Shown here: one piece after another, positions 1 through 39,189 of the stretch
Layout: the number at the start of each line of letters is the position of its first letter
Numbering within the stretch: position 1 is the first letter of the stretch
NCBI GenBank assembly: GCA_001603505.1
Contig: LUZC01000054.1
Span: 1-39,189, forward strand
Length of the DNA stretch: 39,189 bases
Origin: Bacteroidales bacterium Bact_11
GTDB lineage: Bacteria > Bacteroidota > Bacteroidia > Bacteroidales > UBA932
Direction: 5' to 3'
Translations under genes and position numbers: made by a program
The notes under the pieces: generated by a model
Databases searched by the model: none
Told to the model about the DNA's origin: nothing
What the model saw: the letters and a program-made list of their open reading frames with translations, nothing else

Positions 1-450
1 ACCTCGCAAGGCATCACCGTAGAGAAACGTTTCCAGGATGATGCCCCCGCAGCCGAAAAGCCCGAAGCGGCGTTGGAAAACCTCCGGCGACAACTGGGTA
101 AGCACACCGGGCCGTTTGCTTTCTCCGTGGAAACGATCAAAGCCGAGCCGGTGCGGTTTTATACGGCCGCCCATCTCAACGGCATCCGCCGCTCCCTGGC
201 CGATGCACTGCAGGAAAAGCTCGAAACACGCCCCCGAGCGGAAGTGCCGCACACCCCGCAGCCCGGTGCAGGTGCGCTGAACCGTTCGTCGCTCGACATT
301 CCCGGAGAACTGCTGCGCAGCAAGTTCTGCATCCGGTGGGAACTCGGGCTTTGCGGGCGGAGCGGGGATCTCTTCCTGGTAAACCAGGGCAACCGGTTGC
401 GGCTCCACTTCGACTGCAAGAACTGCGAGATGGTGGTCCTCGCTCCCTGA
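1..450 (+). CDS. U32 family peptidase, C-terminal part (5' end outside window)
   Basis: The frame is open from base 1 and ends in TGA at 450, giving about 149 residues. The segment has the C-terminal pattern of the large U32 (collagenase-like) proteins: an F-Y-x-A-A-H-L-N-G-I-R-R stretch, then a cysteine cluster K-F-C-I-R-W-E-L-G-L-C followed by F-D-C-K-N-C-E-M, and the stop soon after. In U32 proteins related to RlhA/YrrO such cysteines are thought to hold an Fe-S centre, and several members act in RNA hydroxylation rather than proteolysis. Which of these this one does cannot be told from the tail. It lies 37 bp upstream of holB on the same strand, but a promoter-like element before holB suggests separate transcription. 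Confidence 0.8.
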   Translation, partial: TSQGITVEKRFQDDAPAAEKPEAALENLRRQLGKHTGPFAFSVETIKAEPVRFYTAAHLNGIRRSLADALQEKLETRPRAEVPHTPQPGAGALNRSSLDIPGELLRSKFCIRWELGLCGRSGDLFLVNQGNRLRLHFDCKNCEMVVLAP

Positions 451-478
451 ACAAAGCCACAATTTCCAAAAAATTGTA

Positions 479-486
479 TAACTTTG
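479..486 (+). promoter_or_regulatory. Bacteroidota -7 box upstream of holB
   Basis: TAACTTTG fits the TAnnTTTG consensus of Bacteroidota housekeeping promoters. It ends one base before the first ATG (488) and seven before the second in-frame ATG (494). A start site about 4 nt after the box would make the mRNA leaderless or nearly so. No good TTTG -33 box is seen at the usual spacing; instead there is a short dyad CAATTT/AAATTG at 460-476. Confidence 0.45.
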
Positions 487-487
487 T

Positions 488-1540
488 ATGATTATGCGCT
501 TTTCGGAAGTCATAGGAAATGACGCGCTCAAGGAGTCGCTGCTGAAGATGGCCTGCGGGAACCGGCTGGGCCATGCCCTCCTCTTCACGGAAGAGAATGG
601 CGGCGGGGCTTTTGCCCTCGCTCTCGCCCTGGCGCAATTCGTGAACTGCCGCGACCCGCGCCCCGACGACTCCTGTGGCCAGTGCGGTTCCTGCCATAAA
701 TACGGCAAGCTCATCCATCCCGACCTCCACTTCGTTTTCCCTGTAAGCAGCACTGCGGCTCTTTCGGAAAGCGAAAAGAAAAGTCCCATTTCCGATTACT
801 TCCTGCCCGCTTTCCGGGAACTGGCGCTGTCCAACCCCTACTTCACCGAGCAAATGCTCTACGAGGCCATCGGCATCGACAAGAAAAGTGGGCTGATCAA
901 CGTGGGCGAAGCGAAACGCATCGCCGAGAAACTTTCACTGCGCGCCTCCGAAGGCCAGTGGAAGACCATGATTATCTACCTGCCGGAGAAAATGAACCTC
1001 GAAGCCGCCAACAAACTGCTCAAGCTGCTCGAGGAACCGCCGCAGGGCACCCTGTTCCTGCTCATCACCCACAACCCCGAACGGCTGCTTCCGACCATCC
1101 GGTCGCGGTGCCAGCCGGTGGCGCTTCAGCCATTGAACCGCCAGCAGCGCCAGCGCACGGAAGGCCAGCGGCAGGACAATGCAGACTATCGTGAAATCGC
1201 CCATTCGCTGCTTGAAGCAGGACTCTCCAAGAAGATCATCGACCTTTTCCCGCAATGGGAAATCCTCGCCGACTTCGGCCGGGAGAAACAGCGCGAATGG
1301 TGCCTGTTCATGGAATACTATATAAGAAAACTCTATTTGGTTGCCAACGGCATCGAACCGCTCGCCGATCTTTCCCCACAGGAAGAGACGGCCGTGCGCG
1401 GTTTTGCCGCGAAGATCCGACCCGGTTTCTACGAAAAGGCTTTCACGGCCCTGGAAGACGCCATCGCCGCCATCGACAGCAACGTCAACCCGAAACTGGT
1501 GTTCTGCGATCTGAGCAACCGGCTGTTATTGGCATTATAG
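488..1540 (+). CDS. holB: DNA polymerase III subunit delta'
   Basis: This 350-residue protein is the clamp-loader delta' subunit, an AAA+ fold subunit that helps open and load the sliding clamp at the replication fork. The start is M-I-M-R-F-S-E-V-I-G-N, the usual delta'/gamma opening. A zinc module has Cys54, Cys63, Cys66 and Cys69 (D-S-C-G-Q-C-G-S-C). The Walker A site is degenerate (G-G-G-A-F-A), as expected for non-ATPase delta'. L-L-E-E-P-P lies at 180-185 and the SRC arginine-finger motif at 206-208. Two in-frame ATGs (488 and 494) compete as start; the promoter-like box directly upstream makes 494 as plausible as 488. The PSP1 gene follows after 3 bp, so the two are likely cotranscribed. 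Confidence 0.93.
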   Translation: MIMRFSEVIGNDALKESLLKMACGNRLGHALLFTEENGGGAFALALALAQFVNCRDPRPDDSCGQCGSCHKYGKLIHPDLHFVFPVSSTAALSESEKKSPISDYFLPAFRELALSNPYFTEQMLYEAIGIDKKSGLINVGEAKRIAEKLSLRASEGQWKTMIIYLPEKMNLEAANKLLKLLEEPPQGTLFLLITHNPERLLPTIRSRCQPVALQPLNRQQRQRTEGQRQDNADYREIAHSLLEAGLSKKIIDLFPQWEILADFGREKQREWCLFMEYYIRKLYLVANGIEPLADLSPQEETAVRGFAAKIRPGFYEKAFTALEDAIAAIDSNVNPKLVFCDLSNRLLLAL

Positions 1541-1543
1541 CCT

Positions 1544-2767
1544 ATGGAAGACATCGTCATCAAAGATAACGGTACCCGGACATACGATTGCTCCCGCGGT
1601 TGCGACGTGGAGCGGACCCCGATGGGGGAATTGAAGATCCATTACAACCCGCGCTGCTGCAAACTAAGCAGCTTCAACTGGATGGAAGGGATCACCCAGA
1701 GCCGGTACAACGACCTGTTCGAAGTCCGGTTCAAGAACACGAGAAAGGTCTATTTCCGCAATACTTCCGGACAAATCATCAAACAGGGCGACCTGGTGGT
1801 CGTGGAAGCACAGAACGGTCACGACCTGGGCATCGTGACGCTTGAGGGTCCTGTCGTTCTTGAGCAGCTGGCCCGCCACCGTATCGACCCCGATACCTAC
1901 GAATTCCGCCGCATCTACCGCAAGGCCAAGATCCTCGACATCGAGCGCTGGCAGGAAGCCCTTGCCCGGGAGCACAAGACCATGATCCGCGCCCGCCAGT
2001 TGGCGGCCCGCCTCGGACTCGACATGAAAATCGGTGACGTGGAATTCCAGGGCGACGGCACCAAAGCCATTTTCTACTACATTGCCGACGAACGCGTGGA
2101 CTTCCGGCAACTGATCAAGGACTTCGCGGAAGAATTCCACATCCGTGTAGAAATGAAACAGATCGGTGCACGGCAGGAAGCCGGGCTGATCGGCGGCCTC
2201 GGCGTGTGTGGACGCGCCCTCTGCTGTTCCAACTACATGTCGGACTTCCAGTCGATCACCACACAGGCAGCCCGCTGCCAGGATCTCTCGCTCAATCCGC
2301 AGAAGCTGGCCGGCCAGTGCAGCAAACTCAAATGCTGCATCAACTACGAAGCTTCTACTTATGTGGACGCCCAGCGTCAGTTGCCCGTGCTTCGCGGCCC
2401 CATTGAGATGGAAGACGGCCCCGCCTGGCTCATGAAGACCGACATCCTGCGCGGCATCCTGTATTTCTCCTACGAGCAGGGCAGCCTCTCCAACCTGTAT
2501 CCGCTATCTGCCGCCCGCGTACGGGAGATTCTCTCTGACAACCGCAAGGGTATCAAGCCCGCTTCGCTCCAGGCCAACGACCCAGGTGTGAAACAGTCGG
2601 AATTCATCAACGCCGTAGGCGACGAAAACATCAACCGTTTCGACGAGCAGAAAAAGCGCAAGGGAGGCCGGAAAAAACAGGGCGGACAGCGTCAGCACGG
2701 AGGCAACCGTCGCAAACCCGGCGGAAACGACAAGCGTCCGAACCCCCAGCATGCAGAGAACAAATAG
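1544..2767 (+). CDS. PSP1 domain protein, RicT/YaaT-like
   Basis: A 407-residue cytoplasmic protein of the PSP1 superfamily. The conserved core has V-C-G-R-A-L-C-C (Cys222, Cys227, Cys228), then Cys245, Cys259 and K-C-C-I-N-Y-E (Cys264, Cys265). In Bacillus the homologue RicT/YaaT works with RicA and RicF, carries Fe-S clusters and affects RNA maturation; whether Bacteroidota proteins do so is not established by this sequence. The N-terminus adds a Cys-rich patch (Cys16, Cys20, Cys38, Cys39). From about residue 365 the tail is low-complexity and strongly basic (G, K, R, Q, N rich), which suggests nucleic-acid contact. It sits between holB (3 bp gap) and gldH (17 bp overlap), an arrangement common in Bacteroidota. 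Confidence 0.85.
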   Translation: MEDIVIKDNGTRTYDCSRGCDVERTPMGELKIHYNPRCCKLSSFNWMEGITQSRYNDLFEVRFKNTRKVYFRNTSGQIIKQGDLVVVEAQNGHDLGIVTLEGPVVLEQLARHRIDPDTYEFRRIYRKAKILDIERWQEALAREHKTMIRARQLAARLGLDMKIGDVEFQGDGTKAIFYYIADERVDFRQLIKDFAEEFHIRVEMKQIGARQEAGLIGGLGVCGRALCCSNYMSDFQSITTQAARCQDLSLNPQKLAGQCSKLKCCINYEASTYVDAQRQLPVLRGPIEMEDGPAWLMKTDILRGILYFSYEQGSLSNLYPLSAARVREILSDNRKGIKPASLQANDPGVKQSEFINAVGDENINRFDEQKKRKGGRKKQGGQRQHGGNRRKPGGNDKRPNPQHAENK

Positions 2768-3233
2768 ACATCTTCTGCTCCTGCTGCTCCTGCTGACGGC
2801 GGGTTGTGCCAAGCCGAGCGGGGACTATCTGTTCGTGTCCTCGCAGACAGCCCGTGCCCAGGGCGGCAGCTATGATTTCCAACTCAACCTGGACGATTCC
2901 ACCTGCTGCTATGCCACCATGCTGGCCGCCCGCATCGTCTCCAGCCGTATCCCGGCCGGGCAATTCGCCCTCAACATCCGCACCACATCGCCTACGGGGG
3001 AAATCACCATCGAGCGGCTGGCGCTTCCTCTCTCCGGTGCACCCGGCGAAAAGACCGTTCTGGGCAGCGGTTCGCTGATCGACTGCCAGTGGCCCTGGCG
3101 GACCCTGCCCTCCAGCGGTCAAGAGCATGGCATTTGGCAGATTTCCATCACCCCGACCGATCCTGCGTTGGCAGAAGCCTTCTATGGCATCGGTATCTCT
3201 TACCAAGCAAGGACATGGGAAAAGGAAAACTGA
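2751..3233 (+). CDS. gldH: GldH-like lipoprotein
   Basis: A 160-residue lipoprotein. The start M-Q-R-T-N-R-H leads into an all-leucine hydrophobic stretch and the lipobox L-T-A-G-C with the lipidated Cys19. Length, beta-rich composition and above all the position right behind the PSP1 gene match GldH, a gliding-motility lipoprotein of Flavobacteriia that is also kept in non-gliding Bacteroidales. The C-terminal part (I-W-Q-I-S-I-T-P then G-I-G-I-S-Y) resembles the end of the GldH domain. Sequence similarity is modest by eye, so synteny carries much of the call. The start overlaps the PSP1 gene by 17 bp, which points to translational coupling. The downstream trmB start (3215) lies inside this gene. 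Confidence 0.7.
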   Translation: MQRTNRHLLLLLLLLTAGCAKPSGDYLFVSSQTARAQGGSYDFQLNLDDSTCCYATMLAARIVSSRIPAGQFALNIRTTSPTGEITIERLALPLSGAPGEKTVLGSGSLIDCQWPWRTLPSSGQEHGIWQISITPTDPALAEAFYGIGISYQARTWEKEN

Positions 3234-3952
3234 AAAAATTCCGGGAAAACGAAACGTTCTCCTGCCTTGTGCAGCCCACAACCGAAGAAGTGCTGCACAA
3301 GGACCACCCGCTCAAAGGCGCCTGGAACCAGCAGATGTTCCACAACGACCATCCCATTGTGCTGGAACTGGGCTGCGGCAAGGGTGAATACACCACCGCG
3401 CTGGCCGAACGTTTTCCTGACAAGAATTACATCGGCATCGACATCAAGGGGGCGCGTCTCTGGAAAGGAGCGAAATACGCCACGCAGCACGAAATGGGCA
3501 ACGTAGCTTTCGTCCGCACCCGGATTGAATTCATCGAATCGTTGTTCGCGCCGGAAGAGATTGCCGAAATCTGGATTACGTTTGCCGACCCGCAGGAGCG
3601 CAAGCCCCGCAAGCGCCTCACCCACCCCCGCTTCCTCGAAAGTTATCGGAAGTTGCTTTCCCCGGGCGGCATCGTCCACCTGAAGACCGACAGCCGCCTG
3701 CTGCACCATTTCACGTTGGAAGTGGCCCGGTGCAACGGCCTGGAAGTGCTGGAACACAACGAAGATATCTACGGCACAGGACGGGCCGATGAACTGTTGT
3801 CCATCCAGACCTTCTACGAGAAGAATTTCCTGGCGCAGGGGATTCCCATCACCTATCTGGCCTTCCGCCTTGACGGCGATGCGCCGCTGGCTGAGCCCGA
3901 GTGGGACCAGCAACCCTACGAACAGACCTACAAGACCCTTACGCGGTCCTGA
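3215..3952 (+). CDS. trmB: tRNA (guanine-N7-)-methyltransferase
   Basis: TrmB methylates G46 in the variable loop of tRNAs using S-adenosylmethionine. The 245-residue protein has the SAM motif E-L-G-C-G-K-G at 51-57, G-I-D-I-K-G at 74-79, and I-T-F-A-D-P-Q with K-P-R-K-R-L just after, the Bacteroidota form of the T-F-P-D-P-W motif. The open frame extends further upstream, but the ATG at 3215 is chosen because it has a short AAGG before it and the protein then begins M-G-K-G-K-L-K-K-F, the usual N-terminus. It overlaps the end of gldH by 19 bp. Its 3' end overlaps the convergent polyprenyl synthase gene by 14 bp. Confidence 0.93.
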   Translation: MGKGKLKKFRENETFSCLVQPTTEEVLHKDHPLKGAWNQQMFHNDHPIVLELGCGKGEYTTALAERFPDKNYIGIDIKGARLWKGAKYATQHEMGNVAFVRTRIEFIESLFAPEEIAEIWITFADPQERKPRKRLTHPRFLESYRKLLSPGGIVHLKTDSRLLHHFTLEVARCNGLEVLEHNEDIYGTGRADELLSIQTFYEKNFLAQGIPITYLAFRLDGDAPLAEPEWDQQPYEQTYKTLTRS

Positions 3953-4904
3953 CGGCCATCAGGGAAGCAAGTTTTTCCAAATACGATTTTGATTCCGATT
4001 CCGGAAGGGGAGCGAGGGCCGCGGTGGCCAGACGCACTTCTTCGGCCAACCGTTCACGTGCGTAGTCGAGCGCCCCGTATTGCCGCACCAGGCCAATGGC
4101 TTCGGAGGCCAGTCCGGTGTCGGGATGCCGCATGTGTTTCAACAGGGCGCGCGACACGGCCTTGGGAGCACGTGCAAAGAGCCCGAACAGCGGCAGGGTG
4201 ATTTTCTTTTCCAGGACATCCTGTCCCGTGGGCTTGCCACTCGAGAGCTCGGGCGAATAGTCGAGAATGTCGTCCATCATCTGGAACGACTGCCCGATGT
4301 GATACGCATAGGAATGGAGACACTGCACTTCAGCATCATCGGCTTCCATCGAGTAGGCGGCTCCCAGCATCGACGCCTCAAAGAGCGATGTGGTCTTGCA
4401 GTAGATGATCTGGCGATAGTCTTCTTCCGTGGTGTCGAGTTTCTCAGCACGCTGCAGCTGGAACATCTCGCCCCGAGCAAGGTCGCCCAGGCATTTGGAA
4501 TAGACGTGGAGCACACGCTTGTCGGGATGGTCGATGATCAGGTCCATGGCGCGCGACAGCCAGAAGTCGCCCACCAACACTGCGGTCGTGGGTGAATAGA
4601 GCGACCTCAGAGTGGGGACGCCCCTGCGGACAGGGGCGTCGTCGGCCACGTCATCGTGCATCAGCGTGGCCGTGTGCAGCAGTTCGGAAGCCGCGGCACA
4701 ACGAAGAACGTGCTCGTTGCAAACGCCTCGAAGGGCCTTTGCAACGAGCAGCGTAAACGTAGGGCGAAGTTTCTTGCCGCCATGCTCGAGGATGAAGCGG
4801 TTGACTTTGTCGAGCAGGGGAATTCCAGACTCAAGACTCCCGGCAAAGCGTTGCTGGAAATCAGCCCAGGAAGGGCCGAGAAACTTCTGTACTTCCCGAT
4901 ACAA
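3939..4904 (-). CDS. polyprenyl diphosphate synthase
   Basis: A 321-residue trans-isoprenyl diphosphate synthase that extends allylic diphosphates with isopentenyl diphosphate, probably to supply the menaquinone side chain. Visible motifs: G-G-K-K-L-R-P at 42-48, the first aspartate-rich motif D-D-V-A-D-D at 84-89 followed by R-R-G, G-D-F-W-L-S-R-A at 112-119, Lys170-Thr-Thr, and the second motif D-D-I-L-D at 211-215. The residues four and five positions before the first motif are small (Ala79, Thr80), which in this family goes with medium-to-long chain products. The exact chain length cannot be read from sequence. The start lies 3 bp behind the stop of the barrel-protein gene upstream, so it is probably the last gene of a trxA-barrel-synthase unit. 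Confidence 0.92.
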   Translation of the reverse strand: MYREVQKFLGPSWADFQQRFAGSLESGIPLLDKVNRFILEHGGKKLRPTFTLLVAKALRGVCNEHVLRCAAASELLHTATLMHDDVADDAPVRRGVPTLRSLYSPTTAVLVGDFWLSRAMDLIIDHPDKRVLHVYSKCLGDLARGEMFQLQRAEKLDTTEEDYRQIIYCKTTSLFEASMLGAAYSMEADDAEVQCLHSYAYHIGQSFQMMDDILDYSPELSSGKPTGQDVLEKKITLPLFGLFARAPKAVSRALLKHMRHPDTGLASEAIGLVRQYGALDYARERLAEEVRLATAALAPLPESESKSYLEKLASLMAVRTA

Positions 4905-4907
4905 CGA

Positions 4908-5504
4908 CTAGAACTTCAAGCCGATGGAAACCTCGAATGTACGCGGGGCGTTGGACAACAAGTCGTATGTCGGCAGACCGTCGAGATCGGCAATCTTACC
5001 GAAGTGCCAGTTGTACCGGCCGGATATCTGGAACTTGAAGATATCGAGTCCCAGACCGACATTGAGACCCCATTCCGCCTTTTTCAGGCCATCACGCACG
5101 GCATCCATATCCGTATCCGTCCATTCGCCACGGAAGAAGTTCGCCACCTTGAAACCGGCAAAAGGACCGGCAAAGATGAACGGGCGGGCGACCAGCAGAT
5201 CGGGACCCCACTGAACGTTGATGGGAACTTCCACATAGCCAAGGTCGAGTTTCTTGATGTCAGAGAACTTGATACCGGCAACCTTGTAGACCAATTCAGG
5301 CTGGAAACTGAAACCGCGGGAGGATTCCGTCTGGTAAGCAAGGCCGAACTGATAGCCTGAACGGCCGTTCTTGATATCTTGTGTCGTTACCTTTCCGGAG
5401 ATGCTGTTGTAGTTGTAACCGGCTTTGACAACGACTTTCTGCGCATTGGCAGCCAGGGTGCTCAAAAAGAAGATGCTGACCAGCAGCAGGAGATACTTTT
5501 TCAT
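4908..5504 (-). CDS. small outer-membrane beta-barrel protein (porin-family fold)
   Basis: A 198-residue predicted outer-membrane protein. The start is placed at M-K-K-Y-L-L-L-L, which gives a clear signal peptide ending in A-N-A-Q; the longer open frame upstream overlaps thioredoxin and is not used. The mature part alternates polar and hydrophobic residues as in eight-stranded OMP barrels (V-V-K-A-G-Y-N-Y-N, Y-Q-F-G-L-A-Y-Q, W-G-L-N-V-G-L-G) and ends in V-S-I-G-L-K-F with the terminal Phe recognised by the BAM complex. This resembles the Bacteroidota OMP_b-brl_2 family. No substrate can be assigned. It starts 23 bp after trxA. Confidence 0.85.
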   Translation of the reverse strand: MKKYLLLLVSIFFLSTLAANAQKVVVKAGYNYNSISGKVTTQDIKNGRSGYQFGLAYQTESSRGFSFQPELVYKVAGIKFSDIKKLDLGYVEVPINVQWGPDLLVARPFIFAGPFAGFKVANFFRGEWTDTDMDAVRDGLKKAEWGLNVGLGLDIFKFQISGRYNWHFGKIADLDGLPTYDLLSNAPRTFEVSIGLKF

Positions 5505-5527
5505 ATTCTGACGTTTTGATAGTTGAC

Positions 5528-5845
5528 TTAAAGGAGCGAATCGATGCGTTTTTCGATCTCCGCCTGCGGAACGGCTCCTACCACGCGGTCCACGATTTCT
5601 CCATTCTTGAAGAAGAGGATGGTCGGGATGTTGCGGATGCCGAACTTCATCGGAATATCGGTACTTTCGTCTACATTGCATTTGACGACGTTGACTTTGC
5701 CCTCGTACTTCTCCGCCATCTTGTCGATAATGGGAGAGATCATGCGGCAGGGGCCGCACCAGGTGGCCCAGAAGTCCACGACCACAGGCATCTGCGCCTG
5801 CTCGACGACTTCGTTGAAATTGGAATCAGTCAGTGCTTGTGCCAT
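5528..5845 (-). CDS. trxA: thioredoxin
   Basis: A 105-residue cytoplasmic thioredoxin with no signal peptide. The active site W-C-G-P-C has its cysteines at 30 and 33, preceded by V-V-D-F-W-A-T. The cis-proline is Pro74 in I-R-N-I-P-T. The length is canonical. It reduces protein disulfides and feeds enzymes such as ribonucleotide reductase. It is separated by 53 bp from the PII-like gene upstream; that AT-rich gap (5846-5898) has a weak promoter-like TATCTTTA on this strand, so trxA may have its own promoter. Confidence 0.96.
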   Translation of the reverse strand: MAQALTDSNFNEVVEQAQMPVVVDFWATWCGPCRMISPIIDKMAEKYEGKVNVVKCNVDESTDIPMKFGIRNIPTILFFKNGEIVDRVVGAVPQAEIEKRIDSLL

Positions 5846-5898
5846 ATCTCGATGGTTTTTCTATAATTAATGGGATAAAGATAATTATTTTTTTTGAA

Positions 5899-6192
5899 TT
5901 ATACGCTTTGTTCGATGTTCCAGACAAAAGCCCGGACACCCACCGACTTGTTGCGCGCATCGAGTTTACGGACCGTCAGCAGCAGTTCATCGACTTTTTC
6001 GTCGGGAACGACGGTCATGACGGCCGAATTCATCTCCGGCCAGGTATGCGTGCCGCGGCGCGGTTCGCCGTCGACGGATCCCCGCCCCTGCACCTGTTCG
6101 AAAAAGGTGAATCCGCGCACGCCCAGTTCGTCGAGCATGAACTCTACACGGGCCGTGAAGGCCTGGTTGAACACGATGAATACACTTTTCAT
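5899..6192 (-). CDS. PII-like regulator of the RND efflux operon
   Basis: A 97-residue soluble protein with a PII-like layout: a first strand M-K-S-V-F-I-V-F-N, a helix, a strand G-F-T-F-F, then a loop G-R-G-S-V-D-G-E-P-R-R-G-T-H-T-W-P-E-M-N-S-A and a strand V-M-T-V-V, ending with a helix and short strand. The G-R-G-S...G-T-H-x-W-P-E pattern fits the PII-like proteins reported next to RND metal and drug efflux pumps (called PII-NG in the literature). The gene overlaps the permease gene by 4 bp (ATGA), so it is translationally coupled as the last gene of the efflux operon. It lacks the long uridylylated T-loop with its conserved tyrosine found in GlnB/GlnK. The ligand is unknown. Confidence 0.7.
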   Translation of the reverse strand: MKSVFIVFNQAFTARVEFMLDELGVRGFTFFEQVQGRGSVDGEPRRGTHTWPEMNSAVMTVVPDEKVDELLLTVRKLDARNKSVGVRAFVWNIEQSV

Positions 6193-9100
6193 TGGGCTTC
6201 CTCCTGATCAGGGTTTAATTGCATGAAGATGAATTCCTTGCGCCGTTTCTCCGCCTTGTTTCGCTCACCGCTGCGGGAAATCAGGCCATAGACCACCGGA
6301 ACGATGATCAGCGTGATGAAGGTCGATACCAGCAGGCCGCCGATCACCACAATGCCGAGCGGATGCCACATCTCGGAACCCTCACCCTGGCTGAGCGCCA
6401 TCGGAAGCATACCGAGCAAGGTGGTAAACGCCGTCATCAGCACCGGGCGCAGACGAGAAGCGCCCGACAAGGCAATCGCCTCATTGAGGGCATAGCCGCG
6501 GTCACGCATCAGATTGGTGTAGTCCACCAGCACGATACCGTTCTTGACCACGATGCCCACGAGCATCACCACGCCCAGCGCAGCGATCATGTCGAGCGTC
6601 GTGCCGGTGATCCAGAGTGCCAGCACCACGCCGGAAAGACCGAACGGAATGGCCAGCAGGATCACGGCCGGCTTGGAGAGGCTTTCAAACTGCGAAGCCA
6701 TCACGATATAGACGAGCAGGATGATGAGCAGCGCCAGCGTCAGGATGTCGCTGAATGACTTCTGCTGGTCTTCATAGTCACCCGCCAGCACCACGGAGAC
6801 ACCGGAAGGCGGCGTATGCTGGTCAATCTGGGCCTGGATAGACTGGGCGAGTTCGCCCAGCGATGTTTTGTAAGGTGAAGCCATTACGCGCACATAACGC
6901 TGACGGCTCTTGCGCTCGATGGTCTGCGGGGCCCAGTATTCCTCGATCGAGGCGATGTCGGAGAGTTTGATACGTGCACCCGTCGCCGTGGGGATCGACA
7001 GATTCAAGATATCGCTGATGGAGTTGCGGTCCGATTCCTTGAGACGCACCACGATGTTGTACTCGTCGCCGTCTTCTTTCAGGAATCCGGCCGTGTAGCC
7101 GGCCACGCGGTTTCGGACATACTGCGACACCGTGGCCGTGGTCAGCCCGTGCATGGCGGCCTTTTCCTTGTCGACGACCACCTTCAGTTCGGGACGGTCC
7201 TTGTCGCGGGAAATGCGCACGTTGCGGGCGCCCGGCACATTGTCGACAATCGCCTGGCGGATCTCGGCGGCGTAGAGGCTCGTCTCGTCAAAGTCATAGC
7301 CGTAGATTTCCACATCGACCGTCGAACCGCCGCCCATACCCATGCCACCCGACGACATGCACTGGTACTCCACAATCTCGGGATACTGCGCCAGCTCCTG
7401 GCGGATGACTTCGGCAATCTCGTCGATACTGCGCTGCCGTTCATATTTCTTGTTGCACACCACCGTCATCGAAATCTTGTAGTTGGTGGTGGAGGAGAAG
7501 AGCGCACCAATCGAGCTCTCGTCGTTGGAACCCGTCGAAGTGGAGATGCGCTTGACTTCGGGTACCAGCGTCTCGATACGACCTTCCAGCTCACGGGCCA
7601 GGGCGACCGACTGTTCGACGCGCGTACCCGGCTGCAGCTCGACGGTGACGCTGAGGCGGCCATTGTCGCTGCTCTGCATAAAGTCGGTTCCAATCTTGCC
7701 CGCTATCATCGGAATCATGGTCAGGCCAAAGAACACCAGGGCCACGACGATGGTCACCAGTTTGTGGCTCAGACACCAGGAAAGGAGCCGTGCGTAGGCC
7801 CTGTCCACCTTGTCGAGGAAGCCCACCACAGTGCGGTCATACCAACCTTTCTTTTCGACGCCCTCAATCAGATGGCCCTGTTCATCAATTCTGACTTTAT
7901 TGGCTTTCAGTATCTTGGAGCACAACATCGGGATCAGGGAAATCGCCACGATGGTCGAGGTTGAGACCACGATGGTCACGATCCATCCCAATTCCTTGAA
8001 CAGGATGCCGGCCATGCCGGTGAGCATCGTCAGCGGAATGAATACCGCTGCGATGACGAGCGTGGTGGCGATCACCGACGTCCATACCTCATTGGTCGCA
8101 TAGATGGCTGCCTCGTGGGGCGAACTGCCGCGATCGATGTGCTTGGTAATGTTTTCGAGCACCACGATCGCGTCGTCCACCACCATGCCGATGGCCACCG
8201 TAAGCGCGGACAGAGAAATGATGTTGAGCGAACTGTCGGTCATCAGCAAGTAGATAAACGCCACGATCAGAGCGATCGGGATGGTGATGCTGATGATCAG
8301 CGTCGCCCTCCACTTGCCCAGGAAGAAGAACACCACCAGCACCACGAACAACAGCGCGTAGAGGATGGATTCTTCCAACGAGCTGATGGCATTCTCGATC
8401 TCTTCCGAGGAGTCATAGATCATTTTGATCTCCACATCCGAAGGAAGGCTCTTTTGCAGCTTGGCGAGTTCCTTGCGCACATCCTTGCACACCTGCACGG
8501 TGTTGGAACCCGATTTCTTGGCCACGATCAGACGTACGGCATCCTTGCCGTCCACCTTCTCGTCGAGCGATAGATCCTTGATGGTGTCGCGAACGGCAGC
8601 CAGGTCGCGCACGAACACTTTCTGGCCGAGCGCCGTGGTCGATACCACGATGTCGGCAATCTCCGAACTCTGCCCATATTCACCCCGAACCTGCATCTGG
8701 TACTGCTCTTTGTCCATCTTCACCGTACCGCTCGACATGTTGAGATTGCCGGCGCTGATGGCACTCGCCACCTGCTCGAGCGTAAGATTGTAGCCGTCAA
8801 GCCGCGCCTGGTCGATGTCGATATAGACATAACGGTCGGGCGCGCCCGACACCGACACGGAACCGATGCCGTTGATGCGGTTGAGCTGCGGCACCACTTC
8901 GTCGTTCATGATCTTTTCCAGACCCGGATAGCTTTCCCTGGCCATCACGGAATACTGGATAATCGGCATCAGGCTCGAATTGAGCTTGAACATCACGGGG
9001 CTGGAGCAACCGTCGGGCAGGTTGCTCTTAATCATGTCGATATACGACCGTATGTCGTTGGATGCTTCATCCCGGTCTGTCCCCCACTCCAGTTCCAGCG

Positions 9101-9374
9101 AGACGACCGACATGTTGTCGCGCGACGAGGAGGTGAGTTCCTTCAGGCCGTCGACCGACGTAAGTGCGTTCTCGATGATTTTGGTGACATTGGTCTCGAT
9201 TTCGCTGGAAGAAGCGCCCGCGTAGGTGGTCATCACCGTGATGTACGGCGGTTCCATCTCGGGGAACTGGTCGATCGGCAGCTTCGAAAGCGAGTAGAGA
9301 CCGATGATGATGACCGCCACGAAAATCAGGGCGGTGGTCACCGGTTTCTCAATCGCGGTTTTATAAATACTCAT
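6189..9374 (-). CDS. RND efflux permease, HAE-type (AcrB-like)
   Basis: A 1061-residue inner-membrane proton antiporter of the RND superfamily, the motor of a tripartite drug or solute exporter. The N-terminus M-S-I-Y-K-T-A-I-E-K-P-V and L-P-I-D-Q-F-P-E are typical of Bacteroidota family members. The proton-relay pair Asp400-Asp401 in G-M-V-V-D-D-A-I-V-V-L-E-N marks the hydrophobe/amphiphile (HAE) group rather than the heavy-metal CusA group, and the partner lysine is in G-I-V-V-K-N-G-I-V-L-V-D-Y of the second half. Two large periplasmic loops with a repeated layout are present. The adaptor gene lies 3 bp upstream and the PII-like gene overlaps the stop. The substrate cannot be predicted from sequence. 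Confidence 0.95.
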   Translation of the reverse strand: MSIYKTAIEKPVTTALIFVAVIIIGLYSLSKLPIDQFPEMEPPYITVMTTYAGASSSEIETNVTKIIENALTSVDGLKELTSSSRDNMSVVSLELEWGTDRDEASNDIRSYIDMIKSNLPDGCSSPVMFKLNSSLMPIIQYSVMARESYPGLEKIMNDEVVPQLNRINGIGSVSVSGAPDRYVYIDIDQARLDGYNLTLEQVASAISAGNLNMSSGTVKMDKEQYQMQVRGEYGQSSEIADIVVSTTALGQKVFVRDLAAVRDTIKDLSLDEKVDGKDAVRLIVAKKSGSNTVQVCKDVRKELAKLQKSLPSDVEIKMIYDSSEEIENAISSLEESILYALLFVVLVVFFFLGKWRATLIISITIPIALIVAFIYLLMTDSSLNIISLSALTVAIGMVVDDAIVVLENITKHIDRGSSPHEAAIYATNEVWTSVIATTLVIAAVFIPLTMLTGMAGILFKELGWIVTIVVSTSTIVAISLIPMLCSKILKANKVRIDEQGHLIEGVEKKGWYDRTVVGFLDKVDRAYARLLSWCLSHKLVTIVVALVFFGLTMIPMIAGKIGTDFMQSSDNGRLSVTVELQPGTRVEQSVALARELEGRIETLVPEVKRISTSTGSNDESSIGALFSSTTNYKISMTVVCNKKYERQRSIDEIAEVIRQELAQYPEIVEYQCMSSGGMGMGGGSTVDVEIYGYDFDETSLYAAEIRQAIVDNVPGARNVRISRDKDRPELKVVVDKEKAAMHGLTTATVSQYVRNRVAGYTAGFLKEDGDEYNIVVRLKESDRNSISDILNLSIPTATGARIKLSDIASIEEYWAPQTIERKSRQRYVRVMASPYKTSLGELAQSIQAQIDQHTPPSGVSVVLAGDYEDQQKSFSDILTLALLIILLVYIVMASQFESLSKPAVILLAIPFGLSGVVLALWITGTTLDMIAALGVVMLVGIVVKNGIVLVDYTNLMRDRGYALNEAIALSGASRLRPVLMTAFTTLLGMLPMALSQGEGSEMWHPLGIVVIGGLLVSTFITLIIVPVVYGLISRSGERNKAEKRRKEFIFMQLNPDQEEAQ

Positions 9375-9377
9375 CGG

Positions 9378-10394
9378 CTAGTTCTCCTTCGTTACGTTCA
9401 ACTTCACGCCGTCCACCAGTTTGGCCTGCCCGGTGGTGACCAGGCGGTCGCCCTCGTGCAGTTCGTCGCTGATGACCTCGATATCCTGGTCGAAGCGCTG
9501 GCCTAGCTTCACGAACACACGCTTGGCCACACCGTCCTCATCGACGAACACATAGCGGTCGTTCGAACCGGTGAGCTTCAGCACCGACTGGTAGGGCACC
9601 ACCACGGCGCGCGCCACGCCCAACGACATCTTCGTCTTGACATACATGCCCGGACGGAGCTTCAGGCCACCGTTCGGAATGCGAAGGCGGGCCTGAAAGG
9701 TGTGCGAAGCCGGATCGACAGTCGGGTATACGATGTCGATGGTCGCTGGGAAGGTCTCACCGGGATAAATGTCCGACGTAAGCGAAACCTGCATACCTGT
9801 CTTCACGAGCGGAAAGTAATTCTCAGGAATGGCGATCAGGGCCTTGAGCGTATGGATCTGCGTCAGCACGAGAATCGGCTGGCCGCTGTACAGTTCGCCG
9901 TCCTGGTAGTTCTTGGCGGAAATCACGCCGTTGAACGGAGCCCGCACGAAAGTGTTTTTCTCCAGGAAAGCGAGTGTCTCCTTGGTCTGCTCGTAGCTGA
10001 GCTTCGTCTGGTCGTAGGTCTGCTGCGACACGGCGCCGCTTTCGCGGAGCGAGGCGATCCGGTCCATTTCCACACCGAGATTGGCATAAGTCAGCTTGGT
10101 GGTGGTCAGCTGGTTCTGGTCCATCCGCACCAGCAGCGCGCCGGCGCCCACGGAGGTGCCGACCTCCACGTAGATGTGCTCAATCTTGCCGGTCACGGAA
10201 GGGGCCACGTTGAGCGTCTGCCAGCCTTCCAGGGTAGACGAGAATTCCAGTTCACGGGTGATGTCGGAATAAGCGATTGCCGTGGTCTCGACCAGCGCGG
10301 CGCGTTCTTCGGGGGCCTGCTGGGCCTGTTGCCCGCCACAGGATGCGGCCACCAGGGCCGTCAGAAGCAAAAGGGAGAAGATTCTGCTGTTCAT
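9378..10394 (-). CDS. RND efflux periplasmic adaptor (membrane fusion) lipoprotein
   Basis: A 338-residue HlyD/AcrA-type adaptor that bridges the permease and the TolC channel in the periplasm. The signal ends in V-A-A-S-C, so Cys19 is probably lipidated. Next come a lipoyl-like half (V-T-G-K-I-E-H-I-Y-V-E-V-G), a fairly short alpha-hairpin around residues 95-140, the second half-motif (F-V-R-A-P-F-N-G-V-I-S), then beta-barrel segments with L-R-P-G-M-Y-V and a membrane-proximal end. It lies 9 bp behind the TolC gene and 3 bp before the permease, in the usual outer channel-adaptor-pump order. Confidence 0.94.
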   Translation of the reverse strand: MNSRIFSLLLLTALVAASCGGQQAQQAPEERAALVETTAIAYSDITRELEFSSTLEGWQTLNVAPSVTGKIEHIYVEVGTSVGAGALLVRMDQNQLTTTKLTYANLGVEMDRIASLRESGAVSQQTYDQTKLSYEQTKETLAFLEKNTFVRAPFNGVISAKNYQDGELYSGQPILVLTQIHTLKALIAIPENYFPLVKTGMQVSLTSDIYPGETFPATIDIVYPTVDPASHTFQARLRIPNGGLKLRPGMYVKTKMSLGVARAVVVPYQSVLKLTGSNDRYVFVDEDGVAKRVFVKLGQRFDQDIEVISDELHEGDRLVTTGQAKLVDGVKLNVTKEN

Positions 10395-10403
10395 ATGTGT
10401 TTT

Positions 10404-11705
10404 TTATTTATTCAGGAGTTGTTCGAGGGAAACCTGGGCGTTGATGATTTCGAGAAGCGACTGCACGTAGCTGCTCTGGGCCGAGATCAGGTTGGTGCCG
10501 GAGTTGGTGACGTCGAGGCTCGACGCCACGCCGTACTCGTATTTCTTGGCGATGTTGTCGAATACGCGGCGGGCCACCTCCACGTTCTGTTTCTGAATCT
10601 CGTATTTCTCGATGGCGCTGCGCAGGTTATACACCAGCTGGTGATGCTGGACATTGAGGGCAAGTTCCGTGTCTTCCAGCGTATTGAGCTGCTTCTGGTA
10701 GGCCAGGCGGGCATCCTTGACGGCGGCCGCTGCCTTACCGGAAGTGAAGAGCGGGATATTGAGCTGGGCGCCGATCATGTTGGGCGGCGTCATGTTCATC
10801 GTGGGTTCGTCGCTGAAATTGTGTCGGCCGCTGTACTGGTGGTACACGCTCACCGTGGGGCCGTTCGACCAGCCGGTCAGGGCGATCTGCTTGCGGGCCA
10901 GCTCGGTGTTCTGCTTCAGGAGCCGGTAGTCGTAGTTGTTTTCGATGTCGAATTCGGACGACAGCAGCGCGGCGGTCGTGCCGAGGTTGAGCAGGTCGTC
11001 GATGTTCTGGGTAAGGGCAATCTCGACGTCCTCGTCGAGACAGAGCTGGAGCCGCAGCGAGTTGTAAACCATTTCCAGCGAGCGGCGTGCGGAATTGATG
11101 GAACTTTCCATCGTGGCCACCTGCACTTGAAGCTGGTCGGCGTCGGTCTGTTCGGCCACGCCCACGTTCACGGAGTTCTGGGTGATGGCGTGCAGCTTGC
11201 GCATGCTCTCGAGATTCTCTTCGAGCAGGCGGATGGTCTCTTCCGTCACGAGAGCCGAGAAGTAGAGGGTCTCCACCTGGTCGGCGATTTCCTTCTCGCT
11301 CTTTTCAAGGGAGATGTCGGCCATCTTGCGGGAGATATCGGCGATGCCCAGCGACACGATTTGCGCGCCACTCAGCGCGAGCGCGGTCTGCACGTTGAAG
11401 GTGGCATACGGCGGCATCGAAATCTGGATCTGTCCGAGATCCATCTTGTAGCCCATCATGTTGGAGTATGAAGCGCTGGCCGTTACCTGCGGCAGCATGC
11501 TCGCGATGGACTGCCAGCGACTCGCCTGGGCTTTCTGGATGTCGATCGCGGCGTTTTGAAGCGTTCGGTTGTGCTCCACGGCATACTGTTGCGCCTCCGC
11601 CAGGCTGAAGGCCATCTTCAGGTGACCGTCCTGCGCCGAGGCTCCGACGGCACAGAAGCACATCAGCAGCGCAAAGATCCCTTTTTTCAGAACATTCTTA
11701 CTCAT
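10404..11705 (-). CDS. TolC-family outer-membrane efflux protein
   Basis: A 433-residue outer-membrane channel of the OEP family. A signal peptide ends in G-A-S-A-Q near residue 25. The protein shows the internal duplication of the family: long heptad-like helices (for example 60-75 and 150-200, then 330-420) separated by barrel strands such as T-A-S-A-S-Y-S-N and V-S-V-Y-H-Q-Y-S-G. It ends with helical S-L-E-Q-L-L-N-K. It opens the tripartite efflux operon, with the adaptor following after 9 bp. A TAnnTTTG box on this strand (11735-11742) lies about 30 nt upstream. Confidence 0.94.
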   Translation of the reverse strand: MSKNVLKKGIFALLMCFCAVGASAQDGHLKMAFSLAEAQQYAVEHNRTLQNAAIDIQKAQASRWQSIASMLPQVTASASYSNMMGYKMDLGQIQISMPPYATFNVQTALALSGAQIVSLGIADISRKMADISLEKSEKEIADQVETLYFSALVTEETIRLLEENLESMRKLHAITQNSVNVGVAEQTDADQLQVQVATMESSINSARRSLEMVYNSLRLQLCLDEDVEIALTQNIDDLLNLGTTAALLSSEFDIENNYDYRLLKQNTELARKQIALTGWSNGPTVSVYHQYSGRHNFSDEPTMNMTPPNMIGAQLNIPLFTSGKAAAAVKDARLAYQKQLNTLEDTELALNVQHHQLVYNLRSAIEKYEIQKQNVEVARRVFDNIAKKYEYGVASSLDVTNSGTNLISAQSSYVQSLLEIINAQVSLEQLLNK

Positions 11706-11734
11706 TTTGCAGAAAAAAAGCTAACTTAGAAGCG

Positions 11735-11742
11735 CAAAAATA
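11735..11742 (-). promoter_or_regulatory. -7 box of the efflux operon
   Basis: On the minus strand this reads TATTTTTG, a TAnnTTTG box 29 nt before the tolC-family ATG. The 53-bp gap also holds TAACTTAG (11722-11729) on the plus strand, a near match that may drive the divergent barrel gene. The two start regions therefore overlap within about 20 bp, so a regulator bound here could affect both. Confidence 0.5.
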
Positions 11743-11758
11743 CAACAAATTTCACGCC

Positions 11759-12325
11759 ATGAAAAAACTTATTACATTGACGCTGGTTGCCGCCGCCCTG
11801 ATGCTGGCTTCCACCCCCGCCAAAGCCCTCGGAGAACCCTATCCGAAAGGAACCTTCATTGCCGGTGGGTATTTCGGCGTTCTGCCCGGCATCGGCGCCG
11901 CCATCACCGGCGACTATGCCGTTATGACCATCTGGAAAGGCCACCTCACCGGAGGCCTCATGGCCACCTGGAACCGGCAGCCCTACTACGATTTCGACCT
12001 TGACCTGGACCTCGACAACTTCTCGATGGGCGTCAATACGAAAAAGTATTTCCACCATAAGTTCTGTATCGCACCCCGCGTCGCCTACGGACTCAACATC
12101 ACTGACGCGTTCGAAGTCCATGCCGGCCTGATGCTGGGCCTCGGCATCGTCCCCCACGACCACATGGCATTCTGCGTCGGCGATTTCCTGGGCCTGCGCT
12201 ACTTCTTTACCGACAACCTGGCCGCATCGTTCGAGCTGGCACCCCTGTATGCCGTCAAATATCACGACGCCTGGCTTCAGCCTTTCTCCACGTTTGTCAA
12301 CTTCGGCGTAAACTTCAAATTCTAA
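11759..12325 (+). CDS. predicted outer-membrane beta-barrel protein, unknown role
   Basis: A 188-residue protein with a signal peptide (M-K-K-L-I-T-L-T-L-V, cleavage near T-P-A-K-A-L). The mature part is rich in Gly, aromatic and alternating residues, contains the acidic repeat D-F-D-L-D-L-D-L-D-N-F, and ends V-N-F-G-V-N-F-K-F with a C-terminal Phe, as in outer-membrane barrels. The predicted strands would make a small barrel of about eight strands. I do not recognise a named family. It is divergent from the efflux operon and only 6 bp upstream of an M28 peptidase gene, so the two are probably cotranscribed. Confidence 0.75.
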   Translation: MKKLITLTLVAAALMLASTPAKALGEPYPKGTFIAGGYFGVLPGIGAAITGDYAVMTIWKGHLTGGLMATWNRQPYYDFDLDLDLDNFSMGVNTKKYFHHKFCIAPRVAYGLNITDAFEVHAGLMLGLGIVPHDHMAFCVGDFLGLRYFFTDNLAASFELAPLYAVKYHDAWLQPFSTFVNFGVNFKF

Positions 12326-12331
12326 CCGCCC

Positions 12332-13885
12332 ATGAAGCGTTTGTTCTTCCTCTTGCTGGCAGCTGTGGTTGCCAGTGCGGTTTCTGTCCCCGCATCTGCC
12401 CAGGACAAGGTCGTCAAGAAGATCATTGAAATCGGCCAGACCGACAACCGGACCATCGAGCACGACGACTTCCTGGCCAACGTCATCGGCGGCCGGCTCA
12501 TCGGCTCCGCCGCCCTCACCGAGGCCGAAGCCTGGGTCAAGGAGCAGTTCGAGTCGTGGGGCCTGGAAGTGATGGTGCAGGAAGCCGGCCAGATCAATGT
12601 GGGCTTCAACCGCGGGCCCTGGTTCGGCCGGATGCTGAGCGAAGACGGCATGGTGCTGCATTTCGGCACGCCCGCCTACACCGCCGGCACACGCGGCAAA
12701 CAGGCCGGGCACGTGCTCATCGAGCCCAAGAGCCGCCGCGAATTCGACCGCATGAAGGGCGCTCTCAAGGGCGCCTGGGTACTGCTCGACGCCGAGACCA
12801 ATGGCCTGGCCATCGACCGTTCCGCCAAAGCCAACGAGCAGCGTGCCGAAGCCGTCGCCAAGAACGAAGCCATCGACCGCGAGAACAACGAGATCCGCCG
12901 CTGGAACTATGAGCATCCCGACGACCAGAAGGAGTTGAAACCCTATGAGACCGCCGTGGCGCCGTTCTACCAGGAGATGGTCGACGCCGGCGTGCTGGGC
13001 TTCATCCGCTCCGCGAAAGTGCCCCTCCAGGTGCTCTACGACCGCGCCTGCTGTTACGACATCACCATGGAGACGCTCCCCAAGGTATGCGACATCCTGC
13101 TCGACGAAGCCCAGTTCAAGGTCATCCGCGAGAAGGTGCTACGCAAGGACATCTTCCAGCTTGAATTCGATATCCGCAACCACTTCTACCGCGGCCCCGT
13201 GAAATACCACAACGTGATCGGCATCCTGCGCGGCAGCAAGTATCCGAAGGAATACGTGATGGCGGGCGGCCACCTCGACGCCTACGACATCGGCTGCGGC
13301 GCCGTGGACGACGGCAACGGCACTTCTGTGACCATGGAGGCCGCGCGCCTGCTGTGTGCAGCAGGCGCCAAGCCCAAGCGCACCATCCTCTTCTGCATCT
13401 GGACGGGCGAAGAATTCGGCCTGCTCGGCTCGAAGTTCTTCGTGGAGAACAAGACGGTTCCGCTCGACAAGATCTCCAACTATTTCAACCGTGACGGCGG
13501 GCCGCTCTGCGCCACCAGCGTGACGGTTCCTCCGGCCATGTACGACGACTTCGTGGCCGTGTGCAAGCCGCTCGAGAACCTGAATCCCGAATTCCCGTTC
13601 ACGGTCGAGAAGCGGATGGGACCGCCCCAGGCACGTCCTACGCGTGCCGGCGGCAGCGACCACGCCTATTTCTCGATGAACGGCGTGCCGGCCATCTCTT
13701 TCCGCGAAACCGACCCGAAGGGCTACAACTTCGACTACCGAGAGATCTGGCACACCGAACGCGACATCTTCAACAAGGTGATTCCCGAGTACATGGAGCA
13801 CTCGGCTGTCGTCACGGCCGTGACGCTTTACGGCCTGGCCAACCTCGACCACCTGCTTTCCCGGGAAGGACTGTACAAGGATTAA
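12332..13885 (+). CDS. secreted M28-family zinc aminopeptidase
   Basis: A 517-residue exported protein with a signal peptide ending A-S-A-Q. The C-terminal half is an M28 (aminopeptidase Y-like) domain. Its zinc and catalytic residues are readable: G-G-H-L-D (His314, Asp316), G-A-V-D-D-G-N-G-T (Asp326/327), W-T-G-E-E-F-G (Glu360/Glu361), N-R-D-G-G (Asp388) and G-G-S-D-H-A-Y-F (His444). The N-terminal 290 residues include a stretch resembling a PA-type insert (G-A-W-V-L-L-D-A, G-V-L-G-F-I-R-S) that often shapes substrate access. It probably trims peptides in the periplasm or at the surface. Its neighbours, a barrel protein before and a helical protein after, do not reveal the substrate. Confidence 0.9.
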   Translation: MKRLFFLLLAAVVASAVSVPASAQDKVVKKIIEIGQTDNRTIEHDDFLANVIGGRLIGSAALTEAEAWVKEQFESWGLEVMVQEAGQINVGFNRGPWFGRMLSEDGMVLHFGTPAYTAGTRGKQAGHVLIEPKSRREFDRMKGALKGAWVLLDAETNGLAIDRSAKANEQRAEAVAKNEAIDRENNEIRRWNYEHPDDQKELKPYETAVAPFYQEMVDAGVLGFIRSAKVPLQVLYDRACCYDITMETLPKVCDILLDEAQFKVIREKVLRKDIFQLEFDIRNHFYRGPVKYHNVIGILRGSKYPKEYVMAGGHLDAYDIGCGAVDDGNGTSVTMEAARLLCAAGAKPKRTILFCIWTGEEFGLLGSKFFVENKTVPLDKISNYFNRDGGPLCATSVTVPPAMYDDFVAVCKPLENLNPEFPFTVEKRMGPPQARPTRAGGSDHAYFSMNGVPAISFRETDPKGYNFDYREIWHTERDIFNKVIPEYMEHSAVVTAVTLYGLANLDHLLSREGLYKD

Positions 13886-13906
13886 TCATTCAAAAAAACC
13901 GATATC

Positions 13907-14185
13907 ATGACAGAAGTCAAGAAAGAAACCACAGAAACACCGGATCCGCGCGATCTCAATGGCGACGGAACCGTGACCCTGGGTGAAAAGATCCAACACG
14001 CCGCCGAGGTTGCCGGCAAGAAGGTGGGCGAAGTAGCCGACGAAATGGTCGACAACGCCAAGGAACTCTACGCGAAAGCCGCCCCGAAAGCCAAGGAAGT
14101 GATCGGCGAGATCAAGGAGAACGCCGTCGAACTCATGGACAAGGCAAAAGACAAGATCGACTCGCTGAAGGAGAAGAAGGCGTAA
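13907..14185 (+). CDS. small helical protein with an EF-hand-type loop
   Basis: A 92-residue protein with no signal peptide. Residues 16-27 read D-L-N-G-D-G-T-V-T-L-G-E, which has all ligand positions of a canonical 12-residue calcium loop (Asp16, Asn18, Asp20, Thr22, Thr24 backbone, Glu27). The rest is one long, highly charged amphipathic helix region rich in K, E and A with V-x-x-x-A-D-E-M-V-D-N-A-K type repeats, like YtxH or late-embryogenesis-type proteins. A single dockerin-like loop on a helical rod is unusual and I do not know a named family. It starts 21 bp after the M28 gene and is followed by a strong terminator hairpin. Confidence 0.75.
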   Translation: MTEVKKETTETPDPRDLNGDGTVTLGEKIQHAAEVAGKKVGEVADEMVDNAKELYAKAAPKAKEVIGEIKENAVELMDKAKDKIDSLKEKKA

Positions 14186-14206
14186 ACGGCAATTCCCGCT
14201 TAAAGA

Positions 14207-14243
14207 AACTGCCCCGACGTGTTCCGTGCACATCGGGGCAGTT
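14207..14243. terminator. bidirectional intrinsic terminator
   Basis: An 11-bp perfect stem, AACTGCCCCGA (14207-14217) with TCGGGGCAGTT (14233-14243), encloses a 15-nt loop that can pair further. It lies between two convergent genes, the EF-hand-loop protein ending at 14185 and the lipoprotein ending at 14261. T-rich sequence follows on both strands, so it can stop transcription from either side. Confidence 0.85.
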
Positions 14244-14260
14244 ATTATTGATCTATATGG

Positions 14261-15712
14261 CTAAAGCGTATGGATGGGACGGACGGACAGGTAATAATCC
14301 TTGAACTGACCATCTAAATCATAAGCGCTACGGCTGAAAAATAACTCAGAGGCATTATTTGTATCATTGCTGGTACTGGACCAATAATAACCGTTCTGGC
14401 CATAATCGCCACTTGTCGAACTCCCGTAATACATGCCGGCCGCGGGCAGGAATACGGCGCCGGCGTAAATAAGACGGGTGTAATCGTTATTTGAAACAAC
14501 ATCGCCACTACTAATAGTTTTGCCGGCTATTGAGAAATCCCAATTGTCGGGAAGGATGAACAAACCACCCAGATTGTTCTGTCCTTTCAAATAGACAAAG
14601 ATATAGGGAGTTCCGCTACGCCCAATGATTCCGGCCCAATCACTTTCCGACGGAATGCGCCAATAGGAATCGGTATATGCATTCACCTCGCCCCAGGTCA
14701 GCAAGTCGCGATTCCTAGGAGTCCACGGTGTTTCCCAATTATCATAGTTTGTACAATCATATGGATTCTCATTGAATGAATACTCATCACCTTCATCTTT
14801 CTTCCAAATTCTGAGGTTGGTCTTTGCAATTGTTACGCGAGAACCATTACTTACAGAAAAAGCGGGAAGTGAGGCTGATATCTTACGTGCGGCCAGCCTA
14901 TTAGCTTCCCATTTTCCAGAACTGACCTTTATCTGTCGAACAACCGAAAGAACAGGATCACTCCCGGTCCCGGCATAGGCACTAACCTTGAGGCTTTGAT
15001 ATGTTCCCACAGGAACGGGAATACTAATCACAAGATTATCTGTCCAACTATTCGCATCCAATCCGGTTATTGTGACAATACTGTTTCCTGCTGCCGTAGA
15101 TGTCTCAATTATCTTATTACCCTGGGCATCTTCTCCAAGCGTAAAAACTCCTTGAACCTGTTTATTACCAAAATCCACTTTCAGATAGCTGGTGTGGGGC
15201 GGAATATTATTGACCGTGATGCGGAGCAGGGCGCAGAGCTGCTTGAACGCAAGGGTCGTCCCCGGACTGTTTACGGCTATCATCGGGCAAGGCGTCACTT
15301 CTCCCGTTACCTGAGCCAAAGTGTACGAGGCCGGCAATGTGATTGTGGGCACAGTCGTGCCGCTGACAATCGTATACGGATAAAATGCATAATTCGTCCT
15401 GTCTGCATCATCAAAGGCATTCTCCCCGCTGAAAGAGAAAGTGGCTGTGGCACCGTCAAAAGTAGTCAACACATCTGAAACCTTATATCCCGAATTTGTA
15501 TTAACTACAATCTGGTCTCCTGCGTTCCAATAAAAAGATGCATCAGTGCCGTCAATGCTTGCCTTGGTAGCATTTTCATTCGCATCTGCCCGAATATAAG
15601 TAACTTTCGGCTGCTGCGGTTCTTCATCCTCAGGCGTAATGACATTGATGTTGCAGGCGGCAACCATGCAGCAGATTATGGCCGCCAAGAAATACATTTT
15701 GAACTGTTTCAT
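14261..15712 (-). CDS. fimbrillin-like surface lipoprotein
   Basis: A 483-residue lipoprotein; the signal ends in M-V-A-A-C, so Cys20 is the likely lipid site. The start at 15712 is fixed by a strong AAGGAGG six bases upstream; a longer in-frame start at 15745 is not used. Residues about 40-300 resemble the Bacteroidota fimbrillin/Mfa-like fold (K-A-S-I-D-G-T-D-A-S-F-Y-W-N-A-G-D-Q-I, Y-A-F-Y-P-Y, F-K-Q-L-C-A-L-L-R-I-T-V). The C-terminal 180 residues resemble the major-paralogous domain seen in Fibrobacter and Bacteroidales surface proteins (Y-W-R-I-P-S-E-S-D-W, G-Y-Y-W-S-S-T, ending Y-Y-L-S-V-R-P-I). It is visibly AT-richer than its neighbours, a hint of transfer. It is preceded by a coupled 41-codon gene. 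Confidence 0.8.
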   Translation of the reverse strand: MKQFKMYFLAAIICCMVAACNINVITPEDEEPQQPKVTYIRADANENATKASIDGTDASFYWNAGDQIVVNTNSGYKVSDVLTTFDGATATFSFSGENAFDDADRTNYAFYPYTIVSGTTVPTITLPASYTLAQVTGEVTPCPMIAVNSPGTTLAFKQLCALLRITVNNIPPHTSYLKVDFGNKQVQGVFTLGEDAQGNKIIETSTAAGNSIVTITGLDANSWTDNLVISIPVPVGTYQSLKVSAYAGTGSDPVLSVVRQIKVSSGKWEANRLAARKISASLPAFSVSNGSRVTIAKTNLRIWKKDEGDEYSFNENPYDCTNYDNWETPWTPRNRDLLTWGEVNAYTDSYWRIPSESDWAGIIGRSGTPYIFVYLKGQNNLGGLFILPDNWDFSIAGKTISSGDVVSNNDYTRLIYAGAVFLPAAGMYYGSSTSGDYGQNGYYWSSTSNDTNNASELFFSRSAYDLDGQFKDYYLSVRPIHTL

Positions 15713-15715
15713 AGT

Positions 15716-15725
15716 AACCTCCTTA
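15716..15725 (-). promoter_or_regulatory. stop codon/Shine-Dalgarno overlap
   Basis: On the minus strand the stop TAA of the 41-codon gene is part of TAAGGAGG, a full anti-SD match placed six bases before the lipoprotein ATG. Strong SD sites are rare in Bacteroidota, and most genes in this window have none. The overlap is arranged for termination-reinitiation. Confidence 0.75.
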
Positions 15726-15848
15726 TGCATCGACATCCCAACCATTGAATCCTTCTGCCGAAGTAGTCGTAATCGAGTTCTGCAGCAGCGAGCCGTTAAC
15801 TTTCATTTCAATCGCCTCACAGACAGGCGATTCGTAATTCTTTTTCAT
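15723..15848 (-). CDS. 41-residue peptide encoded ahead of the lipoprotein
   Basis: A short gene translating to 41 residues: it begins M-K-K-N-Y-E-S-P-V-C-E, continues I-E-M-K-V-N-G-S-L-L-Q-N-S, and ends G-F-N-G-W-D-V-D-A. The layout (M-K-K-x-Y-x-x-P, a short amphipathic strand, a L-L-Q/x-S motif, then a Gly/Asp-rich tail) is one I recognise from many tiny Bacteroidales ORFs next to surface-protein genes, most of them unannotated and without known function. It has no classical signal peptide. A good promoter lies upstream with a predicted leader of about 31 nt, and its stop codon overlaps the SD of the lipoprotein gene. An 8-bp hairpin (15810-15817 with 15825-15832) lies inside the reading frame. 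Confidence 0.7.
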   Translation of the reverse strand: MKKNYESPVCEAIEMKVNGSLLQNSITTTSAEGFNGWDVDA

Positions 15849-15882
15849 ATCTTTTTATACTTTAACCTCAATTTTGAGCGCG

Positions 15883-15913
15883 CAAAAGTACAAATTATTT
15901 TGAATCTCCCAAA
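15883..15913 (-). promoter_or_regulatory. promoter of the peptide-lipoprotein unit
   Basis: Minus strand: TTTG (15910-15913), a 19-nt spacer, then TACTTTTG (15883-15890), a full match to the Bacteroidota -33/-7 consensus. Transcription should start near 15879, giving a leader of about 31 nt before the 41-codon gene. Confidence 0.75.
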
Positions 15914-15933
15914 AAAGGGGTGTAAGAGAGTAT

Positions 15934-15967
15934 GGGGATTAGCCGCCACCACTGGCGGCTTTTCCCC
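15934..15967. repeat. hairpin next to the nested palindrome
   Basis: AGCCGCCA and TGGCGGCT (15941-15960) form an 8-bp stem with a 4-nt loop. After a symmetrical TT/TT internal loop, GGGGA (15934-15938) pairs with TCCCC (15963-15967). A further imperfect hairpin (CCCC-GCC-TCC-GGC-GGGG, 15964-15983) adjoins it. These stand between the lipoprotein promoter and the four-arm element. Confidence 0.6.
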
Positions 15968-15992
15968 TGCGCCTCCGGCGGGGTCCTTACGA

Positions 15993-16112
15993 GCATTGAC
16001 AGCTGGTGGCCGTCCGGCCACCAGGCTGTTTTTGGCTTGTCGGGGCGCCCATGCAAGCATGGACCCCCGCCAAACCAAAAACAGCCGGTCGCTTTGCGAC
16101 CAGCTGTCATGC
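15993..16112 (-). repeat. four-arm nested palindrome (cloverleaf-like element)
   Basis: Almost every base of this 120-nt segment falls in a stem. The outer stem pairs 15993-16003 with 16103-16112 (10 bp, one bulged base). Inside are three arms with no linkers except base 16102: arm A 16004-16023 (9-bp palindrome, 2-nt loop), arm B 16024-16086 (12 perfect pairs GGCTGTTTTTGG/CCAAAAACAGCC at the base, then 4, 5 and about 8 further pairs with small defects), and arm C 16087-16101 (GGTCGC/GCGACC, TTT loop). Where pairing is not Watson-Crick in arm B, the minus-strand RNA has G-U and the plus strand has A-C, which favours a minus-strand RNA. It starts 3 nt behind the tRNA-Ala 3' end. It could be a structured RNA or a palindromic mobile or repeat element. 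Confidence 0.75.
16077..16107 (-). terminator. intrinsic terminator of tRNA-Ala
   Basis: On the minus strand ACAGCTGGTCGC, loop AAA, GCGACCGGCTGT form a 12-bp stem (one G-U pair) running straight into five T residues. It begins 9 nt after the tRNA. It shares bases with the outer stem and arm B of the four-arm element, so the terminator and the cloverleaf are alternative folds. Confidence 0.75.
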
Positions 16113-16115
16113 TTG

Positions 16116-16188
16116 TGGAGCATAGGGGATTCGAACCCCTGACCTATAGATTGCGAACCTATCGCTCTACCAACTGAGCTAATACCCC
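16116..16188 (-). tRNA. tRNA-Ala (anticodon CGC)
   Basis: A 73-nt cloverleaf: acceptor GGGGTAT/ATGCTCC, D arm GCTC-AGTTGGTA-GAGC, anticodon stem ATAGG/TCTAT with loop TTCGCAA, 5-nt variable loop AGGTC, and T arm AGGGG-TTCGAAT-CCCCT. The anticodon is CGC, reading GCG. The G3-U70 pair, the main alanine identity element, is present along with A73. CCA is not encoded (the DNA continues CAAGC). CGC is a less common Ala isoacceptor and fits a GC-rich genome. Confidence 0.93.
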
Positions 16189-16202
16189 GATTGATGCGAC
16201 TG

Positions 16203-16233
16203 CAAAAGTACGGATTTCTTGTAAAACAACAAA
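16203..16233 (-). promoter_or_regulatory. promoter of tRNA-Ala
   Basis: Minus strand: TTTG (16230-16233), a 19-nt spacer, TACTTTTG (16203-16210). The predicted start is near 16199, about 11 nt before the mature tRNA 5' end. Confidence 0.75.
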
Positions 16234-16266
16234 CATGTCGCTGCTTTTTTATTGCCCGCCGTTTTG

Positions 16267-16274
16267 TACCTTTG
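16267..16274 (+). promoter_or_regulatory. -7 box directly before the PLD-family gene
   Basis: TACCTTTG matches TAnnTTTG and ends 4 nt before the ATG at 16279. The -33 region is a T-run (16245-16250). The transcript would begin at or next to the start codon, so translation may be leaderless. It diverges from the tRNA-Ala promoter. Confidence 0.5.
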
Positions 16275-16278
16275 CCGT

Positions 16279-17424
16279 ATGATTCGAAGGGTATTGTTTT
16301 CGGTACTATGGGCTGCCTGCGCCTGGGCGGCCGCGACGGCGGAAGTCCCGGCCACTCCGCCACCTGCCAATCAGGTGGAAGTAATCACTTCCGGGGCGCA
16401 GAAATGGGAACTGCTGACGGCCGACCTGGAGCAGGCCCGCCAGGCCATCTGCGTGGAGTACTTTACCTTTGCCAATGATTCCTGCGGCCGGATCATCGGC
16501 GACATCCTGATGCGGAAGGCACAGGAGGGCGTTCCTGTGCGGATGATCCTGGAAAACGTGGCGCATCCGGGTACTACGAAATCGTATTACAAAAAATTGC
16601 AGAAGTCCGGCGTGGAAGTCCGCTTCTTCACGGATATGGACGCGTGGCCCTGGAACGTACTGCCCGGCATCGACCAGCGGGACCATCGGAAGATTGTCAC
16701 CATCGACGGGCGGATCGGCTACACGGGCGGAATGAACATCAGCGAGAATTACCACCATTGGTCCGATACCCACCTGCGGATCGAAGGCCCTTCCGTGGCG
16801 GATCTCGAAGATATATTTTTCCATACCTGGCACAGGCTCGGCGGCAGCGGGGAACCGCTTTACGAGAAATCCGCCGTACCGGACACCACGCTGGAAATCG
16901 TGGCCGGCACGGCCGCCTACCCCGTGTTCCAGAAACGATTCGTTCAGACTTTCTCTGAGGCAAGGGAGTATCTATACATCGAAACGCCGTATTTCTGCCC
17001 CACCGACACGGTGGTCGCCGCCATCGAGGCCGCAGCCCTGCGCGGGGTAGAAGTCCGGCTGTTGGTGCCGAAAGTGACCGACCATCCCGCCCTCACCCTC
17101 GCCAATCAGTCGTTCTTCGCTTCTCTGCTCGAAGCCGGCGTCCGAGTGTACGAATACCTGCCTGAATTCAACCACAGCAAGGTCATCATCATGGACGACC
17201 GCCTCTGCTGGATCGGATCGGTGAACCTCAACCACCGCAGTCTGGTCCACGACAACGAGATTGCGGCACGGATCGTCGATCCGGCCATAACAAAGGCCCA
17301 GAAAGCATGCTTCCTGGGCCTGTTGTCGGATTCACACGAGGTGACGCTCGATGAAGTGCAGGCTTGGACGCCGTGGCAGCGGTTCACCCACCGGCTTCCC
17401 CTGATTCTCAAGGATCAGCTATAG
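16279..17424 (+). CDS. phospholipase D-family protein, cardiolipin synthase-like
   Basis: A 381-residue PLD-superfamily protein with both catalytic HKD motifs: H-R-K-I-V-T-I-D (His136, Lys138, Asp143) and H-S-K-V-I-I-M-D (His299, Lys301, Asp306), each followed by the usual G-G-M-N and G-S-V-N-L-N. This is the cardiolipin synthase arrangement (two phosphatidylglycerols to cardiolipin plus glycerol). It differs from ClsA in having no pair of N-terminal membrane helices; instead M-I-R-R-V-L-F-S-V-L to A-A-A-T-A looks like a signal peptide, so the enzyme may act in the periplasm. The start is taken at 16279 because it opens that signal; the longer frame from 16252 covers the promoter box. Confidence 0.88.
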   Translation: MIRRVLFSVLWAACAWAAATAEVPATPPPANQVEVITSGAQKWELLTADLEQARQAICVEYFTFANDSCGRIIGDILMRKAQEGVPVRMILENVAHPGTTKSYYKKLQKSGVEVRFFTDMDAWPWNVLPGIDQRDHRKIVTIDGRIGYTGGMNISENYHHWSDTHLRIEGPSVADLEDIFFHTWHRLGGSGEPLYEKSAVPDTTLEIVAGTAAYPVFQKRFVQTFSEAREYLYIETPYFCPTDTVVAAIEAAALRGVEVRLLVPKVTDHPALTLANQSFFASLLEAGVRVYEYLPEFNHSKVIIMDDRLCWIGSVNLNHRSLVHDNEIAARIVDPAITKAQKACFLGLLSDSHEVTLDEVQAWTPWQRFTHRLPLILKDQL

Positions 17425-17429
17425 ACAAG

Positions 17430-17452
17430 ATTCCCCGGTCAAGCCGGGGAAT
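17430..17452. terminator. hairpin between convergent genes
   Basis: ATTCCCCGG and CCGGGGAAT make a perfect 9-bp stem with loop TCAAG. It lies 5 bp after the PLD gene stop and 8 bp from the glucokinase stop. There is no T-run, so it may stop transcription weakly or be a dispersed palindromic repeat; the motif resembles short repeats seen in many bacterial genomes. Confidence 0.55.
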
Positions 17453-17460
17453 GACGTTGC

Positions 17461-18429
17461 TTACCACGCAAGGGCGCTGGCGCCGAGGATGGCGGCGTCG
17501 GAGTCCTTGAGCGAGGAATAGAGCACTTTGATGCGTCCTTTCCAGATCTGGAGCTGGTTCTCTTCCATCGCGGCCACCAGGTCGTCGTGGAAATACTTCT
17601 TGGCCTTTGCCAAACCGCCGAACAGGACGATGGCTTCAGGTGCGCTGAACTTCACGAAGTCGGCCAGCGAACGGCCAAGGATCTCACCCGTTTTCTTGAA
17701 AATTTCCACAGCGATCTCATCACCTTGCTCGGCAGCGTCGAATACGTCCTTCGAAGAGATCTTCTCCGGATCGATGTCGCGCAGCGGACTGGGCTGGTCG
17801 GGATGGAGGAAGAGCAGCTTCTGTGCTGTGCGGCGAACGCCCATGGCACTGCAGTAGGTCTCCAGACAGCCCTTCAGGCCGCAGTTGCACTGACGGCCGT
17901 CGCGGATGGCGATCGTATGGCCGAGTTCGCCGGCAAAACCGTCGTGGCCATACACCACTTCCCCGTTCACCACGATGCCGCTGCCGACACCGGTGCCAAG
18001 GGTGATCATGATGAAGTTCTTCATGCCGCGTGCCACGCCATAGGCCATTTCGCCCATAGCCGCCGCATTGGCATCGTTGGTCACGGTCACAGGCAGGTTG
18101 GTGAAACTCCTCACCAGGCCGGCCAGGTCGACGACGGTCGGCTTGCCATCGTTGTCGTAGCTCCACTTGAGGTTCGGGGCATATTCCACCGTGCCTTTAT
18201 AATAGTTGCCGTTCGGAGCACCGATTCCGATACCCTTTACCTTTCCGGTTTCGGCCGTATCGGCGATCAGCTTCTTAATGGCCTTCGTCAGTTCGTTGAT
18301 GTAGTCGATCAGCTCGGTCTGGAGCGAAGAGATGACGGTCTGGGCGATGATTTCGCCTTCTGCGCTGACGACGCCAAGCTTGGTGCTCTGGCCGCCGACA
18401 TCGATACCGATTACGAGTTCCTTATCCAT
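17461..18429 (-). CDS. ROK-family glucokinase
   Basis: A 322-residue cytoplasmic sugar kinase of the ROK family. The phosphate-binding start G-I-D-V-G-G-Q-S-T-K is at 8-17, the catalytic Asn118-Asp119 in V-T-N-D-A-N-A-A, a second nucleotide loop L-G-T-G-V-G-S-G at 144-151, and the zinc site G-E-L-G-H (His171) with C-N-C-G-L-K-G-C-L-E (Cys181, Cys183, Cys188). No DNA-binding domain is present, so it is a kinase and not a ROK repressor. It lies 2 bp behind a sugar MFS transporter gene, which suggests uptake followed by phosphorylation of glucose. Confidence 0.92.
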   Translation of the reverse strand: MDKELVIGIDVGGQSTKLGVVSAEGEIIAQTVISSLQTELIDYINELTKAIKKLIADTAETGKVKGIGIGAPNGNYYKGTVEYAPNLKWSYDNDGKPTVVDLAGLVRSFTNLPVTVTNDANAAAMGEMAYGVARGMKNFIMITLGTGVGSGIVVNGEVVYGHDGFAGELGHTIAIRDGRQCNCGLKGCLETYCSAMGVRRTAQKLLFLHPDQPSPLRDIDPEKISSKDVFDAAEQGDEIAVEIFKKTGEILGRSLADFVKFSAPEAIVLFGGLAKAKKYFHDDLVAAMEENQLQIWKGRIKVLYSSLKDSDAAILGASALAW

Positions 18430-18431
18430 AA

Positions 18432-19706
18432 TTATTCTACGGGGATGTCCTTGTTAACATTCTTGGAGCCGGATACGGCGTAGAAGATCAGGTAGCCCAG
18501 GCAGACCACCAGCAGCCAGTAGCTCTGGATGGAGCCCACCTTGTCGGCAATGGCATTCTGGATGAACGGAATGATGCCGCCGCCGCAGACCAGCGTCATG
18601 AAGATGCCGGACGCAGCCGCCGTGTATTTGCCGAGACCCTCAGCCGAGAGGTTGAAGATTGCACCCCACATGACCGACGTGCAGAGACCGCAGATGGTCA
18701 GGAAGCCGAGGCTCCACGGAACGGTGTACTTGCCCAGGGTGATTGTAGCATCTTCGGGAATGAACATCGCCAGGAGGATGAAAAGGATAGCTGCAGATGC
18801 CGTGAAGAGCAACATCTTCTTGCTGGACACCTTGCCGCCGATGACGCCGCCGACCAGACGGCCGATCAGCATGCAGAACCAATAGGCGCCGATGAACGTA
18901 CCGGCGATGGCCGGTCCCACTGACGGCAGCGAAGAGAAGTGGATGTTGGCGGTATTCGGGATACTGACCTCGATGCCCACATAGAAGAAGATGGCGATGG
19001 CGCCAAGCACGAAGTGACGGAAGCTGAGCGGGCTATAGGGGTCTTTCTGCTTGCCGCCGGCCAAACGCGCGGCTTTCTCCTCGGGCGTTTCCATATGCGG
19101 CTCGGGGATCTTGGTGAGCAGAATCACGATGAATGCGATGGCAAAGATCACCATGGCGATGACCATCACCGGTGCGGCCTTGGCCACCGTGGCGTCCTGA
19201 ATGGATCCGCCGACAAGCCAGCCGACAAGGACCGGAGCGATGGTACCGCCGATGGAGTTGCAGGAGCCGCCCCATTGGATAAGCTGGTTGCCCTTGTTGC
19301 CGCCGCCGCCCAGGGTGTTCAGCATAGGGTTGACGACGATGTTGAGCATACACATCGAGAAGCCGGCCACAAAAGCGCCCAGGACATATACGAAGAAACT
19401 CTCTGCATAGCCGGAAAGGAACTGGATGCCCACGCCGACAAAGCCGATGATGACGGCAAGCAGCGCCGTGAACTTATATCCCTTGCGACGCAGGATGATG
19501 CCGGCCGGGATGCCCATGCAGGCATACGCGATGAAATTGGCCAGGGTGCCGAGCTGGCTGAGAGCCTTGCTGGCGCCGAACTGGTTGGTGACCACCACGC
19601 CCATCGAACCGGCAAGGTTCGTGACGAAGGCGATCATGAAGAAGAGGGCGAACATCACGATGATAGGAATCGTGAAGTTCTGCTGTTTGGTTGCAGTGTT
19701 TGCCAT
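18432..19706 (-). CDS. sugar MFS transporter (GluP/FucP-like)
   Basis: A 424-residue major facilitator with about twelve membrane helices. The first half has F-A-L-F-F-M-I-A-F-V-T-N, the loop A-G-I-I-L-R-R-K-G-Y-K, and N-I-V-V-N-P-M-L-N-T-L-G-G-G-G, followed by N-Q-L-I-Q-W-G-G-S-C-N-S-I-G; this pattern fits the glucose/galactose and fucose proton symporters. A charged central loop (about 205-225) links the halves. The glucokinase gene 2 bp downstream points to glucose or a related hexose as cargo. The EF-hand-loop gene ends 18 bp upstream, so all three may form one unit. Confidence 0.9.
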   Translation of the reverse strand: MANTATKQQNFTIPIIVMFALFFMIAFVTNLAGSMGVVVTNQFGASKALSQLGTLANFIAYACMGIPAGIILRRKGYKFTALLAVIIGFVGVGIQFLSGYAESFFVYVLGAFVAGFSMCMLNIVVNPMLNTLGGGGNKGNQLIQWGGSCNSIGGTIAPVLVGWLVGGSIQDATVAKAAPVMVIAMVIFAIAFIVILLTKIPEPHMETPEEKAARLAGGKQKDPYSPLSFRHFVLGAIAIFFYVGIEVSIPNTANIHFSSLPSVGPAIAGTFIGAYWFCMLIGRLVGGVIGGKVSSKKMLLFTASAAILFILLAMFIPEDATITLGKYTVPWSLGFLTICGLCTSVMWGAIFNLSAEGLGKYTAAASGIFMTLVCGGGIIPFIQNAIADKVGSIQSYWLLVVCLGYLIFYAVSGSKNVNKDIPVE

Positions 19707-19724
19707 ATCTGTTAATTTGATTGA

Positions 19725-20192
19725 TTATCTTGTTCCGCCAAGGACCTTGCCGAGAATGCCGCCGAGGAGGCCGCCGCCGGTGGTCGTGGTCTTGTTGCCG
19801 CCCTTGAGCGTGATAATGATGTCGTTGAAGTCGACATCACCGTCGCCGTCCTGGTCTTTCAGGATCCCTGAGAGTTTGCCCATGATGACGGGGATCAGCG
19901 CGGTCAGCTTGCCATTGAGCACATTACCCAGATTAAGGTTCTTCAGGATGTTGTTGCTGAAAAGATTGCCGGCCAACGCCGTGATAGGGCTGGAAGCGGC
20001 TGCGGTCTTACCCGTGAGGAGCGACTTAATCTGCTCGATGCCGCCCGTCTTTGCGACGGTCTGGGTGAGACTGCCGAAAATGGAATCGGAAAGACCATTG
20101 AGCACTTTGTCCTTTACGTTGGGAGGAATCTGGATGCCGCCCGTCTGGGCAGAGACCTGCTGTTTGATGAGGTCGATGATTGAAGAAGCCAT
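19725..20192 (-). CDS. DUF937-like protein with an EF-hand-type loop
   Basis: A 155-residue protein with no signal peptide, starting M-A-S-S-I-I-D-L-I-K-Q-Q-V. The first 110 residues are helical with repeated Gly-hinged segments, resembling bacterial YidB/DUF937 proteins. Residues 113-124 read D-Q-D-G-D-G-D-V-D-F-N-D, a complete calcium-type loop. The tail is low-complexity Thr/Gly, then a hydrophobic G-G-L-L-G-G-I-L-G-K-V-L-G-G. The start at 20192 is preferred over 20228 because M-A-S-S-I-I-D-L-I is the family-like opening. Function unknown. It may be cotranscribed with the sugar transporter and kinase genes downstream. Confidence 0.7.
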   Translation of the reverse strand: MASSIIDLIKQQVSAQTGGIQIPPNVKDKVLNGLSDSIFGSLTQTVAKTGGIEQIKSLLTGKTAAASSPITALAGNLFSNNILKNLNLGNVLNGKLTALIPVIMGKLSGILKDQDGDGDVDFNDIIITLKGGNKTTTTGGGLLGGILGKVLGGTR

Positions 20193-20276
20193 AGTATTAC
20201 GAATTGTGAATGATTTTCGTTGTTTCAAGCTACTAAATTACAAAAAAAATCCGACATTGTGGCGGATTGATACAAA

Positions 20277-20308
20277 TTTGCACCTCTCAGGGAAAATACC
20301 TATTTTTG
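20277..20308 (+). promoter_or_regulatory. promoter of the ATP synthase operon
   Basis: TTTG (20277-20280), a 20-nt spacer, and TATTTTTG (20301-20308) match the Bacteroidota promoter. The predicted start near 20312 leaves a leader of about 30 nt before atpD. An 11-codon ORF (20319-20354, [11 protein letters not shown]) lies in that leader and overlaps the atpD start in another frame. Confidence 0.75.
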
Positions 20309-20311
20309 TAG

Positions 20312-22082
<1,771 letters not shown>

Positions 22083-22095
<13 letters not shown>

Positions 22096-23132
22096 AGACG
22101 ATACTCCTGCTGCTGGCGCTGATGCTCCCCTTCCCGGCCGGAGCGTCGGGTCACGGCACGCCGTCGAAGCCGGGGGAACTCGACATGCAGAGCTACCTGT
22201 TCGGTCACGTCAGCGACGCCTATGAATGGCATATCACCACGATCAACGGACACCCTGTCTCCTTTCCCCTGCCCTGCATCGTCATCGACGACGGGCTGCA
22301 CGTCTTTCTCTCCAACCACATTGAAGAGAGCGGCTACCGGCTCAACGAGGAAGGAAAACTCGTAAACGCCGCCACCGGAGAGCGCCCCATCGACATTTCC
22401 ATCACCAAGAATGCATTCAGCCTGATTCTGAGTTCTATTCTGTTGGTGGCGCTGATCCTCTGGACCGCCGGCTGGTACCGGAAACACGACGCGATGAAGG
22501 AAGCGCCCCGCGGATTTGCAGGCCTGATGGAAATGCTCATTTCGATGGTCACCGACGACATCATCAAGGAAGGCGTGGGCAAGGACTACGAGCGCTACGC
22601 ACCCTACCTGCTGACGGCCTTTTTCTTCATTTTCCTCAACAACCTGCTGGGCATCGTGCCGTTCTTCCCTGGGGGAGCCAACGTTACCGGCAACATTGCC
22701 GTGACGCTGTGTCTGGCGCTTTGCACGTTCCTGGCGGTCAACCTTTTCGGAAACAAGCATTATTATAAGGATATCTTCTGGCCCGACGTGCCCACCTGGC
22801 TCAAGGTGCCGCTCCCGCTGATGCCGCTCATCGAGATCATCGGCATATTCACCAAGCCCTTCTCGCTGATGGTACGACTCTTCGCCAACATCCTGGCAGG
22901 CCACATCATGCTGCTGGGCGTGGTGGCCGTTATCTTCGTCACAGCGAAGCTCGGTCCGGCCCTCAACGGCTCGATGACGGTCATCTCCGTTCTTTTCGGG
23001 GTGTTCATGGACATCCTCGAGCTCTTGGTGGCCTTTATCCAGGCTTATGTTTTCACGATGCTCTCCAGCGTCTTCATCGGCCTCTCACGACAGGAACCCG
23101 AACACGAAACCAAAATAGAAACAACTAAATAA
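22083..23132 (+). CDS. atpB: ATP synthase Fo subunit a
   Basis: The 349-residue proton-channel subunit. The first 20 residues look like a signal peptide (M-H-R-I-K-T-I-L-L-L, G-A-S-G-H-G), followed by about 80 periplasmic residues; both additions are typical of Bacteroidota atpB. The membrane core starts near 110. The essential arginine is Arg265 in F-S-L-M-V-R-L-F-A-N-I-L-A-G-H, and N-N-L-L-G-I-V-P-F-F lies at 186-195. The late helices end in A-Y-V-F-T-M-L-S-S-V-F-I-G. The start overlaps atpC. Confidence 0.96.
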
Positions 23133-23393
<261 letters not shown>

Positions 23394-23396
23394 GCC

Positions 23397-23906
23397 ATGT
23401 CGCTCATCACTCCTGACTTCGGGCTCCTTTTCTGGATGACGCTGATCTTCGCCATCGTGTTTTTCGTGCTGGCGAAGTTCGGATTCCCGCTTATCACGGG
23501 AATGGTCAAGAAGCGCTCCGACCGCATCGAGGATTCGCTGCGCCGGGCCGAAGAGGCCGACAGGCAGCTCAAAGAGATGGCCGAAACGCACAAGCGGATG
23601 CTCGAAGAGGTCCGCAAGGAGCAGGCGCGCATCCTCAACGAAGCCGCCGCTTCCGGCGAAAAGATTGTCCAGGAAGCCAAAGAGCAGGCCCGTTCGCAAG
23701 CCGCCACGATGATTGAGCAGGCGCGCGAAGAGATCCGCATCGAGCAGGATACCGCCCGCCGCCAATTGACCGGCGAAGTGACGGCGCTGGCCATCGAAGT
23801 CGCAGAGAAACTGGTCCGCGGCCATCTTGACAATGCCGATAAGCAAGACGCGCTCATCGAACGACTCATCGATGAAGCCCGCGCCAGCCACCAAACTACC
23901 AGTTAA
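23397..23906 (+). CDS. atpF: ATP synthase Fo subunit b
   Basis: A 169-residue stator subunit. One N-terminal membrane helix (L-L-F-W-M-T-L-I-F-A-I-V-F-F-V-L) is followed by K-F-G-F-P-L-I and a long charged right-handed coiled coil rich in E, K, R, A and Q. It joins subunit a to the delta subunit on top of F1. Three bp behind atpE and 3 bp before atpH. Confidence 0.96.
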   Translation: MSLITPDFGLLFWMTLIFAIVFFVLAKFGFPLITGMVKKRSDRIEDSLRRAEEADRQLKEMAETHKRMLEEVRKEQARILNEAAASGEKIVQEAKEQARSQAATMIEQAREEIRIEQDTARRQLTGEVTALAIEVAEKLVRGHLDNADKQDALIERLIDEARASHQTTS

Positions 23907-23909
23907 ACC

Positions 23910-24413
23910 ATGAACACCGGACTCATCGCCTCGCGCTATGCCAACGCCCTCTTTCTCTTTGCCCAGGAAGAGAAAGCCGAGGATCGCGTCTATGAAGACG
24001 CCGCTTCGCTGAAAGCCGCGATGCTCGCCGAGAGCGACGTGCCTGGCTGCATCGAACGCCTGTCGGAGCCGATGCAGCGCTTCCTGGCCCTGGTGATCCG
24101 CAACAAGCGGGTGGAGTACCTGCCCGCCATCCTGCACAACTATCGGGTGCTCTACCGCAAAGAGAAAGGCATTACCCGAGCCTGGCTGACTACCGCCACG
24201 GAAAACCCTGAGCTTGCCGGGAAACTCTCTTTGCTCATGCGTGCGCAAGGCTTTACCGAAGTGGATTTCAAGACCGAGGTCAATCCCGACCTGATCGGCG
24301 GATTCATCGTACAGGTGGAAGACAAGCGCCTTGACGCATCGATCGCCCGACAACTGCAGACCATCCGAAAAGAATGGGAAGAAAAAAACAGAAAAACACG
24401 CAAGAATGGTTGA
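23910..24413 (+). CDS. atpH: ATP synthase F1 subunit delta
   Basis: A 167-residue subunit that ties the b dimer to the alpha N-termini. The opening [11 protein letters not shown], the middle [11 protein letters not shown] and the C-terminal [20 protein letters not shown] family signature are clear. The last 8 bp overlap atpA. Confidence 0.95.
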
Positions 24414-25995
24414 CAATCTGAAAGCAAGTGAAATCTCCGAGGTGCTGCTCAAGCAGCTCCACGACATCAACATCGACGCCAAATACGAAGAAGTGGGCCA
24501 GGTGCTCCAGGTCCATGATGGCGTAGTCCGGCTCTATGGACTCACCAACGCGGAAGCGGGCGAACTGCTCGAATTCGACAGCGGTGTGATGGCCGTGGTC
24601 ATGAACCTCGAGGCAGACAATGTCGGTGCCGTGCTCCTGGGCTCCACCGAAAAGGTGAAGGAAGGCATGACCGCCCGCCGTACCGGGCGCATCGCCTCCA
24701 TCCGGGTAGGCGAAAAAATGGTGGGCCGGGTGGTCAATCCACTTGGCGAGCCGATCGACGGACGCGGCGAGATCGCGGGAGAACTCACGGAAATGCCATT
24801 GGAACGCAAGGCCCCGGGCGTCATTTTCCGTCAGCCGGTGAACGAACCGCTCCAGACGGGCCTCAAGGCCGTCGATGCAATGATCCCCATCGGCCGCGGC
24901 CAGCGGGAGCTGATCATCGGCGACCGACAGACCGGCAAGACAGCCATCGCCATCGACACCATCATCAACCAGCGTGCGAATTTCGAGGCGGGCAAGCCGG
25001 TGTTCTGCATCTACGTGGCTATCGGCCAGAAAGGGTCCACGGTAGCCAGCATCGTCAACATCCTGCGCGAAAAAGGCGCGATGGATTACACCATCGTGGT
25101 TGCCGCCAACGCAGCAGACCCGGCCGCCCTGCAATACTACGCCCCGTTCGCCGGTGCCGCCATCGGCGAGTACTTCCGCGACACGGGACGCCACGCCCTG
25201 GTGGTCTACGACGACCTCTCCAAACAGGCTGTGGCCTACCGCGAAGTGTCGCTGATCCTGCGCCGCCCTTCCGGCCGTGAGGCTTACCCGGGCGATATCT
25301 TCTACCTGCACTCCCGCCTGTTGGAGCGTGCCGCCAAAATCATCGACCAGCAGGAAGTGGCCGAGCAGATGAACGACCTGCCGACCAGCCTCAAGGGCAA
25401 GATCCGCGGCGGCGGCAGCCTTACCGCCCTTCCGATCATCGAGACACAAGCCGGTGACGTGTCGGCCTACATCCCGACTAACGTGATCTCCATCACCGAC
25501 GGCCAGATCTTCCTTGAAACCGACCTCTTCAACCAGGGATTCCGTCCCGCCATCAACGTAGGTATCAGTGTGTCGCGTGTGGGTGGCAGCGCCCAGGTGA
25601 AGAGCATGAAGAAAGTGGCAGGAACGCTGAAGATCGACCAGGCGCAATACCGCGAACTCGAATCATTCAGCAAATTCTCGAGCGACATGGACACCGTCAC
25701 CAGCCTGACCATCGACAAGGGCCGCAAGAACAACGCGCTGCTCATCCAGCCGCAATATGCACCGATGCCGGTGGGCGAGCAGGTGGCCATCCTTTATTGC
25801 GGCACCAACGCGCTGATGAAGGATATTCCGCTCTCCAAGGTTCCGGAATTCCAGAAGATCTTCCTCGAACGGATGCGCTCGGAACACCCTGCTGACGTAC
25901 TCTCGCCGCTGGGTAAAGGAAAAATCGACAACGTGATCACCGGGACTATCGAGCATGTGGCCGCCGAGATCGTCGAGCAGATCAACAACGAATAA
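24406..25995 (+). CDS. atpA: ATP synthase F1 subunit alpha
   Basis: A 529-residue non-catalytic nucleotide-binding subunit. Walker A is G-D-R-Q-T-G-K-T (172-179), followed by A-I-D-T-I-I-N-Q, and the conserved arginine-finger region [14 protein letters not shown] is intact. The start [10 protein letters not shown] is taken at 24406 because it gives the normal N-terminus and overlaps the atpH stop; an upstream in-frame ATG lies inside atpH and adds an atypical basic tail. Confidence 0.97.
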
Positions 25996-25998
25996 TCC

Positions 25999-26874
25999 AT
26001 GGCATCGCTCAAGGAGACAAAGACACGGATCGCCTCGGTCAAGAGCACATTGCAGATTACCTCTGCGATGAAGATGGTCGCAGCCGCTAAGCTGCACCGC
26101 GCCCAGCAGGCCATCTCGGGCATGGTCCCCTACCAGGAAAAACTCCATGAGATCCTGCAGGACCTGCTTGCAGGAAGTGGCGTCCGCGCCGCGCTCGAAA
26201 GCCCGCTGCTGCAGGAAAACGGCTCCGACCGCGTCGCCGTAGTGGCTTTTTCCTCCAACAGCTCCCTCTGCGGAGGCTTCAACGCCGTGGCGGTCAAATC
26301 GCTGCTCGCGGAATTCGGCAAGCTGGAATCCGAAGGAGTGGCACCCGAGAAAATTGACTTCTATCCGGTTGGGAAGAAAGTGGCGGAAGCCGGCCGGAAA
26401 GTGGGCTATACCGCCCGGCAGGACGCTTCCCATCTGCTCGACAAACCCGCGTATGAACCCGCAGCCGCCCTTGCTCAAACCCTTTCCGAAAGCTTTGAAA
26501 AGGGAGAGGTGGGCCGCATCGTACTCCTCTACAACCACTACAAGTCCAACGCATCGCAACCGCCCGTACGCGAGATTTATCTCCCGCTTGCCCTGCCGCA
26601 GGTGGCGGAAGGTGCGCTGGAAGATGACATTATCGTGGAGCCCGGCAAGAAGGAAGTGGTCGAAGCACTGCTTCCCAAAGTCCTTCTGCTCAAGATTTAC
26701 ACCGTGCTGATGGATAGCTATGCCGCCGAGCAGGCCGCCCGTACCGTGGCCATGCAACTAGCCAGCGACAATGCCGACGAACTCCTCGAACAACTCACCC
26801 TCGAATACAACAAGCGACGCCAGCAGGCCATCACGAGCGAACTGCTCGACATTGTTGGCGGCAGCCTCGCCTAA
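25999..26874 (+). CDS. atpG: ATP synthase F1 subunit gamma
   Basis: The 291-residue central rotor. The N-terminal helix M-A-S-L-K-E-T-K-T-R-I-A-S-V-K-S-T and the S-A-M-K-M-V-A-A-A-K-L stretch are diagnostic, as is the C-terminal helix A-M-Q-L-A-S-D-N-A-D-E-L-L to I-T-S-E-L-L-D-I-V-G-G-S. It closes the operon, 3 bp after atpA. The TlpA-like gene follows after only 12 bp with no visible terminator, so some read-through is likely. Confidence 0.96.
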   Translation: MASLKETKTRIASVKSTLQITSAMKMVAAAKLHRAQQAISGMVPYQEKLHEILQDLLAGSGVRAALESPLLQENGSDRVAVVAFSSNSSLCGGFNAVAVKSLLAEFGKLESEGVAPEKIDFYPVGKKVAEAGRKVGYTARQDASHLLDKPAYEPAAALAQTLSESFEKGEVGRIVLLYNHYKSNASQPPVREIYLPLALPQVAEGALEDDIIVEPGKKEVVEALLPKVLLLKIYTVLMDSYAAEQAARTVAMQLASDNADELLEQLTLEYNKRRQQAITSELLDIVGGSLA

Positions 26875-26886
26875 AACCACCACGCA

Positions 26887-27993
26887 ATGAAAAAAGTTCT
26901 CTACTCGCTCCTGATCCTGGCCCTCGCAACGGCCTGCACACAGGACTCTTTCACTGTCAATGGCACCGTCACCGATGCCGACCAGCTTCCTGAAGGCGCC
27001 GTCATCGCGCTGCTCGACAAAGCCGGCGAAGAAATTGCGACCACCTCCGTCACAGACGGGGCATTCACCCTTACCGGCGATGCCTCCGCCGAGACTCTGT
27101 ATCAAGTCCAGGCTATCTGGGCGGGGAAGACCGCCCGCGACCATTCCTGGAGTGCATCGTTCATCCCGGAGAGCGGCACGACCAAAGTGACCCTTTCCCA
27201 CGACGAGAGCTCCGTAGAAGGCGGTTCCGTCAACAAAGCATACAATGATTTCCTAAAGGAGATCAACGACCTCTATGCGGACTTCGAAGAGAAAGCTGCC
27301 GCCATGCAGGAAGAAGGTCGGCCGCGGGAAGAAATCCAGGCACTTTACGATGAAGTAGAAGAAAAGGTCGCGGAATACAGCAAGGAGGCCATCGCGAAGA
27401 ACGGCGATAATTATATCGCCCTGGCCGCCCTTCAAAACATCATGTACGACCTTCCGCTCGATGAATTGAAAGAAACGATTGCCAAATGCAGTCCTTTCGT
27501 CGGAGAAAACGAGCACATCGCCCGTACCGTAGCATGCAAGGAGGCCGAACAGGCAACCGTAGAAGGACAGCCTTTCGTCGACTTTGCCGGCAAGACACCG
27601 GAAGGTGCCGATGTCAAACTCTCCGACTATGTCGGCAAGGGGAAATGGGTGCTTACCGATTTTTGGGCTTCCTGGTGCGGCCCCTGCATGCGGGAAGTTC
27701 CCAACCTCAAGAAAACACATGAAACCCTTGCCGGTGACAACTTCACCGTGCTGGGCATTGCCGTCTGGGAGCGGGGTGGCGACAATACCGCCTCTGCCAA
27801 ACGGATGGAAGAAATGGGAATGACCTGGCCCCAGATCTTCGCGGGCGCCGACAACACGCCGACCGACAGTTATGGCATCCTGGGCATCCCGACCCTGATT
27901 CTCTTTGCGCCCGACGGCACCATCTACAAACGCGGGGAAGCGCTCCGAGGCGAAAACATGCTGGAGACCATCCGCGGAATCATAGGCCAGTAA
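26887..27993 (+). CDS. TlpA-like thiol-disulfide oxidoreductase lipoprotein
   Basis: A 368-residue lipoprotein with signal M-K-K-V-L-Y-S-L-L-I and lipobox A-T-A-C (Cys17). Residues about 22-110 match the DUF4369 beta domain common in Bacteroidota TlpA-like proteins (F-T-V-N-G-T-V-T-D-A-D, G-A-F-T-L-T-G). A charged helical region (115-170) follows. The C-terminal thioredoxin fold has F-W-A-S-W-C-G-P-C (Cys264, Cys267) and the cis-proline in G-I-L-G-I-P-T. It should act on disulfides in the periplasm, facing in from the membrane. The natural partner is unknown. It is 4 bp upstream of an M28 peptidase lipoprotein gene. Confidence 0.9.
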   Translation: MKKVLYSLLILALATACTQDSFTVNGTVTDADQLPEGAVIALLDKAGEEIATTSVTDGAFTLTGDASAETLYQVQAIWAGKTARDHSWSASFIPESGTTKVTLSHDESSVEGGSVNKAYNDFLKEINDLYADFEEKAAAMQEEGRPREEIQALYDEVEEKVAEYSKEAIAKNGDNYIALAALQNIMYDLPLDELKETIAKCSPFVGENEHIARTVACKEAEQATVEGQPFVDFAGKTPEGADVKLSDYVGKGKWVLTDFWASWCGPCMREVPNLKKTHETLAGDNFTVLGIAVWERGGDNTASAKRMEEMGMTWPQIFAGADNTPTDSYGILGIPTLILFAPDGTIYKRGEALRGENMLETIRGIIGQ

Positions 27994-27997
27994 ACCC

Positions 27998-29377
27998 ATG
28001 AAGAAGATCGCCATGTTCCTGGCCGCCGCCCTCACCCTTGTCGGTTGTACAGACTACAAGGCCCTGTACAACGGCATTGTTGAGGAGCTTTCGGGAGAGG
28101 ATTACTTCGGCCGCAGCGTCCGGGGCAACGGCGACCTGCGAGCCGCCCGCTTTCTCATCGACCAGCTTTCCGACATCGACGGCATCGTGCCGTGCACAGC
28201 TGTCGGCGAGGAGACGAACGTCGCCATGCCCTATCTCAAGAGCGTGGTGGAACCCGCTGACGCAGGTCGCTGGAAGGCTGTCAAGCAACCCGAGAAGTAT
28301 GAACCCTGGCTCCAGCATTTCCAGTTCCCGATGAACGTAATGCGCGGAGCGATGTCACTGGCCGTGGACGGCGTGTCCTACGCACCGACCCTTGACTACA
28401 CGGTGAAGGAGTTCTCTCCTTCCTGCCACGGTTTTTTCAAGGTAACTCATCTCGATGAAGAAGCCTACCGCCCCGAAGGCTTCATCGAACACCTGAGCAG
28501 CGGCCTCTACCACGACCAGTTCGTGGTCATCGACTGGGAGCGTTACCTTGAAACGTTCCGGCCTGACCCTTTCGACAAATACCAACCCTGGTTGACACAG
28601 CTGAGCGATATCGGCGGGATCATCCTCAGGCAGGACGAGCAGTTCCCGTATTTCAAAGCCCGGTCTTACTATGTGACGCCCTATCCCGTGCTATTCGTGA
28701 ACGGTTCGTTCCCTGAGGACGCGCGCGAGATCGAGCTGCACCTCGACGCAGAGATGATTCCGGTACGCGACGCCCACAACGTCGTGGCCTGGCTTCCCGG
28801 CACGGATCCGAACGCCGAAACGTACTACACGTTTATTGCGCACTACGACCACCTGGGCTACATGGGCGACAAGTTCATGTTCCCCGGAGCCAATGACAAC
28901 GCATCCGGCACCGCGATGCTGGTGACGCTGGCCAAGTATTTCAGCAAACACCGGCCCACGCACGGCATTCAGTTCATCCTGCTCGATGCCGAGGAGGAGA
29001 ACCTGCTGGGCGCATTCTTCTATTGCGAGAATCCTCGGAAACCTTTGGACAAGATCGAATACCTGATCAACCTCGACATGGTGGCCGACGACGGTGACCA
29101 TCTTGCCACAGAGGTCTCGGCGGCAGGCGTGGCCGGGCTGCAACGGTTCCAGACCATCAACGCCGACGGCTCCTTCCCGCCTTTCGATATCGCGGTTCAG
29201 GCATTTTCCGACAACAGCGACCATTTCGCGTTCGGTGAAAAAGGGGTGCCTTGCATCTATTTCTCCACGGAAGGATCGATGCTGCCGCACTACCATACCC
29301 CGGGCGACACCTTTGCCAACACGAGCGACGCCAACTTCGACCGGCTGTTCAACCTGCTGGTGAAGTTTATTGAATAA
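27998..29377 (+). CDS. M28-family peptidase lipoprotein
   Basis: A 459-residue lipoprotein (signal M-K-K-I-A-M-F-L, lipobox L-V-G-C with Cys17). The zinc-peptidase domain has A-H-Y-D-H-L-G (His282, Asp284), G-A-N-D-N-A-S-G (Asp300), D-A-E-E-E-N-L-L-G (Glu332/Glu333), I-N-L-D-M (Asp360), and N-S-D-H-F-A-F (His409), then H-Y-H-T-P-G-D-T. The region before it (about 100-260) is an insert without obvious family. It is a different M28 subgroup from the protein at 12332 and probably works on peptides at the cell envelope. Cotranscription with the TlpA-like gene is likely. Confidence 0.9.
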   Translation: MKKIAMFLAAALTLVGCTDYKALYNGIVEELSGEDYFGRSVRGNGDLRAARFLIDQLSDIDGIVPCTAVGEETNVAMPYLKSVVEPADAGRWKAVKQPEKYEPWLQHFQFPMNVMRGAMSLAVDGVSYAPTLDYTVKEFSPSCHGFFKVTHLDEEAYRPEGFIEHLSSGLYHDQFVVIDWERYLETFRPDPFDKYQPWLTQLSDIGGIILRQDEQFPYFKARSYYVTPYPVLFVNGSFPEDAREIELHLDAEMIPVRDAHNVVAWLPGTDPNAETYYTFIAHYDHLGYMGDKFMFPGANDNASGTAMLVTLAKYFSKHRPTHGIQFILLDAEEENLLGAFFYCENPRKPLDKIEYLINLDMVADDGDHLATEVSAAGVAGLQRFQTINADGSFPPFDIAVQAFSDNSDHFAFGEKGVPCIYFSTEGSMLPHYHTPGDTFANTSDANFDRLFNLLVKFIE

Positions 29378-29399
29378 AGACACTCAACTTTTTGACCGG

Positions 29400-29432
29400 T
29401 AATTGCATCTATACTCTGTACGGATGCAATTA
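29400..29432 (+). terminator. intrinsic terminator behind the M28 lipoprotein gene
   Basis: TAATTGCATC (29400-29409) and GATGCAATTA (29423-29432) form a perfect 10-bp stem with a 13-nt loop, followed by TTGTTTTA. It lies 22 bp after the stop codon. The remaining 77 bp up to the cutC stop hold only a 50-codon ORF of doubtful reality (29447-29599). Confidence 0.8.
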
Positions 29433-29509
29433 TTGTTTTACGCCCCATGAAAAAGGTCCTTTCTGTCCTCTTCTTTTTTGTCTTGTATGCCCGGCTGAAC
29501 CAGTCTCCG

Positions 29510-30280
29510 CTACGGGATATGGGTACCGTGGAATTCCTTCACGCCAGTCGCGACAGACAGGGCGGGAAGGTTAGCGGCAGTAATGCCTTTGCCGGCTAGG
29601 ATGACAATTCTGTCTCCTGCCGATTGTTTCAATTGATGAATCAGTTCACGACCTTCCCAGGCGTTGGGCGCCTGTCCGGAAGTGAGCAGTCTTGCGCAGC
29701 CGAGAGTGATGATTGTTTCCAGTGCTGCAAACGGATTTTCGGTGCAGACATCGAAAGCACGGTGGAAGGTGACAGGGAGCGGATGTGCCGCAGCGACGAG
29801 CTGTCGCATCGCGGCCTGATCGATGGCACCTTCTCTCGTCAGCGCCCCGACGACAATCCCTGCTGCGCCCACGGATTTACAATACGCGATATCTTCGACC
29901 ATCTTCTCGAGATCGGCTTCGTCATAGACGAAATCTTCGAAGAAGAACTCTTCCACGCGTGGTGCGCTCTGTGGATCCACACCCGCGCAGTTTTCACGCG
30001 TGGAAGGTCGGATGAGGACGTTCACAGGAATTGTCAAAGCGGCTACGACGTCTCGGATGAGGTCGCGGGGCGGCGTGAAGCCGCCGGCGGAAAGGTCGAC
30101 GCAAAGCTCGATGCGGCTGGCGCCACGGGATTCAGCCACCAGGGCTTCGTCGAGGGTGGTACAGCAGGATTCGATCAGATGATCTTCCCTGTCAAGCCGG
30201 GCCTGGCAATCGGCATACGACCAGAGATAATCGTCGCTCCCTTCTTTGGGAAAACGATGATTGAAACCCGGGACGATCAT
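29510..30280 (-). CDS. cutC: CutC-family protein with unusual ends
   Basis: A 256-residue TIM-barrel protein of the CutC family, linked to copper homeostasis though the biochemical role is unsettled. Family hallmarks: A-S-R-I-E-L-C-V-D-L-S-A-G-G-F-T-P-P, V-L-I-R-P, G-A-A-G-I-V-V-G-A-L, V-T-F-H-R-A-F-D, R-L-L-T-S-G-Q and V-K-E-F-H. Compared with E. coli CutC it has about 34 extra N-terminal residues (M-I-V-P-G-F-N-H-R-F-P to R-E-D-H) and lacks roughly 40 at the C-terminus, stopping right after the E-F-H-G motif. The ATG overlaps the upstream transglutaminase stop by 4 bp (ATGA), which supports this start despite the extension. Confidence 0.85.
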   Translation of the reverse strand: MIVPGFNHRFPKEGSDDYLWSYADCQARLDREDHLIESCCTTLDEALVAESRGASRIELCVDLSAGGFTPPRDLIRDVVAALTIPVNVLIRPSTRENCAGVDPQSAPRVEEFFFEDFVYDEADLEKMVEDIAYCKSVGAAGIVVGALTREGAIDQAAMRQLVAAAHPLPVTFHRAFDVCTENPFAALETIITLGCARLLTSGQAPNAWEGRELIHQLKQSAGDRIVILAGKGITAANLPALSVATGVKEFHGTHIP

Positions 30281-32499
30281 AATTGAGTAATCACGCGTTT
30301 AAGTTCCTCCGCAAGGGAGGTATTGTACCCCTGCGAAAAATACACGATGCGGCCGAAACTGTCGAAGACGGTTACTACGGGCCGCTGGCGCGAGTCGCTC
30401 TTGCAGCCTTCGCAGAGCATCTCCAGGATCGAACCGTCTTCATCGGTTTCCAGCAACACCGGCCTTCCCCAGGCTTCCAGGACGGGTGCCAGCGTCTCCA
30501 GTTGCCGCTTGCAATGGATGGTCGGCTCATCGCGGTCGCCCAGTACGGCCAGCAGGAAATAGCCTCGCCCTGTCACCGGCAGAAAGCGGTCGGCATCCAT
30601 CGTGCCCAATACAGAGAGTTGGTCGTCAGCCGCACGCATCACCAGCGGAACCTCCGTGGAAGAATCGGCTTCCACCGTAAAGAACTCCGCATGCGAGAGC
30701 ACGCTGCCGTCGGCCAGACGCGTACCGGAAGTCAGCATATAGTAACCTTCCTCGATTTCCAGCGGAAAAATGCAGTGCCAAGGATTGTGGTCGGAATCTT
30801 CTCCCACCGTACAAAAGCTGGTCGTGCCCGTATCGGGGAAAAGCCGGGTCAACGTGAAATGGTAGTAATACTCCGGTGCACCCGGGCCTTCATAACTGAC
30901 AGCCAACGTGCCGCGACCGACTTCCGGCTGTTCTTCATGATCCATCCTGGCATAGCCCAAAAGAGGGTCGAGCTGCTCTTCCAAGCCACTGGCCCGACAA
31001 AGCGCCACATAAAAGATGTCGCGGTTCTTGCGGTCGGCCAGGCCGCTGTGCAAGACATCGGCCGGCGACATCCGCAACCCCTGCGGATTGCGTTCGTTGC
31101 GCAGCCAGATATGGGAACTGATCCATGTCACAATCTCCGGCCTGGACTTCAGACCGAGGGCTGACAACTCGGAGAAATATGGCTTGAGCGGTTCCATATC
31201 CACCCGGGGACAGTCGCGCAGCGGGTTGAACACGCCGTCGATGTGCGCGTAGGCGTCTTCCAGCACATCAATTGTCACGTCGCCACGGTCCTTCTCGGAA
31301 AGCGAAGCGAGCAGCGCGCGGGCGTTTGCGTCGTCGTGTGCCGCAAGGAACGAATCGATCACGGCGGCATTGCCCTTCGGACGCGCCTCGCGGAGGGCAT
31401 CTTCGGCTTTCACCCGCTCGGCATTGCGCGACACTTCCTTGTCGGTTGCACCCGACGGCAGCGGATCCTCCGCCGGCGGAACGATGTCCAGGTCGAGGCC
31501 GAAACGGTCGCCGAAAGCGTGGTCCAGAACGACCGTCGCCGCCTCAGAATCGATTACAGCGAGGCCGAAACGGCCGTCTTTCGCTGCCCAGGCCACCATG
31601 TCGCCACACCCCATGTCGAGCGCAGCCTGGCCGCGGCGGTCGGTGGTATACTGCGCCACCGGGTAGTATTCTCCGTAATTGTAGATCATGAACTGGACAT
31701 TCGCTCCTTTCACAGGCTTTCCCGTTCCGTCGACCACCGTCACCACACTGCGCCGGGCCGGCACATAGCCGCGGATTACGTTGATCTCCGTGTAGCAGGG
31801 CGTACGCCGGATCACATCCTCGTCGCCATGATAATCGCCGAACACCTTCGTATGCAGAATCATCGCACGCGATACGGGCGCGGTAAACCAGGCCATGTCG
31901 AGCTTCGGCTCGGGCTCGCAGGCACCCATGAAGTGCCATTTCCCATCTACATAGACCTCTACCCAGGCGTGGTTGTCGTCGGTATGGGCCCAGCGCGGCG
32001 TATAAACCTGTCGGGCGGGAATTCCCGCTGCCCGCAGCGCCGCTACAGCCAGCACCGACTCCTCGCCACAACGCCCCACACCCCGCTGAATCGTCTGCAG
32101 CGGCGAAGACGTGCGGCCGTCGGATGGCTGATAGGTAGCCATTTCATGGCACCAGTGGTTGATCTCCAGTGCCGCCTCGCCGATCGGCAATCCTTCCACG
32201 CGGTCGCACAACTCGTCAGCATAACGGAGCCGAAAATCATCGAGTGGCTCATTGTTCACGCGCAGTGGCAACACAAAATGCCTAAACTCCCGTTCAGGGA
32301 TGTTCCAGCCCATGCGGTCGCGCACCGCAAGCGTCTTATCGACATTCGCCTCCCAGAATGCATAGGGATGCGCCGCCAGATCGGGATCCGGCATGTATGC
32401 ATACAGGAAATCGATATACCGGTCGGCATCGGTCATGGGACCGCTGCTGCACGACAGCAACATGAAACCCAGCACCAGCAAGGTCAGTATTCGCTTCAT
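30277..32499 (-). CDS. transglutaminase-like domain lipoprotein
   Basis: A 740-residue lipoprotein (M-K-R-I-L-T-L-L-V-L, lipobox L-L-S-C with Cys17). The transglutaminase-like (papain-fold) domain spans about 95-215: catalytic Cys144 in G-V-G-R-C-G-E-E-S, His177 in D-D-N-H-A-W-V-E-V, then G-K-W-H-F-M-G-A-C-E-P-E-P. The usual third Asp is not obvious and Glu195 may stand in. An Ig-like or regulatory beta domain follows (250-330), and the C-terminal 350 residues have no family I can name. Bacterial members of this type are often proteases or amidases rather than crosslinkers. It sits between GH92 (6 bp gap) and cutC (4 bp overlap), so a role in breaking down glycoproteins is plausible but inferred. 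Confidence 0.87.
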   Translation of the reverse strand: MKRILTLLVLGFMLLSCSSGPMTDADRYIDFLYAYMPDPDLAAHPYAFWEANVDKTLAVRDRMGWNIPEREFRHFVLPLRVNNEPLDDFRLRYADELCDRVEGLPIGEAALEINHWCHEMATYQPSDGRTSSPLQTIQRGVGRCGEESVLAVAALRAAGIPARQVYTPRWAHTDDNHAWVEVYVDGKWHFMGACEPEPKLDMAWFTAPVSRAMILHTKVFGDYHGDEDVIRRTPCYTEINVIRGYVPARRSVVTVVDGTGKPVKGANVQFMIYNYGEYYPVAQYTTDRRGQAALDMGCGDMVAWAAKDGRFGLAVIDSEAATVVLDHAFGDRFGLDLDIVPPAEDPLPSGATDKEVSRNAERVKAEDALREARPKGNAAVIDSFLAAHDDANARALLASLSEKDRGDVTIDVLEDAYAHIDGVFNPLRDCPRVDMEPLKPYFSELSALGLKSRPEIVTWISSHIWLRNERNPQGLRMSPADVLHSGLADRKNRDIFYVALCRASGLEEQLDPLLGYARMDHEEQPEVGRGTLAVSYEGPGAPEYYYHFTLTRLFPDTGTTSFCTVGEDSDHNPWHCIFPLEIEEGYYMLTSGTRLADGSVLSHAEFFTVEADSSTEVPLVMRAADDQLSVLGTMDADRFLPVTGRGYFLLAVLGDRDEPTIHCKRQLETLAPVLEAWGRPVLLETDEDGSILEMLCEGCKSDSRQRPVVTVFDSFGRIVYFSQGYNTSLAEELKRVITQL

Positions 32500-32505
32500 A
32501 AAAAA

Positions 32506-35439
32506 CTACTGGATGATTACTTCGTCGATGAACATATGGGCCTGGCCACCGGCACCCGCATGCCACTCGGGCAGCGTACCGAAATTCTTGGCCACCACGC
32601 GCACATAACGCGCATCTACGTTCACAGGCAGCGTGAATTCTTCGATTTGCGCTTTCTCATCCTGCGGATCCACGTGGTGTCCCACATGACCCTGCTTTAC
32701 GAAGTTTTTTCCATCGTTCGACGTGTAGAAATCCACCCACTGCGGCAGGATAATCCACGAACGCGTGTCCTGAAGGAAGCCGGCCCGCAACTGCGACAGG
32801 TGCTTCTTCTCGCCCAGATCGATGGTAGCGGCGAACTCGTCGGTCAAGTAGCCCTGCCAGCCGCCAAGCCGGAAATTGGTTGCGCCGCGAACACCGTCGA
32901 TAATGGCATTGTCGCCACCTCCCGTGTAGTTCTTGCTGTAGGGATATTCCAGTTTTACGGTATACGAATTCTCGACTTTCCGCAGCGAGGTCTGCGTCGT
33001 GAAGCTGCGGTTGCCGTCGCGGTCAGTGCAATACGCATACACCGTGCAGTTGCGACTGACTGTGAACGGACGCTCATATCGGCTGTAATTGCCACCGGCC
33101 ACACCACCCTCAGGCACCATTTGGTACCAGATGCGGTAGTCTTTGTCGGCTGCCTCGATTTCCACCCGGGTGGAAGAGGTGAATATGGGACTGGCCACCT
33201 TGAACCAGGGGTTCTCCACGAGCACGCCTTCGCAACGAGCCACAGGGCGGTTTTCCTCGGCAGCACCGAAGTCGGGATTCGGATTCTTGTCCATCTCAAA
33301 GATGTACGTACTGCCCTTGGCGATGTCTGAATAGGGAATATACGAACGGAGCGACGGCTTCCCGTCGCGCAGGACACGGGTAACGTAAATATTCTGGGAA
33401 CTGTTGCGCGGCGCGCGGATCGTGAAATCCTTCCCGTTTTCCTGGTGGATCACCATGTTGCGGAACGCCGGTGAACCGATCACATAGAAATCGCCGCCCG
33501 GCGTCACGGGATAGAATCCCAGGGCGCTCATCACATACCATGCCGACATCTGCCCGCAATCTTCATTGCCGCACAGGCCGTCGGGACCGGTGGTGAACAG
33601 TTCGTCCATGATCTTCCGCACGGTGCGCTGCGTCTTCCACGGAACGCCGACATAGGAATACAGATAGGCAATGTGGTGGCTGGGTTCGTTGCCCTGGGCA
33701 TACTGTCCCACCATGCCGGTCATGTCGGCCACCTTCCAACTGCCACCGGTCTCGCTCGACGCGGAGAAGAGGTCGTCGAGCCATTCCTCCATCGAGGAGT
33801 CTCCGCCGCACGCGTGAATCAGGCCGTTGACGTCGTGCTGTACGTGGAACGAGTACTGCCAGGAGTTGGCTTCCGTGTAGTGGACATTGACATCGGACGG
33901 GTTGAAGGGATCGAGCCACATTCCGTTCAAACGGGGACGCATGAAACCGGTAGTCGCATCGTAGATGTTCCGCCAATATTTGGCACGTTTCAGGTATTCC
34001 TGTTCGACCTTCTTGTCGCCCACATAGCGCGCCACGCGGGCGATACACCAGTCGTCGACGGCGTATTCCAAGGTTTTCGACACGGATTCATGTTCCTTTT
34101 CACCGAGCACAAGCCCGTTGTCGCGATAGACGTCGATGCCGTATTCCGCCAGGTTGGACGTGGCCACCAGCGCTTCCAGCGCCTTCTTCACGTCGAAGTC
34201 AGTGATGCCCTTGGCCACTGCGTCGGCAATCATCGGGGCGGCGCTGTAGCCGATCATGCAGTCGGTTTCGTAGCCCCACAGTTCCCAGCGGGGCAACTTC
34301 CCGGCTTCATCGTAGATGGAAAGCATCGATTTGATGAAATCGACCGTACGCTGGCGTTCGATGATGTTGAACAGCGGATGCAGGGTGCGGTAGGTATCCC
34401 AGAGCGAGAAGATATGGTAACGGTCGAAATCTTTGGCCACGTGGACCTTGTGGTCCATACCGCGGTATTCGCCGTTGGCGTCGGAATAGAGACTGGGAGC
34501 GATAGCTGTATGGTAGAGTGCCGTGTAGAAAATCCGCCGGGAAGCGTCATCCCCCTCGACTTCAATCTTGGAGAGGAAATCATCCCAAGCCTTGCGGGTG
34601 GATTTGCGCAGTAAGTCGAACGACAGGATTCCGCTGGTATTCCAGCTGGTTTCGGTTTCCAGATTGGCCTGGGCATTGATGGTCGACACCGACGAGATGC
34701 CCGTCTTGACGACAAGTTCCCGGGGACGCGACTGCCCGGAAGCCTTGCCGAATGTCAAAACGGCCGTGGCGCCGGAAGGGCCTTCCTCAATGCGGGCGTC
34801 GGTAATGGGTCGGGAGAATTCCATGTAGAAATACACCGTTTGGTTGTTCGCCCAGGAGCGAGAACTGCGGAAACCGCGGACAGCGCATTCGCCCGCTTGC
34901 TCGATCTTCGACCCAAGCACCTGGTCGCGCGGCCCAAGATCGATAATCAGCTGCGGAACGGCACCCTTCGGATAAGTGTAGCGGTGGGCGCCCATCCGGC
35001 GGCCGACCGTCAGTTCAGCGTCCACGTCCCAGCGGTCAAGATGCACCCGGTAGTAACCGGCCTCGGCAGACTCGTTGTCGTGTGAGAAGGCCGACTGGTA
35101 GTTTTCCTCCTTAACCGGATAGTCGAAAAAAACCACGGGCATTACCCTGATGTCGCACAGGTCGGCACAGCCGGTACCGCTGAGATGGGTATGGCTGAAA
35201 CCCTTGATCAGGGAATCGCTATAGTGGTAACCCGAGCATCCGTCCCAGTTGTCCTCCCGTGTATCGGGACTGAGCTGGATCATACCGAATGGATAGGCAG
35301 CTCCCGGAAAAGTGTGCCCGTGGAAATCCGTTCCGATGAACGGATCAACCAGGTCGGCATATTTTGTGCTGCGGATTCCGGCCAGAAGAAGCGTCGGAAC
35401 GAGAAACAGGATCGCGGAAATAGAGACTAGCTTTTTCAT
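32506..35439 (-). CDS. GH92 family alpha-mannosidase
   Basis: A 977-residue exported glycoside hydrolase; the signal peptide ends near residue 20 (L-L-L-A-G). GH92 hallmarks are in order: V-D-P-F-I-G-T-D near 31-38, H-T-F-P-G-A-A-Y-P-F-G-M near 42-53, G-F-S-H-T-H-L-S-G-T-G at 80-90, H-I-F-S-L-W-D-T-Y-R near 342-351, Y-T-E-A-N-S-W-Q-Y at 521-529 and G-N-E-D-C-G-Q-M-S-A-W at 624-634. The family is calcium-dependent exo-alpha-mannosidases that trim N-glycans or mannans. After the catalytic part come a chitobiase-C-like segment (about 750-830) and a discoidin-like (F5/8 C) module to the end. It is first in a unit with the transglutaminase-like and cutC genes. No SusC/SusD pair is in the window. 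Confidence 0.95.
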   Translation of the reverse strand: MKKLVSISAILFLVPTLLLAGIRSTKYADLVDPFIGTDFHGHTFPGAAYPFGMIQLSPDTREDNWDGCSGYHYSDSLIKGFSHTHLSGTGCADLCDIRVMPVVFFDYPVKEENYQSAFSHDNESAEAGYYRVHLDRWDVDAELTVGRRMGAHRYTYPKGAVPQLIIDLGPRDQVLGSKIEQAGECAVRGFRSSRSWANNQTVYFYMEFSRPITDARIEEGPSGATAVLTFGKASGQSRPRELVVKTGISSVSTINAQANLETETSWNTSGILSFDLLRKSTRKAWDDFLSKIEVEGDDASRRIFYTALYHTAIAPSLYSDANGEYRGMDHKVHVAKDFDRYHIFSLWDTYRTLHPLFNIIERQRTVDFIKSMLSIYDEAGKLPRWELWGYETDCMIGYSAAPMIADAVAKGITDFDVKKALEALVATSNLAEYGIDVYRDNGLVLGEKEHESVSKTLEYAVDDWCIARVARYVGDKKVEQEYLKRAKYWRNIYDATTGFMRPRLNGMWLDPFNPSDVNVHYTEANSWQYSFHVQHDVNGLIHACGGDSSMEEWLDDLFSASSETGGSWKVADMTGMVGQYAQGNEPSHHIAYLYSYVGVPWKTQRTVRKIMDELFTTGPDGLCGNEDCGQMSAWYVMSALGFYPVTPGGDFYVIGSPAFRNMVIHQENGKDFTIRAPRNSSQNIYVTRVLRDGKPSLRSYIPYSDIAKGSTYIFEMDKNPNPDFGAAEENRPVARCEGVLVENPWFKVASPIFTSSTRVEIEAADKDYRIWYQMVPEGGVAGGNYSRYERPFTVSRNCTVYAYCTDRDGNRSFTTQTSLRKVENSYTVKLEYPYSKNYTGGGDNAIIDGVRGATNFRLGGWQGYLTDEFAATIDLGEKKHLSQLRAGFLQDTRSWIILPQWVDFYTSNDGKNFVKQGHVGHHVDPQDEKAQIEEFTLPVNVDARYVRVVAKNFGTLPEWHAGAGGQAHMFIDEVIIQ

Positions 35440-35492
35440 GATGTGTAAATTTAGTTATTTTTTCGTAATTTTACCGATTAAACCACCCAAAG

Positions 35493-36527
35493 ATGAAAAG
35501 AACCTTCCTTGCGTTTCTGATGTCGGTTCTGCTGCTTCCCGCAGCGGATGCGCAGACCGGCGCCGTCGTCTACAGTCTCCCCCGAACCACCGTGAACGTG
35601 AGGGTCGAGGCTCAGCGCGAAGCCTTTACCGCAGGTCCTTACGCCCCTTACGCACAGAAGTATCTCGGAGTGGCAGCCCGTACGCAGAGCGGCACTACCT
35701 ATACCCTCCTCAACATTACCCTCACTCCTTATGTAGAAGCTGACCCCGCAGCGCGCTTTACCGTATCGATTCCGGAAAAATCCACCGTCAATTTCCTGCA
35801 GCTATGTGCGCAGGGGCTGGTCGTAATGTCCGACAACTACACGGGCAAGCCCGCTGCATGGCGCTTTGCCGGTGAGTCCGGCGCCGAGCGGTTTGAAGGC
35901 CTCGATCCACTGGGCAATCTCGGGAAGGAGACCACCACCCTCTACAAAGCCGTCAAGACGGACGAAGGTTATGAGCGTGTACCCGTGACGCAAGACCAGG
36001 TGGTCGAGAAATCGCCCGACCGCAAGGCCGCCGACGCCGCCCAGATTATTTTCAGCCTGCGCGAGAAGCGCCAGCAGATCGCCACAGGCGACACCGACGC
36101 CACCTTCAGTGGCGAGGCTCTTCAGGCAGCCATCGACGAGATTACCCGCCTCGAAGAAAAATACCTGAGCCTGTTCTACGGCATCAAAGAGATTTCTACG
36201 GAAGAGAAATCGTTCGACGTGACCCCGACCTCCGACAATAAGAACCAGACCTATCCCGCTTTCCGGATTTCCGATGCCAAAGGGCTTCTTCCCGCATCGG
36301 CCAGCGAAGGCAAGGCCGTCACCCTGGAATTCCAGAAGGAAGAACTCTCCTCCCCCGAAACCGGGGCGGTGGACCGCACCAAGGAGACCGTGGTCCGCTA
36401 CCGTATTCCCGCCATTACCCGTTGCCGCGTAGTCCGCGACGGACAGGTCCTCCTGGAGAACCGCCTGCCGGTCTATCAGCTCGGTGAAGTCAGTACCATG
36501 CCGCTGAATGCATTGATTTCAAAGTAA
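35493..36527 (+). CDS. DUF4831 family protein
   Basis: A 344-residue exported protein (signal M-K-R-T-F-L-A-F-L to A-D-A-Q). It fits the Bacteroidota DUF4831 pattern: V-Y-S-L-P-R-T-T-V-N-V at the start of the mature part, A-P-Y-A-Q-K-Y-L-G, then an internal segment I-I-F-S-L-R-E-K-R-Q-Q-I-A-T-G-D-T and a C-terminal beta-rich V-V-R-Y-R-I-P-A. No catalytic residues stand out and the function is unknown. It is divergent from the GH92 gene with a 53-bp AT-rich gap (weak TAATTTTA box at about 35465) and 19 bp upstream of pepD. Confidence 0.8.
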   Translation: MKRTFLAFLMSVLLLPAADAQTGAVVYSLPRTTVNVRVEAQREAFTAGPYAPYAQKYLGVAARTQSGTTYTLLNITLTPYVEADPAARFTVSIPEKSTVNFLQLCAQGLVVMSDNYTGKPAAWRFAGESGAERFEGLDPLGNLGKETTTLYKAVKTDEGYERVPVTQDQVVEKSPDRKAADAAQIIFSLREKRQQIATGDTDATFSGEALQAAIDEITRLEEKYLSLFYGIKEISTEEKSFDVTPTSDNKNQTYPAFRISDAKGLLPASASEGKAVTLEFQKEELSSPETGAVDRTKETVVRYRIPAITRCRVVRDGQVLLENRLPVYQLGEVSTMPLNALISK

Positions 36528-36546
36528 AAACATAAATCCAACCATT

Positions 36547-38010
36547 ATGCCTATCCGTCAATTAGAACCAAAGAGCGTTTGGAACAACTTCTATTCGCTC
36601 ACCCAGATTCCCCGTCCTTCGGGACATACGCAGAAAGTCGCCAAATTCCTGGTCAAATTCGGCAAGGATCTCGGTCTCGAGTCTTTCCAGGATGAATGCG
36701 GCAACGTCATCATCCGCAAACCCGCCACGCCCGGTATGGAAGACCGTAAGGGCATCGTCCTCCAGGCCCACATGGACATGGTCCCGCAGAAAAACAACGA
36801 CAAGAAACACGATTTCACCAAAGATCCGATCGAAACACGCATCGTACACCACGAAGACGGCGACTGGGTGTACGCCAACGGTACCACCCTCGGCGCTGAC
36901 GACGGTCTCGGCGTAGCCGCCGCCATGTCGGTTCTCGAATCAAAGACGCTGAAGCACGGACCTATCGAAGCGCTCTTTACGGTCGATGAAGAAACCCGTA
37001 TGGTAGGCGCCAAGGCCCTGAAACCGGGCATTCTCAAGGGTGACATCCTGCTCAACCTCGACTCCGAGACGGAAGGTGAATTATATGTGGGCTGCGCCGG
37101 CGGGCTCGACGCCAACGTCACTTTCAAATACAAGGAAGCCCCGATGCCGAAGGGCTACGCGGCATTCCAGGTAATCGTCACCGGCCTCCGCGGCGGACAC
37201 TCCGGCATGGAAATCAACGAAGGCCGCGGCAACGCCAACAAGGTCATGGCCCGCGTGCTGCTTCCGATGCTCCGCCACTTCGGCGGCAAGCTCGTGAGCT
37301 TCAACGGCGGAAACATGCGTAATGCCATTCCGCGCGAAGCCGAAGCCATCATCGCCCTTCCGGCTGAGAAAGAAAACGCTGCCTATAAGGTTGTCAACGG
37401 AACCCTGGCCACCGTCAAGTCGGAACTCGCCGCCATCGACCCGAACGTGTCGATTACCATCGCCCCGACCAAAGCCAACAAGGTCATCGCCGGCACCACC
37501 GGCCTGAAACTGGTCAAGGCCCTTTACGCGTGCCCGAATGCCGTCGACCGCATGAGCCTCGAGATCAAGGACCTCGTCGAGACCTCCAACAACCTGGCCA
37601 TCGTCAAGACCGATGCCGGCATCATTACCGTCAACACCCTGCTGCGCGGTTCCACCGATTCGCTCAAGGAAGATCTCGCCGAGGCCGTCCGCTGTGCCTT
37701 CGAACTGGCTGGTGCCAAAGTGTTCTTCGACGGCGGCTATTCCGGCTGGAGCCCGAACATGAAATCGCCGATCCTCCACACCATGAAACAGCAGTACAAG
37801 AAGCTCTTCGGCAAAGAACCCGCCGTCATGGCCATCCATGCCGGCCTCGAATGCGGCATTCTCGCCGGCGCCTATCCGCAGTGGGACATGATCTCCTGCG
37901 GCCCGACGCTCAAGTCGCCCCACTCCCCGGACGAGCGCTGCTTCATCCCTTCGGTCGCCAAGTGGTGGACCTTTATCCAGGCTGTCCTGGAAGACGCACC
38001 TAAGAAATAA
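36547..38010 (+). CDS. pepD: aminoacyl-histidine dipeptidase
   Basis: A 487-residue cytoplasmic M20C metallopeptidase that splits dipeptides such as Xaa-His. Metal and catalytic residues: Q-A-H-M-D-M-V-P (His75, Asp77), L-G-A-D-D-G-L-G (Asp118/119), F-T-V-D-E-E-T (Glu148/149), N-L-D-S-E (Asp172) and A-I-H-A-G-L-E-C-G (His431). A lid-domain stretch G-L-R-G-G-H-S-G-M-E-I lies mid-protein. No signal peptide. Length and order match the family closely. Confidence 0.95.
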   Translation: MPIRQLEPKSVWNNFYSLTQIPRPSGHTQKVAKFLVKFGKDLGLESFQDECGNVIIRKPATPGMEDRKGIVLQAHMDMVPQKNNDKKHDFTKDPIETRIVHHEDGDWVYANGTTLGADDGLGVAAAMSVLESKTLKHGPIEALFTVDEETRMVGAKALKPGILKGDILLNLDSETEGELYVGCAGGLDANVTFKYKEAPMPKGYAAFQVIVTGLRGGHSGMEINEGRGNANKVMARVLLPMLRHFGGKLVSFNGGNMRNAIPREAEAIIALPAEKENAAYKVVNGTLATVKSELAAIDPNVSITIAPTKANKVIAGTTGLKLVKALYACPNAVDRMSLEIKDLVETSNNLAIVKTDAGIITVNTLLRGSTDSLKEDLAEAVRCAFELAGAKVFFDGGYSGWSPNMKSPILHTMKQQYKKLFGKEPAVMAIHAGLECGILAGAYPQWDMISCGPTLKSPHSPDERCFIPSVAKWWTFIQAVLEDAPKK

Positions 38011-38042
38011 TTTGGTGATTCAGAAAATAATCTCTATTTTTG
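38011..38042 (+). promoter_or_regulatory. promoter of rpsF-rpsR-rplI
   Basis: TTTG (38011-38014) starts on the base after the pepD stop; after a 20-nt spacer comes TATTTTTG (38035-38042). The predicted start is near 38046, just inside a strong hairpin. Confidence 0.75.
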
Positions 38043-38043
38043 C

Positions 38044-38075
38044 AGCCCTTTGGGAAAATCCCGAAGGGCTTTATT
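38044..38075 (+). promoter_or_regulatory. 5'-end hairpin of the rpsF transcript (possible S6/S18 leader or terminator)
   Basis: AGCCCTT (38044-38050) pairs with AAGGGCT (38064-38070), T51-G63 is a wobble, GGGA (38052-38055) pairs with TCCC (38059-38062), loop AAA. TTTATT follows. As DNA it looks like a terminator for pepD, but the rpsF promoter lies just upstream, so it also forms the first structure of the rpsF mRNA, 24 nt before the ATG. A CCG (38061-38063), the triplet important in known S6:S18 leaders, is in the stem. Confidence 0.55.
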
Positions 38076-38094
38076 AAATCATTTATCCACTGAA

Positions 38095-38475
38095 ATGTTA
38101 AAACAGTACGAAACCGTTTTCATTGCAACTCCCGTTTTGTCTGATACCCAGATGAAGGAAGCGGTTGCCAAGTACACGGGTCTGATCACCGAAGCCGGTG
38201 GCAAGATCGTGTGCCAGGAGGACTGGGGTCTCAAGAAACTGGCCTACCCCATCCAGAAGAAAACCACGGGCTTCTACAGCCTGATCGAATTCCAGGCAGA
38301 GCCGGAATTCATTGCCAGATTTGAAACGCAGTTCAAGCGTGACGAGCGTATCCTCCGCTTCCAGACTGTATCGATGGACAAGCACGCCATTGCCTACGCC
38401 GAGCGCCGCCGCGCGAAGATGAATGGTGAGGCTCCGGCCGCCGAAGCTCCCGCTGAGGCTCCCGTTAACGAATAA
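38095..38475 (+). CDS. rpsF: 30S ribosomal protein S6 (bS6)
   Basis: A 126-residue protein of the small-subunit platform. The start [16 protein letters not shown] is the normal S6 opening; a longer frame from 38050 covers the leader hairpin and is rejected. Middle motifs: [13 protein letters not shown] and F-Y-S-L-I-E-F. The C-terminus has an Ala/Pro/Glu tail (E-A-P-A-A-E-A-P). It binds S18 next to the 16S rRNA 3' region. First gene of rpsF-rpsR-rplI. Confidence 0.97.
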
Positions 38476-38480
38476 GGAGA
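38473..38480 (+). promoter_or_regulatory. Shine-Dalgarno before rpsR overlapping the rpsF stop
   Basis: TAAGGAGA combines the rpsF stop (TAA) with AAGGAG, 8 nt before the rpsR ATG. Most genes in the window have no such site. Confidence 0.75.
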
Positions 38481-38487
38481 GACGACT

Positions 38488-38754
38488 ATGGCACAGAACG
38501 ATGACATCCGCTATCTGAACCCCGTCAATGTCGAGGTGAAGAAGAAGAAGTACTGCCGTTTCAAGAAGGCAGGCATCAAATATGTCGACTACAAGGACGC
38601 CGAGTTCCTGAAGAAGTTCCTCAACGAACAAGGCAAGATCCTCCCCCGCCGCATCACCGGCACTTCCCTGAAATTCCAGAAGAAGGTATCGCAAGCCGTC
38701 AAGAGAGCTCGCCACCTGGCGCTTCTCCCGTATGTAACTGACCTGATGAAATAA
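38488..38754 (+). CDS. rpsR: 30S ribosomal protein S18 (bS18)
   Basis: An 88-residue protein. The core [28 protein letters not shown] and [13 protein letters not shown] are the S18 signature. Partner of S6. Placed 12 bp after rpsF and preceded by a clear SD. Confidence 0.98.
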
Positions 38755-38759
38755 GGAGG
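38752..38759 (+). promoter_or_regulatory. Shine-Dalgarno before rplI overlapping the rpsR stop
   Basis: TAAGGAGG, made of the rpsR stop plus a full AAGGAGG, lies 6 nt before the rplI ATG. Same layout as before rpsR and before the lipoprotein gene at 15712. Confidence 0.75.
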
Positions 38760-38765
38760 ACAACC

Positions 38766-39189
38766 ATGGAAGTCATTCTCAAACAAGACGTTCAGAACCT
38801 TGGTAACAAGGACGACATCGTGACCGTGCGCAACGGTTACGGCGCAAACTGGCTGATTCCGCAGGGCCTGGCCATCATGGCTACCCCGACCGCCAAGAAA
38901 GTCCACGCCGAGAACATGCGTCAGCGCGCTCACAAGGAGCAGGCGCTGCGCGACGCCGCCGAGAAACTCGCCGCCCAGCTGGCAGAGGTGACCGTGAAGG
39001 TCGCCGCCAAGGTCAGCGAGACCGGCAAGGTGTTCGGTTCCGTCAACAACATCCAGGTTGCCGACGCCCTCGTGGCCGCCGGTTACGACGTGGACCGCAA
39101 GAACATCACCCTCGTGGGCGACGCCCTGATCAAGCAGGTCGGCGCTTACGAAGCCGTGGTCAAGTGCTACAAGGACATCAAGGCCACCG
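38766..39189 (+). CDS. rplI: 50S ribosomal protein L9 (bL9), 3' end outside window
   Basis: 141 codons are visible, open to the window edge. The N-terminal domain M-E-V-I-L-K-Q-D-V-Q-N-L-G with V-R-N-G-Y-G-A-N-W-L-I-P-Q-G-L-A is the L9 signature; the connecting helix (about 43-80, charged and Ala-rich) and the start of the C-terminal domain (G-K-V-F-G-S-V, I-A-D-like V-A-D-A-L) follow. Roughly the last few residues to tens of residues are missing. Confidence 0.97.
   Translation, partial: MEVILKQDVQNLGNKDDIVTVRNGYGANWLIPQGLAIMATPTAKKVHAENMRQRAHKEQALRDAAEKLAAQLAEVTVKVAAKVSETGKVFGSVNNIQVADALVAAGYDVDRKNITLVGDALIKQVGAYEAVVKCYKDIKAT

Follow-up and report, generated by a model that had tools for sequence, protein, structure and literature searches.

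The palindrome that follows tRNA-Ala is one member of a large and apparently undescribed family of four-arm folded DNA units in gut and rumen Bacteroidales. Units of this family lie directly behind certain tRNA genes, where they are probably placed by recombination at the tRNA end and supply a new transcription stop. Our preferred reading, to which we give a probability of roughly 0.6, is that the copy in the window (the whole stretch of 39,189 nucleotides analysed here) is an insertion of about 200 bp bounded by att sites at the tRNA 3' end, a non-autonomous relative or an end module of tRNA-targeting integrative elements. Its observed basis is the fold, covariation, a strand bias, the position at the tRNA end and, at the family level, end repeats specific for the tRNA. 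The first-pass annotation had left the choice between a new structured RNA and a mobile palindrome with a preference for tRNA 3' ends; this was partly supported, with homologues found and both the covariation and the shuffle tests passed. The openly accessible literature that we searched held no description of such elements; two papers describe a short palindrome behind the tRNAs of an archaeon (PMC5217627) and other Prevotella repeats (PMC4755523).

On the minus strand, positions 16113 to 15992 form a closed four-way junction, an outer stem and three arms with one unpaired base at the junction, which bears out the earlier description of four arms with almost no linker. The outer stem consists of AAGCATGACAGC (16103..16114, first paired base 16113) and GCTGTCAATGCT (15992..16003). 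Between its two sides lie arm A (16087..16102), arm B (16024..16086), a hairpin of 28 pairs whose tip, read in the direction of the tRNA, is G(CTTG)C, and arm C (16004..16023), all on the minus strand. The tRNA-Ala(CGC) occupies 16115..16188 of the same strand according to ARAGORN. The element had been placed 3 nt past the tRNA; it does lie directly behind it but slightly closer, since the outer stem pairs from 16113 and the element therefore begins 1 nt past the tRNA end set by ARAGORN. The MFE of 15993-16112 was -87.6 kcal/mol on the minus strand, versus -46.5 ± 3.9 among 200 dinucleotide shuffles, no one of which reached so low an energy (z = -10.6). The plus strand of the same segment reached -78.8 (z = -8.95), and the minus strand with DNA parameters -50.6 (z = -9.0). 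The irregular sites of arm B, counted as isolated 1x1 sites on the minus strand, were two G-U, one other and no A-C, in keeping with the claim that its wobbles are G-U on that strand. The absence of a known RNA family was likewise upheld: at the gathering threshold of Rfam 15 the window yielded tRNA only, and five loci scanned at E up to 3 gave nothing above gathering except tRNA.

Covariation was measured on five sequences. In this set 93.5% of the cells were paired versus 80.4% in shuffles, and 29 of the 60 pairs carried double changes versus 12.3 in shuffles, with all five helices involved; these figures come from a structure derived from the same alignment and from shuffles that ignore relatedness. 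Slid controls gave 41.9-54.3% of cells paired. Covariation thus measured is strong, the sequence differing between loci while the pairing is kept, and the expectation of covarying pairs in relatives was borne out.

Homologues were found both by blastn in relatives and by a covariance model in the family and the order. Within its own genome (an 81% complete assembly), blastn returned only the element itself, on both strands, and searches of phage and plasmid collections gave no match to it. Among 148 relatives, four further genomes had blastn matches, all beside a tRNA; two of them (G027 and G053) hold the whole junction and the other two chiefly the arm A part. Reading of tRNA 3' flanks in three genomes, sorted by eye with the remaining listed matches dismissed as neighbouring tRNAs or loose folds, gave four-way elements in 3 of 35 flanks in the own genome, 2 of 37 and 2 of 43. 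A covariance model (R1) built from five elements, without any tRNA sequence, matched at least 132 of 398 genomes of the family in 12 of 25 genera (E 0.001) and at least 22 of 393 genomes of the order in 19 of 207 genera (E 1e-6); in 18 of these 19 order genera the match lies beside a tRNA or a tRNA fragment. These counts are lower bounds because the search missed the window element itself, which scores 58.7 bits with the model and yet is absent from the three matches in its own genome; the element of G011 (L124) was also missed in the family search.

The preference for tRNA 3' ends proved to be a property of the family. For 57 loci retrieved from the R1 matches, the start falls at a tRNA 3' end in 49, at a fragment of such an end in 6 and at neither in 2 (55 of 57 at an end or fragment); as one locus (L302) repeats another (L287), this amounts to 54 of 56 distinct places. 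The two loci with neither, L289 and L303, are both from G606. We collected 91 four-way loci among 246, a ratio that is no frequency since the loci were mostly selected by their match; a rule-based selection of sites passed 31 of 160, of which L121 was false and L122 mis-parsed. The 88 elements used for counting are these 91 minus one mis-parse (L129, Pro-agg) and two near-duplicates, and only some were checked by eye. With one Pro mis-parse excluded, the four-way set stands mostly behind tRNA-Ser (59) and tRNA-Arg (19), then Ala(cgc) (4) and Pro (4), with single cases behind His, Met, Val and Gly. The element begins 0-1 nt from the tRNA in 61 of 88, and the architecture held across families.

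The annotation had argued for selection on an RNA read in the tRNA direction. The strand was confirmed as constrained. At isolated sites of the 88 elements G-U outnumbered A-C by 59 to 27 (p = 7e-4, treating elements as independent), a bias carried by arm B (45:18; outer stem 5:5, arm A 2:0, arm C 7:4). The tip of arm B reads CUYG rather than its reverse in 45 versus 8 elements, again treated as independent, its forms along the tRNA sense being G(CUUG)C and G(CUCG)C; 22 elements have GCTAGC, the same in both readings. Loops of the form G..A in the tRNA direction prevailed over the reverse in arm A (32:3) and arm C (35:5), versus 27:12 in plain tRNA flanks, and for 66 of 88 elements the tRNA-sense strand was the one that folded better, under RNA and DNA parameters alike. 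That RNA is the working molecule was not established, because the orientation of wobbles and loops fits folded single-stranded DNA equally, and because the first arm resembles a terminator, at which most RNA should end without reaching arms B and C. G-T is the milder mismatch in DNA too, and where a region is transcribed, C-to-T changes of its non-template strand could contribute to the G-U excess. The bias counts, all of which take the elements as independent, identify the strand, not the molecule.

Arm A, together with bases of the outer stem and the T-run that follows (16108-16080, minus strand), has by form the GC-rich hairpin and T-run of an intrinsic terminator, and from its form we infer that it stops transcription of the tRNA; the T-run belongs to arm B, where it pairs with a distal A-run. 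The terminator scan found four consensus sites in the region versus 1.1 ± 0.9 in shuffles, among them a terminator-like site on the plus strand at arm C (16003-16024). Within the first 110 nt behind the tRNA, 86 of 91 four-way loci had the terminator form, compared with 113 of 155 plain tRNAs and 33 of 155 shuffled plain flanks, and an antisense terminator-like hairpin was present in 74 of 91 four-way loci. A reading as bidirectional terminator was weakened by the loops of arm C, which are oriented to the sense strand. One terminator sequence, of the AGAGGTCGACTAAAAAGGGTCGGCCTCTT type, recurs behind several tRNAs and elsewhere in genomes of one genus (L336, L338, L349 and others).

These terminator counts, the 0-1 nt spacing and a strand bias that fits an RNA read in the tRNA direction are what a structured 3' element owned by the host would display, a strong terminator or insulator of tRNA genes, perhaps also an antisense stop, that does not move. 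We consider this explanation unlikely, though deserving of weight. The sense orientation of the arm C loops is unlike an antisense terminator, a working arm A terminator would presumably leave arms B and C rarely transcribed, and most tRNAs lack the element (by eye, 3 of 35 have it in the own genome). It also leaves unexplained the tRNA-specific end repeats and the further terminator behind them, to which we now turn.

In the window the feature extends past the junction to about 15926; this further part holds another hairpin and, in decayed form, a repeat of the tRNA-Ala 3' end. Next to the outer stem lies a link with a small hairpin D (15964..15991, minus strand), which by eye looks like an inverted copy, now decayed, of the tRNA 3' end. 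For the family this likeness is statistically supported, the inverted acceptor-strand copy beyond the outer stem being tRNA-specific too (0 of 5000 permutations). The tail hairpin follows, GGGGAAAAGCC..GGCTAATCCCC (15934..15967, minus strand); at the distal base of its stem the sequence of the tRNA's T-stem 3' strand recurs. Overlapping its end is the decayed direct repeat (15926..15940, minus strand; AATCCCCATACTCTC versus AATCCCCTATGCTCCAC) of a segment made of the T-stem 3' strand and the acceptor 3' strand of tRNA-Ala (16131-16115, minus strand). We propose this repeat as the putative distal att site of the window unit; an equally good match arose in 83 of 5000 shuffles and in 44 of 5000 segments drawn at random from the window.

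In many members of the family the tail hairpin closes with the T-stem 3' strand of the very tRNA that precedes it, for example AATCCCGACGG behind Arg(tct), AATCTCG behind Ser(gct) and AATCCTACTACCCCGAC behind Pro(tgg). Across 79 of the 88 elements the match to the own tRNA averaged 7.44 nt versus 6.02 for permuted tRNAs, with 0 of 2000 permutations as high, and the own tRNA scored above the mean of the other classes in 54 of these 79 and below it in 21. Repeats of at least 13 nt were found in 7 of 91 four-way loci versus 2 of 155 tRNA flanks without a four-way element, and were absent from the other 84; an exact repeat of 17 nt occurs in L174, L194, L281, L295 and L297. In four of the six loci with repeats of at least 15 nt (L194, L281, L295 and L296) a separate plain terminator follows, as if the old terminator of the tRNA had been pushed away; of the remaining two, L297 runs into a second element and L174 into a weak hairpin. 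The direct repeat of the tRNA 3' end that bounds a tRNA-targeting integrative element was thus found at the level of the family, and could in part arise by tandem duplication (L264, L286).

The tail could also be traced on its own. The form AATGCGCAG-hairpin-CGAGCACAATCC had 47 listed matches (two of which overlap) in 21 of 40 genomes of the genus, and the reversed control of the pattern no match in these 40 genomes. Among 30 loci read, 20 have the tail at a distance of 80-232 nt from the tRNA in front, and in several others it follows a tRNA fragment; it is sometimes in tandem. The pattern occurs in 71 titled stretches, nearly all from Bacteroidales or Bacteroidia MAGs, many of rumen and gut, including Candidatus Cacconaster and Muribaculum sp. 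An289; the one outlier is a Phycisphaerales MAG, and viral contigs gave no match to it. In front of some tails stands another module, GGGACCTGAGGCC..GGCCGAAAGCAGCGACC..AGGGAGCT (L156:2206-2284, L143, L129 and L147), here called the second module; in L156 it comes within a few bases behind tRNA-Ser(gga) without a four-way element. In Muribaculum sp. An289 (L264, about 6150-6750) partial units from arm B to the tail repeat in tandem with a 176-bp period behind tRNA-Ser(gga). Elsewhere (L286/L301, G125:C58) two four-way copies, alike by eye and score, lie 499 bp apart with repeated tail sequences and a tRNA-Ser 3' end between them.

One tRNA was compared across genomes of the genus. Of 14 listed loci of tRNA-Ala(cgc), matched at 96% identity or above (L318 read from L082), three have a four-way element, one a remnant (G028) and ten neither, as judged by eye; this again leaves a host element absent from most copies of a single tRNA gene. 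The ten have plain or mirrored hairpins, except for L314 with no evident hairpin. In L307, L313 and L316 behind tRNA-Ala, and in L357, L358, L359 and L374, single long hairpins that mirror the tRNA 3' end or a spacer stand in the place of the four-way element, and are possibly a simpler form of the unit.

Mirrored hairpins behind the same tRNA and at island ends, the inverted acceptor-strand copies beyond the outer stem, and the tandem or partial copies at some loci are also what would be left by long inverted duplications without function, created by template switching at tRNA terminators and kept palindromic by replication slippage. We regard such an origin as quite improbable. The apexes of arms A and C differ within one element by eye, whereas a fresh mirror copy would match; loops and wobbles are biased to one strand; and the same architecture is held across families.

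Insertion by recombination draws further support from islands. In G036 the order is tRNA-Ser, four-way element, tails, about 20 kb, a tyrosine integrase at the far end, a tRNA-Ser fragment, and then a second four-way element with tails. Among nine cases of tRNA fragments, integrase domains lie beside the fragment in L178, L153 and L146 and fall below the cut-off in L139; no integrase was recognised by eye in the stretch examined in the other five. Relatives of one island integrase were read at 21 loci, and a tRNA-Ser 3' fragment was present in seven: L356, which is the G036 island again, is the only one to run straight into a four-way element, L363 has a plain hairpin and then a four-way element, L357, L358, L359 and L374 pass into one long hairpin, and L365 into nothing clear. 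The copy in the window stands alone, as integrase and transposase families gave no match among its 23 reading frames scanned, which belong to ordinary chromosomal families or have no match; the unit holds no genes, and an integrase gene within it was not found. An empty site for L194 was sought in 250 genomes and no exact pair of empty and filled sites emerged, because its flank is the terminator sequence repeated at other tRNAs and elsewhere. The suggestion of a mobile element is therefore upheld for the family by the end repeats, the separate terminators, presence and absence at one tRNA and the G036 island, but not by a precise empty and filled pair.

Spread by a transposase of the Y1 (RAYT-like) type, as a palindrome of the REP/REPIN kind, appears very improbable to us. 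Hairpins oriented to one strand would suit it, and the arm B core CGTC-hairpin-GTAAG of 20 of the 88 elements recalls the CGTC tag of Di Nocera 2013 (PMC3733652). Y1_Tnp is present in 27 of 40 genomes of the genus, in 19 of 23 with an R1 match versus 8 of 17 without (Fisher p = 0.038), an association uncorrected for relatedness and based on a family search that misses some carriers (G011, L124). However, copy number is low, the element being alone by blastn in its own 81% complete assembly, and neither many near-identical copies nor an associated RAYT was found; only 1 of 20 Y1_Tnp flanks examined has a four-way element, that one adjoining tRNA-Met; none of the 20 has a tail, with two tail patterns; and tRNA-specific end repeats misfit such insertion. 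Each of the three rivals, insulator, inverted duplication and REP-type palindrome, leaves some tested result unexplained.

Under the preferred reading of an att-bounded insertion, the unit would begin in the T-stem 3' strand of the tRNA and hence carry its own copy of the tRNA end, with the palindrome as its core. Behind the four-arm fold would come the tail hairpin, whose distal strand would be the displaced old 3' end of the tRNA. A recombinase of tRNA-targeting integrative elements may insert the unit in trans, or the unit may be an end module left over from such an element. Movement would bring in a new tRNA end and a terminator and leave the old end behind the tail; arm A would take over from the displaced terminator, so that the tRNA would stay functional. 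The other arms may be conserved as a folded single strand of tRNA sense. As few transcripts should get past arm A, it would be easier to understand why arms B and C are conserved on the same strand if single-stranded DNA folds during movement.

Known systems share parts of this organization. According to the IME review PMC5704250, the majority of IMEs that have a single tyrosine recombinase target specific sites, tRNA 3' ends among them, and leave the target undisrupted. Like IMEs of the NBU1/NBU2 type, which use a tyrosine integrase, the unit sits at a tRNA 3' end, with a replacement end and bounding repeats, and the G036 island with its tyrosine integrase has the unit at both ends; unlike them, the window unit is free of genes, its body is one folded palindrome, and its distal att copy lies inside a hairpin resembling an enlarged T-arm. 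Arm A has the form of the intrinsic terminators behind tRNAs, but unlike in plain ones its stem base and T-run also pair distally in a conserved four-way junction. With REP, BIME and REPIN sequences the family shares strand-oriented hairpins, an inverted arrangement and the CGTC tag; it differs from them in having one blastn copy in its own genome, a tie to tRNA ends and no link to Y1 transposase flanks.

A fold of about 130 nt that is conserved and has no Rfam family would constitute a new structural family at integration sites much used by bacteria. The preferred reading, if true, would show integrative units keeping the invaded tRNA alive by bringing a terminator and a tRNA end together, and it makes recombination of such units as folded single-stranded DNA testable. 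The unit also offers a means of spotting what lies behind tRNAs in Bacteroidales of gut and rumen, be it islands, CRISPR-Cas loci or other cargo.

Integron cassettes recombine as folded single-stranded DNA. In its anatomy the tail is like an attC site: the ends of its stem are conserved, the hairpin they enclose is hypervariable, and it occurs in tandem arrays and on the flanks of cargo. Unlike in attC, these stem ends copy a tRNA T-stem. By analogy, the unit might be an integron-like cassette working on folded single-stranded DNA of tRNA sense, in which the T-arm would receive, the tail would be the cassette site and the four-way fold the body that returns the terminator, a scheme that strikes us as rather unlikely. 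Equally tentative is its extension, in which the tail would share the stem base of the T-arm with a hypervariable tip, and cargo such as a type II CRISPR-Cas locus would lie between two tails.

Two loci carry candidate cargo. A type II CRISPR-Cas locus (L147:2358-7961, G003:C1) lies between two copies of the second module plus tail, behind a tRNA-Ser 3' fragment and a four-way unit; Cas9 (1218 aa) and Cas1 were recognised by Pfam, and a Cas2-like frame and the repeat array by eye. In L169 a frame resembling by eye a DNA cytosine methyltransferase, possibly cargo, lies about 430 nt past a four-way element behind tRNA-Ser.
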